From NCBI GenBank assembly GCA_964036045.1, contig OZ038381.1:63922242-63986241 (forward strand): 64,000 nucleotides of DNA, read 5' to 3'. Both the position numbers and the translations under genes were made by a program. Positions within the stretch are counted from its first letter, which is position 1; every line of letters begins with the position of its first letter. Under the pieces are notes generated by a model, which was given only the letters and a program-made list of their open reading frames with translations, was not told the DNA's origin and did no database searches. Shown here in pieces: positions 1 to 64,000 of the stretch. This stretch comes from Eutreptiella sp. 'Long Island Sound 2002'. Its lineage: Eukaryota; Euglenozoa; Euglenophyceae; Eutreptiales; Eutreptiaceae.

Positions 1-377
1 GCCGATGGACGCTCTCTCGGGCGGGGCCCTTGGGCCTCTCGCATGCGACACTTGACTTAGGGGATGCAGCGCCTGGACTGGCTACGGGTGCAGCCATACC
101 GTGGTGAATCCATTTGGTTGCCCCGGGCTTGGAGGGGTCGCCACACTGCGACTCCCCACTTCTTTACTCGTCTCACCCACCACCGGGCACATTAGGTGTG
201 CCCCTGGGCACTTTCAAACCATGTCTTCATACCTCCGCGGCGCCCTCCTCGACGGGCTTCGGGGCGTTGGCGTCGGCGGCCCTTGCGACTGGTGCCCCTG
301 TGGCGTCCAGCTCCACGTGGGCGGCGGTGTTCTTGGATGCGGCGGCAGTGGCCTAGGCCACCATGCCTCCCCTCCGG

Positions 378-1568
378 TCAGCCGCTGCAAATACCGGGGC
401 GCCGGCAGAAGCCCTTGCCATTGTGCGACATGTGCGGAGAACGTCGTTTGGGGCTCGTGTGTTCTCCACACGTCACTGTCACCGGTCGCGGACCGGCGGT
501 CTTGACTGCCGCTCCTGCTTCGGTTGCGCCTTTTGTCTCGACCCCTGGACCTCCTCGGGTCGTGACTCTTCTGGCGGCTGCGTTTCTTGCGGCGGTTCTT
601 GCTTGGTTCCCTGCGCCTGTCTCTGCTCTTGTGGCAGCTCCGGTCTCCGCTCCGGTCTCGGCTAACACTGCATGCGCGGCCCCGGGATCACGTCCTTTTG
701 GTGTGTGCCTTCTCCCTGCTGCGTCCTCGGTGTTGTCGATCGTGGTCGCGGTCGTAGTCTCCCGACCCCTGTCTCTCGGGGCTGGGTTCTCTGTCTCCCT
801 GCCCTTCATCGTTGTCCAGAAGGTTCTGCTAAAACTCCCACGGCTTGCCGTAGTTTCTGACGAAGGCTGCCTTGGTCGCCGCCGCCTCTGTGCACACTTT
901 GGCGAAGTGTCCTTTTTTGCCAAAGCGGGTACATCACTCCTTCTGGCCGATGGAGTCCACCGGTGGCATGTTGTCCACCTGTGGTCGCCTCCGCATCCGT
1001 AGCAGCCCACGAACCACTTCTTGGTTTCAGCCTTGCCGCTCTTGCTGTCTCTGCCTTCACTGTTTCCCGCTCCAAGCCTCATGCTATCGCCGCCGTCGTC
1101 GTCGCTAGGCTCCTCCTCATCACTGCTGCCCGCGTCTTGCTTCTTCTTCGCATGCGCCTTGATCTCCTCTGCTCTGATGGTCACCCCCTTGCGCATCGCA
1201 TCTGCTGTCTGTCGCGTACACTGCAGGCGGACCTTGCCCTCCGCTGATTCCAGCAGTGGCTCGAAGGTGTTCCCGAACGCCAGCTGCGGGTACCGGTTGA
1301 TGTCCTCAGTCTTCTCCCGCCTGGGGATAGCGATGTCCACGGCGTCTTGGAAGCCCTCGGCAACACCTGCCGCTGCCCCTCGAGGAGTGCCTTGCAGAGC
1401 TGCTCTGATCGCTGGCAGCAAGTCTGCTGGCAACGGCTCCTCGCCATCGAGCACGACGTCAATCCACTCCTCTCCCAGCTCAGCCGCTATGTGTAGCTCT
1501 GCGGGAGCTGCCGCTGTGTCCCGGATCTTCCGGCGCGCCCATTCTCGGGCCTCCGCGCCTGCCTCCAA
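378..1568 (-). CDS. gag-like protein fragment with CCHC-type zinc knuckle
   Basis: A 396-codon open frame. At about residue 188 it has the knuckle CYGCGGDHRWTTC (C-x2-C-x3-H-x4-C, one residue shorter than the retroviral-type C-x2-C-x4-H-x4-C spacing), preceded by an acidic Ser/Asp/Glu stretch and followed by a long Arg/Thr/Glu/Ala-rich tail. A nucleic-acid-binding role is inferred from this. The N-terminal part continues from another frame upstream (next entry), so this is the 3' piece of a broken gene. No protease, reverse transcriptase or integrase is seen before the window edge; if this is a retrotransposon, its pol would lie outside. A host zinc-knuckle protein is the alternative. Confidence 0.45.
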   Translation of the reverse strand: MEAGAEAREWARRKIRDTAAAPAELHIAAELGEEWIDVVLDGEEPLPADLLPAIRAALQGTPRGAAAGVAEGFQDAVDIAIPRREKTEDINRYPQLAFGNTFEPLLESAEGKVRLQCTRQTADAMRKGVTIRAEEIKAHAKKKQDAGSSDEEEPSDDDGGDSMRLGAGNSEGRDSKSGKAETKKWFVGCYGCGGDHRWTTCHRWTPSARRSDVPALAKKDTSPKCAQRRRRPRQPSSETTASRGSFSRTFWTTMKGRETENPAPRDRGRETTTATTIDNTEDAAGRRHTPKGRDPGAAHAVLAETGAETGAATRAETGAGNQARTAARNAAARRVTTRGGPGVETKGATEAGAAVKTAGPRPVTVTCGEHTSPKRRSPHMSHNGKGFCRRPGICSG

Positions 1569-2919
1569 GCTGTCCTCGGCGATCTTGCGTCACGTGGCTT
1601 CGGCAGGGCCGCTCCGGGCTGTCGGCCGCCGTCGGGCGCGCGAGCTACGACTCTTCCTCCCGTGGAGGCTAGGGCCGTGGTGAAAAGCCTCCGCCTTGCG
1701 TCCGGGTCTAGGCGTTCCTCCTCCGGCGCCGCTTCTTGCTCGACGAGGCTCTCCCTGCTCCACGCGATTGCTGATTGCCTGAGGGACACCCGGTCTCTAC
1801 CTTGGAGGCGAGCTGTCGCCGCGTGGATGGCCACCATGATCATAGTCTTTTGTCCTTCCACGGTCATGCCCTTGGTGGGCGGATAGTGCCCCGTCCCGGC
1901 AACGAGCAGCTTGTTGTCCTCCCACGTTGATGCCCGTAGCTTCTTCCTGAAGGGGTCGGCTGATGGGGGCAAGGCGTTTGCCATGTGGCCCTTGATTTCC
2001 TGCCACCTCTGGGGTCGGCCGTCACGTACGCCTGGAGCTCAGCTCTCACATCCTTGGCCGACTAGATGTGGGCTCTCTCCATGCCTGGTACTGCGCGTAT
2101 TGCCGCCGTTTGTGTGTCGGAGAGGTTCCTCATCGTGAGCGACACCCATAGGAGCTTGTCTTGCATGAAAAATGCCGCCAGGAATTCTGTTGCTGGGGCT
2201 CCCGATGTCAGCGTCACATCAGCGCACACGGAGCAGTCCATCCACTTGGTGACTGCCCCATCCACGACCCCTGCGGGTTCGGCGTCCGGCGTCGTATACA
2301 CATCATCGATGTGGATGACGTCCGCCACACTCACATGCTTCCATTGTACCCCTTGGGGGAGCGTCCCCACGTCCACTTCTTGGCCGTCACACACGGCTAC
2401 CGGCATCAAGTTGCGGATGGGGGTATGTGCCATGGTGTCACGGTGGTTCTCCACAAAGGAACTGTGGGGTTGTGCTCAATCTACACTATGCCCTCCCTTG
2501 CCCACTGTGAGGCGCTCTGTTTGGGCGGCCACTATTGTACCGTCGCGGCCTCTTATCTCAGGTTCCTGTCCGTTGCTCTCTATACCCGTAGTGATGACGA
2601 TGGCCGCCCTGCCGCCGGCGCTACTCTGTCCCGGCACCTCAGTCCCGCCACACCTGTTGTCGGCCGTGCACCCCCTTGCATGTAGCCGGCCACAACTCAA
2701 CAAGCTCAACGGTCCCGAGCGCAGCCCTGCTACAGCACGGCCTTTGCCACGGCCTCTGCTGCTGTACGCCTGATTTCCATTGTTCTCCACTGTTCTCCAC
2801 TGTGCGCTTTGTACGCTTGCTCCTTGAGTCTGCCCTCGTGTCGCAGTGGCGGCACAATGCCATGGCACCAGGGTCTCAAACTCTTGTCGCCAGTCCGTCA
2901 GAGCGCTTGACAGCCACAT
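1487..2919 (-). pseudogene. 5' part of the broken gag-like gene
   Basis: Protein-like sequence continues upstream of the zinc-knuckle frame in two other frames: about 1984-1487 (basic/Gln-rich helices) and 2454-2062, the latter extending in the same frame to 2919 across one in-frame TGA (2476-2478). Two frameshifts and one stop make an intact product impossible as read. The segment 2454-2062 has even, globular-looking composition with no family I recognise. The shared strand, order and end-to-end arrangement are why I read it as one gene with the knuckle ORF. Confidence 0.4.
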
Positions 2920-3780
2920 CTATGAGGCACAAACTGGGCGCCAGTCGCTGGACTGCCCTGTCTTGTCCAGCCTTCTCGCTCGCGGGACGAGGCTGGCACC
3001 TAGTGCGCCACCCTCATTCTCGTCCTCTCGTGTTGGCAGTGCATACGCGATCCGTCCCGCTAGCTACCATCCTAACGGTCTTTATAGTGGTGCCAGGTCA
3101 CCGGGTGTGGGGGGGGGGGGGGGTCGGCTGTGGGGGGGGGGGTTCCCAAGGTGGCGGGGCCTACGCACGACCCACGACTACCACATGCATACCTCTAGGC
3201 GGGATGTGTGTCTGCGGCGGGTTTGGGGAAGCTGCTGATTGTGAAGCAGGGCTGCAGATGGGCAGGTGTGTCCAAAGTGGTTGTGGTGATCTTCACCTCG
3301 CAACAAACGACATTTGTTTAGCGCCTCTTCTTGCTAATTTGGTGCTCAAAACATGGACGGTTTGATGAAAGAGAAGCATGCACAAAAGAACTTCGGCGCC
3401 ATGGCCCCGACACCACTGTCTCTCAAAACCCAGGGGGGGGGGCTGGGGGGTGTCGCATACAAGGACCGGGCCTGGCCGGCCCTTCCCCCCCCCCCCGTGG
3501 CCACACCCATTACCGTAAAAACACAAATATTTCTAAAACACGAATATTTTGTGAAAATGCAAACAACTAATATTTCGCAAAAACTTTGTTTTTGCCAGTA
3601 AACAGCCCAAAAAAAAATTGCAATTGCTTTCAATTTGTGAGCTGAAATCTGTGCATTGAGCCCCTAAATTTTTTCTTTGCGATGAATTTTTGTCCAACTG
3701 CCATGTTGCGTTTGATAATGTATGCTCACTGCTGTTTGGGGGAAAAAATACCCCTCAGTTTGGATATGGTCCTTGAGCAC
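2920..3780. other. no gene seen; G-run-rich spacer
   Basis: Contains G runs near 3109-3150 and 3431-3448 and a C run near 3485, then AT-rich sequence with repeated AATATTT-like words. Open frames here are short and compositionally biased. Confidence 0.5.
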
Positions 3781-3782
3781 TA

Positions 3783-3858
3783 GTATGTCTGGCCAAGGCA
3801 ATACTCGAGTGGTCAGTGCTGGCAAATTGAAGATTCTTGGTTCAAATCCTGCAAAGAC
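3783..3858 (+). other. tRNA-like segment (A and B box), possible SINE head
   Basis: CGAGTGGTCAGTG resembles a tRNA D-arm/A box, and GGTTCAAATCC about 30 nt later matches the pol III B box. The acceptor and T stems do not pair well, so I do not call a functional tRNA. A very similar A box occurs on the minus strand near 45.4 kb, which suggests a dispersed tRNA-derived repeat. Confidence 0.3.
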
Positions 3859-4329
3859 CAGATTCATCACCTCACCTGTCTTGCAGTGGTCCACCCGATG
3901 AAAAAAATGTTTTCCATGCACAAACAAAGCTTGCCAACATAGAGTAGCACGGACGTCTAGAGAATTAAGATCTGTGAACCCAACTTGCAGCAAATCCCCT
4001 CAGCATCAGCTCGCTGCAAATGCTGTCACTGCCGTCTAATTGCTTCCTCAGAGGGCAAAGTTGGGAAGAAAGAATGCAAAGAGAACATTGCTGTCAGCGG
4101 AACAGGTTGGGGCAGACAACGTGGACAGTGTGGAGGAATCAAAAAGGTTACATAAGCCCTGTTGTTGGGCCCCAAAGCGGGAGGACTGAACAATGGCGAC
4201 ATAACCCCTGCTATCCCCAAAGAGGGAGGCGATCAAAAAGGCTGGATAAACCCGGCCATTTCAGGTCCCAAGTGCGGCGAGGCACGGCAAAAAAGGCTTG
4301 CTATTTGGTACAAAACCGAGTAGAAACAT

Positions 4330-4525
4330 GTTTTTTTTCTGTTTGAAACCTTTTAATTCAGAAACTGAGAACGAAATTTTGCTCAGTTCTGACAAGACTG
4401 AGTTAAAAAAAATTTTTGGCTCAATGTCGACACTGAGTAGTTCCGAAACTGAGTAAACAGAAAATACAGTAAAACGAAGTAAAATATGATAGCAAAAATT
4501 TTTACTCAGTTTCAAAAATTGAGGG
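4330..4525. repeat. degenerate ACTGAGT-type repeat
   Basis: AT-rich stretch with repeated ACTGAG/CTCAGT words in both orientations. It is weakly reminiscent of the TGACTGAGTCA-rich element at 44.4-45.0 kb, but I could not align the two. Confidence 0.35.
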
Positions 4526-5141
4526 AAATGTTTTCAGACAAAAAGTTCACTACAGACCCAGTACGGCTAGCCTAGACCTGAAAGAGCGTTTGAAAACTTC
4601 ATCAGGTCCACCAGCCCAGTGAGCGTGCCCGCAAGCAAGATATAGAAGATATAGAAGCAACACACCTCCAAAATGCAGAGGCCGCAGAATCGTCAGCTGA
4701 AACTCTGACGCCAGCTCCGTCACTCGGGCACCAAAATGTTTGTCCAGCGACTGCACACCCAAATGCTTCAGCTGATGCAGCAGCACATGCTGAGGCTGAA
4801 CCTGCCGAACGGACATAGGAACATGGCAACATGCAGCTGGTTAAATACACACTAGCCTCTCATTTCTCTTCTATAGGGCTTGGCCCACGGCTTTCGTTCA
4901 GACGATTCGTCGGGCTATTCACAAGATTTGCGCACCATCGACTACACACCCCCCAAAACGCGATACTTTTTCGTCAGGCAAGTACAATAGCCTGCAACGA
5001 AGCACTTTGCATCACATGGTCAGGGACGCAAGCCTGTTCTGCCTCCCCCCCTTCCTGATAACAACTCGGTGTGTATGACGTCCAGACATCCGTCTGAGCC
5101 GGGCTCAGGGGCCCATACTATGTGTGCTGCTGCACAAATAC

Positions 5142-5520
5142 CTCATGTGTCTCTCGCCCCTCTGGGCCTTAGTTTGCCCATCGGTTGTGAACGTGGTTGT
5201 CGGGGCATTTAGCCTTGATCTACAAGGAAGAAAGGTCCGTTGGCCGGCTGCACTGCTGTTGACTGGCTGGGTGTGCTCTGCTGGCATGCAGCGTGGAAGG
5301 TGGCCATGTGCACCGGACAGACAGTGCAGCTGTGACGCCCCCTCCACAAGATGCACCTTAGGCTCTCCATGCGTAGACGGGTGGGATGCAATGGCTGAGG
5401 ATGGTGCATCAGGCATTCCATGGCAAGAGCTGCTGCACAGTTTGTTGAGAGCTTCCATGCGGTCCAGAAATGATGTCAGCAGCGCCTTCCTGTCCTCCGC
5501 ATTCGTGCTGCTCTTGTGTT
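5142..5520 (-). CDS. exon of unknown minus-strand gene
   Basis: Open frame between an acceptor (GTCATCCCCAG) and a donor (GAG|GTATTT). The start is helical (a leucine/charged stretch around ALLTSFLDRMEALNKL); the rest is Ser/His/Pro-rich. It lies 3' of the exon at 6009-6168 on the same strand and probably belongs to the same gene. No family recognised. Confidence 0.4.
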
Positions 5521-6008
5521 CTGGGGATGACAACGCCAGAATTGTGTAAACACGAACATGGGCCACTTTACATCGCAGTACTCGCAACAGAGCAACGTAA
5601 ATCCAGAGAGGCATACGAAACATCCTCATACACATAAGCAGCGCCCACATCCACACCCACACCCAAACCCAAATGCAGGCCCACACCCTCAGACGCAGAC
5701 CAGCAACGAAGGAACTCTGGGCTCACAAACAAAGACATGATACACGAACGACAAATGTAATGATGCACGTGTACATATACGAGTACAAGACCCGGCTGAA
5801 ACACACAAGCGCACGCGCACACACAGGAATGCACTGCCTGACCGTACCCCCACCCATCGGTCCACTGCTGGTCTTCATGGATCGGTTTGGCTGTTGAATT
5901 GACCTCTGGTGTTCTGAATGTTTGGCCCATTCCGAGAAACACTTGGCTCAAACGTGGAGAAGTGACGTACAAAAAGACAAAAGCCGAATCGACAGGCAGA
6001 CAGCGCAC

Positions 6009-6168
6009 CTGTCTCAGCTTGCACACAACGCTCGTATATTTTGGGCAGCTCCATCAGCAAATTCCTACCCACAACTGTGCTTGGCCCCGGCAGTGAGTTT
6101 GTGATGAGCGATACACAATCTCTGTGGAGCTGGTCCAGTACCTTCTTATACAACTGTGCGATACGTTG
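6009..6168 (-). CDS. exon of unknown minus-strand gene, helical
   Basis: A 160-nt frame bounded by a strong acceptor (TTTGTCCTGCAG) and a donor (ACAG|GTGCGC). The translation is well-balanced and amphipathic, with LYKKVLDQLHRDCVSLI early and LLMELPKIYERCV late. Composition would suit a stalk or helical-bundle region of a large GTPase, but that is only a guess from similarity of style to the exons at 24.9-37.8 kb. Confidence 0.5.
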
Positions 6169-6644
6169 CTGCAGGACAAAAGGCAGAGCGGAGAACTGCG
6201 ACGGAGAGTCCAGGGTACTTCATGGTACTTCATGCACATGCGTTCCGTGGGCTCCTTGAATTGCGGTTGAGTACGAAGATGGCTGTGAGTGCATGTTGCT
6301 GTATGCGTCGTTCGATGGTACATGTAAGTAGGGCACCCTGGCAATCTCCAAGTACCAGCACACAAATGAGTGCCATTCGGCCTGCCTTTAAGCAGCTTCC
6401 GGGACCTTGCAGCACAGCTTGCGCCAGTATTTGTGCCCCACCTGGGGCTCGAATCCGCGTGTCCAATGGCTAACGCATTAGAGGTATGCCAGCATGTCAA
6501 TGTGTACAAAACAATTGTTTGATGAAGTCACAAGGACGTTGTACTTTGTGTGCAACGACTTTAATGGGAGGACAAATGCAACGCAAACCCATGCACGGAA
6601 GCAGGCGCACAGACGCATGAGTACAAAGACTCAGCAGCAAGTAC

Positions 6645-6821
6645 CTTCAGGTTCTGCAACAAGACTGACAGGGTGGTCGCATTTCCCGGAATGGTCAACT
6701 GCGTGTACAAGTTACTGACCCCCTGGACTGCCTTGTATGCGTCGTCATCGAAACTGAGTGGACATGTAGATGCACTGTGAAGCAACCAAGGGCCCTTGGT
6801 TACCTGATACTGCACAGCGCG
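6645..6821 (-). CDS. exon of unknown minus-strand gene
   Basis: Open frame ending at donor AAG|GTACTT, with a probable acceptor GCTGTGCAG at its 5' side. The 3' half (DDAYKAVQGVSNLYTQL, then LSVLLQNLK) is clearly protein-like. It is the most upstream of three exons on this strand before the 17-bp satellite begins; more 5' exons may have been displaced by or lie beyond the satellite. Confidence 0.45.
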
Positions 6822-6889
6822 CTGCACAGCACCATATTTGAGGCATGACACAAGGACGGCGCACCATGTTGTACACCCCCCCCACACAC

Positions 6890-7555
6890 ACTGAATGACA
6901 ACCCCATCTTTTTTACCCCCGATCCAAGGGGGGTTAGGTTTAGCGTTAGGGGGTTAGTGGGTCACACCTAATATGGCTCCTCATTGCCACAAAAACCTCA
7001 CATGCAGCACCACAAGAAATACCGGGAAAAAACAGGCACTTCCACAGCAGTTTGATTGCTCAGAGAATGCAAGGAGTATGTTGGTGGCATTAAAAACCCT
7101 GAAAACTCACTGTGGGTCTCGCGTCTTGTGCTGCGACGCTGCCACTAATGATATTGGGTAAAAGGGTAAAACTGAGTACATAATCAAGTACCGAGTATGG
7201 TCAGGTTTACATAACCAATATTAATAATGAGAATCATTGAGGTCCCCCTGACGTGATCATCATCTGCATGCAAAGAACAAGCAAGCGGGCAAGCAACAAG
7301 CCCCAGCCAAACACCCATGCCTCCAACAAAGTGTTTCTAAATTGGACCACTCTTCCAGATCGTTTGTCATTCAATGAGCAAATTTTGCCCCTTTGGCTGC
7401 CCAAACTGGGCTGTTGGCGAAAAAGGTGCTTGGAAAATGGCCATATTCAGCCCCTTTTTGCCCTTTCCTTCGTGTTCACGACAGACGCTCTGCACCAAAA
7501 TGGTACTTCTACCATTCCTTTTCAAATATGTTAAGTACAAAAAGGTGTTGTCAGC
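6890..7555. other. no gene seen
   Basis: Mixed-composition DNA with short open frames only. It passes into the 17-bp satellite at about 7.56 kb. Confidence 0.5.
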
Positions 7556-7559
7556 AGCT

Positions 7560-10500
7560 AGGCCGTGTCAGCAGCCCCACCATGTCAACAATCGTACTAA
7601 GCCAGCAACCCCACCATGTCAATAGCCCCGACACGTTAGCTGCCCTACCTCCACCCACCCTCATTGGGGGCAGCCTAGGGGAGGGATGGCGGAGAAGAGG
7701 ACGCGACCCCGATGCAGGTGGCTGCAATGCAACCCACACTGGCCTTGTTAAAAGATTAAGGGTCAATAGCGACGGAGGGTTGGGTCCACAGAAAAGACTG
7801 TGAATGCCTCCACCATGTCAACTACCCAACCATATCAGCAAGCCCACCATGTGAGGAGACCCGCCATGTTAGCAGTCCCAGAATGGCCGCAGCCCCACCA
7901 CGTTAGCAGCCCTGCCATGACAGCAGCCACACCATGTCAGCAACCCCACCATGGCTGTGCCCCATCCATGTGAGATGCCCTACCATGTCAGCAGCACCGC
8001 CATGTTAGTAGCCCCACCATTTCAGCGGCCCACGATATCGGTAACCCCAGCATGTCAGCAACGCTACCATGTCATCAGCCCGAAAATTAGTCATACCATA
8101 ACAGCAGCCCCAGCATGTTAGTAAATATGCCATGTCGGCAGCCCCACCAGGTCAATAGCGACACCACTTAGCAACCCCATCATGTCACCAACCCCACGGT
8201 GTCACCAGCCCAACCATGTAGGCAGCCCTACCATGTCATCACCACCACTACATCAACAATCATACCATGTCAGCAGCCCCACCATGTCACCAATCAAACC
8301 ATGTGAGCCGCTCCACCATGTCAACAAGCCCCCCATGTCAGCAGCCCCACCATGTGAATGGCCCGAACACAACAGCAACCCCGGCATCCTAGGAGCCCCA
8401 ACATGTCAGCACCCCTAACATGTCATCAGCGCGATTATAACAACAATCATCTAATGTCCCGATCCCCACCATGACACCAGCCAAACCATGTGAGCCGCTT
8501 GACCATGTCAGCGATCCCACCATGTCACCGGCTGCCACATCTCCAACCCCACCATGTCAACAACCCCAGATCCCCACCATGACACCAGCTGAACCATGTG
8601 AGCCGCTTCACATGTCAGCAACCCCACCATGTCAGCAGCTGCCACATCTCCAATCCCACCATGTCAACAACCCCAGCATCCAGCCACCGCACCATGTCAA
8701 TATGTCCACCATGTCAGCAACCCCACCATGTTAGGAACCCCAACATGTCAGCACCCGTACCATGTCATCAGCGCAACTATATCAACAATCATCCCATGCC
8801 AGGATCCCCACCATGACACCAGCCAAACCATGTGAGCCGCTCCACCATGTCAGCAACCCCACCATGTCAGCAGTCTGCCACGTCTCCAACTCCACGACTT
8901 CAACAACCCCAGCATCCAGTCACCGCACCATGTCAATAGGCCCACCGTGTCAGCAACCCCACCATGTTACAAGCCCCAACCTGTCGGTAGCCCAACCATG
9001 TCATCGGTGCCACTATATCAACAATCATACCATGCTAGCAACCCCACCATATCACCATTCAAAGCATGTGAGCCGCTACACCATGTCAGCAAGCCCCCCA
9101 TGTCAGCAGCCCTACCATGTGATTGGCCCCACTATGCCAGCTACCATACCATGGCTGTAGTCCCGGCGGGTAAGCAATCATACTAGGTCACCAACCACAC
9201 CATGTCACCGACCCCACCATGTCAGCAGCCCCACCATGTCACGTGTCCATTATGTTAGCATCCGAGCCATGTCAACAGGCATACCATGGTAACGACCCCT
9301 CTATGTCAGCAATCATGCCATGTCAGCACCACCACCATGTAAGTACCCCCACCATTCAACAGCCCCTCAATGTCGCCAGCCCCACCATTTGCCGGCCCAA
9401 CCATGATAGCAACCCCACCATGACAGCAGCCCTACCATGTCATCAGCACCAATATGTTAGCACGAAGACCATGGCAGCAGCCCGACCATCTAGTAGACCC
9501 ACCATGCCAGCAACCCCACCACGTCGGTAACCCCACCATGCCAGCAGCAACCAAGTTAGCAGCCCCAAGAAATCAAGGGCCAGATGATTCGCAAGCCGCA
9601 CCACCGCAGCAGGCCCACCATGTCAACAGCCCCACCACAACACTAAGCCTACCATGTCGACATCCCAACCATGGTAGGAGACTCACCGTGTTAGCAGCGC
9701 TACAATGTCAACAGCCGCAGCATGCAAGTAGCCCCACCATGTCAACAACCCTACCACGACCTACGAGGTCTGCAGCCCTACCATGTCAACAACCCCACCA
9801 TCTAGCCACCGAACCATGTCAACAAGCCCACCAGGTCAGCAACCCCACCATGTTAGGTGCCCGAACATGTCAGCAGCCCTACCATGTCATCACCACCACT
9901 ACATCAACAATCATACCATGACAGCAGCCCCACCATGTCACCAATCAAACCATGTGAGCCGCTCCACCATGTCAGCAAGCCCCCCATGTCAGCAGCCCCA
10001 CCATGTGAATGGCCCGAACACAACAGCAACCCCGGCATCCTAGGAGCCCCAACATCAGCGCGATTATAACAACAGTCATCCCATGTAACAATCCCCACCA
10101 TGACACCAGCCAAACCATGTGAGCCGCTTGACCATATCAGCGACCCCACCATGTCACCAGCTGCCACATCTCCAACCCAACCATGTCAACAACCCCGGAT
10201 CCCCACCATGACACCAGCTGAACCATGTGAGCCGCTGCACATTTCAGCAACCCCACCATGTCAGCAGCTGCCACATCTCCAATCCCACCATGTCAAGAAT
10301 CCAAGCATCCAGCCACCGCACCATGTCAATATGCCCACCATGTCAGCAACCGCACCATGTTAGGAACCCCAACATGTCAGCACCCCTACCATGTCATCAA
10401 CGCAACTACATCAACAATCATCCCATGCCAGGATCCCCACCATGACACCAGCCAAACCATGTGAGCCGCTCCGCCATGTATGCAACCCCACCATGTTAGC

Positions 10501-11435
10501 AGCTAGATCATGTGAGCCGCTACACCATGTCAGCAAGCCCCCCATGTCAGCAGCCCTACCATTATTTGGCCCCACTATGCCAGCAACCATACTATGGCTG
10601 TAGTCCCGGCGGGTCCGCAATCATACCAGGTCACCAACCACACCATGTTAAGTCATCAGCCCCACCATGTCACGTGTCCATTATGTCAGCATCCGAGCCA
10701 TGTCAATAGTCATACCATGGTAACGACCCCTCTATGTCAGCAATCACGCCATGTCAGCACCACCACCATGTAAGTAGCCCCACCATTCAATAGCCCCTCA
10801 ATGTCGCCAGCCCCACCAGTTGCCGGCCCAACCATGATAGCAACCCCACCATGACAGCAGCCCTACCATGTCATCAGCACCAATATGTTAGCACGAAGAC
10901 CATGGCAGCAGCCCGACCATTTAGTAGACCCACCATGCCAGCAACCCCACCACGTCGGTAACCCCACCATGGCAGCAACAACCACGTCAGCAGCCCCAAG
11001 AAATCAAGGGCCAGATGATTTGCAAGCCGCACCACCGCAGCAGGCCCCCCATGTCAACCGCCCCACCGCCGCAGCAGGCCCACCATGTCAACATCCCAAC
11101 CATGGTAGGAGACTCACCATATCAACAGCCGCAGCATGCAAGTAGCCCCACCATGTCAACAACCCTACCACGACCTACGAGGTCTGCAGCCCTACCATGT
11201 CAACAACCCCACCATCTAGCCACCGAACCACGTCAACAAGCCCACCATGTCAGCAAACCCCACCATGTTAGGAGCCCCAACATGTCAGCACCCCTACCAT
11301 GTCATCACCACCACTACATCAACAATCATACCATGTCAGCAGCCCCACCATGTCACCAATCAAACCATGTGAGCCGCTCCACCATGTCAGAAAGCCCCCC
11401 ATGTCAGCAGCCCCACCATGTGAATGGCCTGAACA
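7560..11435. repeat. 17-bp minisatellite with higher-order blocks
   Basis: Tandem copies of a degenerate 17-bp unit, about CCACCATGTCAGCAACC, fill nearly 3.9 kb. Because 17 is not a multiple of 3, all three frames read repeated MSATPPC/QQPHHV-like peptides; these open frames are by-products of the repeat. Longer blocks recur: the segment near 8.30 kb recurs near 9.95 and 11.36 kb, and those near 9.22 and 9.55 kb recur about 1.43 kb later. So the array was copied in 1.4-1.65 kb higher-order blocks, with two full copies and a partial third. Confidence 0.9.
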
Positions 11436-11918
11436 CACTCCCGGAGGTGGGCCTCCGCCTCCTCCCGGGTGCGGAAGAGAAGCTCCCCCGGCACCCGGAA
11501 GGTGCCCTCCTCTTTCCCCCACTTCCTCTTCTTCCCCTTCTTCCCCTTCTTCCCCCCCTCCCCATTGGACCCCTGCGACACCACCCACCACTCACCCGGG
11601 TCCAACTCCTCATCCCAATCCCCCAACACCGTCACTTGGCTAGCGGTCCCCCCATTACCCCCCTCCGCCCAAGGGACATACCGGGTGTCCCCCACACCCG
11701 GCACATTCCCATAGGGGTCCCGGCCCCTATCTTGCAACGGGGGGGCTTGGGGTTTGGGGGGGGGGGGGGCTTTGCCCTTGCCCTTGCCCTGGGGCTTGGC
11801 CTTGGCCTTGGGCTTGCTCTGCTGGGCTTGGAGGGGGGAATGTCTTCCTCGCTACTCTCGAAGTGGGGTTTTTTCTTGGGGACCTTGGGGGGGGGTGTCC
11901 TCCCCCCGCTGCTGGTGT

Positions 11919-11956
<38 letters not shown>

Positions 11957-12195
11957 GTCTCCTCCGCCCGGTGCTGCAACCTCCCCCAACCCTTGCGCTG
12001 CGGGTCCATGCCCCCCGCACTCCTGCCCGCTTCCCGGCTACCCAAACCCGCCAGCACCGAGAGGGCCAAATTGGGGTCCGTCCCCATCATCCGGCCCAAC
12101 TCGGTGACCCCCACGAGACGCGTCCGGCCTCCGCCATTGCGCCACTCCACGCGCACCCCGCGGGGGTCGGCTCCAAACGTCTGCACGTTGACAAC

Positions 12196-12350
12196 CTGAG
12201 GACAGAAACATAATGCAGGTGCGTTCTAGCGGCGTTGTAGGCAATTGTTGTAGCGGCGTTCTAGCGACGTTCTAGCGGCGGCGGCACGGCGGTGGCTAGA
12301 TCAACGCTAGAACGGTTCGTTAGATCAACGCTAGAACACAATCAACACAC
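12196..12350 (-). mobile_element. introner-like intron copy 2
   Basis: 155-nt GT-AG intron with a good polypyrimidine tract (TTTCTGTCCTCAG). Its body matches intron 13642-13790 of the same gene, again with GTTCTAGCG near the 5' end and CGCTAGAAC near the 3' end. The exons flanking it read LPWTAKA and NVQTFGADPRG, but the exact junction leaves a 1-nt frame discrepancy, consistent with the decay of this gene. Confidence 0.55.
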
Positions 12351-13641
12351 CGTGCCTTGGCGGTCCAGGGTAGGGAGATGGCCCCCAGGGCCTTGGCGAA
12401 GGCGTCCCGCGGGTTTGGGGGGTGCGGCTACGGGGGGCCCCCAGCGGGGGTTGCGGCGGGCTTGGGCTTGGACTTGGGCCGGGAAGCGATGCCGTGCACC
12501 ACCCAGGCATGCGCCCCCTGGTTCGCCGCCTCCGGGTTGAAACCCCCGAAGTCCATCAGCACCGACCGGGTCCGCGTCCAGGTCAAGGCCTTCCCCGCAT
12601 ACTCAATCCCCCCCAAGCCCAGCCCCTGCCAGCAGTTGGCGACGAATGGCCAGTGGGTGGCCCCCCCCTTTTTCCTCTCGGCGGTGAAGAGGTTGGTTTG
12701 CGCCAACTCGAACATCTTCACCCCCATTTCGGGAGGGGGGGGGGGCGCACCTCCCCCCATCTCTTCCCCAGGCCCCGGCAACTCAGGTTGCCACCTCCAC
12801 CACCCGTTGACCACCCCTAGGCGTAGGGGCCTATCCAGGTAGACCACCCCCCCCTTGTCCACCCATACCCACCGCCCTGCTCCCAACAGCAGGTGGTGCA
12901 CGCGCTGCAACAAAAACCGGAGAGTCCAGACCGGACTCTCCGGGGCGACGAGGAGGGGGGTGTCCAGGTTTGGGGGGTCGGGGCCAGCCAGGACAGACGG
13001 GTCCCATGACAGGTCCTGGATGGCCCCCGCATCCCTCGACCCCATCAACCCCCTCAGCCATTGGCTTCCCACCCACCCCCGCCGGCGTCTCCTCCACCAC
13101 CTTCGCCTCCACCTCCTCCTTCACCATGCCCTCCTCCATCTCCTCCGCCTCCACTTCCACCTCCGGCACCTCGTACTCCTCCTCCTCCTTCACCTTCTCC
13201 ACCGTCCTCGCCAACACCAGCTCCGTCCTCCGCACGCTGCGATCGAGCGCCTCAATCGCCTCCTACTTCTCCGCCACCTTGGCCTTCGCCTTGCGGAGAG
13301 TATCTTCCGCCATGAGGATCCTCTCCTCATCCCCCATCGCCCGCACCTCGGCCAGCTTGGTCTCCCATTGGGAGACCTTGGCCTCCAGCTTGGCCTTGGC
13401 CCCCTTGGAGGCTGCGAGGAAAGCCGAGAGCCCTTTGAGCCCCCCCCGCATTTGCTCCACCTCCAGGTCCTCCGCCGAGGCCGCCGCCGCCGACTTCTTT
13501 GGCGGCCAACGGGTCAAGGGGTGGCAATGGTGGAGGTGGGGCTTGGGGTTGGGGCTGGGGCTTGGCCTTGGGCTTGGCGAGGGGGTGTGGCTTGGCCTTC
13601 GCCGCCATCACCTGCGCAATCAGCGCCTGGGTCGCCGCATT

Positions 13642-13790
13642 CTATAGGAATCACAGGAGCGTTCTAGCGGCGTTCCAGGCAACCGTTCTAGCGGCATTCT
13701 AGTGACGTTCTAGCGACCGATCGTGCTGCCTAGATCAAGACTGGAACAATTCCCTAGATCAGCGCTAAAACGCACAACAAGACAATAGAC
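13642..13790 (-). mobile_element. introner-like intron copy 1
   Basis: 149-nt GT-AG intron (donor GTCTATTG, acceptor TTCCTATAG) separating exons 1 and 2 with phase 0. It is homologous along most of its length to the intron at 12196-12350: both carry CGCTAGAACG/CGTTCTAGCG words, TTGATCTA and the same order of blocks. Near the ends, GCGTTTTAGCG and CGCTAGAACGC form a short imperfect terminal inverted repeat. Confidence 0.6.
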
Positions 13791-13954
13791 TCGGCGGAGC
13801 AGCTCGTCCATCAACTCCTGCGATGCCATCTTGTTGGTCAATATTCTGTTTCAAGGAAGCCTGCATGTGGCCCTGGCCCCTCCTTACCTCCATGGCATCC
13901 CTGCACGAGCATGGCACTTGCGACCGCGGCCCCCCATGCACAACCCACGACACG

Positions 13955-14446
13955 TCAAAGTATGCAAACAACCATGTCATGCACTGTGCTTGCACATTGG
14001 CCTCCCTGTGGATGGCCGACCTCTGACGACCCGACACCTCGTCCACCCCCTCCACCCGACACCCCCCCCCCCCGGTTGCTGTGCTCGTTGTGACCATGTT
14101 TCAGAAAGCGGTTGATGCTTTCCGAAATGTCACCCGAGAACATGGCAAACCCAAATGGCTTAATGTTCTGCATCATGGTATCTACATCATGCTCAAGGCT
14201 CAGTAGATACCATGATGCTGTTGGGACAGTACAGTGGCGACGGAAATCACGGGCCACGGCAGCACGGTTCAATGGGTTAGGGCCCTGATATGTACAATAG
14301 AGGGCCTGCAGCAGGTCCCACATGTTCGTGATTGCCTTGTACTTGGCCGTGCTCGGCCTAATGCCGAGGCACCTGGCAATATCCGGCCATGCGTCAAAAA
14401 ATTGGCCGTCTGGTCCAAATACACACACAGCGGCCACAATACGCAA
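13955..14446 (-). CDS. transposase-like fragment (unclassified)
   Basis: Protein-like frame with FDAWPDIARCLGI, ALYCTYQG and the block SGDISESINRFLKHGHNEHS followed by RGGG. The Ser-Glu-(x)2-Asn-Arg...His...Arg-Gly pattern resembles the C-terminal part of some algal/protist cut-and-paste transposases, but I cannot place it in a family. After the 10-nt C run near 14.06 kb the sensible sequence moves to another frame (about 14.05-13.77 kb: VQAQCMTWLFAYFDVSW). Confidence 0.35.
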   Translation of the reverse strand: MRIVAAVCVFGPDGQFFDAWPDIARCLGIRPSTAKYKAITNMWDLLQALYCTYQGPNPLNRAAVARDFRRHCTVPTASWYLLSLEHDVDTMMQNIKPFGFAMFSGDISESINRFLKHGHNEHSNRGGGVSGGGGGRGVGSSEVGHPQGGQCASTVHDMVVCIL

Positions 14447-14669
14447 AGAAGTTTTGACCCCCCCCCCTAAAAAAGGGGTACCCAGGTGCGGGAGTCAAAT
14501 TCCAAGAAAATCATTGGGGGATCATTTTTGGTCCTAAAATGATGATTTTACAAGGGGCTGGACATCAGAAACCATACATTGGGGTATGCTACGCGAACGA
14601 CCCCAAAAAATGGTGGGTATACGACGCTCGCGCCTGTGCTTGATCTCACAACCTCTCTTCGAGGTGACT
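14414..14669 (+). repeat. direct repeat, left copy
   Basis: About 256 bp starting at CCAAATACACACACAGCGG and ending near CTCTTCGAGGTGA. It is highly similar to 17311-17602; the two flank the ~190-bp satellite. The 3' end runs directly into the first satellite monomer. Confidence 0.8.
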
Positions 14670-16850
14670 TCGATTTTGGAGCTATCCAGGGTGAAAAGCT
14701 GCATCCGCAGGTTGTGTACCAATCGCGTTTGACCCCCGCCAATACCAAAATAGGTTGAAAAACACATCAATACGGCCTAACACATGCTTTATATACCTTG
14801 GATGGTCGTTTTACGTGATCAAGAAACCAAGGTTCGAATAATTTGATTTTTGAGCTCTCAAGGGTGACAAACCGCATAAGCAGGTTGTGCACCAATCCCT
14901 TGGGAGACCCCCCCCCACACCCAATATCCAAATAAGGTGAAAACCACAGAATCACAGCCTAAAACATGCTGCACATACCTTCAATGTTCATTTGACGTAA
15001 TCAGGATATCAAAAAAATAAGTTTCGAAAACTTCGATTTTTGAGTTGTCAAGGGTGAAAAATTGCATCAGCAGGTTGTGTACCAATCCCTTGGGAGCCCC
15101 CCCCCCCCCCCTCCGGCCTCCACGCCGCCCAATACCCAAATGGAGTGAGAAACACAGAAATGCAGCCTTAAAAATGGTTTACATACCTTCGATGCGGATT
15201 GTAGGGGATCACAATATCAAAAAAAAAAAAGGTTTCGAAAAATTCGATTTTTGAGCTGTCCAAGGTGAACAGGAGCATCAGTAGGTGGTGCACCAGTACC
15301 TTGGGAGAACCCCCCCCCAAGGTGGTGCACCAGTACCTTGGGAGAACCCCCCCCGGCACCCAATACCCAAATAGGGGGAAGAGTACATGGATATGGCCTA
15401 AAACATGCTGTACATGCCTTGGATGGTCACTTTCAGTGATCACATCATCAAAAAAATATTTTTCAAAAACTTCGATTGTTGAGCTGTCGAGGGTGAAAAA
15501 CCGTTGGTGTACCAACCCCTTGGGAGCCCCCCCCCCCCCCCGCCCCCCGGCGCCCAATATCCAAATAAGGTGAAAAACACAGAAACACAGTTTAAAACAT
15601 GCTTTACATACTTTCGATGGTCATTTTAGGTGATCAGGGTATCAAAAAAAAAGTTTCGAAAACTTCGAATTTTGGAGCTGCTCAATTCTGGAAAACTGCA
15701 CAAAGAGAATGTGCACCACTCCCGTTTGACCCCCCCCCCCGGCACCCAATACCCAAATAAAGTGAAAAATTCGTAAATACTACCGAAAACATGCTTTACA
15801 TACCTTGGATGGTCATTGTAGGTGACCAGGATATCCAAAAAAAAGTTTCGAAAACTTCGACTTTTGACCTGTCCGAGGTGAAAAATTGCATAAGCAGGTT
15901 GTGTGCCAATCCCTTGGGACACCCCCCCCCACCCGATCCCCCAAAAAGGTGAAAAACACATACATACAACCTAATACGTGCTTTAGATATCTTGGATGGT
16001 CATGTTGGGTGATCAGGATATCAAAAAAGTAAGGTTCCGAAAATCTATTGCCTTCCGCAAGTCCACCTTGCAGAGAATCTACCCCAAGCAACACACACCC
16101 AAAATAGCCTAAAAACTACATAAATACAGGCTAAAACATGCTTTACATACCTTGCATGGTCACTGTAGGTGATCAAAATATCAAAAAAAATAAGTTTCAG
16201 AAACTGCAATTTTGGAGCTGTACAGGCAGAAAAACTGCATAAGCAAGTTGTGTACCAATCCCATTTGACCCCCCCCAGCCCGGACCCAATCGCAAATGGG
16301 GTGAAAAACATATGAATACAGCTTGAGACATGCCTTACATAACTTGGATGGTCATTTTAGGTGATCAAAGTATCAAAAACATAAGTTTCGGAAACTTCAG
16401 TTTTTGAGCTACCCCGGGTGAAAAACTGCAGAAGCAAGTTGTGCACCAATCCCTTGGGAGCCCCCCCCATCCCCCCACCCCCAGCCGCGCGCCCAATACC
16501 CAAATAGGGTAAATAACACATAAATGCCTAAAACATGCTTTACATACCGTGGATGGTCATTTTAGGTGATCACGGTATAAAAAAAAATTACAAAACTTCG
16601 ATTTTTGAGCTGCTGAGGGTGAAAAACCGCATAAGCAGGTTGTGTACCAATCCCGTGCAGGACCCCGCCCCCTCCCGCACCCAATACCCAAATAAGGTGG
16701 AAAAAACGTAAATACGGCCTAAACCATGCTTTACATACCTTGGATAGTTATTGTAGGAGATCACAACATCAAAAAAAATAAGTTTCAAAAACTTCGATTC
16801 TTGAGCTGTCCAGCGTGAAAAACTGCATAAGGAGGTTGTGCACCGGCCCA
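14670..16850. repeat. ~190-bp satellite, about 11 monomers
   Basis: Each monomer contains ACATGCTTTACATACC, TGGATGGTCATT, an A run, ACTTCGATTTTTGAGC, GGGTGAAAAACTGCATAAG, CAGGTTGTGTACCAATCCC and a C run of variable length. The ACATGC landmark recurs near 14782, 14964, 15172, 15403, 15597, 15789, 15976, 16136, 16328, 16533 and 16724 (spacing 160-231, mostly 182-208). One monomer has an internal duplication near 15.29-15.35 kb. Minus-strand frames in each monomer stay open for about 60 codons, but I see no gene. Confidence 0.9.
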
Positions 16851-17310
16851 TTCACTCATGTAAGCCATTATTGGTGGAAACAGTCATTTCGCGTCTTTGG
16901 CACAGGTTTTGACCGCCCTTTGGCGGGGCTAGAGACTGCCAAAAACAGCCTTTCGTATCCTAGTAGGCACATAGTGTCACAACATCCCCACTCACACCCC
17001 TCAGAGTGGGTGCCAGAGGGTCACAGAGGTCGCCAAAACCGCTAAAATAGCAAAAATGGCTGAAAAGTGCAGAAAGTGCACACAAGCGCTGTCCTCGCCC
17101 CATACAAACCCCATGGAGTCGCGACCCAGAAACACTTTTTCGGCTCAAAATCGGGAAAAACCAAAAGATTCATGATTTTTGACCCAAAAAAGGGGAGGTC
17201 TTTTTTTCGACATATGGGGGGGCCTACTGGGGTTACCTTGAGTTGGGATCTGGGACCCCGCCATGGGTCAGGGGGTCCAGATACAAGAAAAAAGTTCTTC
17301 AAGACCCAGG

Positions 17311-17602
17311 TCCAATTACACACACAGCGGCCACAATATGCAAAGAAGTTTTGACCCCACCCCACCCCCTCCCCCAAACAAAGGGGGTATTGAGGTGCGG
17401 GGCGGGGGGGGGGGGGGGCGTACGGGGGTCAAAATCCAAAAAAAATCATTGGGGGATCATTTTTGGTTCTAAAAATGATGATTTTACAGGGGTTAGATGT
17501 CAGAAACCATATATTGGGATATGCTACGCTAACGACCCCAAAAAAGGTGGGTATACGACGCTCGCGCCTGTGCTTGATCTAACAACCTCTCTTCGAGGTG
17601 AT
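17311..17602 (+). repeat. direct repeat, right copy
   Basis: Near-identical to 14414-14669 apart from the length of the G/C runs. It continues on its 3' side into the sequence of the next entry rather than into satellite. Confidence 0.8.
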
Positions 17603-17629
17603 TTTTTGTTGCACGTCATGTGCAACTGC

Positions 17630-17914
17630 CTACAAGAATAGTAGCTTGTCATCACCCACAAATGGTACCATGACTTCTTGGCTAGTGTGCCGCATGAGCC
17701 TTCCACCAAACCCATCGGTGTTCACAGAATAAATCAGGTCTCCTGATGCTTCATTGTTCGCATGTTCTACAAACATACGATGGCAAAAGTGGGCAAACCC
17801 TACCAACATGCAGGGGAAATGTGAGGGCACAAGACAATTGCAAGAAGAAGTGATCAATATGCTACATGGAAAGTGAGTTGGTGAACGTGCAGCAATACCG
17901 GGAAAGGGGTCCAA
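17630..17914 (-). CDS. fragment with DGFGGRL block
   Basis: Minus-strand frame with EHANNEASGDLIYSVNTDGF, GRL and then VMVPFVGDDKLLF. The pattern GD-x(n)-DGFGGRL-x(8-10)-hydrophobic strand recurs in the exon at 34069-34267 (GDAHLLDGGFGGRLGS), so both are copies or relatives of one domain. Function unknown. Confidence 0.35.
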   Translation of the reverse strand: MDPFPGIAARSPTHFPCSILITSSCNCLVPSHFPCMLVGFAHFCHRMFVEHANNEASGDLIYSVNTDGFGGRLMRHTSQEVMVPFVGDDKLLFL

Positions 17915-18356
17915 ATTGTAGTTCTCTTGGTCAATGACATTAATTGGTGCTGCTTTAAATTAGAATATTTGCTACAAAAAACAAATGTTGGATCATGACC
18001 TAGGGACAAACAAGCCATTCAATGCTGTTTGAATGCTTTGGCTACAGACAACCAAGCCATTTCTTTTGGTCTCAATGCTCCGACAAATTGAGCAACACCA
18101 AACACCGGGATACCTGCACATTTAGATGGTTTGTGAGATGTGCCCGTTAGGGGGCACGGCTTGTGCGTGGCTTTGATCTAACAACCTCTGCATGGTGATT
18201 TTCGAGCTAACCCATGCCTGCCTGCAAATGGCCAAGTCATCATCCTTGGGGCCCAATAGGGGGCTGATCTTGGAAAGATGGAGATGGCACCCAGGACCCC
18301 CATCAGTGGCTAGGGGGTCCATATGGAGGAAAGAAGTGGAATGGGACCTAGGTCTC

Positions 18357-18606
18357 AATCAAGACACAGTGGCAGGTATAGGCCGAACCCCCCCCCCCCT
18401 CCCCTCCACACACACCACCCCCAAAAGGTGGTACCCAGGAACAGGGGTGAGAGGGGTCAAACCCAGAAAATTCATCGCAGGATAATTTTGTCTCCCAAAA
18501 TGAGGATTTTACAAGGCTTTAGACAATCGATATAATACCTTGGGGTGTGCCTAGCAAATGACCCTAAAATACGCGCTTGATCCAAAGGCCTCTCTTTGGG
18601 GTGTTT
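18357..18606 (+). repeat. third, degenerate copy of the flanking repeat
   Basis: Shows the same order of blocks as 17311-17602 (CACACC/C-run/GGTACCCAGG, TTCATCGCAGGATAA, ATGAGGATTTTACAAGG, TGATCC...CCTCTCTTTGG), with many substitutions. Confidence 0.6.
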
Positions 18607-18842
18607 TTTTTTGCTGTACAGCTAGTCTTTTTGTGGCGCCGTCATGCAAATATTTTTAGTGAAACTACTCGCAATATGCTGATCTTACAAGATTACTTGC
18701 ATAACAGCAAGCAAAAAAAAAAACAAATGCTCGACTTACAGCATACAAAGCGCCCCATCACTTAGCCCAGGTGCAAATGCAAACCATCCATTCTATTCCT
18801 TTCAGTGGAATTGCAAAGCAGAACGTTGCACCTCACTCCCAA

Positions 18843-19184
18843 TTAACAGCTTGACACAGACCACACTCTTGCAGACCTCGCACTGGTACTCTCACAGACC
18901 CACCCCATGAGTCGGCATTGTTCCACTAATGGGATGGCTTGCAGTTCCGCGTAGAAATGTGTGTCAAGCCACCGCCGAAACATCGGGGCCACTGGAAAAA
19001 CGTCGGCCAATGCCCGCCGCAACTGAGCGCCTTGGTCCGCCATGAGTTTGTTGAGGCCGTCTGCAAGTGTCTTTTGCAGGCCCCCTAAGAACGTCTCAGT
19101 GAAGAAGACGGCCTTGAGATTGGCCCCGGCGCCCCCACTGAGGGCCCGCCGAATGGCCAGTATGCGGGCCTCGGACGTCATCGC
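18843..19184 (-). CDS. exon, helical protein of unknown function
   Basis: Starts at a clear acceptor (CATCTTTTGCAG at 19185-19196). Reads AMTSEARILAIRRALSGG, then helices (FLGGLQKTLADGLNKLMADQ, LRRALADVFP, FRRWLDTHFYAEL). A donor-like GTCTGTGAG follows near 18.9 kb; read straight through, it reaches a TAA near 18843. Probably the 3' part of a minus-strand gene with exons further up. Confidence 0.45.
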   Translation of the reverse strand, partial: AMTSEARILAIRRALSGGAGANLKAVFFTETFLGGLQKTLADGLNKLMADQGAQLRRALADVFPVAPMFRRWLDTHFYAELQAIPLVEQCRLMGWVCESTSARSARVWSVSSC

Positions 19185-19393
19185 CTGCAAAAGATGGCGT
19201 TGAACGGGGCATGAGGATGTTGGGGAGCATGTGCCTGATTTGCATGCGTGTACAACTTTGGGCACTTTCAGTTCTGCTCAGAAGGCCGTCACCCACTGCC
19301 TTAGCGTCGCTGGTCCATTGCATCGCAGTTTTGAGCTTCGTTGGGATGTGCGATTGGATCCACATGCAGCTCGACTTAGTCCAGTGGATGTGC

Positions 19394-19702
19394 TCAGGCG
19401 ACATTGTCGTGCCCTGGGCTGGGCCCGGGCTTGAGGTGACAGGCCTGCGCCCCTTCGGTCGATTTGGAGGACCACCGGGTTTGAAAGATTGTGGTCACCA
19501 TTTGCCCCACGCAAACCATCCGACTGCCCCTCATGCAGGGCCTGAAAGGGCGCACATGGGACGCGTTCAGGCCCTGACTGCCTCCGCGATACTTGAACAT
19601 CCGCCGGCACTTGTGCCCACAGTACGCTGTGTCTGTGCCCCGTGGGCCTCCAGTGGGCCCCTCCTGGGCACACACAGTGCGCACCCATCGAGCGCCCCAC
19701 AC
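19394..19702 (-). CDS. zinc-finger-like fragment
   Basis: Contains YCGHKCRRMFKYRGGSQGLN followed by ASHV, a Cys-x3-Cys...His pattern loosely like a BED/C2H-type finger of transposases. Only one partner histidine is evident. It lies between the exons at 18843 and 20449 on the same strand and may belong to the same gene. Confidence 0.3.
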   Translation of the reverse strand: MWGARWVRTVCAQEGPTGGPRGTDTAYCGHKCRRMFKYRGGSQGLNASHVRPFRPCMRGSRMVCVGQMVTTIFQTRWSSKSTEGAQACHLKPGPSPGHDNVA

Positions 19703-20448
19703 GGCCTACAGTGCACCCTCTGCCTCGCTTCTCCGCTGTGCCGACCGCCTTCCACTTTGGGACCCAATGTCGTGTGTCCAGGGGCGCAGGACGTGCTCCC
19801 GCCATCGTGGGCACAGGGCGCAGCAACCCCAAGTCTGGCTGGACCGTGCCCGTGAACCTGCCCGGCCCGACCGGCCCCGCCTGGCGGAGGGCACTACAAA
19901 GCCGCCCAGCGGACATACCACTGCTCCGAGAAATAGAGCAGACCACCAGGGGGGACTAGCGCACCTCTTTGCGGCGCCGCAGGCGGCGGGCCTGGACGCA
20001 CAGGGACGGGGGACGAGGGGGCGCCAGCTGATGGGGAACGGTTCTAAGAGGCGGTGACCAGACGGCGGATGTCGCCAATGCGCCCCAGAAACGGGGGAAT
20101 GACCCGCGGGGCAGTGTCGCATGGCCTTGGGCACGGGCTCCCCATCAAAAGCGTGAACAGCTTAGCCACCGCCCCGACTGGACTGGAACGCGCTGCTCCC
20201 ATGCAACGCTCTTGGCTGGGGACCGCCTCCCACCCACAGACCAATGGAGGGGGGGGGGGATTGGTCGCGGGGTCCGGCCGTCAATCCCACATTCTACGGC
20301 GCATCACGTGAAGGCCCCACACAAAAAGAGTCACTTTAGGGACCAGCACGGGCTCTGTCCGCCAGTCCCCGTTTCCCCTTGACACGCCGGAGCCGAGAGG
20401 CATGGCCCCACTGCACCGGAAACGGGGGGGGGGGGTCACAGCGCATAC

Positions 20449-20636
20449 CTTTGTTCTGGAGGCAGCAAAGAATTCAGAGAGGCGCGCCTCCAGTTCGCTG
20501 GACACGGTCTTGGCCTCGTCCAAACAAAGCGTGCGAAGCTTCCGCCCCAGAGCTTGGTACACCTGCGAGCCCGCGACGGCGTCCAAATGCTCTTTGCGGT
20601 GCACAAGCACCTTCCGAAACCGCTGCTGCACTTGGT
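20449..20636 (-). CDS. exon, coiled-coil-like
   Basis: 188-nt frame between acceptor GCGCAGAGACAG and strong donor AAAG|GTATGCG. Translation is rich in Arg/Leu/Glu heptad-like sequence (VQQRFRKVLVHRKEHLDAV; SSELEARLSEFFAASRTK). Same strand and spacing as the neighbouring exons. Confidence 0.5.
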
Positions 20637-20872
20637 CTGTCTCTGCGCGCAGGAGGGAGGCCGGGGCTCATGGGGGTTGACAGAACACGCAGCACAGCGC
20701 CCAGAGTCCGGGCGTTCCCCCACCCGTGGGGCGCGGGCTGTGCGCGGATCAGCCACAGTCGGCACTGGGCAGTCGATGCTCACTGGACGGTCAGATGGCG
20801 ACAGCCACTGGGCCATGCCCCGCGAGCGCCAGAGCCCACAGTCCCAAATAAAAAATTAGAGAAACGAGCAGA

Positions 20873-21298
20873 TCAGTGGTGTTGAGGCATTGGCACGTGC
20901 CGTGGCAGGAAACAAAAAAAGGCGGTCATCCACCAACAACCCCCCGGCAATGCCTTTGTGGAAGAGCTGGGGTGGTACCCACCCATCCTCCAGCCCCAGG
21001 CCGCACAGAGGGTGTCGGCTACAAAGGCAAAACCAGCAACGCCGACGGTGCACGCGACAGTGCGCACGAGGCCTCCAGGGCGGACTCCCATGAAGGGCTG
21101 CCCATCGGGAGCTGCTGGAATTGATTCAGTCCGGCAATACCGCCGGGCGACCAGGAGGTCACAGGAACAGTTGGCACTCGGCACTGGTCTACGGCGGTAC
21201 TCTTCGGTGATGGAGACGTCCTTTGGATTTGGCGGCATCTCAAAAGGCTCACAGTGATGCGGCGAGGTCAAGGGCGGGTGTTGGTAGATTGGAGGCAT
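20873..21298 (-). CDS. possible exon(s), unknown
   Basis: Open frame with SITEEYRRRPVPSANC and a Gly/Ala/Val-rich stretch. A second frame over 20856-21053 is also protein-like (LEDGWVPPQLFHKGIAGG), so the true frame after about 21.05 kb is unclear. Ends just outside the transposon relic that begins at about 21.45 kb. Confidence 0.3.
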   Translation of the reverse strand: MPPIYQHPPLTSPHHCEPFEMPPNPKDVSITEEYRRRPVPSANCSCDLLVARRYCRTESIPAAPDGQPFMGVRPGGLVRTVACTVGVAGFAFVADTLCAAWGWRMGGYHPSSSTKALPGGCWWMTAFFCFLPRHVPMPQHH

Positions 21299-21772
21299 TT
21301 GGCATTGAGGGCTACGCCTGTGCGCCGCAGGAGCCGCAGCGCAGGAATAATCCTCTCAAACTACAGAAACAGTGAAACTTGCAACAAGAAGGGAAAACCA
21401 CCATTCCATGACCTTTTGGAGTACTTGCCTGTTCCAAACCCACTGAGGTGAAAAAAGTAAGTCGTGTACAAAAAAATTGTCTAGTCGTGTAATTTTTTAT
21501 TGCCGTAAATGCGTATAATTTTTTTTGTAGTATTACTATCAAAAAAATTGAATTATTTTTTTGCGGTAAGGGTGTGTATTTTTTTTTTGCGGTAAGTCGG
21601 GTAAATTATTGAAAAAAAATTGAAAAATTGAAAGAAATGCAACTTTTGCAATACATGCGCAATATGTACAACTGCCAGTTCTGTACGGCACCCCATAGCA
21701 ACCTTTACGATGGGACGCCACGTCCACAAAGCACATAGTACTCTGCGTGGCCAGCAATTAGTTGGTACTCGG

Positions 21773-22170
21773 CCAATATAACATAGTTTCACATGGTGTC
21801 ATGGGCACCAGACACAAAATCAGGCCCATGAAAAGAGTCCTGACACGGCCATGGCCAAAATCCAGTGTGCCAGCACTGGGAACAAAATCGAGCTCAAGAA
21901 AAAGATTCCTGACAGGGCCATGGCCAACGATAGTGCCACCATGATAGGACACCAAAGCACCGGTGTGGAGCCAATATAACATAGCTTCACAGGGTGTCAT
22001 GGGCACAAGACACAAAATTAGGCTCAAGAAAAGAGTCTTGACAGGGCCATGGCCAACATCCAGTGCACTAGCACTGGAAACAAAATCAGGCTCAAGAAAA
22101 AGAGTCCTGACAGGGCCATGGCCAACGCTAGTGCCACCATTGTAGGCCACCAAGGCACTCGTATGGGGCC
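21773..22170. repeat. 198-bp tandem duplication
   Basis: Two copies of a 198-bp unit starting CCAATATAACATAG (21773 and 21971), with a third start at 22169. Each unit contains a roughly 93-bp subrepeat (GACAGGGCCATGGCCAAC). It lies in the non-coding part of the transposon relic. Confidence 0.85.
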
Positions 22171-22452
22171 AATATAATAGCAATGATATATGCTCCACCA
22201 TTGGTACACCAAACGGGCGGAGGAAAATACAACCCACAAAACATGCACCCGCTACAAGTAGTTGCAGAATGCACGCTTGTAGATCAAGTCAACTTTTGTG
22301 TCGCTGGACTTGGGCTTTGCACCAGGATAGGGGTTAAACTAACAAGCGGCGCGCAACTCTGCTACTAGATGCTTGGACAGGTCATTGATGAAAAGCTGGT
22401 CACGCTCCAGCTGGCCAAATGCATCTGCTGGGTAGCCATCTGGCACCTTGCG

Positions 22453-23952
22453 CTACTCTCCATGGATGAAGACCTTGGGACAGGTGTCCTCCTCTGTGGG
22501 AGTGGCCATGGAATGTTGCGGCCTGGCCTCCAGGCTTTCCACGCTCTGCTCGGTGGAGGCCTCCTTGCCTTCGAGTGGGGTGGGGGTGGCCTGGACACTC
22601 TCCTCGATAGCCGAAAGTGCACCTTCAACTTGGGTGCCGTGGGGGGACTCGGGAGAGCAAGGAAGCTCGGTCACACCCTCCACAGCATCACCGGGCGCTT
22701 CAACGACCCACACAGCACAATCACCATTAACAATGCCGAGCACATAGTCCACAAAACCGGGACCCATTGGGATGCGGGGCACATCGGAAAAAGAACCCCG
22801 GTGCTCCACCACCAGCTTCGCGATGTTCAAGCTTTGAAAACCACAAGACCAACCGTCCGTTTGGAATCCCAAGGCGTGGTGCTTGGTGGTTAGCGAAAGC
22901 TTCCACATGGCCATCAAGAAAGGACGGATCAAATGAGTGGAGCTTAGGGGTTCCCAAACCCAATTAGTGAAAAGCTCCAACCGGACAGGTCAATCGAAGG
23001 CATTGACAAACCAGTGCAACCCTTGCTTGTCATTGGAATTAACCACAAAAATGTGGCGGCGGCACCAAGCCATGTTGTCCAGTCTTGTGCCGGATTCAAC
23101 TCTCCGCATGCACTTGGGCAGTCTCTTGATATATAGAACCGCCACAGTCCACACACGTGGTTCATCAATTTCATTGTGGCAGACCTGTTGGTTCAACCAA
23201 CACACGATATCCTTGTCTGCCAACCAATCTCCCACCCCCAAAGGGGTTGTTTCGCTCGGGATGGTGCTTCGAGTACACCTTTAGGAAATGGGAGGGTCTG
23301 AAGGGGGTGCACTTGGCAAGGCCTTCTTTCCCTTCACCTTCGGGGGGGCACTTGGCAAGGCCTTCTTTCCCTTCACCTTCTTTTGTGGCACATGGGCCGT
23401 AGGGGGAGGCGCAAAGAGGTCCACCTCAGAATCAGATGACTGGACCTCTTTTTTGTTCACCTCCTTACCTGGGGGAGAGGCCAACAGAGGATTAGAAAAG
23501 ACATCCAAATCCTCGTCAACGGACACGGGTTCGTTGGGGAGGGTGGCGGTCAAAACCGGCTACCTCCTGACACCACTTTTGAAAGAGCCACTTGTCCGAG
23601 TTGGGGTGGGCCCTTCCAGAACTGGACACTCCAAAGTGTGTAGGCAAAAGCCACACCCCTCACAATGCATGCACCACAGGTACACGGTCTTGTGACATTG
23701 GCCACACACATAAGGTGGCCTAAAGAGATTCAGGCAATGCCAGTTTCTCCGATGCACCTCCATGGGTGCAGCAACAGCAGTAGAGTTAGACTCATCATCA
23801 CTGGGTGGGTTCAGAGCAAGCGTGGAGACATTAGCGTCGCTATCGGTATCACCACCGGCCACCACCTTCCTGCGGCTTTTTGCAAGTGCCTTTTTTTTGG
23901 GATGCAAGTTTTTGTGATTGGTGGGTGCAAACCTTTCTTGATGGCTCCGCAC
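22453..23952 (-). pseudogene. C48 (Ulp1/SENP-like) cysteine protease with zinc finger, interrupted
   Basis: One minus-strand frame stays protein-like for 1.5 kb but carries stops near 23560 (TGA), 23281 (TAA) and 22990 (TGA). N-terminal part: basic linker, then a Cys-rich finger CGQCHKTVYLWCMHCEGCGF. Middle: acidic/Lys linker with KKALPSAPP repeated. C-terminal part: catalytic-type His in NDKQGLHWFVNAFD, then the Gln...Cys block QTDGWSCGFQSLN, the Ulp1 His-Asp-Gln-Cys order. A short N-terminal extension lies in another frame (about 24127-23945: MCEGVLLWLLVKEPNFKV). The protease would have cleaved ubiquitin-like proteins; as read it cannot be made intact. Confidence 0.65.
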
Positions 23953-24939
23953 GTGCAGTCACCTTGCGCTCAATACGGCCCAACTTACAAGGGCGTTGGG
24001 CGACAATCTCCCAAGAGTATTGAGACGGTACCTTAAAATTCGGTTCTTTTACGAGGAGCCACAGCAACACACCCTCACACATCGCGAACGTGCAATAGTT
24101 TGCATAAGTACAACCATCTGCTGACACGCGGTGGATGCGGAGAAAGGCTACAAATACCTCCCACGTAATGGTGGTGACGGGCTTACACGACTTACCACAA
24201 AAAAAATTACACGACTAGAAGTTTTTTTGTTACACACATTTACCGCAAAAAAAATTACACAAATTACAACATACACCCCACTGAGTGGGTGGGGGGTTGG
24301 GTTTTTTTTTGGGGGGGGGGGGTGCACATTGATCTGTTGACACCACAATGGAGAGGCCCCGGCTCGAGGGTGGGATCTTCAATGAGCAACAAACGATATT
24401 TGTATAGTGCCTCATCTTGCCCGATCTGGCGCTCAAAGCACTCTTACATGCCGCCATAGGTTTCATTTAGTTGAGTTCACCAAATTCTTAGGTGCCTGAA
24501 TCGGCAACGAATCTTGAATATCTGCGACATATCGTTGAGTTAGGACCCAAGATCAAGACATATACCCAACCGGAAATGGGCCTATCCATATCGTTTAGGG
24601 AGACCCCAACACGTGGGTAAAACGGGTGGGTCCTTGAAAGAAAAAAAAAGAGTGCTTAGGGCACCTAACGCACAATGTAGAGGGGTGGAGTGTGCAAAAA
24701 ACAGTGAATACGATGACAATGAATTGCCTGTCTTGTTTGCTGTCGGAATTATTCCCAATGTGCGCCGTAGGGCGCGCCGCAGGGAAGGAGCCCTCGTTGG
24801 CGATAGCTGTCTTTGAACCGACTCCCGGGCCACACCGCATTGGTGCTGAAGTTTCCGGCACAAAGGAAAGGAAAACGCATGACAAACATGCCCCAGAAAC
24901 GTACTGAGGGATCCACCAGATCTGATGCGGGAAGCGTAC

Positions 24940-25118
24940 CGCAGGGCACAGGGGGCAGGACCACTGCAGTCGGCAGCAGTAAGACCAACAAACTGCGTGT
25001 GCCCTTGCTTCCAATACATATGGCTCACTGCACAAAACAGGTCTCGCGAAAAGCGAACAGGTGCAACAAGCCCCGTCTTTGGGACCGGGAGGATCAGCGA
25101 TTCAGGGCCTGGTTTGCA
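24940..25118 (-). CDS. exon of the long minus-strand gene
   Basis: 179-nt frame between acceptor GATATGTGGCAG and donor CTGCG|GTACGC. Reads CKPGPESLILPVPKTGLVAP...YWKQGHTQFVGLTAADC. Unknown domain; placed with the GTPase-like exons upstream by strand and style only. Confidence 0.45.
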
Positions 25119-25302
25119 CTGCCACATATCTTTTGCTGTCCTCTGGGCTTTCTGATCCTACAGACACTGGTTCTGCGCATCGTGTGGACATGCTAGTGTG
25201 TTGTGGCCCTCACCTTCAACATCGCCATTGGTCGGCGGCCCCAACAGCCCTGCCGAGCTGCAGCCCCCCTCGCCTGCAAATCCAATCCACAGGCCCTGCG
25301 CA

Positions 25303-25549
25303 CCCCCTTCTCCTCATTCTTGCAAAGGCCTGGCACCGAAGAGGACATACTTTCAACGCACGCCTCAACGTCCATATGCAGTGGCACAGATTGCGCCTCC
25401 GAGGCCACAGAAGGGACGGCACTCGGGGACTGCAGGCGATGTAGATACGCGATCAAATCCTTCCAGCTGTTCCCCAGGGACAAGCAGCGCCAGTGCTCCA
25501 GCAATCCCATCAGCTCTTGCACATGCATCAGATCCACGTACCCCTCCTC
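25303..25549 (-). CDS. exon of the long minus-strand gene
   Basis: Frame from acceptor CACTTCATGCAG to donor GGGG|GTGCGC: EEGYVDLMHVQELMGLLEHW, then LGNSWKDLIAYLHRLQ and a Ser/Val-rich acidic tail. Helical. An adjacent upstream frame (25560-25895) with CDACKTGEKNG and HISEEALAREW may be a further exon. Confidence 0.45.
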
Positions 25550-25559
25550 CTGCATGAAG

Positions 25560-25895
25560 TGCGTGGGTGGGGGGGGGGGGGGTGATGGGCACGGGCAGCA
25601 GCTGGTTCGGGTTATGCACTGCAATTGGTCTGACCCGCGCATGTCTGGCCTTTTTGGCAACCTGTATACGACCAGCGCGGGCCTTGCCAGGCACTATGCA
25701 GGTCCACTCCCGAGCCAATGCTTCCTCAGAGATATGGCAGGCTGTCTCACCGTTTTTTTCGCCGGTTTTACACGCGTCACACCGGCGTGCCTCATGGTTG
25801 ATTCTTTCGTCAACCCCTTGACCGGCTCGATCGGTCCACAAAACCGTTGCAGACTGTGCTCCGGCGGATCCGATTATTGCATCACAGGGATGCAC
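25560..25895 (-). CDS. possible exon with CxxC
   Basis: Protein-like stretch including RRCDACKTGEKNGETACHIS and RIQVAKKARHARV. Splice sites were not resolved, so the limits are approximate. Confidence 0.3.
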
Positions 25896-26779
25896 TGCAA
25901 GCAGGAGCCAATCTCGTCACAGCAATCGAAATATTGGGTGCAGCCAGCAAGACACACGTACTCAGACAGAGGCAGGGGGCCAAGAAAGCATGAAGCCACC
26001 ACATCGTTGATGTAACCAACCAGTATTGCACAACAGTGTACCGCTTTCGTGCGGTCTTAATTTTCTTTTGCATTTGTGCCGCTTTTGGGCACTCCAAACA
26101 CTGATTAGGACGCCCAAAAGCATGGATTGACTGGGATCATTGCGGCATTTAACTAGTGTCCGTTGGTGACCCTGGTCACACATGCATCCAAACGCAGTCG
26201 GGAAATGGCACATTGCAGATCAGCGACAGATCAATTTTCTCGCCCTACGACTACTCTGCTTCCTAGAACAGCGTTTTGGAGGGGATCCCAAGTTCTGCGG
26301 CGCGCCTGAGACCACTTTGGCCATAGTTTTCTCATTCAGCAGGAATGCCTCGGTCCACGCCGGGCCAATTGACATTTTGGGTGTGGAGACAATCGCATGG
26401 CGGCCCACTGTGGCAGTTCTACAGGCGCTTCTTCAGGTGGGTTGGTTGGCGGTAAAGTCTGCAGATATCCTGTGTTCAACGAGACCTGCTTGCGGTCCCC
26501 CTCTTCCTCTTTTTGGGTCGAAACGAAAAACAACACACAGCGCCCCCAGCCCTGGAAACCACGCAGCCCAGTTGCAGCCCCACAAGTCTGCAGATACCTG
26601 CACACCAGTTCCAGTCCCACGATCCGAAATGCCAGCGCCAGCCCCACCATGCCGACACCCGGCTGAAGCCCCATAAGAACGCGACCCAGCTTCAGCCCCA
26701 CTCACATAAAGGGGATGTGTTGTATTGTTCTGTATACCTTCGGTCGGCATCAGGACCGGTCACCTTTTTTGTTGTTTTG

Positions 26780-27400
26780 TGTGCCGCAACATATCTCTCC
26801 GGGACATTCATTGTGCGCCGACTCGGTGGGTTTTGGCTTTTTTCCTGGGATTTTTAAACTTTTGGTCCGATGCGCCAAAATATCGTTCCCTTGGGGGGGG
26901 ATGTGTGTATACTTTTTGAAATCTGTGAGAAACAGCCGTTTCAGAAATGTATGGGTTAGGAGGGGGTGGGTGACCATATTTCTGATACCAAGACCGAACC
27001 TTTTGGCGTTGCAGGGTTTTCGGGCTGCTGTTTGCAGGCATTTGGGACACCAACTCGTAGGTGTTCCCCCATGCAGGTGCTCCGACATATTGTGGAGTGG
27101 AGGAAAGTGAATGGATGCATTTTGAAATTCTGAATCCAAATATCGTGGTTTCATGTCCCAAATTGACAGCATGCCTGAGAAATTCTGGGATGTTTGATTT
27201 CTTGGACTCTGGTGACCTTGGTGCTGGGTTCTGGCACTTTTCTTGGTTTTTGTAAGCTTTTGGCCCAATGCGCCAAACTTCCGTTCCCTTTGGGGGGTGG
27301 GGGGTGATACTTTTTGAAATCTGCATGAAAAGGGCTTGAAAGCCAAGACCCGGGGTCTATCTCACCAATATGTGAAAATACCGGTCCCGACACGAAAATG
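26780..27400. repeat. dispersed repeat, two related copies
   Basis: Two units (26810-26990 and 27225-27350) share TTTTGG(T/C)CCAATGCGCCAAA, a G run and ATACTTTTTGAAATCTG. A third copy lies at 32325-32465 on the same strand. Open frames over this region are not coding-like. Confidence 0.75.
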
Positions 27401-27504
27401 ATTTAACTCAAAACGGCCCCGTTTTCGGACGGGAAACGGGCCATTTTTGGCCAAACTTTTTTCATGTGGAGACCGGCACTTTCACATACAGTTGACATAG
27501 ACTC

Positions 27505-27680
27505 TGATCCCGGGTGTTCCAAATGGCCCTTTTCAAGGGCTTTCCGAATATACCCCACATACCCCCCAGCTCCGGAATACTCAGCGGGCACAAATGAGGG
27601 AACAATGGCACCAAGCCCAGAAAACCCACCGAGTTGGCGCAATTCTGCACATCCCCAAGAGATATTTGAAATCTCCATTT
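27505..27680 (-). repeat. dispersed repeat, inverted copy
   Basis: The reverse complement closely matches 31990-32165: GTGCCAACTCGGTGGGTT, TGCCATTGTTCCCTCATTTG, GCCCTTGAAAAGGGCCATTT. Parts of this family adjoin the 26.8-kb units (CGACTCGGTGGGTTTTGG). Confidence 0.8.
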
Positions 27681-28023
27681 GATTCGGAGTATGTTGACTG
27701 TGCAAAAAACACTTTGAACAATTTAAGCCGGCGGTACACCTTGTCGGAGCAGCAGGTATACGCCGTACTGTAGCGCTCTGTACGCCAGGCCACAGCAACC
27801 ACGCGGCAGGGCACTGCCCGCGGTGTGTGCATACCCTCAACATCCCCCCCGAAATTCCCCACCCTCTGGCACCCCTTCCCTCCCGCGGTAGGCGCCGACA
27901 GCCCTCGGCCACAGCCCACACAGCACCACGCCGCGCACCAGGACGAGACCCCGCCCTCAGGTGCAACCCCCTTCCGACACGGAGCTCATTGTGTACCAGT
28001 CCAACCCCAAGTCATCCGCAGAC

Positions 28024-28329
28024 CTGCGCATCCTGCGGCACAGGCATGGCCTGGCGGGCCAAGTAGTTGAGGATGTAAGGGCTCAGAACAGGGCAATCGA
28101 CGAGGCTTTGAAAGTTGGGGCCCCTCTTGCCCGACCGCCGCGCGACGTTCTCGACCCAACTTCGGAATGCCCGCACGTTGAGGTCCCACGGCGTGGCCTT
28201 CCCGCCAGCCCGAGCAGCGGCGTATTTGACCCACTCTTTTGTGGGGTCGCTCTCGTCTCTTTCGGACGTGATCAGGACTGCGAGGCTCTTGTCCAGTGGC
28301 TGCTCGACACTCAGCAGCGGCTCAACAAT
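28024..28329 (-). CDS. exon with G4-like motif, dynamin-like GTPase candidate
   Basis: 306 nt (102 codons, phase 0 at both ends) between acceptor CCCCCGGCAG and donor GCGCAG|GTCTGC. Reads IVEPLLSVEQPLDKSLAVLI, then TSERDESDPTKEWVKY and a basic helical stretch (FRSWVENVARRSGKRG). The strand LAVLI followed by TSERDE sits where dynamin-family proteins have the G4 (TKxD-like) motif, and the exon lies 3' of exons with P-loop, TT and DTPG motifs. Assignment is inferred from the order. Confidence 0.5.
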
Positions 28330-29049
28330 CTGCCGGGGGGAGGGGCCAGGCCCGTGAGGGTGAATGCCGGGGGCCCATAGGGCAAGCGCGGGGTGAGGGC
28401 AGGGAAGGTGCCTGTGGGCCAGACGGTAGGGGCCTCTACCGCCGTGGTTGTCTGACGTGTTGGATGCGGTGACACTGTGAGGGACCCCGAGCGACGAGCG
28501 CATGGAAGGCGAAGGGCCGAATCTGACGCCTGCCTTTGGGAGGGAGGTGCCCTCACACAATTGGGAGGCGGTGCTCACACAAATGCGATCCATTCAGCCT
28601 CCGGACTACAAAAACTGTTGGCCACAATTGGTTTGCGTTTTGCTGCGGTGGTCTGCCACAATGAACGGCTGCTGTGGGTGGAGGGTGAAAGGTTAACGGG
28701 GGCGGGGGTCGTTCGAGCCCCTTTTCCAGCCCCCTCCCACCGGGGGGGGGGGGGGTTCTCCTGTGACGGGAGCGCCAGACGGGCAGGGGATGGGGGATGG
28801 GGGAGGGGGGTCCAGGTACCCCCAACAAAGATATGTACCTCAAAATTATCGCCATGACATGCTGATCGTTTTGCGGTAGATCTCATGGGTCAGCTTTTTT
28901 TATTTTTTTCCGTTCGGTGGCCCAATTTCTAAGCCAGGGCTGGTCCTCGGACTGCCACTTTATCAGGGCTCTGTCATGGGAGCCCCTCCGTCCCACCCCT
29001 GGGGCAAGGGGGGCTCGAACCCCCCCCCCCCCCCCCGCAAACCGTTTAA

Positions 29050-29390
29050 CCTTTCTTTCGGCTACGGCAGTGGCGGCTCCCGGATGCCTCACGAGTCCGA
29101 AGAGGCGACGGGCGCAGCCATGCAACACTACACGGCAACGAGGCAGCGCAGGTGGAAAGACTCTGTCCAACCCATATCCATACCCCCCCGCAAACCTTCT
29201 TCCCACCTCCCTGTTGTTTGCTTCTTGAAAATGCACAGACCGCGTGAAAGATATGTTTTGCATCACCCTGGGCCAAGGAAAAAGATACATCACTTGGGGT
29301 AATGCTTCAGAGTCAGAGTACTGTTGATTGTAGCTGCATCAGAGGCATAGACATAGCGCTGTTGCTCCTGCCGCACGCAGAATATGCCAT
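29050..29390. other. no gene seen
   Basis: Begins after a C run at 29020-29036. Open frames on both strands are Arg/Pro-rich and not convincing. Confidence 0.45.
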
Positions 29391-29394
29391 TAGC

Positions 29395-29870
29395 TTACAT
29401 CACTAGCCTTATATCATGGGCCTATACCAAGAACATCTGTCATTGGCCTATGTCGTGCGACTATGTCACGGGCCTATCTCTCAGGTTGTTACCATGGGCC
29501 TATATCACAGGCCTATTACAGGTGCATATCATCTGGGTATATTAGCCAACATCGCAGACTGATCATGCGTCCATGTCATGGGGCTATGATAAACCACCAT
29601 GATGTAGGCCTGTCATAGGCATGTGGGCCCATGACACAAGTGAAGAGGGCCCACGGAAGAAGCCTTATGTGCCACATAAAGCCTCAAACTTTATGTGCAT
29701 AAAGTAAGCCCATGGTGCACATCAGCCGACAGTTTGGGCCCATCAAGGGCCTAAACCAGCCGCATATCACGGATCTTTATCATGGGCTGAAAAACGTGCC
29801 TGCATCATGGGCCTTGAATAGGGGCCTGCATCATGTGCCCATATCAGCTGTTGGGGCAGACCACAGCTGA
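29395..29870. repeat. degenerate CATGGGCCTAT repeat
   Basis: Words such as CATGGGCCTAT, CACAGGCCTAT and CATCATGGGCC recur at irregular spacing over about 470 bp, with no open frame of interest. Confidence 0.6.
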
Positions 29871-30617
29871 AGCAGTGTTGGTCCTGTTTTCAGGGCCAAC
29901 AGCGATTCTGTGTCTCAAATAGGCCAAGGCCGGCCATCAGCAGGGCTAGAGGCTGCAGCCGTATTCTTTTGCACACTACCAAGTACAGTCACAACCTGAA
30001 CAACCCCAATCCTGATCACAACCCCAATTAAGAGTAGCACAGGATCCCTAAAGCCCTCAAAAACGGTTACGGAGTCATTCACAGCAAGCACTGGTCTCCT
30101 ACCCTCCTTGGCTGGCGACTGGGTCCCATGGGCAGCAGCAATGAGGGGGTGGCTGGGTGTTCCTCGGGCCAGTGCCAGGCAGTGCTAGGCAGCGCGCACA
30201 GCACAACACAGCGTTGGCAATTCCGATTGAGACACATGGCGTTTTGGTCCGGGGGGGGGGGGGGGGGGCTTGTTGTGTCCCCCATGATTCAGTTCAAGCG
30301 GCTGTTGAGTGAATAATGGCGTCGATTTGGCCCCGGTCAACCCCCAGAACGACTCCCGTTTTTTCTTCCCTGGGGGAAGCGGCGCCCGGGGGGTCCAGAA
30401 TCCACCCCCCCTCCATACCCTCTCTTGACCCTGGGACCGGTGACCTTGGCGCAGTGTGGGGCGTCGCGAACAGACCGGAAAAGGGGCAGGTGGAACATGA
30501 TTGGCATGAGAAACACATCAACCCTGTGGGTGTGGTGTGCAAGGTACCCATGGTTCTTGTGCTTGCCCATGATCAAATGCCTTCGATGCGCACACACAGG
30601 CAAACACGCAAACACAC

Positions 30618-30808
30618 GTGCATGCCTCATGCCGCAACAAGTGACCAGATTCAGAGGCTTCGATCTGTCGATCTGACAAGTACAGCAGCCGCTGGGCTTC
30701 TCTCATGGCCATCTGGCGCTCTTGTTCCGCACGGCCGCTGTCTTGCCCAGGAGTGTCCCAGAATTCCACGTTCCCCTCTACGGCACCGCATGGCACGAAC
30801 AGGTACAC
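30618..30808 (-). CDS. exon with G3-like DTPG motif
   Basis: 191-nt exon from acceptor TGTTGTGCAG to donor CAC|GTGTGT. Reads VYLFVPCGAVEGNVEFWDTP followed by GQDSG, a hydrophobic strand leading into DTPG-type switch II as in large GTPases, then a charged helix (EQERQMAMREAQRLLYL). The 5' junction joins in frame to the exon at 30949-31335. Confidence 0.6.
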
Positions 30809-30948
30809 CTGCACAACACATGCAGCCCTGGCTCTGATACCCAACCCTCGACTCAGGGACTCCTCTGGTCACTGCTCTTGCGAATGGCTTTGAGAGCAGA
30901 AGGAGGCTGTGACAATGCACATGCGATTAAAGTACACAGGGTACACAC

Positions 30949-31335
30949 TTTGCCAATTGTGTGGATCCAAATATCCGGTTGGGGCCCAGCTGCCAGCAGT
31001 CCGTACGGCAAACACAGGCACACCTCTTTCACAGCACAACTTTGCAGGAACGCAGCGCGATTCACATCAATATCTCTGCGGCCCAGAAACTCGTCCAATT
31101 TCATGTGTATGTACATGCGGTCCTCGTCCCTTGCACAGTTTTTAGCACACAACACAACTTGGAACTCCTTTTCAAGCACCTGAATGACAAATGGAGAATT
31201 GCTGGAAGAATGTGCAGCACGAAGCAGGGGCATACATTGGAAACGTGGTTCTCTCAACGCTGAAAACGTAGGTGCCCACAAGGGGATGAACAGCATCTCA
31301 GCAGCCACTGTTTCATCTTCACCCAACATTTGTGG
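30949..31335 (-). CDS. exon joined to the DTPG exon
   Basis: 387 nt (129 codons) from acceptor CACCCTCAG to donor GGCAAA|GTGTGTAC, phase 0, so removing 30809-30948 gives a continuous frame ...IHTIGK/VYLFV.... Content: LGEDETVAAEMLFIPLWAP, VLEKEFQVVLCAKNCARDED and MKLDEFLGRRDIDVNRAAF. Likely part of the same GTPase-like gene, between the G2-like and G3-like segments. Confidence 0.6.
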
Positions 31336-31339
31336 CTGA

Positions 31340-31985
31340 GGGTGCTACTCTTCTGAAGCCGGTCTATAAGAAACTAAGAGCCGGCGCGTAGGGCAGAAAC
31401 CGAAATCACGCAGATCCTTCAAGTAGCCCGGCATTGCTCAATGGCTGTTGTGTGGGTATCTGGTACCACATGATCCTGCACCACCTAATGCTCAAGGAGG
31501 TTTACAAATGCAACAAAACTTGGTACTCAGACGGAAGTTCCTCGGATCCCCCCAAATTGGAAAATCAATGAGACTACCCAACAAGGAGTACCAGAATGCT
31601 CCTTTTCTCTGTTGGCATGGCTTTTTCATGAGCAGGAGTGATCACAAACATGACAACATGACTACAAGCACAGCCATACGGCTACAGCAATGCCTGAGCC
31701 ATTATCAGAGCCATGCCCACAGAAGCTCATATTTGTATCGTGGAAATCGCACAAGGCCAGTCCCTGAGAGGTCTTGGTGTGACTGTAGTGACCGATGCAA
31801 AATCGCATGACAGCAGCCTCTACCCTGTTCATAGCTTCACGGCCTGCACATTGTACAAACCTCTTCGATCTCAGGCTTGAATACAATGGGTTCTTTGAGA
31901 TCGTCCCACCAATTCTGCAAAAAGCAGAAGCGGTACAGATGTTGCTCGAGGAGAGTGGGGCATATTGAAGAACATTCTCTGCCTG
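31340..31985. other. no confident gene
   Basis: Short frames on both strands; some minus-strand peptides look plausible, but no bounded exon could be set. Confidence 0.4.
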
Positions 31986-31989
31986 GGTG

Positions 31990-32465
31990 GGTGCACATCT
32001 CTCGGGGACGTGCAGAATTGTGCCAACTCGGTGGGTTTTCGGGGCTTGGTGCCATTGTTCCCTCATTTGTGCCCGCTGAGTGTTCCGGAGCTGGGGGGTA
32101 TGTGGGGTATATTCGGAAAGCCCTTGAAAAGGGCCATTTGGAACACCCTGAGTCTGCATGCTGTACTGACGACATGTTTAAAAGTTTCGTCCGTTTTGGC
32201 CGATGCCTGTGTTGCTTTCTGCCTGTTTTTGTGAACAGGCAGCCACCATATCTGCTGCATAAAAATTTACGCCACGTGCTGTTGCTTCGCCAGATGCACC
32301 ACAGAAACCATTGGTGGACTTTTCCTGGGTTTTGTGAACTTTTGGTCCAATGCGCCAAAATTTCGTCCCGTTGGGGGGGGGGGGGGGTATGTGTATACTT
32401 TTTGAAATCTGTGAGAAAAGGCTGTTTCAGAAATGTATGGGTCGGGGGGGGAGGGGGAGATGATC
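31990..32465 (+). repeat. dispersed repeat, direct copies
   Basis: 31990-32165 is the partner of the inverted copy at 27505-27680. 32325-32465 matches the 26.8-kb units, including the G run and ATACTTTTTGAAATCTGTG. Confidence 0.8.
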
Positions 32466-32469
32466 ACTT

Positions 32470-33175
32470 TTTTGAGCAAGCGGAGCTGCAAAGTGGACGA
32501 TGCACAAGACAGGGCAATGCTTGACGGACCACTGATTATTCTGAATCTGAATCGTCCTCATTGTTGCCCCCTTCCACAAGGCAGGGACCCCATTGGGGCA
32601 CACATCCCCCTGCTTGTAAATTGAAACATATTTCTTCAGTTTTTCCCAATCCTGCAGCCTGCGTGACATGACTGGCACCCACCCCTGTGGCCCACACACC
32701 GTCAGTTGTGAGGTCCAAGTTGCGCTGTTTGGTCAGTCAGACCTTGCGCCACGCAATGGTCTCACTGTACCCTGATTTCACCCAGATAAAGCCAGGATGG
32801 GGCTGCAGGTTCTCAGGGTCTGGTGTTCAACCAAAACCCACTGTGTTGGCGCATACCGAATGTCCCCGAGAGACATGCCATTCAGCCTGCGTGGGGTGTG
32901 TGTGGCAGGGATCCCTTTTCGGTCCTCAAGGCCCCAAAATAGTGCGGAACAGCCGGTTTTAGACCTACTCAGCCAGGATTCCCCTGCCAACACCCCAACA
33001 AAGCCAATGTGCACATCAACTCCAGTGACACCATGGTATACTGCCCTCAGTCAGGACCGGACGTTGACATGGTTGTGGCCGCTTGGTCTGTCAGTATTTG
33101 TGTGTATGTATGAGGGGTAGTGCAATCTCAGCTGCCAATGCACGCACTTAAGAAGGCTGTATTGGCGGCTACCAC
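32470..33175. other. no gene seen
   Basis: Includes a fragment of the same dispersed family near 32840-32880 (TTGGCGCATACCGAATG). Otherwise unremarkable. Confidence 0.4.
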
Positions 33176-33179
33176 ATCC

Positions 33180-33600
33180 TGTCTCGTCCAATTCAACCCC
33201 ACCCTATCCCAGCGCTTCTTCACATTCCAGTGCGTTCGATTATATCCAAGGGCATCCTGTCTTATTGCATCCATCCAGTCTAATGCAAACCCCATCTTAT
33301 GACTTCCCATTCCCCCTTTCCATGCTGTGTCCCATCTCATCACACCCCACCTGCATCCTATCTCATCCCCCAGCCCATTCCATCCCGTTTATCCCATCCA
33401 ATCCCATCCAATCCCATCCCATCCCATCCGATCCCATCCCTTCCCATCCCATTGCACCCCACATCATCTCATCCCATGCCATGTTATGCCATGCAATGTC
33501 ATGCCATGCCATGCCAACCCATTGCATCCTGTCCCAGTGCACTGCATCCCATCCCATCCCATCCCATCCCATGCTATTGCATCCAATCCAATCCAAACAA
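33180..33600. repeat. CCCAT pentanucleotide microsatellite
   Basis: Degenerate at the edges and near-perfect (ATCCC)n at 33390-33450 and 33545-33580. Overlapping open frames (SHPIPSHP-type) are repeat artefacts. Confidence 0.9.
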
Positions 33601-34068
33601 TATAATAATTCTGTTCCATGTGATCCCAGAACATTCTTTTTATCCCAACCTGTATTGCATCATACACATGGAAAGCGCCGAAGGGACCCAGTAGAATACA
33701 ATTTCCAGATTGTTGGGCTTTAGGATTGGCAATGAGAGCAGGAGTGCCAGTAGTGCCAGTCGTGGCACTATTGCAATCCGTTCCACATGGAAACGACGGA
33801 CTGGAGTGGACAAAATGAGTACCAAATGTCTACTTGGCAAAAATAGTGAGAACTTGGGTGCAAACATTCAAGAGGCACAAAAGAGGGGTGTGAACTGTGG
33901 GTGGATAGGACACAACATTGTGGAATCCACCTCTAATGCCTCACAGAGGGAACCACATGCACCGTGCACATCACGAGTCGCACCGTGCGTGCACCGCGCA
34001 TGCGTTTTTACTCGCCCATCTCTGGACTTTTTGTGAATTTTCAGGATGGCAGGGGGGCGGTGGCCTAC

Positions 34069-34267
34069 AGAGTTAGCATACAACAATGGAGACCTGCACT
34101 TTATCTCCTCACCAATGATGGTTGTAACCACCCACACTGGGGGGATGGAGCCTAATCGGCCGCCAAACCCGCCATCCAAGAGATGGGCGTCACCAGGTTT
34201 CACCTTGGTGAGAGGGGTCCCAATATCTTCACGATTTGGGCCTCGGTGAGCGGGGGATGCAAGGGAC
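34069..34267 (-). CDS. exon with DGGFGGRL block
   Basis: Bounded by acceptor CTATTGCCACAG and donor AACTCT|GTAGGC. Reads SLASPAHRGPNREDIGTPLT, GDAHLLDGGFGGRLGSIPPV, then VVTTIIGEEIKC. The DGFGGRL block also occurs at 17.6-17.9 kb. It lies between the G2-like and G3-like exons, but its membership in that gene is uncertain. Confidence 0.4.
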
Positions 34268-34988
34268 CTGTGGCAATAGTCCACCATTGCAACAGCCATC
34301 ACAACGTGGCTTGGCACCCCGTCCTGCAGCCACGGCACACGGGCTCACCAGGGGGGGGGGGGGGGGCTGGTGGCGAGGTGCAGGAAAAAGCACAAGGAGA
34401 AAGAAAATGATGTCCGCACATGTCGAAAACGCACGCACTGCACACACACCGCGCATCGCACCACGCACACCATGCATGCGCTTCTGCCACGATCAACGTA
34501 CACAAAGAGTGGTGGGTGGTCAAAGATGCAGATGACACTGTGAGAGTCGCGAAAACATGTGCGCTTGCCATCATTACTTGTACATACGTCCCAGCAAAAC
34601 GGTAGAAAAGGCTATGGCGGCAAGCTGTAGGGGGTCTAGCGCAGTGCAAACGAAGACTGCCCAAATCCACAACCATGGAGCAAAAGAAGAACAGCAAAGA
34701 CCACCCTACCAGTGGAATGCATTTGCTTCAGGTGCTGAGGCCAAATGCAGGTAATAGTGCACAACAACACAACAATAAGGGCAATGCGTGCATGAAGATA
34801 ACTAGCATATGGAATTTTACACATTTCGTGCAAGTCACAAGTATAGAGCCCAAGAAGACAAAAACAGGAGATTTTCGGCTTGTGGATCACAGTCATAGTG
34901 GGAATCAACAAGCACAAGCAGAATGCAGACATTGGAAAAGCCAAATGGCAACTGGTTAGATTTTCTTTGGCCAAACTAGCAACCTATC

Positions 34989-35240
34989 ACAACAACACAA
35001 CAACACAACACAACACACCACAACACAACACAACACAACACAACACAACACAACACAACACAACACAACACAACACAACACAACACAACACAACACAACA
35101 CAACACAACACAACACAACACAACACAACACAACACAACACAACACAACACAAAACAACACAACGCAGAACAATGCAACGCAACACAACACAGTACAGCA
35201 CAGCACAGCACAACAGAACGCAACGCAACACAACACACCA
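34989..35240. repeat. CAACA pentanucleotide microsatellite
   Basis: Perfect (CAACA)n for about 120 bp, degenerate at the 3' side. A short relic (CAACACAACA) also occurs near 36434-36460. The long all-TQHN and CCVVL frames are artefacts of the repeat. Confidence 0.95.
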
Positions 35241-35541
35241 CGCCGTTCCGTCCCATTCCGTTCCAGTCCATTGCATCCTCTCCCATCCTGCATCCTGTTG
35301 CAGGGTCCACGCCAGCCCAGCTCATCACATCACATCACTCCCATCACATCCCAGTGGTGTAAGATTGTCCTCAAAAACCACAAGAAAAGGGAGCAGACCC
35401 GAACATAGTGCTGCCGGTGCAGCCGCAACACTTAAAACATCTAAATTGGGGATTGGGTGTTGAAGTGCACAAGGGGTGGTATCGCTTGCTGCTCCTTTGG
35501 GGCGTCAACGAACAAACAACTTCGGGGATCCATGAGACCTG

Positions 35542-35793
35542 AGCCGCTGCTGGGCGTGTGTGGGGCCCATGGGGAGCAATCCTGAGCCGCTGCTGGGCGT
35601 GTGTGGGGCCCATGGGGAGCAATCAAATGTTTGGATGCAGACCTCCCAATGCTCTTTGGTGCCTGGGGCCTCCGGTGACGTCCCCTGAACGGCCTTACAG
35701 AATACATCAAAGCGGTACCGCAGCTCGTCATCGCTGTCCTCATGTATTGCTACGTCACGCAGCAGCGAAACCAAATGAGGCCTCGTCCAGTAC
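35542..35793 (-). CDS. exon containing a 43-bp tandem duplication
   Basis: Starts at acceptor GCGTCTTGTCAG and reads PHLVSLLRDVAIHEDSDDEL then RYRFDVFCKAV and HWEVCIQTF. The 3' part is two copies of a 43-bp unit (35538-35580, 35581-35623). Each unit ends with a CTCAGG word that could serve as a donor region, and 43 is not a multiple of 3, so the duplication changes the frame. Probably the same gene as the flanking minus-strand exons. Confidence 0.4.
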
Positions 35794-36577
35794 CTGACAA
35801 GACGCCGGGGGTGAACTCGAGCCCTTCTGTTGGCGCAGTAGGAGGGGGTTGGGGGTGCATAACCGAAACCAGGACTGATTCGGATGTGGGACTGCCGTTT
35901 TGGCCTGCACGACCTTCATCAAGCACGTCCAAACGTGACTGCTCCGTTCTTCGTGCTCTTTGGCCTTCGTGCTCCACTGGAGGATAATCTTGGTCCTTGA
36001 CCTCCGCACCTGCACCATTCCCTGGGCCCTTCAAGGCCCTGCCCTTGACTGTCAGACCACAAGCCAGAAGGCCCCATTGACACACGCACAGCTGCGGTCT
36101 GTCGACGTGAGGGAACCATGAAGCGAGCGTACGGTCATGGAGGTGTCTTTGTACCGCAGAAAAAAAATACCCCAGAAAACAGAACTCAGACCGACACAAG
36201 AAAATCATTGCAATCCAAACGGTCACATGAGAGCACAGACTCCCCTTTTTTTGGTCCATTTGCGACCTTGGTTTGACGCCGTGCCAGCGGTGCTCGATTC
36301 CACCCAAATAATGCGAATGCGTCACGTCAGAGCGTGTCGAGCGGCGGTTGCTCACGTTGACACGTCCGACGTCGCTGTCCGTGTCACGCCGCTCGTTGCC
36401 TTACTTTCGCAGTGCGCCAATGCGCTATCGCACAACACAACACAACACAACACAGCGCAACGCACAGCGCCACACAAAGAATCAGACGAATGGAGCAGAG
36501 AAATGACTGAAAGAAACACAATTCGAGAGAAATTCGTGAGACCACAGGCAAATCGATCAGATCAGCGGTGCACGTAC

Positions 36578-36873
36578 CTGACCAGCAGCTGATAAGTGCG
36601 GCCGTGCCGTACTCGGATGCGGCAAGGGGTCGTGGGCTTCGTCCCGGACACGTACTCCGGCAGCACGTGTGGCGGCAGCTTCTCTGGCGGTCGGCGGCCC
36701 CAGCGGCGGCGCATTGCTGCATTGCGTTCACGGACCGGAACGCTGGTGTGGGAGGCCAGCCCCAGCTCCTCGCACTCCAGGTCACGGACCGCACACTTCT
36801 GTTCATCGGTGGAGGGGTAGTGGACGTACCGGCCTTTGGTGAGGAGGTCGGTCACAAACTGTTGTTGATACTC
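36578..36873 (-). CDS. exon with G2-like TT motif, dynamin-like GTPase candidate
   Basis: 296-nt frame from acceptor CCCTTGGGCCACAG to donor GTCAG|GTACGTG. Begins EYQQQFVTDLLTKGRYVHYP. Ends LPEYVSGTKPTTPCRIRVRH then GRTYQLLV, i.e. a loop with two threonines followed by a beta strand, the usual form of the switch I region in dynamin-like proteins. It follows the P-loop exon in transcription order and could join to it in phase. Confidence 0.55.
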
Positions 36874-37547
36874 CTGTGGCCCAAGGGACAGTGGCCAACG
36901 GGGACCCCCTCCCCTTCGAAGCCGTGCATGGCCCAAAACGATGATGCAGACTTTTCATATGAGAAGCGCCATGGCATACCTCCGGAGGGAAGCCATGCAA
37001 GCCACAGAATTCAACACCTGACGCATGGTCGCTTTCATCGTCGACCACAGAAATGGTGTGTGTTCCCAGAGGTTTTTGGGACAGGGCAATGCTGTTTCGC
37101 GTGGGACAAAGTGATTGCATTGTGTTGGCCTTTCTCCACTGTGCAGTCCTGCGCAATGCCCTGTGCTGATCGGTGTAGGCTGCCCCCTTCCGATCTCCCT
37201 GCGACGCGTCAGTGCGACGCAAACGCATGCACCATCTCTTCAATAGTGACAGTCTCACTGCCTTCGTCACGGGGGGAACACGTCCCCTGCGTTCGCTGCG
37301 ACACAATAGGACACCAGTGCCACAGCCTTCCTCTCCAGACACGCCTTCAGCGGTCATGGCCACCAAAACCAATTTCCCCGCCTCCACAAATTGGCTGCAG
37401 TCCATCAGACATCCGAAGAAGGAGAGTGGGTAGCAGAGGTCGAGTGTCTTAATACTTCCATGTCCCCCGCCCTCTACACCACCACTTCCGTGGTCATCCG
37501 TACTTCAATGGGCAAGGCACCTGCATGTTCTGCTGCTGGTACATTAC

Positions 37548-37787
37548 ATCAAGGCTTTCAAAATCATTGGTGGTGCTGGCCCAGAGCTTAGCTGCTGCGT
37601 ACGAGTCACGTGTCTCCTCCGTCAGCCACAGGAGGTGGTTCAAGAGGAAGCTCTTGCCTACGCGAGAACGGCCACATATGGCTATTGCCTCGCGCTTACT
37701 GCCAATGGGGTGCATTTTGGTGAAGGCACGGGCGATCTCAACCCGCAGGAGCTTGCGCTCATTCGCATTCGATGCGATCGCATCCAC
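37548..37787 (-). CDS. exon with Walker A P-loop, GBP/dynamin-like GTPase candidate
   Basis: Exactly 80 codons between acceptor GCTGTCTTAG and donor GAT|GTAATG. Residues 39-46 are GRSRVGKS, preceded by the strand EAIAIC and followed by FLLNHLL: the G1/P-loop of the guanylate-binding/dynamin superfamily (GxxxxGKS, then F/Y-L-x-N). The rest is a charged helix. GTP binding is established for the family; that this gene is functional is inferred. The next exons on the strand supply G2-, G3- and G4-like motifs. Confidence 0.65.
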
Positions 37788-39419
37788 CTAAGACAGCAGT
37801 GGTGAGGGGCTGGGGCTGTCTCGAGAGGAATGACGTGGGGGGAGAGCGTTCGCGGGGAGGGTCAGAGGTTTGAGTTGTGGGCTATGGCGGACTTAACGAG
37901 TAACGCCGGCAAGGACTGGGGCCGCGCCGCTCGAAATTCACAAGGATTTTGCAACCTTGCACACCGTTCCTCACATTCGGTGCCCTCCCCCTCATGTGTT
38001 GTCTGGGTGACTGCTTCAAGGGTTCCGAAAGTGATCCGCGTTGGGCGTTCTTGTTGTGCCAACACATGCAACATGCAATGTCGTTTCATCAAATGACCCC
38101 AGCCCCCCCCCCCAACCACCGCGGGGGGGGGGGGCGTGAACGCGGAGGTATTCGGTCAAAAAAGATTGCGCAAGGCAAACACATGCAAGAGTCCCATTCT
38201 ACAGAGACATGAGAAGCGGGGGGGGGGGGGGTAAGGGGGCGTCCCTACGGCCCCTGTGCGGTAGGTTGAGGGGTTCCCAGCCCTTTTGGCCCCGATCTGA
38301 CTGCCACAAGAATGCCCCAAAGGGGGCCAGGAAAACGGTGCCGCAACGATCAAAACGGACGCCACGATCAACAGCAACACCATCCCCTGAGACATGGGCG
38401 GCCCCCCCCCCCTCGTTGTTGAAGGCGCAGGGTCTTGGAAACAACCACAGAACCGATGTACCACAAAATCCCTGTACGCCCCCCCATTCTTCTGCGCCTG
38501 TGCATCGCGAGCACGGCTGTATCTGGGGATGTGCAATGGAACACTGTCTCATCACAGCAGGGCCTGTAATGGCCAAGTAGCCCTTCGAGGAGTCATATTT
38601 TTCTCGGCTCGCCAAAATTGCAGAATGTGCTGCCATTGAGCCACGACGTCATCCAAAACGCGCTGCACTGCGGATATTTTCGGAGTGATTCCGGAGGGTG
38701 ACGACCATCGTCACTTTACGGCCAAGCAGATGGGCATGTGCACTTTCTGCAGCACGGCCTGCTCCTCTGTCTTGTGTAATACCGTGCACCAAGCGTTTGG
38801 GGGGTGCAGGGAAATGGGGGCAGCGTGGTGAAGCCCCGCCAGTTGCTGTTGGAGGAGCCACTACGTCCCATGCAGTGCACACAGGGGCTGTGGGTGGCCC
38901 TGAAGGCGCAGTGGCCCGTCCGCTGCGACTACTCACAGATACGGCGCTGGACGCACCGCCATGGATCGTTCATGGAGGCGCCGCCATGGATCGTTCATGA
39001 ATACGGCGCCGAAGGCGTCGTCACGAATTGTCGATTGCGTTGTCCAGGATGGTCAGCGCACGCCTTTAGGCGCCGTCGGTCGACTCTTGATTGTCCCTCC
39101 CTCCCTGCACAACCCATGACTCCTCCCGCTTCCTGGCCTTGACTCGTCGCGTGTCGCTTACATCAGTACTGAATTGCGACCCACCCGAGTCCCAACTGTC
39201 TTCAATCTGCCTCATCGTGCTTGGGCTGTCCCTGAACAAAGGGGGGGGAGGTTCCAAAGCTCAGCCCACATCCCTGGCACACGCACGGGCACTGGGGCAC
39301 GGCTGAGAAAAGCAGTGCGACTCCCAAGAGGCTGTCACTGGCTTCGCAGCGGAACGATCCCCTGCCAAGCCAACAAAACAAGGTCGGCCCCTGCATAGGT
39401 GTGCTTTGCACGCACACAC

Positions 39420-39565
39420 CTGGTGCTCAAATTGTGCCAGAAGCCTTAAAGCCTGCTGGTACAATGTTGGTGTTTCGCTTACAACTCGAGAGCGAAGGTG
39501 CGCCAACCTGCGATTGACGAGGTCTAGCATCGTTTGATGCGGCTCCACTGGATCCATGATGACGT
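39420..39565 (-). CDS. exon upstream of the P-loop exon
   Basis: 146 nt, acceptor TTCCTGTTTTGCAG and donor CACCAG|GTGTGT, both strong. Helical: VEPHQTMLDLVNRRLAHLRS then TLYQQALRLLAQFEHQ. Probably the N-terminal part of the long minus-strand gene. Confidence 0.5.
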
Positions 39566-40040
39566 CTGCAAAACAGGAAGCAGGCTCACCGACAAAGGGT
39601 GTGCGCCATAGCATGGATGTGGGTGCGAGTCGGGGGCACCGCAGCTGTACGGGCCTCAGTGAAACACCTTGGCCATGCCGGGGCCCCATCCCCGCCAACT
39701 CTGCCTAGCCTCTTTCCTGTGCCTGGCAGGTAATACAAAGCTCTCAACCCGCATCATGCAGCCTCTGTGTGGCAGCAGAGGACACAGTGCGATTGCGTAC
39801 CATTACGCGCGCACATCCGCAGCTGTGTCAACAACGGCAGCGCTGAGCATTCACCTGGAGGTACCAAAGACACGTTGCGCAAGAGACAGCAAAAGCACAA
39901 AAAAGGGCCGTAACAAGTTACACGGAAACTGCATGATCCAGGTCTGCAAAATCCATGATGCAAAACAATTAGATGAAGTGCTTTACTGTGCAGGACAACG
40001 TATTGTATTGACTACACAAGGCCGCACAGCAAAGTCATAC

Positions 40041-40164
40041 CCATAGAGCGCAACTGCGACGACAAATGCATTCTTGGACGGTAGGTGCTCAGTCCTGTAA
40101 GATGTCTGCTGCAATCTCTGCACTAACTTCTCGGAGATGGGGTGCACATCGGTTGAGTGGCGTT
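40041..40164 (-). CDS. exon upstream of the P-loop exon
   Basis: Acceptor ATTGTGCATAG, donor TATGG|GTATGAC. Contains HPISEKLVQRLQQTSYRTEH and NAFVVAVALYG. Moderate splice-site support. Confidence 0.4.
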
Positions 40165-40507
40165 CTATGCACAATTGAGGTCTTTGCAACATGACCCGTA
40201 TTTCTCGTTTGACACCCCACGCAACTTGATCTTCTGGACTCTTTTGTATCCCCAACGACCACATCATGCCCCCCCCCCCCCCACATTATCGTGGCCACTG
40301 CCATGTGCCACCAGGGATCATATGTGCTGTGCACAGAAGAGGGAGTGCAGCTTGCATGAGCCAGGCCAACGCACCAACCATTCTCTTCCTACCTCAGGCC
40401 TCATTGGTATAACTCTGCGGCCGACCACATTCACTTGCCAACCTTCTGTTGTCTGCCACACTCGTCTACACATGGGCCACAAATCTAATGGCCCATTCCT
40501 GGCGCAC

Positions 40508-40638
40508 CTGCGTGGCTTTTCGCAGTTCCAGCAAAACAGAAACTGCCAGCCCACAGCCGGACCTATGTTCCTTCGCATCATGCAAACCCTCTGCTAGCAC
40601 TTCTTCAAAGGGAGCCATGGACGGTCCAAGGATTCCGG
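40508..40638 (-). CDS. exon upstream of the P-loop exon
   Basis: Reads PFEEVLAEGLHDAKEHRSGC then LAVSVLLELRKATQ, ending at donor CGCAG|GTGCGC. The acceptor (GCCAAGCAG) has a weak polypyrimidine tract. Confidence 0.4.
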
Positions 40639-41561
40639 CTGCTTGGCGGGTCTGGACGTACAAGCCTGGCTCTGTGTACACATACCCGCATGCACACGAA
40701 ACCCTATTTTTGGACGTTCACTGCTCGTCCCCATTGCGTAAAGGCGAATGCTGCAAAAGCATCTACTCTTCCTTTCTGGGGGAGGCACGCATTCAAGTAC
40801 AACCCAGAACATAAAATACACCATTTGGTTGATTGCACGCTGAGTCCATGGAAAAGGGTGCCTTGCGTGTGACACAGCAGTTGGCAGAAGAAGTGCGGGT
40901 TTCGGATGAAGTTCCAGGCCGTCCTTCTCAGCGCCGAATGCCCTGGGCGAGACTGGCTGTGGGAACGCAAGGGGAAGGCACTGGCACCACACATGCCTAT
41001 GGAATAACCAAAGCCACAAGCAGCAGCAGAAGGGGCGAGAATGGCGGACAGTGTTGCCCTAGTGGCCTGCTCCCTTGGGGACGTGTCAGACACCAAGGCG
41101 CTGTGCGGGCATAGGTGCTCCTGATGGCCTCTCGTGCCAGCGGGATCTTGGCCAGGCCCCACGTGCCTCAGGGGGGGGGGGGGCTAACCAGAGGACGTTC
41201 CCTCACATCCAAGGGAGGCATAGAGGGCGCCGCATTCCCTGCAAGGGAACCATGCTGGTGACATGACGCACGGCTGCATAGAACACAACATTGCAATTGG
41301 TGGAAACATCATGCTGTATCCGGGGCGGAAATGCTTTTAGACCACGCGACGTGGCTGTGAAAGGCTTTGGCAGGTCGGTACACAAAAAATGAAAAAACCT
41401 GCCGAAAAACCGTCCCGAAATTTTGAACATTGCCCGGAAAATGGCCTGGAAGATTTGGCTCTGAGGTTGGCTAGGAGAACGCTACAAACACTGGTGGGCA
41501 TGTTGAGGGCCAGGTTTTGCAAGTTGTCCGGAAAATTGCCAGGCAGCTTTGGTTCCCTTTG

Positions 41562-42419
41562 ATGCCTCAAGATGATGCTGTTTATATCCGTGGCAAGGGC
41601 CCGAGGATATCGGCAGATATCCGTGGCATATGCCCGGGATACAACAGCCACGGATATCTGCCGATATCCCGGGCATATGCCACGGATATCTGCCGAGATC
41701 CCGGGCATATGCCACGGATATCTGTTGGTGTTCAAGTCAAAACTCTCTTGGTCTATCACCGCAAAGACAAGGAAGGGGTTGAAAAAGCCGCCGAGATTCT
41801 TGCACGTTACCAAAAGCCTAAGGAGCTCGAGGTGCCTAAGGTGGAAATTTGTAAGGAGCCAAAAGCGGAGCCTTGCGTTGTCCATGCTAGTCCTCTTAAA
41901 GCTGTTAAAGCTGAGACTGTGGTTGTTCTTGGTAGTCCTATTAAGGCGGAGCCTTGTGCTAACAACCCAATCGTGCACACACCGTCTCCAAAGCACGAGG
42001 TCAATGATCTCACAGCGGAGGAGGACTATGCTACTTTTCCCTTGACACAATTAAGCGAAAAGGAGAACATGGTATATGAGCGTGAGATGTATCGTTCGCG
42101 TGCATGGGCAGCCCCAGCCACACCTGCAAAGGCCCCCACAAGCCAAGATCTCACAGGCATCCCATCTCCTTTTGACTCTGCTAGGTTTGATGGGCCACCC
42201 ACGAAGGTTCGCAAAGTTCAGGTGAAAGAGGAAAAGCAACAATGCTATCGTTGTGACTATCCTATTAAGAAGAATGCTGCATCTGCGGGGCAGCGACCTG
42301 TGACTTGTGATGTTTGTCATGCTATTTACCACTTGTCATGTGCCAATCTTCGGTTTCCTCCAAAGCATGGATCGTGGGCATGTGAGACATGTATGACCGA
42401 AATGATTGGTTCCCAGTAA
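41562..42419 (+). CDS. PHD-finger protein
   Basis: Open frame of 285 codons from an ATG. The first ~60 residues are encoded by the palindromic repeat and look artefactual; from about residue 63 on the sequence is normal (Lys/Glu-rich linker, Pro/Ala spacer). Residues 228-277 form a C4HC3 zinc finger: CYRC, 17 residues, CDVC, H and C in HLSC, then CETC, the PHD pattern that commonly binds histone H3 tails. Stops (TAA) nine residues later. PHD fingers occur both in host chromatin proteins and in ORF1 proteins of some non-LTR retrotransposons; no reverse transcriptase follows, so host gene, gene fragment or ORF1 relic remain open. The true start may be further upstream in an unrecognised exon. 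Confidence 0.6.
   Translation: MPQDDAVYIRGKGPRISADIRGICPGYNSHGYLPISRAYATDICRDPGHMPRISVGVQVKTLLVYHRKDKEGVEKAAEILARYQKPKELEVPKVEICKEPKAEPCVVHASPLKAVKAETVVVLGSPIKAEPCANNPIVHTPSPKHEVNDLTAEEDYATFPLTQLSEKENMVYEREMYRSRAWAAPATPAKAPTSQDLTGIPSPFDSARFDGPPTKVRKVQVKEEKQQCYRCDYPIKKNAASAGQRPVTCDVCHAIYHLSCANLRFPPKHGSWACETCMTEMIGSQ
41605..41724. repeat. palindromic GATATC/CATATG repeat cluster
   Basis: Arms 41605-41626 and 41648-41669 are perfect reverse complements (22 bp). A 27-bp arm at 41614-41640 pairs with both 41666-41692 and 41698-41724. Core words: GCCACGGATATCTGCCG, CCCGGGCATATG. The same words recur at 42.86-43.04 kb. Confidence 0.85.
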
Positions 42420-42860
42420 TTGGCACCATGACCTCATGATACTTGCTTATTTATGGCTAAGTGTAGGGAACAATGTTCCTTTCATACATATTGGCATCAC
42501 ACTTTCGCATCGATAGAGAGCACATTGTGTAGTGCTCCAACTTGGACGTCTATCCACAAAACTTTCCAAAATTGTTGGCGTCCTCAATTTTTGTGTTGTG
42601 CATGGCTCAAGTATGCAATGAGGGAAAGGGAAGGGTTGGGCGCATCTATCCCGTGAGCAAGCAGAAAGCGCGAGGCAAGAAGACTCCTCAGTAACCGGTC
42701 ATAGGCTGGGAAACAGTATGACATGTGTAGGCATCAAGCGCTTCACCCTGTCCTCCCGTTCCCTGCCCATCGCCTTTCGTTCTTCTTACGCTATTCACTC
42801 TCAAACTACAACACAAGCAGCAATCAGCGTTCTATGGGTACACAACGGGCACCACCACGG
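42420..42860. other. no gene seen downstream of the PHD ORF
   Basis: Short frames only; probably 3' untranslated and intergenic sequence. Confidence 0.4.
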
Positions 42861-42918
42861 GTACCATATGCCACGGATATCTGCCGATATCCTCGAGCCC
42901 TGATGCCACGGATATAAG

Positions 42919-43043
42919 AATTGTGCCTAATGCCACGGATATCTGCCTGTATCCCGTGGCATAGGCACGGATATCGACCGGAGGGAGATATCCGTGCCTA
43001 TGCCACGGGATACAGGCAGATATCCGTGGCATTAGGCACAATT
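42919..43043. repeat. perfect 57-bp inverted repeat (hairpin)
   Basis: Left arm 42919-42975 and right arm 42987-43043 are exact reverse complements with an 11-nt loop (GACCGGAGGGA). Pairing continues imperfectly a few bases outward. The arms contain GCCACGGATATCTGCC and CCCGTGGCATAGGCACGG, related to the cluster at 41.6 kb. Could be a foldback transposable element or a hairpin-RNA source. Confidence 0.95.
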
Positions 43044-43049
43044 ATTGTA

Positions 43050-43800
43050 TAGAACCCGGAATCGGAGATGTTGACTCACATAGTCGAAAAACCATTGTCC
43101 TTGGACGGCTCCGACGGTTTGCAATGGTCAAAACTGGAGGTGCTTTGATGTTGGTTTGGTCTGAAAACAAGTGTTTCCTGAAGACTTTACAACCATGACC
43201 GTGATTGGGTAGGGATGATCGATGACGATGGTGGAGAACTTAAAGTGGACACGCTGAATTTAATGCAATTACAAAAACCGCGGCCACCACTATGTTTGCA
43301 ATAACGGAGAACGGAAGCAGACGCTTAACTTGAAGCAATTCCAAAAACCATTTTACCAAGATGTCTGCATCGGCTACGATGGACCTAATTTGACGGTGGT
43401 CCGGTACGAAAGTAAGTTATGCGATGAAAATCTACAATCTTGACCCGGATTGGGGATTGGATGATGGTGAAGGCAATGGATACATGAGCGGCTTGTGCAG
43501 GATGGCCCTGGGCAGGCTTGAAACACTGCTTTTCGTGGACTCAAATGACCCCCCCCCTAACGTTGGCTTAACGGCTCAAAACAGTTGCTACGCGATCCTT
43601 AGGACCCAAATTTTGCGCCATTATGGTTAAAGGGCTGTTTTGGGCCCTCCTCGTGGCTCTCTGAGTGCGTCTTCGGAGCCGATTTCTGGGCATTTTGGGC
43701 TCTGCTTTTCTGCACGCCTGTCTACCTCCATGAACCCTAATCTCGCATAGTACCGTCCCTCCCTCCCTTGCAAAAGGCATAAAAGCACAACAAAAGCATT
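43050..43800. other. no gene seen
   Basis: A few short frames; a 9-nt C run at 43550. No repeat or bounded exon recognised. Confidence 0.45.
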
Positions 43801-43806
43801 GGGTCC

Positions 43807-44042
43807 TCACATGACAACCGCGTCCTCCACCCACTCCTCCAATTGTGCCAACAATTGGTCCCGGTTGACCTTCAACCTCAAGAAATCAGCCACCTCAGGC
43901 TGTCTGCGGCGCAGCAACTTGGTGGCCCCCTGAAGAACATCAACCGTAATAGAAGACGTGTCCTTGGGGACCAAAGAGGCATTCAACAAGCACGCCAATA
44001 TCTTCACCAAGTATGACGCCAACAACCACAAACACCTTAACA
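43807..44042 (-). CDS. terminal exon of an unknown gene, helical
   Basis: From acceptor GCGGTTCGTCAG the frame reads to a TGA at 43807-43809. Content: LASYLVKILACLLNASLVP, ATKLLRRRQPEVADFLRLKV, LLAQLEEWVEDAVVM. Well-formed helices and no low complexity. Upstream exons not identified. Confidence 0.45.
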
Positions 44043-44436
44043 CTGACGAACCGCAAACCTTACCAAGTTGGGAACAAGCGTTTAACACCCCGGTTCACGA
44101 AACGACATCTTGTGATGCTGCAATGGTGACATTGAATCTTAGAATGACAATACCTTAGGTCGAGGCTACAAGGAAACACACCTCACTTGGAGATTTGAAA
44201 AGTTGCGGCCACGGAGCTCTTACAAGCACTGACAGTGCCCAACTTGAATCTTTCACTAACTCTACATAGAGGACACAATATAAGACAAACATCACCTGGC
44301 ATCCCGAAAGCAAGCAGACAACGGAAATTCAATAGGGCCACAATGAAAACTGCAGACATTCTGATCAGATTGATATAAAAAAAATCATCCATGACGTTCA
44401 GAAATAAAAAGATAATTTCTCTGTTGGCCCCAAATC

Positions 44437-45007
44437 CCAGCAGGGTTGGGTTGACTGAGTCAAAATCGACAGGTGGTGACTGAGACTTGACGCAGTCAAA
44501 AAATTGATGACTGATGACTGACCCAAGTCAGTCATCGGTGATCGTGACTGGTGACTCAGTCATGACTCAGTCGCCCCAAAAAGCTTGACTCATGAGAGCA
44601 TGCGAAATTTTTTTCGAAAATTTTGAAAAAAGCATGGTGCCCTCCGAAGCTGGCACCCCACAAAGCATGCAAAAGCACAAGATGAGCTTCGGAGCGCAAG
44701 ATTGTTCTGAAGTAATGTACGGTGACATTGGCAGTAAAAGTAGGTTCGTAGGTTCGATCCCCGCCGATCCCAGCAATGTACCAATCGCTCGCCCATAGCC
44801 CATAAGCTGAGCGATCGCGCCACGGTACAAACCACAGTGGGATTCGAACCGGCGATCAGTGACTCGTAGTGCCTATTCAGTCATGTCACCACTCGACATA
44901 GTGACTTGACTGAGTCGACTGGGGCGGCGTGACTGGTGACTTGACTTGACTGAGTCAAAAAATCGTGACTCGTGACTGACTTGACTGAGTCAACCCAACC
45001 CTGCTGG
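44437..45007. mobile_element. ~570-bp TIR element (MITE-like) rich in TGACTGAGTCA
   Basis: Ends are inverted copies of CCAGCAGGGTTGGGTTGACT. Inside, TGACTGAGTCA-like words (an AP-1-like palindrome) recur many times from both ends. The centre holds tRNA-like B boxes facing each other (GGTTCGATCC near 44.76 kb on plus, GGTTCGAATCC near 44.85 kb on minus). No coding capacity and no clear target duplication. Confidence 0.7.
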
Positions 45008-45169
45008 TAGGGGTGGACAAGGGCTGTGAGGACCTTGCGGCAGATTGCGCCGGTGCGCTTCGGCCCGGGGCCGCCTCCCACCTTGGTGAAACCCCCTTTT
45101 TGGAGGGTTTTTTACAGGTAGGAATGGGGATTAGGGGTGGAGTCCTACCTAATGGCATTACCTCCACCT

Positions 45170-45445
45170 GGGGGGGGGCGTCGCCTTAAGGCGACTTAAG
45201 AAATCATTGCGTCGCCTTAAGGCGCCTTATGGCGACTTAAGGCGCCGCGGCGCCGGAATAAGGGCGCTGACAGCGCGCGCGCCGCCGCCGCAAAACAATC
45301 AGCCGCCAGCAGGGTTCGAACCACCGCTCTCTCCCATCGCCGGCGACGCCGTAAATGAGAAGGCCGCCGACAGGTTCGAAGTAGCACGCTGTCCAGTCGC
45401 AGGCGACTGTGCTGACCACTCGACCAGTCATGCTGCCGACAGGTG
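45170..45445. repeat. palindromic CGCCTTAAGGCG cluster and tRNA-like boxes
   Basis: 45178-45245 holds overlapping TTAAGGCG/CGCCTTAA palindromes, followed by GCGC-rich sequence. On the minus strand at 45315-45435 there are an A-box-like CGAGTGGTCAGCAC and B-box-like TTCGAACC words twice, like a tRNA-derived repeat. Stems are too imperfect for a functional tRNA call. Confidence 0.5.
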
Positions 45446-45567
45446 TACATCTGAATTCAATAGGGGTTGGACCTCACAGAGAAAAAATTTTAAAAAAAAG
45501 CGAGCGAGGCGAATGCACAGATTCGCCCCTGTCCAACGTACAAAGACCAAATCACCTTGGTTTTCAT

Positions 45568-45960
45568 TGCAAGACATGCATGCAGAGGTACAGAGTGACA
45601 GATGAGTAAATGTAACCATGTAGCCACCCCAAAACACCAAGAATGCACCCGACCCAATGAAAAATGGCGAAAAATGGTTTGACAACCCTAACCCTAGCCC
45701 TAACCCTAGCCCTAACCCTACCCTAACCTGGAGGGGACACCTCCAAGTTTATTGCAAGACTTGTATGAAGAGGTACAGAGTGACAAATGAATAGATGTAA
45801 CCATGTAGCCACCCCAAAACACCAAGAATGAACCCGCCCCAATGACAAATGCCAAAAAATAGTACGACAACCCTAACCTTAGCCCTAACCCTAGCCCTAA
45901 CCCTAGCCCACACCCTACCCTAACGTGGAGGGGACACCTGCAAGTTGATTGGAAGACTTG
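45568..45960. repeat. 185-bp tandem repeat with telomere-like CCCTAA tracts
   Basis: Two copies starting TGCAAGAC at 45568 and 45753 share AGGTACAGAGTGACA, ATGTAACCATGTAGCCACC and a tract of CCCTAACCCTAG. CCCTAA is the complement of the TTAGGG telomere repeat. The tract is internal and degenerate. Confidence 0.85.
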
Positions 45961-46189
45961 AATCTATGCATAAGGTGAATAAGGCACCTATGAAGAGACA
46001 TGGAAAACAACCAAACTCGCACCAATTGGAATAAGGAAATGCGCACCCATTCAACCGGAGCCCATGTTTTGGAGTTGCGCATGCATCAACAAGTTACATG
46101 AAGTTTTACACTTAAATTTTTGCACATAGCTACTGTAACAAGCAAAGTCAACAGGTGGTTGACAGTTTTGCTGTAGTTTTGATGGTGGT

Positions 46190-46345
46190 ATTGAGCCTGG
46201 CGTAGGTTCGATTCCTGATTCTGGCATCAGTGCTGGATCGCTCGCCGATCGCTGCCATCAGTGGAGCGATCGCTGCCATCAGCAGAGCGATCTGACAATT
46301 GTTCCCAGAGGGATTCGAACCTTAAGTTATAAAATCGCAGCGCCG
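46190..46345. repeat. inverted pair of tRNA-like B boxes
   Basis: GTAGGTTCGATTCC near 46.20 kb on plus and GGTTCGAATCC near 46.32 kb on minus enclose repeats of GCGATCGCTGCCATCAG. The layout matches the centre of the 44.4-kb element, so this may be a relative of it. Confidence 0.45.
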
Positions 46346-46582
46346 ACTGTGACGCCCTTCAGCGCCGGCGCCTCATCGACTGTCCAGTCATCCCAAAAAT
46401 TTCCCCACCCAGCTGTTCCGCCGGGAGCCCCACCCAGCGCTTCATCATCATTCACCCCCTCCAGGTGGAGGCCTTGCCTACCTAATAGCCCTGGACGGGT
46501 ACGGGACAGCTGGCGATGGCCGCCGGCTGCTATTGCTTATAGAAATGGTGGTGCATTGGATCCTACCTCTTCTACCCATTGA

Positions 46583-47121
46583 CACTTATCTGCTTTAAAA
46601 GCAACGCCATGCACTTCAGTATTTGAGGAAAGTTTCTTTTGGGCCTTATCAGATCAATGGAAACTGATGGGTTACACTGCTGCTCCCTGGCGTGTCACTG
46701 CTACGGCTATCAGCCGTGCAAATGCAAGTGTTGACATGCCCCTCTTAGAGGAGGATTTCCCTCAACTTATTCACCGGGCTGCCCGTGTAGAGGAAATGCA
46801 TGGGAAGTGTGTAAAGAATTTCCGCATTCACCTCGCGAAACATAAGCAGGATGACATCCTGCAAGCTAGAGGCAGAAAGAGGAAGCCAAACGGGCCAGAC
46901 AGCAAGCACAAGCACAGGCGGCACAGGCAAGGGAAGAGAGAGCCAAAGCAAAGCCACCACGGCCACCACCCAAGAAAAGGGAGAGGGCACCGGACACGCA
47001 CACAGCTCACCAGGCTAAGCGTAGGGTGGTTGCTCCTGAAGCACAGGCTATCGTGAACATGTCTGCTCAGCCCAGTCGCTCAGGTTGGGCCCGCGCCATC
47101 CCGCGCCGGCTCCTTGATTGA
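46583..47121 (+). pseudogene. basic coiled-coil protein gene with one frameshift
   Basis: Coherent from 46583 (SVFEESFFWALSDQWKLMGY), through LLEEDFPQLIHRAARVEEMH to about 46865. Then the sensible frame shifts by one and continues KEEAKRARQQAQAQAAQARE, a Pro/Lys stretch and ...PSRSGWARAIPRRLLD to TGA at 47119-47121. Without the shift the tail is His/Lys nonsense. The N-terminal start is unknown (a TGA precedes 46583 in frame). Function unknown. Confidence 0.45.
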
Positions 47122-47124
47122 TGC

Positions 47125-48450
47125 TTTGTGCCCATACGGACCAGCTTAAGTAAATCCAACATTGTGTTGCTTAACATTTTGAATGGTGAAGCTGCTCCAA
47201 TGACTTATTGCTTGCCTTTGTGTAGTGCTATCGTGTGGCCTTGCCCCAACCCTAACCCTAGCAGTGGCAGACAGGGCTGGCTGAGAACTACCAACCGGGT
47301 GTAGGCTAGAAACGACACGTCCAAGGGCGGGCCACGGAAAAAAACCATTGAAGTGTGTTTACTACATCCATATGTACCCGAACAACCCCCCTTCCCCCCC
47401 CCAAGTAGGTGTTTCAACTTTCCTAACGAGCCTTGTCCACCCCTAGCACTGGTCATGAGCCCGAAATCGGGGATCCTGAGTCCCCAATGCGCAAAAAGTA
47501 TGTTATTTGACTTTTTGCGGCAGGAGAAATCTGAGTTGAAAAGTTACTGTTGTGTGCAGAATGCAAAATCCTGACCCAAAATGAGATGGGATGATGGGTT
47601 GATGATGAAGGAGGATCTCCAAATTACAAATGCCGTATGTGAAGTCATTCCACAAATATGAGCCATTGTTGACCCATCTCTGGTCCCAAAACAGCCCATT
47701 TTCAAGGCATTTTGGGATTTTCCATGGCCCAATGCGTGTCACCATAGGCCCCAAATGGGCGAAAAACACTTGTTTGAGCATCCCAAATGGTCCAAGATCA
47801 CTTTCGGACAAGCGCGTTTTTGACCCAATTTTCACCCATGTTTGGTCCCAAAACAACCTATTTTCAAGGCAAAAAGTGATTCTCGACAAATTCGGATGCT
47901 CAAAGAAGTGAAATAAGCCCATTTTCAGACCGCTTTTTCTCAACTACCCCCTTCTGCCTCATGTAGGCATCTTGTAACCTTCACACATACCCGGGGCAGG
48001 GGTGCCACATCGAGAGGTGCCCTCCCAAAGCTGTGCATTTTGTTGCCCAAAACAGACTTTTTTGGCTTGAAACGGCCCCGAACCCCAATCAAAACGGCCA
48101 AAGGAAGGGAAACGGTTGCTTTCTTTTCACGTGCGCCTTGACTGCCCCGTGACAAAGAGCCGTTTCTTGCCCTCTAACTCTACGATATGTCTCAAAAACG
48201 GTGCAAAATGGCTAAAATTGGGCCGAATGTGCGTTGTAGTGTCAAACAGCCACAAAACCAAAAACGGGCCGTATCTTGGGCTATGTGGGGCGGGTTCCGG
48301 TCAGTGGGGGGGGGGGGGGGGCTCCAGCCGCCCAGCCACCCAGCCACCCAGCCACCTTGTCACCTAGCCACCTAACCGTCTAGCCATATTGCGTTTGGCC
48401 TTGCACTTTTGCATTTTGCCTCTTTGCCTTTGCTCTCAAGATTACATGAT
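47125..48450. other. no gene seen; dispersed repeat fragments
   Basis: Contains words TTTGGTCCCAAAAC and CATTTTCAAGGC repeated at 47.65-47.9 kb and again at 55.05-55.1 kb, a run of 18 G near 48.3 kb, and a CCAGCCAC tandem at 48.33-48.38 kb. This is the 5' flank of the retroelement gene. Confidence 0.5.
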
Positions 48451-48634
48451 GATGATGTGTCTCTGCAGCAGGTATTGGTACAATTTCCCAGAAGCATGGC
48501 TGGAAAAAGGCGGCAAGATCGAGATCGAGGTACCACTTGACCTCTGCCTCTCAAATATCTTCCTATCCAAGGAAGACGCGGCAGACAAAGCAAAAGTACC
48601 GGCAGCACGTCGAGGACGTCGATGAGCCAATCCT

Positions 48635-51600
48635 ATGTCGGTGCCGGGGCCAACTCTGGTTGCGTTCCCTACAATGGTGGGGATTTCTGCTATGTGTCGA
48701 GATGTTCCCCGTTCTGATGACGCTGCGGCCCCTACGCCGGACACTGAGGCAGGAAAGCAGGAGTCAGTATCGTCTGCGACACCTACATCTGGTGTGGAAG
48801 GAGCCCTACTTCAGCAACATGATGGTCCACAAGACCTACTTCAACGCCCCGACGAGAGTGCCGAGATGATGCAAGATGATGGCGCTTCAGGAGACGACGT
48901 TCTGTAGACTTCATCTTCATAGACAACGTACTACCAGTCCTTGAGCAACCGACTGACTGCTTTTCTTTCTTCAGCATTATGCCTTCTGTTGCAAATGTCA
49001 TTGAGGAGTCCTTTATGGACTTACCGAAACACATTCGTGATGCGGTGGTTGCAGGGATGACTCGGGTAATGCATCAGGAACGCATGATCGAAAAAATGCA
49101 GTCAATTGTAGAGGGATTGGAACACAATGTTTCGTCGGTAGCAAATGATCTTACACTGCCATGCCTGACGCATAGTCAAATTTGTAAGGACAGGATGAAC
49201 GCGTCCTCACCATCTTTTCCCTCTCTAGATTCACCAGCAAACCCCTGTGATGAGGGTACTGCTTGCTATAAATCCGAGACCCCCCCCACAGACATAGGTG
49301 AACCAGGGTATAAGTGTACTGCAGGTGAGGGACATGAGACATCAGACCCCCCGCCATTAGTCATTGACCCCGACTCCGATACCGAGTCACTGTCAGATAT
49401 GGATGACTGGGATACTGACGAGCCCCCTCTTCGATATGGTACTATGCTTACAGGTAGAGAAGATTTTGAAACCTTTGTGGATAAGACTACCCAGAGCCGT
49501 ACCCTGTCTGTTTTATGGCATAGATTTGCTTCAAAGAAAGGGTGGTCTTCGTGGGACGATATTGATAAAGGAAATTTGTCCAATATTCTTGCTGAATTTA
49601 GACGAATCCAAGACTTCTACCTCCCACAGGAACCCCCTCATTCGATGCATGACAATTTCAGGTTCACTAGTGGGTGGGAGGAATTCTTTACTGAAGTATG
49701 CGGTGTGCAACTATCACTGTGGAGCAATCCATGGGCATCCCCCTCTGCTGAGTATTGGCACCCTGATGACACCGGGGGTTTGGGGATAAAAGCACAAATG
49801 CCATTGCTTCACGTTCTCAATGGACTCCGGGAGGACTCGGCGTGCTTTGTGAATACTGCATTGTGTAGTGATGTGTCTGATGACGTGTTTCGTGTGTTGA
49901 ATAGGAAGTTACGAAGCTTTGAGAAGTTCCGATTGGTGTGTGTCACCCAGAGGAGCGCATCTGCCAAGTGGAATTCCTTCCTGCAAACATGGGAACAAAA
50001 AGGTCGGGCCGTACTCTGCGGTGCGGTCCGGTACATGAACTTCAGAACTTACGGGTGCAGTAAAGAAACTTGGTCTCGTGTTGATGGTCCGTGGGAAGTG
50101 TATGTGCTTGACAGCGGGATCCAACCAGTTGGACATGGAATTTCAGCCAGTAATTACTCGGAGGCACTAAGAGGGCTCATCGGGGGGAAGAGCCGCTCAG
50201 AATGGTTCCCCTTACCCTCGTTCCCTGACGATAAGAGGTGCCAAGGGCATGCAGGGTTTAAACAATCTGAGGTTCAGGATTTTTGGGACAGGTGGGATGC
50301 TATTGCGCTACAGAGAGACAGTCTGTTGAAGGCACGGCCTGTCGACTGGAATGCAGTACGTGAATCACTGCACGACAGCAATCGCCTGCTGTGTGATGCT
50401 AAAGACTCAAGGCTACGCCGAATCGCACGCCTCACGAAGCTACCCCTTACGTGGCGGCTAGATGAGGTAGGATCTTGGGTGTATACAATATGTGGCCCCT
50501 ACCCCCCATACGTTGGTCAAACAGGGTGTTTTCAGAACCAACGCTCATGTATGGAACGCTATAGAGAGCACCTACAGAAAGCCAGATCGTTGGCTAACCA
50601 TTTCTCTGGTATACGCCACAGGAAGATTAGAGCGGCAATGGGTTTCGGGAAACTACCTTCACTGGCACGGATGTTGGCACGCGAAGGCCCCTCTAGGGTC
50701 ACGATTGTGGCGCTACAGGATGTAGCCAACAAACAGGCAGGGGCGGTTGAACGTTGGTGGAACACTGTCCTGGGGCAAACGCTGAACCAGGTAACACCTT
50801 TCGGAGGGATTGACGCCTTCAGGGTTGAGCGCATGCTTGGCGCACACTCCAAGACTGTTTCGCTTGAAAATGCCTCCCTGTCAACGATGGTACACTCCCT
50901 TCTGCGTGAGGGCGAATGCAAAACAGATAAGGAAATGGATGATCGCTGGTGGTTTGTCACACGTGTTGCAGGCAAGATTGAACCGAACCTTTTTGAGAGA
51001 TTTTTCAAACATGTCGTAAAACTCACAGTGCAGAAATGGAAGCTTACAGTCAAGAGACGCTTGGTGTTGCGCATTCCTTGTTTTGACCAGGCCATGCAAG
51101 CTAAGGTGCGAGGGGTGTGTGTAGATGCGATGAAAAAACTACTAATACCCCCTGGTTTGCGGGAGTGGTTTGCTAAATCCATCTGTATTATACCTGTCCC
51201 ATTCGTTACCATCCGAGATGCCCTCAGTGGTGGAGGAAGAACGGTAGCACCAAAATTTGCTGTCCACGCCCTGGAGAACAGACGGGCATGTGATCCCACT
51301 TTCTGCTCCTGGACTCCCCTGCCTAAGGAGTTAGGTGTCTGGAAGGTACAGGGTCCACCAGAGGTTCTGGAACAGGTATGTGAAGAAGCGCTTAGCAGAC
51401 TGAGAGAGCAAACATGCATGTGTTCAGAGATGAGACGAGGTTCCCCTTCTTTTGGCGGATTCCTGGACCATGTGGTAGTACGTACCCCTGAAGATTGGTC
51501 CCATCTTTTTGAGCCTGCGGCAGTGCGGATTTTATCAGCCAATGCCCGGAATCAATTCTTCCCTGACCCAGCTTCCCTGAAACAGCAACTGAAGGAGATG

Positions 51601-52806
51601 AGCACAGCGCTCAACGAGTTAGCTGTAGCACAGGTCTCAGTAGATAAGTGTTGTTTTGAAGCAAAAGGGATTTTCGAACGGGGGATTGTCAAGCAGGCTG
51701 AAAAGGCGCTGTGGGCAACGATCAATACAACAGTTCAACATGGAATTGCACTGGCCCCGTGGCTAAATGGTTCGCAGGTTTATGATCTCAGGTATGATAT
51801 CAGTGAGTTTAACCTCAGGGTCTCAGTCTGGGACAAGAAACTGACCAGACTAGGGGGTCTCTGTTCTATTTTGTATGATCAGCGCACGTTGGAGTCTACT
51901 CTTTTTGGTTCGCGCTTTAAACTATGGGGATGGGCAGAATCCCCAGATGTTGCAAAGCTTGCCATCACACATATGATAGTTCAGAAAGCTAGAGAACAAG
52001 GGATCATTAATGATATGCTGAAGCGACGCCTGGGTCGTGCCTGCTTGGCGCTGCAAGAAGATACGGATGATTTTTTGTTTGAATGTTTTTTGGAGCCACT
52101 GCCAAACAAACGGTACCCGAAGGCACCGGCTGTGTTTTCGCTGCCAAAATGGAAGTCAACAGAATATGTCCCCAATGAACCAGCCCTGAAATGGCGAGAC
52201 ATCGTCTCCTATAAATCACACGTCTTGCAATCCTACAGTAGGGTAATATCCAGGTCATTGCAACTTCTGTGCGCGCACCTGCATGGTTCCGGAGTGAGCC
52301 TGGGCTTTCCTAACATGCTAGGCGTACGTGACCAGATTAAAGCAGTGCAGAGGTTTGCTTCCCAAGGTGACGCAGTGAGTTTCAGGGAGCGAGATATGGA
52401 TGATATGGTCTGGCAGATCGAGCGTTCAGAGGCGCTCACAGCAATCCGATGGGCTGTGGATAGGGCACGGGCTGAATCGCGGGGTTCCACATTGTGGTTT
52501 AGCATTGCCAAGGGCCTGGAGAAAGATCTTGACAGGTTTGGGAAAAATTCTGCGAAGTCCTTTGTTACACTTTCCGAAGAGGAGGTGCTGCGTTTTGTAG
52601 AGTTTGATATGGCTGAGAATGTGTTTTTGACTGTTGGCCCTATTATATTAAGCCAAGGAGCAAAAGGGATACCCATTGGTGGGTTCCTATCTGCTCAAAT
52701 TGCAGAAATCTGGGCCTGCTGGAGAGAGTTTACCAGTCTTTTTGGTGAGCACGTTTCACAGGTCCAGCCTGTGCCACTTTTTCTCAGGAGAAAGGTGTCA
52801 TTGTAA
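48635..52806 (+). CDS. retroelement protein: GIY-YIG nuclease plus reverse transcriptase, main part
   Basis: ATG at 48635 opens an acidic N-terminal exon; a 71-nt intron (48904-48974) joins it in frame to a 1,275-codon frame starting at ATG 48979. Numbered from 48979: helical N-terminus, acidic linker to ~150, globular region, then a GIY-YIG-type domain at ~500-605 (VYT at 501-503, YVG at 511-513, Arg in ERYREHL, Glu591 in AVERWW, Asn603). The reverse-transcriptase core follows: motif A FRERDMDDM (1135-1143) and motif B GIPIGGFLSAQ (from 1230). Motif C lies in the next frame (52749-53795). N-terminal GIY-YIG order recalls the Naiad/Chlamys branch of Penelope-like elements, but the RT motifs are unlike theirs. 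The frame ends in TAA at 52804-52806, inside GTAAGC. Confidence 0.8.
48904..48974 (+). other. spliceosomal intron in the retroelement gene
   Basis: GTAGAC donor (overlapping the in-frame TAG), branch-like CTGAC, polypyrimidine TTTTCTTTCTTCAG acceptor. Removal joins ...GDDV-L-I-MPSV... in frame and replaces the stop. Confidence 0.7.
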
Positions 52807-53795
52807 GCTGTGAGATTCCTGGAGCTCCGGAGGTGGTCTGTCACCACCCAGGGGCAGAGATCTTGGCGCATGACATGTTTGTCGCCAAAAATGTCCACCA
52901 AGCGACTCCTGAAGCCCTGTGTCAATCTGGGTTTACAGGCTGGTGGTCTCCAGCAGACAGAATTTTCGCCACTGCCACTGTTGCAGACAAAACCTTTCAG
53001 TTTATCTGCACTACCCCGTGGGATGGGGCTGAGGGAGGTAGACTGCAGAGCATTGTCAGGCATTCCACTCGTAAAAATAGGCGGCTTGTGATGAAGTTTT
53101 TCGAGAATTTTGATGCCCTGAATGGGGTGGTGGGGGAGATTCTGTCTGCTAGGCAGATGGGTGCCTGTGCAGGCCCCATGCCTCTGTCAAAGCCAGCAGT
53201 GATCATGTCTAGGTACAGAGATAACATTTATATTGCCCTGGTTGGGATCTCCCCCTGTTTTGTGGCGCCGCTGACGTTCATTATTGAACAGATGACTTCT
53301 ATTATTTATGGTATACCTTTGAAATGGGAACCCCATGGTGATGTGACCACCTGGGGTGAAGCGGCAGTAATCTTGGCACATCGCACTAGTGCCTATGTGC
53401 AGGACTTTGCACTGCACATAAAGGGTGTGGTGCATGATCTTGAAGCGTGGAGGCAAGGTGTAACAGATGCCGAGTGGGAACAATGGGTTGATGCCCATTC
53501 TCCAAATGCACGTACAGTCCTGAAATCTTTTTTGCCTTCTGTTTTTTATAAATCTCTGCTTTACGCTCTCAGTCCACAGGATGTTACCTGTAATTTACGG
53601 TCACTACTCTGGGGTTTGGGCGTGAGGGCCTACCCAGATCAGTGGTGGCGTCCCTTGCTTTTGCGGTTTTTTAAAAGATTCAGATTGCATAGAATTTTAG
53701 GTTTCAAGGTGTTGATTCGCTGGTTCCATGAGGGACGAGGGGTGGTAATTGGCACCAAGGCGAACAGGGAGCAGACCCAAGTGCACAGGTGCTGA
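52749..53795 (+). CDS. retroelement protein, C-terminal part with RYRDN catalytic box
   Basis: Open in a frame shifted by -1 from the main ORF for about 350 codons, ending with TGA at 53793-53795. It includes SPADRIFATATVADKTFQF, PWDGAEGGRLQSIVRH, the motif C block IMSRYRDNIYIAL (D at 53220-53222, N at 53223-53225), then thumb-like helices. In the canonical YxDD box the second Asp is replaced by Asn. Link to the main frame: either a -1 shift between 52749 and 52806, or an intron with donor GTAAGC at 52803; acceptors at 52960 and 53152 would both restore frame. With full readthrough, motifs B and C are about 185 residues apart, unusually far; splicing to 53153 gives a more usual spacing. Confidence 0.75.
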   Translation, partial: ARFTGPACATFSQEKGVIVSCEIPGAPEVVCHHPGAEILAHDMFVAKNVHQATPEALCQSGFTGWWSPADRIFATATVADKTFQFICTTPWDGAEGGRLQSIVRHSTRKNRRLVMKFFENFDALNGVVGEILSARQMGACAGPMPLSKPAVIMSRYRDNIYIALVGISPCFVAPLTFIIEQMTSIIYGIPLKWEPHGDVTTWGEAAVILAHRTSAYVQDFALHIKGVVHDLEAWRQGVTDAEWEQWVDAHSPNARTVLKSFLPSVFYKSLLYALSPQDVTCNLRSLLWGLGVRAYPDQWWRPLLLRFFKRFRLHRILGFKVLIRWFHEGRGVVIGTKANREQTQVHRC

Positions 53796-54044
53796 TGTAC
53801 TGTGTTTTTTTCGGCACCACCAGACAGGTATCCACTGCTGGTGCAGACCTGCAAGAGGCGTTTATGCGAAATAATCTGGAGTTAGGGTGCAGAACATGAA
53901 AGACAGGGATTGAACTCATGGTGTATGTGGATACATTTTTTTCTGCACACGCTTGGTTTCAGTCTTTGATCACTGATGAGTGTTTTGCTGCTCGTGTAGC
54001 CCTCTTTCTCTTGAACAACCTGCACCTACGTTTGTCATGTTTGT

Positions 54045-54084
54045 GTAATTAGGTAATTAGGTAATTAGGTAATTAGGTAATTAG
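54045..54084 (+). repeat. five perfect GTAATTAG repeats
   Basis: 8-bp unit, five copies, directly after the retroelement 3' region. Short tandem repeats at the 3' end are common in non-LTR elements and may mark its terminus. Confidence 0.95.
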
Positions 54085-54089
54085 TTGCA

Positions 54090-55620
54090 TTATGCATCGG
54101 GATGTGGTTATGGGATGTTTGGTCCAGTTGCACAATCACCAACACAACTGCCGCTGCAGTGTGTTGTAGCGTCCCCGTGTCCAACTAAGGTCGGCCAGCA
54201 TGCATGGAGCTGCCCCAGTGCATGTGTTTTTTAGATAGGAAAAAATGTGTGAACTTGTTGGCATCTTTGCACAAAAAATTCACATGCGTCGACAGGACCG
54301 GGGATGTAGAATGGCCGAGCCCCATGGCGCGTTGGGGTTTAAAGACGGGACGCGCCACCATTCGCAAACCAGCCTTACTGGCACTGTATGTACGGTATGG
54401 TATAGAGAGGCCAAAACATTTTTCCACGGTTGGTGCATAATTAGGCGTCTGTTTCAATTAGGCGTTTGGTTTAATGAGTAGTGCATGCTGCATGCTAACA
54501 AGGTCTATTCCGTGCAATGTCAATTTTTGTGCCGTGTTATCCACCTTTTTCTTAATTTTTTCCACGTCATTTTGATTGGTCCCATTTTAGGTTTTTCTAT
54601 CTAATGAGTGATAATTTGTCATTTGCCCACGTACGTGCAAAAGTGCGTGCGGCTACGTGCCCGGGGCTGAACTTCTGGGAGAAGTCATGCAACGGCAAGG
54701 CATTTCCCCCCCAGCCATTTTTGGCCAGCCGTGGCCAGCCACGGGGGGGGAGGGGGGGAGGGGGGGAGGGGGGGGGGGGGGTCCAACCCGCCCAGCCGCG
54801 GCTAGCCGCGGCTAGGAACACCCCCGTGGCTGAAAACCGCATTCCGAGAGCACCTGTATACACGCCACCCACCACTTTTTGTGGTTTTCAAGCCTCAGAT
54901 TCGCCCCACAAGACGCCCAAACCCCCGTTCCGGTGGTCACTTGGTGGAGCCGGAGGGCAGCCCGGCCCGCGCACGGTGAGGGCCAATGGTCCCCGGGGCG
55001 AAAAAATCATTTTTTCCACGGTTGTTCCTCGACGCTTTTGGGACTTTTTGAAAAACATCTTTTTGACCCATTTTTCACAAATCTTTGGTCCCAAAACGGC
55101 CGATTTTCTATCATGAAAACGGGCCATTAACCCGTTTTCCTCAATGAAAACGGGCTGCAAAAGGTGCTTGCGCACCTTGTAACTACGAAGTAAAGGCCCA
55201 AAGTGTTTCTCAGGTAAAAACCAGGTAAAAACCAGGTAAAATGGGTAAAAATTCAATAACTGGCTTTGTGCGTGTTTGCTCGCTTTGCCCTCTCTTAGGA
55301 TGTGTAACGGACACATTTGCATGCAAATAAGCTGAAATATGGGTGAAAACGGAGGTGTTTTGCCACTTTTACGTGTCCCGCACCACACCACCCCCATGTA
55401 CGTGCAATTATTGCCCTTTGCTGCCTTTTTTAAATTGCGCGTGTAAGAGGGTGTATTTGCGTGGTTACTATAAGTTCAGCTCGTACGCCAAAAGGGTAAT
55501 TTACGCACGTAAAAGGGTGTATTTACTTGTCTCGTGAATTCCGTTGCGGACGCAAATTAGGTCTTTTGCGCACGCAAAATCCATGTAATTGCCTCTTCAC
55601 TCTTTGGGGCTTCTCTTTCA
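54090..55620. other. no gene seen; G-run spacer
   Basis: Includes a 40-bp G-rich tract with regularly spaced A (54744-54782) and a repeated CAGGTAAAAAC word at 55.21-55.24 kb. Open frames are short. Confidence 0.5.
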
Positions 55621-55886
55621 TGGGACATGCCTGGCAGGAAGTCCAAAGCCAAGGCCGCTGTCCAAGCCCCCGGGGACCCGCATCCACCGCCCAAGCCCGC
55701 CCCTTCTCCCCGCACTACCCACGAGCCCACCAAGGAGGTTGTTGATGAGTATGTGAAGGTGGTGGGTGTGGAAAATGTGGCGGGAACTGGTCTCCACGTG
55801 TTGTGTGGTGTGCCACGAAGGTACCTGTACGAAAGCCCCGCTTGAAACAAGAAACCACAAGTAACCCACCTACATGTTGAGTTGGG

Positions 55887-56289
55887 TCACAACCCATGAA
55901 CTATTTGAACTTGGTACATGTGGAAGCCTTTTGGTGCCTTCACTTCTTTGTTGCGCATGCCTAGGGTAAAGATAGCATTTTTGTCGCAACATCCATTTTT
56001 GCACGAAGGGGTCTACGAAAGGGGTACGAAAGGGTGTACGAAAGGCATGTACGACAGGGGGGTATTCGTAGATTTTGTACGAAAGGGGTGCATTCGTACC
56101 CCCAAGGGAGCGGCGCGCCACCGTGATGCGGCCAAACATGGTACCGGCATCAATATGCGGAAGGGTGTGCAAATCATCGATAGGGCAGACTTGGGTAGTA
56201 CTGCCTTGGGGGCCATGGAAAACCCCTTGCCCAACCTGCTGGCGGCATGTGTCCACCTTATCTTGCAGGAGGTCCTGGGCGGCGGACAT
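55887..56289 (-). CDS. small two-exon gene nested in a plus-strand intron
   Basis: ATG at 56287-56289; exon 1 56100-56289, exon 2 55887-55960, joined across a 139-nt GT-AG intron (GTACGAATG...TTACCCTAG). The join is in frame and gives 87 residues: MSAAQDLLQDKVDTCRQQV, a middle part with LHTLPHIDAGTMFGRIT, and GFHMYQVQIVHGL before TGA. The N-terminal helix resembles those of the other small genes here (e.g. MASQELMDELL at 13.8 kb). The intron consists largely of CCTTTCGTAC repeats. Function unknown. Confidence 0.55.
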
Positions 56290-56478
56290 TGTGAAAAAGG
56301 AGGTCCCCCTAGAGTAATAGCTAAGAGTAGGATGAAGGAAGCATGAAACAAAGGTGACCAAAAAGAAAGAGGTTTGAGTAAGTTGGAAATTACCCAGGAA
56401 ACATGAACTACGAAAGGGTGCACGAAAGGGGTACGAAGGCACATCTAAGTTGTAGAAAAGGGTACGAAAGGGTGTACG
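56005..56478. repeat. GTACGAAAGG repeat clusters in introns
   Basis: Cluster 1 (56005-56098) lies in the intron of the minus gene; cluster 2 (56404-56478) forms the 3' end of the plus-gene intron. Both consist of GTACGAAAGG(G/T)-type units, mostly 9-13 bp apart. Confidence 0.8.
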
Positions 56479-58133
56479 AAAGCCACCAAACAAGCCCGTG
56501 CCCTCACCAACTTCCTTGGGGCCACCTACGATCACAACCCCCATCTCTCCGCCTTTAGCGTTGCCCTCCCCGGTCCTGATATGGATGATTTGTTCGAAGG
56601 TTTGGAGGGACAACTGCCGGACAAGGTGGGTCAGAGGCAGAGTTATGGTGCGGTGGCGGCTGATGGGGCGTTGAACATCCATAGTGCTAAGGGGGAAAAG
56701 TCACAACACTACAACACTAGGATGGTTGAAAAGGAGGACATGCATAGGACATCCACTGTGTACATACAGCCTCACCACTGAGCCTGATAGGATGTGGATT
56801 GACGACCTGAGTGGACAGACAACACCAGTGGCCTACACAGGATCCAAGTTTGTGGCTTTGCCTACATTGACCCCACAGCCCCTGATTGGGCATGCCGAGG
56901 GTGTTGTGGCAGGTAGCACCTGTTTTGGTGACAGGAACCCCCACACCTATGGAGGGACAGCAGCTGGCTTGGGCCAAGGTGTGGATGAGGAATTGCTACT
57001 GCGGGACTTTGCAGACGAGGATCAGCTTATGGCCCTGTCGCAGGAGGCAATGACAGTGGGCTGGGGGGGAAATGGGTCAGAGGGTGCCAAGACCTGCCTA
57101 GCCCAGCTACAAGACTCCTACAAGGAGGTGATTGCTGAAGCCTCTCGTATCCCTGCTGCAGAAAGGCTCGCCCCCCGCAAGAAAAAGGAGGGAGCCTTTG
57201 ACCTGACCTCAAGCAAGGTCTTTCTAACCTCGCACCCCAACATGCAAAAGGTAGTTGCTGCGGTCCGTCAGGTTGTTGGGGCCCAAATTGGTGGCGAGCC
57301 AGCGGGTGTTGTGGTGCACCGCATCTTATTGGCCTTTTACCGGCTATATGGCTTTTGGAGATCAAAGGTGTATTTGAGTGACGCAGCGCTTGCTGCAGCC
57401 AAGGAGGTTCAACAAACCTTTGCACAGGAGTGGAAGAAAACTGGTTGGGTACCTGTGACATGGGTGCATTGGGCTGCTTGTCATTCAGGTGTCTTCCTAA
57501 GTTGATACCGCGGCCTATATATGTTTTCCACGATTCCAACTGAAAAGAAAAATAGTGCCTTCAAGCTTGACCTGGGGCATCTTTTCCGGGAATGGTCCAT
57601 CACCCGACCGATTTACACTAGGCGGGGTCTATTGCATCTCGTAAACAACCATGCACTGGACCTTGGGTTGCTTCTGCGGAGGGCCCAGAGGGAGGGAAGT
57701 GAGATCCAATTGAAAAAGAGGAGGAGGATGCCCGGTCCAGACGGAGAACAATGACCCCCCCCACCCCTCCCCACAACAATTGCAAGCCAAAAACTGGGGG
57801 CCGGTGGCCCTTTCATTTCCATTTTTGTTGCCTGTCTTCAGCGCCGGTGTGTGGTGTGCACCGTTCTGACCTCGGCATGGTCACAGCCCTCTTGCAGCAG
57901 CGCCTGGCCGATGGTGCCGGAGCTGTGGCATTGTCTTGAAGCACCTGCGTGTAACACATGTGGGACTGCATACGTGGGGATGGGGGGATGGGGTTCAAAC
58001 CGGGGAATGGGGGGCATGAACCTAGGGGGCATACCTGTGGACCACCAGCGCACATGGCAGAGACATTGTAATTATGCATCATTGAACTGGGGTGTGGGTC
58101 CCATGCATTGGGGCACCAATGAAAAAACAAAAC

Positions 58134-58311
58134 CTGTCTTCACCGCCTGTTGTTTTTGTGCCATGATCCTTCTTGTTGCCTTGGCCACCCACTGGATCAG
58201 CTCGGGCACTCCTTCACGCATCATCCTTCGCGCATAGCCCATAGGCAAGCCTGTCTTCAGCGCCCCAGGATATAGTGCATTGTCCATTTCGTCGTCCTCA
58301 TTGTCACCCAT
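58134..58311 (-). CDS. first exon of an unknown minus-strand gene
   Basis: ATG at 58311 opens MGDNEDDEMDNALYPGALKT, then YARRMMREGVPELIQWVAKA and TRRIMAQKQQAVK to donor ACAG|GTTTTG. Helical and basic. The next exon may lie at 57.84-58.02 kb (CCACAG acceptor), frame uncertain. Confidence 0.4.
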
Positions 58312-58327
58312 ATTTCGTCGTCCTCAT

Positions 58328-58392
58328 CATTGGTGGGTTCGAACCTGCGACACGGAACACAAGAAGAGGTAGGAGACCACTAGACCAAAGCA
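58328..58392 (-). other. tRNA-like segment
   Basis: Minus strand reads TTTGGTCTAGTGGTCTCC (A-box-like) and GCAGGTTCGAACCC (B box) about 30 nt later. T-arm stem has two mismatches; probably a tRNA pseudogene or SINE part. Confidence 0.35.
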
Positions 58393-58429
58393 CGGCACAC
58401 CCAAATCAGTACAAAAGATGCTGTAGCTT

Positions 58430-58729
58430 ATGTGGCAGCATAACCCCCCGGTAACACAAGGTAACCAAGTTTTGGTGGGGATTTCCATTGATGGCACCAA
58501 ACGTTGGCAACGTTCTTTTGAGCACTTTGCGGTAGGGGAGTTGGGGAGCCGTCTACCTTTGGGTTCATGGGTGCTACTCGAGGGCTCGGAGACCACCCAA
58601 ATTCTTCGCGACCTGGCCTACCAGCAGAATTTGAACCTTGATGTGTTGGCTGTGAATGAGATGCAAGTTTTGAATGAGGGAGTCTGCCTAAGGGTTTGCA
58701 ACTCCCGTTGTGTGTGTAATTATCGCTGA
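58430..58729 (+). CDS. possible exon, unknown
   Basis: Protein-like: QVLVGISIDGTKRWQRSFEH, GSRLPLGSWVLLEGSETTQI, LAYQQNLNLDVLAVNEMQVL. Becomes Cys-rich and unconvincing after about 58680. A further frame (58710-59140) carries KVMKVWGSGDEKVVAKNFEL but competes with a plausible reading of the opposite strand. Confidence 0.4.
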   Translation: MWQHNPPVTQGNQVLVGISIDGTKRWQRSFEHFAVGELGSRLPLGSWVLLEGSETTQILRDLAYQQNLNLDVLAVNEMQVLNEGVCLRVCNSRCVCNYR

Positions 58730-59329
58730 CACGAGGGCGCAAGTTGCCCTCTCGGGGTGTCGCAATTTCAAGTGTAATGAGCCTTTGGCACACGCGCCCC
58801 GGACAGGGTTGGCCCCTCCCAGCCGCCCCTCAACTTTGTTGATGGGAACGGCTATATTGCATGTGCTTCGGGGGCTAGTGGAAGCACGGGATTGCGAGGT
58901 GGGGTGCAACAAGGTGATGAAGGTGTGGGGCAGCGGCGACGAAAAAGTCGTCGCAAAAAATTTTGAGTTGCTTTTCAACGCCGCGCGGAGTGAAGATCAG
59001 GCAAGGGATCTTCATCTCCCGCGGCGTTGGCAAAGCAAAAGCTCCCTGGGGTCGGGTGTCGGGGGGCCTCCCTTCAAGAAGTTCCATCCCCCCCCCCCCT
59101 CACCGAAAATGTCCCTCAGGTTGGGGACCTCCACCCAATGACGCCGGGCAGCGTCATCGTGGCGAGTGTGGGGAGTGGGGCCCAGCTCCCCCACACCGAT
59201 GTCGCCACCCACCCCGAGGTGCATGCTCCCCCCCAACAGCAGGGACATCTCGGGGTGTCACCTGAGTAGCTTCCTCTGCCTGTCAGAGGCCTACCATGAC
59301 AGGTGGCGGTGCAGGCGGGGACGGCCCTG

Positions 59330-59996
59330 GGGGAGGCGGGGGAGGCGCGATGGGACACCATTCAGCTGCAGAGGGGGGACATGCTGCTAATGGTGGCCAC
59401 CAGCCGCCGACATGGGTTGCCCGCCCTCCCCGACTCCAAGTGGGCTGCAGGGGGCTTTGTTTAACTTGTGGACCAACGACCCCTGGCACCGCCACCACCA
59501 ACCCAACATCACGCACCTGGACCCCACCCCCCCCTAGGAGGCCCTGGCCGTTGCTGGGGATTTGTCCAGCTGGCACTTCCGCAGCGTGGACTAGGTGTTG
59601 TGGGTGGGGAAGGGGGTGGTTGGGAGGGTGGGGTTGTGGGAGGGGGGTGCTGCCCAAGCCCTCTTCGCCGACACCCCCAAGGCGGTCCCGACCGGCCCCC
59701 CCACCTGCCCCTTCCACCCCATTGACACCTTCCTCTCCCGCTCCGTCCCGAGCTCCGATCTCGCCGTCATGGAGATCGCCGAGAGAGCACGCTCTTCTTC
59801 GTGGGGAGCGTGCACCAGATCGAGATCTGCAAGGGGGACAATGTCGATGCGGAGTCGGAGATCCACTTCGCCATGTCGGGCGTTGCTCCCCCGGTGCGGC
59901 TGACCACGCCGTGGCATCTGCTCAACACAGCCCCAGCGTGGCGGTCGTCCAGATGTTCGAAGGGTGGGGCATGGTCAATCACATGCCCATGTGATT
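59330..59996 (+). pseudogene. interrupted gene of unknown family
   Basis: Coherent blocks in changing frames: DTIQLQRGDMLLMVATSRRH, then NLWTNDPWHRHHQPNITHL, LSSWHFRSVD, VLWVGKGVVGRVGLWEGG, HPIDTFLSRSVPSSDLAVME, and after a shift near 59.79 kb TLFFVGSVHQIEICKGDNVD then VRLTTPWHLLN. Two in-frame TAGs interrupt the middle blocks. Looks like a beta-rich globular protein. Confidence 0.4.
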
Positions 59997-60044
59997 GCAA
60001 GGTGTGCTTGCTTGTGTGTTTGCTTTGTTTAGTGAAAAATTGGA

Positions 60045-60115
60045 CGAAATTCACGTGAAATTCATACGAAATTGGTACGAAATTCGTACGAATTTCGTAC
60101 GAATTTCACGTGAAT
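60045..60115. repeat. inverted repeat of TTCGTACGAA words
   Basis: TTCACGTGAAATTCATACG pairs with CGTACGAATTTCACGTGAA across a short loop (one mismatch in about 24 bp), enclosing several ATTCGTACGAAT palindromes. Confidence 0.8.
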
Positions 60116-60474
60116 GCCGGGGTGTGAATACGGGAGCTTATTCCTTTGTGTACGACGCAGATGACGAAATCGGCGCTTCTAGGGGTCGGGAAAAACACCC
60201 TTGCTTTTACGACGCTTCCGGGGGTTTTTGAGGTGGCCCAACGCACTCGCGCATGAGTTTTCATGCGGTTCATCCATTTTCAAGGAGAGAAGCACTTTGC
60301 ATGTTGCCTCTGCCTCTGCTTCCACCGTTCTGAGCGTCGTACAGGTGCCGCGCGTCGGCCGCGTTTTCCGTGTTCCGCTTCGGTGCTTCCGCCCGTGCTT
60401 CTGGAGGTACGTTTGCTGCGTTTGCCGCGTTCTATTCGTCTTCCCCGTTGCCCCTGAGGCCCTCTTCTCACAAA

Positions 60475-61320
60475 ATGACCACCCCGCTGTACCCCAACAA
60501 TTGTAAGCAGTGGCTGAAGGCTGATGGAGCGTTGGAGAAGTGGAAGCCCAAGGAGGCGGGCCAGATGAGCTTCGTTGTTTTCCAGCTGAAAGCACAAACA
60601 TGTATGTGCCCGCAACATGCAACCTTCGTTGTCCTCGTTCGTTTTGTCCGTCACATGCTTACTCGACATTGCCCCTTGATTTGGTTCCCCATGCTTCCCC
60701 TCTCTTGATTGCATTCTTTTCTGCACAGCGGGGTACTGGTGCGGGTGGGTCGAGCAGAGGGCCAAGAAGCAGAAGAAGCTGGCGGATGGTTGGGAAGACG
60801 GCAAGGCCTTCTACTTGACCACTGTGCAGCTGTACCACGTCAAGGTGCCGACGGCCGCAAAGAAGGGGGCCCTGCCCCAGGTCTGCGACTGCCGCAGCAA
60901 GCAAGATCAGTGGTTCAAGTACAAGAGGGTATGTCAATGCGTTGCACGTGTGCCTCTAGTTTCAGGGGGGCCTATGCTGTGTTTTCTGCGTTCATGACGT
61001 GCTGCATCATTGCCTCCGAACGCGCTTCTGGGAGCGTTCCGCGCGTTATCCGCGTTCTGCGCGTTCCGGTTTCTTGCCTCCACCCCTGCTTCTGGATGCA
61101 CGTCTTGCGTTATCCGTGTTTTGTACGTTCTTTTCGGCTGCAGAAGGACCGGTTTTGGGCCTGGGCGGAGGACAAGCCGGAAGAAGAAGAGGAGGAGGAG
61201 GAGGAAGACGAGTCCTGCAGCAGCAACAGCACCAGCACCACCAGCAGTGCCAGCGCCAGCGGCGCCAGTGGCAGTCAGCGGGCGCCCACTCCGGAGAAGA
61301 AGGCCGCAAGGATATGGTGA
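60475..61320 (+). CDS. intact three-exon gene, 167 residues, acidic/Ser-rich tail
   Basis: Exons 60475-60601, 60729-60928 and 61144-61320 (504 nt, ATG to TGA) join in frame across GT-AG introns (donors GTATGT twice; acceptors TTTTCTGCACAG and TCGGCTGCAG). Protein: MTTPLYPNNCKQWLKADG..., a middle with Cys/Trp (SGYWCGWVEQRAKKQKK) and FYLTTVQLYHVKV, then VCDCRSKQDQWFKYKRKDRF and WAWAE, a run of eight Glu, and a Ser/Thr/Ala-rich tail ending KKAARIW. The Trp- and Cys-rich core could be a small binding domain; no family recognised. It is the best-supported complete gene in the window. Confidence 0.75.
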
Positions 61321-61524
61321 GCATAACCTGGCATACCAGGAATACCTGGGAGTATACGGGTAAAAAAGGGGGTTTTGGGAGAAAGGGGTATGTGGCATGT
61401 ACAGGTGGGTACGAATGTATAATGCACAATGCATGCATAGGTGGGCTGGGGAATACCTCTAGTTTGCCAATTGTGATGGTCAATGTTGTGTTTGAAACTA
61501 CCCCGTTATGGGCTCTTGGGGTAT

Positions 61525-61600
61525 ATGGCCGTATACTCAAGGCTCCAATACCTTAGTATACGGCCGTATACTCTGGAGTATACGGCCGTATACTGGGGGT
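61525..61600. repeat. AGTATACGGCCGTATACT palindromes
   Basis: Two perfect 18-bp palindromes (around 61553-61570 and 61577-61594) and a third related half upstream (TATGGCCGTATACT). Related GAGTATACGGG occurs near 61.35 kb. Confidence 0.9.
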
Positions 61601-61822
61601 ATTTGTTTGCACCATGTGGTTGTTTCAAGTTGAAAAATTCCATTGTTGTGCCTTTTGTGCCCATCTTGTTGCATGCTTTGCCTTTGCCCAACAATTGCAC
61701 ACCACTTGAAACCAATCTAGGCTCATACTTCACTCAAGATTGCAATGTATGTCTCCATATGTGTCCATTCCAATCCATATTATGTTGCTTCTTGCTCTCC
61801 CAGGCCCTCTTTTTCTGCCACC

Positions 61823-62587
61823 ATGACTAATGCGGGCACTCATGCCTTGTTGAAGAAGTGGGCCGATGCCGTAGCTCTCCGCACAGTGATGGGGTGCGCC
61901 GTTGGAAGCGCTCCGCTGGAACCCCCCCCCATTTTGGCACACATGGTGGGTGGAGGTTACCATTAGACATTCACCCGGGGTGCAAATATGTTGTGTATGG
62001 GTGGCTGAACCGTTGACAGGGCGGGGGTACAAGGCTGACCCCATGGTTTAATTGTCGATGATGAGGCTGATGATACTGAGATTGTGAAGTCTGAGGGTTC
62101 CCCCAAGGGGAGGACCGCTGTCAAGCAGGAGTCTACACCAAGGCCCACACCAGCAAAGGGCAAGGCACCAGCAAAGGTCACAGCCCCACCAGCGAAGGTC
62201 ACAGCCCCACCAGCGACCCCCGACCCAATCCCCTTCCCCATGGAGGAGACGGTTCGTGGCATTTCGGATGGGGTGATGCGTACGTTGGAGGGAAATGTGC
62301 AGTCCACATTGCGGGATATTCTGCCCGCGGCAGTTCGTGAGGCCATGAAGACAGAGTTCTCAACCCGGGCAACCCGTGAAATGCAGAAGCTTCAAAATGA
62401 ACTGGCCGTAGCCAAGAGTCAGGCAAAGGCCGCAGAGAAGCGAGCACAGGACCTCCAGGACGCACTTGAGGATAGCAAGAGGCAGAAGATAGAGGTAGAG
62501 GGTGAGCTGAAGCACATGCGAGAGAAGTGGGAGGAGGAGAAGGAGCGGTCCTCCAAGTACCTCACCATTTTGGAGAAGCAGAAGTAG
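61823..62587 (+). CDS. two-exon coiled-coil protein
   Basis: ATG at 61823 sits in a textbook Kozak context (GCCACCATG). Exon 1 61823-61945 (MTNAGTHALLKKWADAVALR...LAHM) ends at donor ATG|GTGGGT. Exon 2 probably starts near 62066 (acceptor GATGATGAG; 62081 is an alternative) and runs to TAG 62585-62587, giving about 214 residues. Exon 2: acidic start, Pro/Lys/Ala linker with a repeated APPAKVT, FPMEETVRGISDGVMRTLEG, then a 100-residue coiled coil (MQKLQNELAVAKSQAKAAEK...REKWEEEKERSSKYLTILEK). Likely structural or a multimerising ORF1-like protein. The acceptor is the least certain point. Confidence 0.55.
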
Positions 62588-62697
62588 GGAGGCTATTTTT
62601 GTTTGGTGGTACCGGTGTTTGTCAGTCTGGCCACTGGGGGCAAATGCGCTTGGTACAGCATGCGCGCTTCCAGACTGCCGCTGCCAGTTTTGCCCTT

Positions 62698-63003
62698 ATT
62701 ATGTTTTGATGCACTGATTTAACGCCGAGGCCACAGTTGGCATTCTGTGTGGCAAAGACTTTTTTGGCAAATTACAAAGCACTTCTACTCGCCTTGCGCG
62801 ATGTGTGCCGGCGCTGCGGTGCGGGCGGAGGTGCATGCTCCTACCGTTTTATTATTATGTTTTGATCCACTGATTTAACGCCGAGGCCACAGTTTGCATT
62901 CTGTGTGGCAAAGACTTTTTTGACAAATTACAAAGCACTCCTACTCGCCTTGCGCGATGTGTGCCGGCGCTGCAGTGCGGGCGGAGGTCCATGCTCCTAA
63001 CGT
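62698..63003. repeat. 156-bp tandem duplication
   Basis: Two copies (ATGTTTTGAT starts at 62701 and 62857) about 97% alike, including GCCGAGGCCACAGT and CGATGTGTGCCGGCGCTGC. Just downstream of the coiled-coil gene. Confidence 0.9.
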
Positions 63004-63177
63004 CCCATGGTATGGGGGTTGTTTCATGAAACGAATTGCAAATTACGCATTGCGAATTACGAATTACGAACTACGAATTGCAAGATTGCCCAAAATACTG
63101 TCCTAAGCCTTTCTTCCTGCAAAGCGTGCCAGGGGACGGAATGGTTCGCAATAGGTGCAAGAGGGGTTGGGGGGGGG

Positions 63178-63356
63178 TTCACTGCTGGAAGGGGTGCTGG
63201 AAGGGGGTTCCAGTGTTGGAAGGGGGGGTTCCAGCGCTGGAAGGGGGGGGGGGGTTCCAGCGCTGGAAGGGGGGGGGTTCCAGCGCTGGAAGGGGGTTCC
63301 AGCGGGGGTTCCAGCAGGGGTTCCAGCGCTGGAAGGGGGTTCCAGCGGGGGTTCTA
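63178..63356. repeat. minisatellite with TTCCAGCGCTGGAA palindrome
   Basis: G-rich units of 13-30 bp; the perfect 14-bp palindrome TTCCAGCGCTGGAA recurs four times with G runs between. Lies immediately 5' of the open frame at 63387; could be intronic or promoter sequence. Confidence 0.85.
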
Positions 63357-63386
63357 GCACCCATTCCTGGTCTTTAGGTGGACCCC

Positions 63387-64000
63387 ATGGACAAGGCTGT
63401 AGCAGCGTTTCTCCATTCATTGCCACCGCTGACGGCCTATTCTCAACTGAAGGACCGTGCCCGACATGAGCGGCGTGGGCACATCGCCAAAGTTCTAGCT
63501 GCCCTTCTTGTGGAGGACACCCCGCTAGTCCAAGAAACCGTAGATGGGTTGTTCGTGCGCAGCAAGGCTGACGCTGAGGGGGAGGATAGCCACGCGTACC
63601 GGGCCGCCATTCGGGTGTGGAAGTACGCCTTGGACTCCAACCTCTCAATCCGGCAAACACTACGGTTGCCGCGGCATTGCACGCAACGCGACCTTGCCGA
63701 CACGAGGACACGGTTGACCCGCTACACGGCGGAAACATTGACCGTCAGTGGAGGCTCCATGCACCAGAGGAGCGCAGCCGTGACGCAGTTGAAGGACGTG
63801 GCGGTAAACCAAGTTCAACTTGCCATAGCGGAGGGGAATTTTAAACATAATGGGACTGAAACGTGCATCTGGGTGTCAATGGTTGTGGTGCCCGATGCAA
63901 CCCCTTTGTGGAAAACTAGTGTTTTCAAAGCGGACGTGTTCGTCCATGTTTGGGCGGGGGGGGGGGTGAAAGCGGCTGGCCACATTGCCCGTTGGGCAAT
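63387..64000 (+). CDS. long open frame truncated by the window end
   Basis: From ATG 63387 (or from acceptor TGGTCTTTAG at 63377) the frame is open without a stop for 204 codons to position 64000. Content is balanced and protein-like: AVAAFLHSLPPLTAYSQLKD, RRGHIAKVLAALLVEDTPLV, YRAAIRVWKYALDSNLSIRQ, MHQRSAAVTQLKDVAVNQVQ, ICWVSMVVVP-type strand, then a G run. The 5' half is helical. No family recognised; the C-terminus is outside the window. A palindromic minisatellite lies directly upstream. Confidence 0.65.
   Translation, partial: MDKAVAAFLHSLPPLTAYSQLKDRARHERRGHIAKVLAALLVEDTPLVQETVDGLFVRSKADAEGEDSHAYRAAIRVWKYALDSNLSIRQTLRLPRHCTQRDLADTRTRLTRYTAETLTVSGGSMHQRSAAVTQLKDVAVNQVQLAIAEGNFKHNGTETCIWVSMVVVPDATPLWKTSVFKADVFVHVWAGGGVKAAGHIARWA

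Follow-up and report, generated by a model that had tools for sequence, protein, structure and literature searches.

The window, a 64,000-nucleotide stretch of the genome of Eutreptiella sp. 'Long Island Sound 2002' (contig OZ038381.1, positions 63,922,242 to 63,986,241 of the forward strand), carries a 5′-truncated copy of a retroelement at 48487-54021 on its plus strand, delimited by DNA homology to two near copies (L011 and L013) and with unrelated flanks outside (Table 1). The initial annotation had placed the feature at 48635-53795; its ORFs were as described there, but the element extends further on both sides, and the decayed tail of an upstream ORF1 accounts for the small ORF at 48635. 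The ORFs at 48979-52806 and 52833-53795 are two pieces of one gene, ORF2. Motif C was indeed found in the frame adjoining that of motifs A and B in the window, but what breaks the frame is a deletion of 16 bp near 52,764 that is absent from L011, L012 and L013, and ORF2 of L012 is intact (1,612 aa). A programmed frameshift or an intron at the ORF junction was thereby ruled out. The V of the window motif A is also private to this copy, as F was read at this position in all 14 other genomic loci.

Table 1. Features of the retroelement copy, in window positions.
Feature	Position	Strand	Basis or remark
Retroelement copy, 5′-truncated	48487..54021	+	3′ end common to three other copies
ORF1-tail remnant with in-frame stop	48487..48907	+	Frame translation; similarity to L015 ORF1; tblastn match of ORF1
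First piece of ORF2, 1275 aa, from the N-terminal region through the GIY-YIG signature and middle region to RT motifs 1, 2, A and B	48979..52806	+	
Predicted GIY-YIG nuclease domain, ORF2 residues 495-619	50461..50835	+	Signature residues
RT motif 2, RDIVS, residue 1073	52195..52209	+	
RT motif A, DMDDMVW	52393..52413	+	
RT motif B, GIPIGG	52666..52683	+	
16-bp deletion site, frame broken	52764..52765	+	Alignment with L011, L012, L013
ORF2 second piece, 320 aa, different frame: RT motif C to thumb	52833..53795	+	Joined to first piece in P0003, L012
RT motif C, RYRDNIY, Asn at second catalytic Asp position	53211..53231	+	
Element 3′ untranslated end	53796..54021	+	Common 3′ end, four copies

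A perfect (GTAATTAG)x5 array lies outside the element at 54045-54084, ~23 bp past its 3′ end; it was rejected as a 3′ tail, as the homology of the four copies stops before it. Interstitial telomere-like CCCTAACCCTAG arrays were seen a few kb upstream of the element, at 45684-45728, 45871-45924 and 47250, and an ORF at 41517-42419 has a PHD-finger-like C-terminus (PF00628, E 0.00055, under the curated cut-off). The whole window contains 43 runs of G or C that are at least nine long, and blocks rich in repeats near 7.6-11.4 kb and 14.5-16.8 kb.

Searching the organism's own genome (2.28-Gb assembly, 2205 contigs) with the first ORF gave at least 41 matches on 17 contigs; this count comes from scoring 36 of the 4301 first-look candidates, and some of the matches belong to one and the same copy. 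Three loci (L004, L005 and L006, refetched with flanks as L011, L012 and L013) have 98% protein identity to the first ORF of the window, and the other matches mostly 64-75%, with some fragments at 89-91% and the weakest at 49% and 40%. Fifteen loci, the window and L011-L024, were examined in detail. The four copies of the window subfamily have a single common 3′ end (window 54021), after which the sequences are unrelated, while their 5′ ends vary (48487 in the window, the equivalent of ~48666 in L012, and two distinct points within ORF1 in L013 and L011). In a related subfamily the C5a and C10 units measure 6,870 and 6,869 bp; each has an open ORF1 of 575 aa and an open ORF2 of 1,596 aa. ORF2 is intact also in C24 (1,598 aa) and C341 (1,596 aa). 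ORF1, for which Pfam gave no credible match, contains a single CCHH knuckle-like motif. Database searches found 11 relatives, with identity down to 29%; P0005 was the only protein returned by the third protein search, and scanning of the viral_contigs and genome_contigs collections found none. The two ORFs, the GIY-YIG signature and motifs A, B and C noted initially are all present at their coordinates and, given these genomic matches and relatives, are not due to chance. The C3 and C341 loci (L020+L033, L035+L016) share ~1.6 kb of their 5′ parts at 97%, possibly another repeat family.

In several elements a partial copy lies upstream of the unit, creating direct repeats of 745 (C5a), 738 (C14), 906 (C1) and 991 bp (C24) that are 99.7, 99.7, 98.0 and 98.6% identical within the element, respectively; the tandem in C10 is longer, and C5b shows tandem units of 812 bp. 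Where such a partial copy meets the unit, the two are in head-to-tail order; the upstream repeat stops at the 3′ terminus of the element and carries the last ~172 ORF2 codons. The junction of 3′ terminus to 5′ terminus is direct in C5a, C14, C10 and C1 but not in C24, and the repeats are more alike within than between elements, a sign of one template, in C5a, C14 and C1 but not in C24. The unit is thus 6.87 kb long with two open ORFs in two copies, and the elements have a common 3′ end, varied 5′ ends and head-to-tail repeats. As counted from alignments, the upstream repeat starts ~24-32 nt past the RYRDN codons in C5a, C14, C1 and C19, and although the subfamilies are only ~75% identical around this start, it is nearly the same in them, a hint that the RNA may start or be processed at a fixed site. 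At L025+L015, L019+L029, L030+L021 and L032+L014 the upstream partial copies of two subfamilies can be seen to begin nearly alike inside ORF2.

Tandem and partial-tandem repeats forming pseudo-LTRs are the organisation given for Penelope-like elements in excerpts of PMC11167929, and the repeats of C5a, C14, C1 and C24 and the longer tandem of C10 are of this kind. A short target-site duplication is also named as a Penelope-like feature in part of PMC3846280; none was convincing in 10 insertions, among them L011 with an incorrect boundary and some with uncertain 5′ ends. Rfam listings for window 46000-56500 and six loci included no hammerhead ribozyme, and matches in L014, L015 and L022 that fell under the gathering cut-off were set aside. 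Such a ribozyme in the pseudo-LTR is common among Penelope-like elements but does not define them.

The order GIY-YIG then RT within one protein, recognised initially in the window, was uninterrupted in P0004, P0005 and five intact ORF2s of the same genome. Across five sequences the 125-aa block has 22 invariant columns, among them Y8, Y17, G19, R33, H37, E97 and N109, and the order of the signature residues agrees with the GIY-YIG superfamily as outlined in passages of PMC1564403. The ordered pattern, composed after seeing the family, occurred in 9/9 proteins versus 3/5000 shuffles. Between the ORF2s of C5a and L012 pN is 0.208 and pS is saturated, and this block is the most conserved (pN 0.048). 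Profile tests of the block gave no support: hhalign against eight phage GIY-YIG proteins returned a probability of 0.5 per cent (E 0.11), hardly better than the 0.3 per cent (E 0.17) of the top-scoring block among five controls. The fold model was poor (mean pLDDT 47.7), and the fold search with it was uninformative. As the signature lacks profile or fold support, we treat this N-terminal ORF2 block as a predicted GIY-YIG nuclease domain.

Two Asp in motif C are a general feature of RTs. Here RYRDN, or a near form with Asn, was present in 15/15 genomic loci (13 matched by pattern, with L021 and L022 added by reading their DNA) and in the second tandem copy of C10. Eight of the 11 database proteins reach motif C, seven with Asn and one, P0010, with Gly, so that a motif C with two Asp was found in 0/15 loci and 0/8 proteins. 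P0010 reads RYRDG, and in its motif B glycine box a G is replaced by A; it is perhaps a decaying copy. RYRDN is a stable trait of the family; a local mutation was ruled out, as the Asn is common to the family. The main lineages are only 33-46% identical in the RT segment, hence the Asn is old within the family. Motifs B and C are separated by 187-224 residues.

Our word-matching search of the open-access literature found no paper on a Penelope-like RT with a motif C Asn. Asn does replace the second motif C Asp lineage-wide in nematode BEL/Pao YVDN elements (Cer7-Cer12, Atlas virus), where excerpts of PMC554778 give YVDN for Cer7-Cer12 and excerpts of PMC9094657 the same Asp-to-Asn substitution for belpaoviruses, which is therefore a precedent in another RT branch. 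The change probably occurred independently in the two groups. These nematode elements are LTR elements with Gag-Pol-Env and with integrase and RNase H, whereas two intact ORF2s of the present family gave no Pfam match to integrase, RNase H or any other domain, and its repeats are head-to-tail partial copies.

Neither the RT nor the GIY-YIG region had a sequence-level match to any family in all the domain libraries tried, and PDB sequence searches returned nothing credible. The initial suggestion of a poorly described RT lineage is consistent with this, as no confident match to a described family was found. The RT of Penelope-like elements shares ancestry with telomerase. In the ranking by predicted RT fold telomerase came first, ahead of other RTs by only ~1.6 Z; Foldseek with this model, in which the motif B loop has low confidence, gave no hit at E <= 0.001, and HCV polymerases and LINE-1 were also listed. 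The hint that the RT lies apart from Penelope-like elements was not borne out, the organisation being Penelope-like and the predicted fold ranking closest to telomerase. Unlike telomerase reverse transcriptase, which is a host gene and not a dispersed repeat, the family consists of many mobile copies, and it has the motif C Asn and a predicted nuclease.

Taken together, the organisation, the order of the domains and the predicted fold indicate a divergent Penelope-like element with the nuclease before the polymerase, and a relative with an N-terminal GIY-YIG is the simplest reading. What the window holds is thus probably one copy, 5′-truncated and with a broken frame, of a retroelement dispersed in many copies; in the intact form its ORF2 joins a predicted GIY-YIG nuclease to a predicted telomerase-like RT, and the element likely moves in the Penelope-like manner, by target-primed reverse transcription; that it works like a Penelope-like element we hold with moderate confidence. 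The predicted GIY-YIG domain would nick the target DNA, and the freed 3′ end would prime copying of the element RNA from the RNA 3′ end; incomplete copying could produce the 5′ truncations, and tandem RNA templates the pseudo-LTRs. ORF1, with its CCHH knuckle, may bind RNA. As all 15 genomic copies read with Asn, the element likely copies itself using an unusual active site, in which the Asp of motif A and the first Asp of motif C would hold the metal and the Asn would assist, perhaps with an altered metal preference.

Among known systems, the Naiad/Chlamys Penelope-like elements have an N-terminal GIY-YIG. Compared with them in domain content and organisation, the family likewise has the GIY-YIG signature before the RT in one protein and the tandem/pseudo-LTR organisation, but it differs in the motif C Asn, the motif B-C distance and the lack of a family match. 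With canonical Penelope/Poseidon, as excerpted in PMC11167929, it has in common the pseudo-LTRs, partial tandem copies and a predicted GIY-YIG with a telomerase-like RT, while there the nuclease is C-terminal and a hammerhead ribozyme is reported, and here the elements have two ORFs. On a comparison of motifs, organisation and predicted fold, and because the two-Asp motif C is lacking, we place the family in no named clade.

The lack of any family match, the Asn, the long motif B-C distance and the slight lead of telomerase would also suit a deep RT lineage of its own, either sister to Penelope-like elements plus telomerase or branching outside them, with similar domain content and tandem organisation; we consider this unlikely, as the pseudo-LTRs and the nuclease signature are of the Penelope-like kind and telomerase does head the fold ranking. 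Less likely still is a dead or domesticated RT marked by the Asn, a structural or in-trans protein in an element copied by other enzymes. Retroviral RTs need either Asp of YxDD and lose activity when one is changed (excerpts of PMC554778), but in viral polymerases a changed second motif C Asp leads to lower activity or an altered metal need and not to inactivity, and Mononegavirales and Birnaviridae have a motif C Asn that is itself essential (excerpts of PMC4634563); the nematode BEL/Pao elements have Asn at the same site (PMC9094657). Two near-identical full-length copies have open ORFs, and neither the Asp of motif A nor the first Asp of motif C has been lost. By Nei-Gojobori point estimates dN/dS is as low in the RT part (0.006/0.037 for C5a-C24, 0.004/0.023 for C5a-C10 and 0.004/0.023 for C5a-C341) as in ORF2 (0.006/0.033, 0.003/0.020 and 0.003/0.019, same pairs). 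An LTR retrotransposon or LINE-type element, to which a recurrent 5′ start and direct repeats at the flanks, with identity of up to 99.7% inside a single element, might point, is very improbable given upstream repeats that run head-to-tail to the element 3′ terminus and hold the end of ORF2, 5′-truncated copies, two intact ORF2s in which neither integrase nor RNase H nor any other domain was matched, and a predicted telomerase-like fold.

We suggest only tentatively that the family represents an RT lineage of eukaryotes not described before, standing beside telomerase and Penelope-like elements, one that replicates with an Asp-Asn active site and whose palm carries a large insertion from motif B to motif C. 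If so, the second catalytic aspartate is dispensable for a mobile RT of this branch. Motif C is among the most conserved polymerase sites. Multicopy, under selection and with the Asn fixed, the family offers natural material for studying the role of that aspartate, in a branch with a predicted fold nearest to that of telomerase, and it could add a divergent point to work on the relationship of telomerase and Penelope-like elements. As it was missed by every domain library tried, similar elements may lack annotation in other large genomes.
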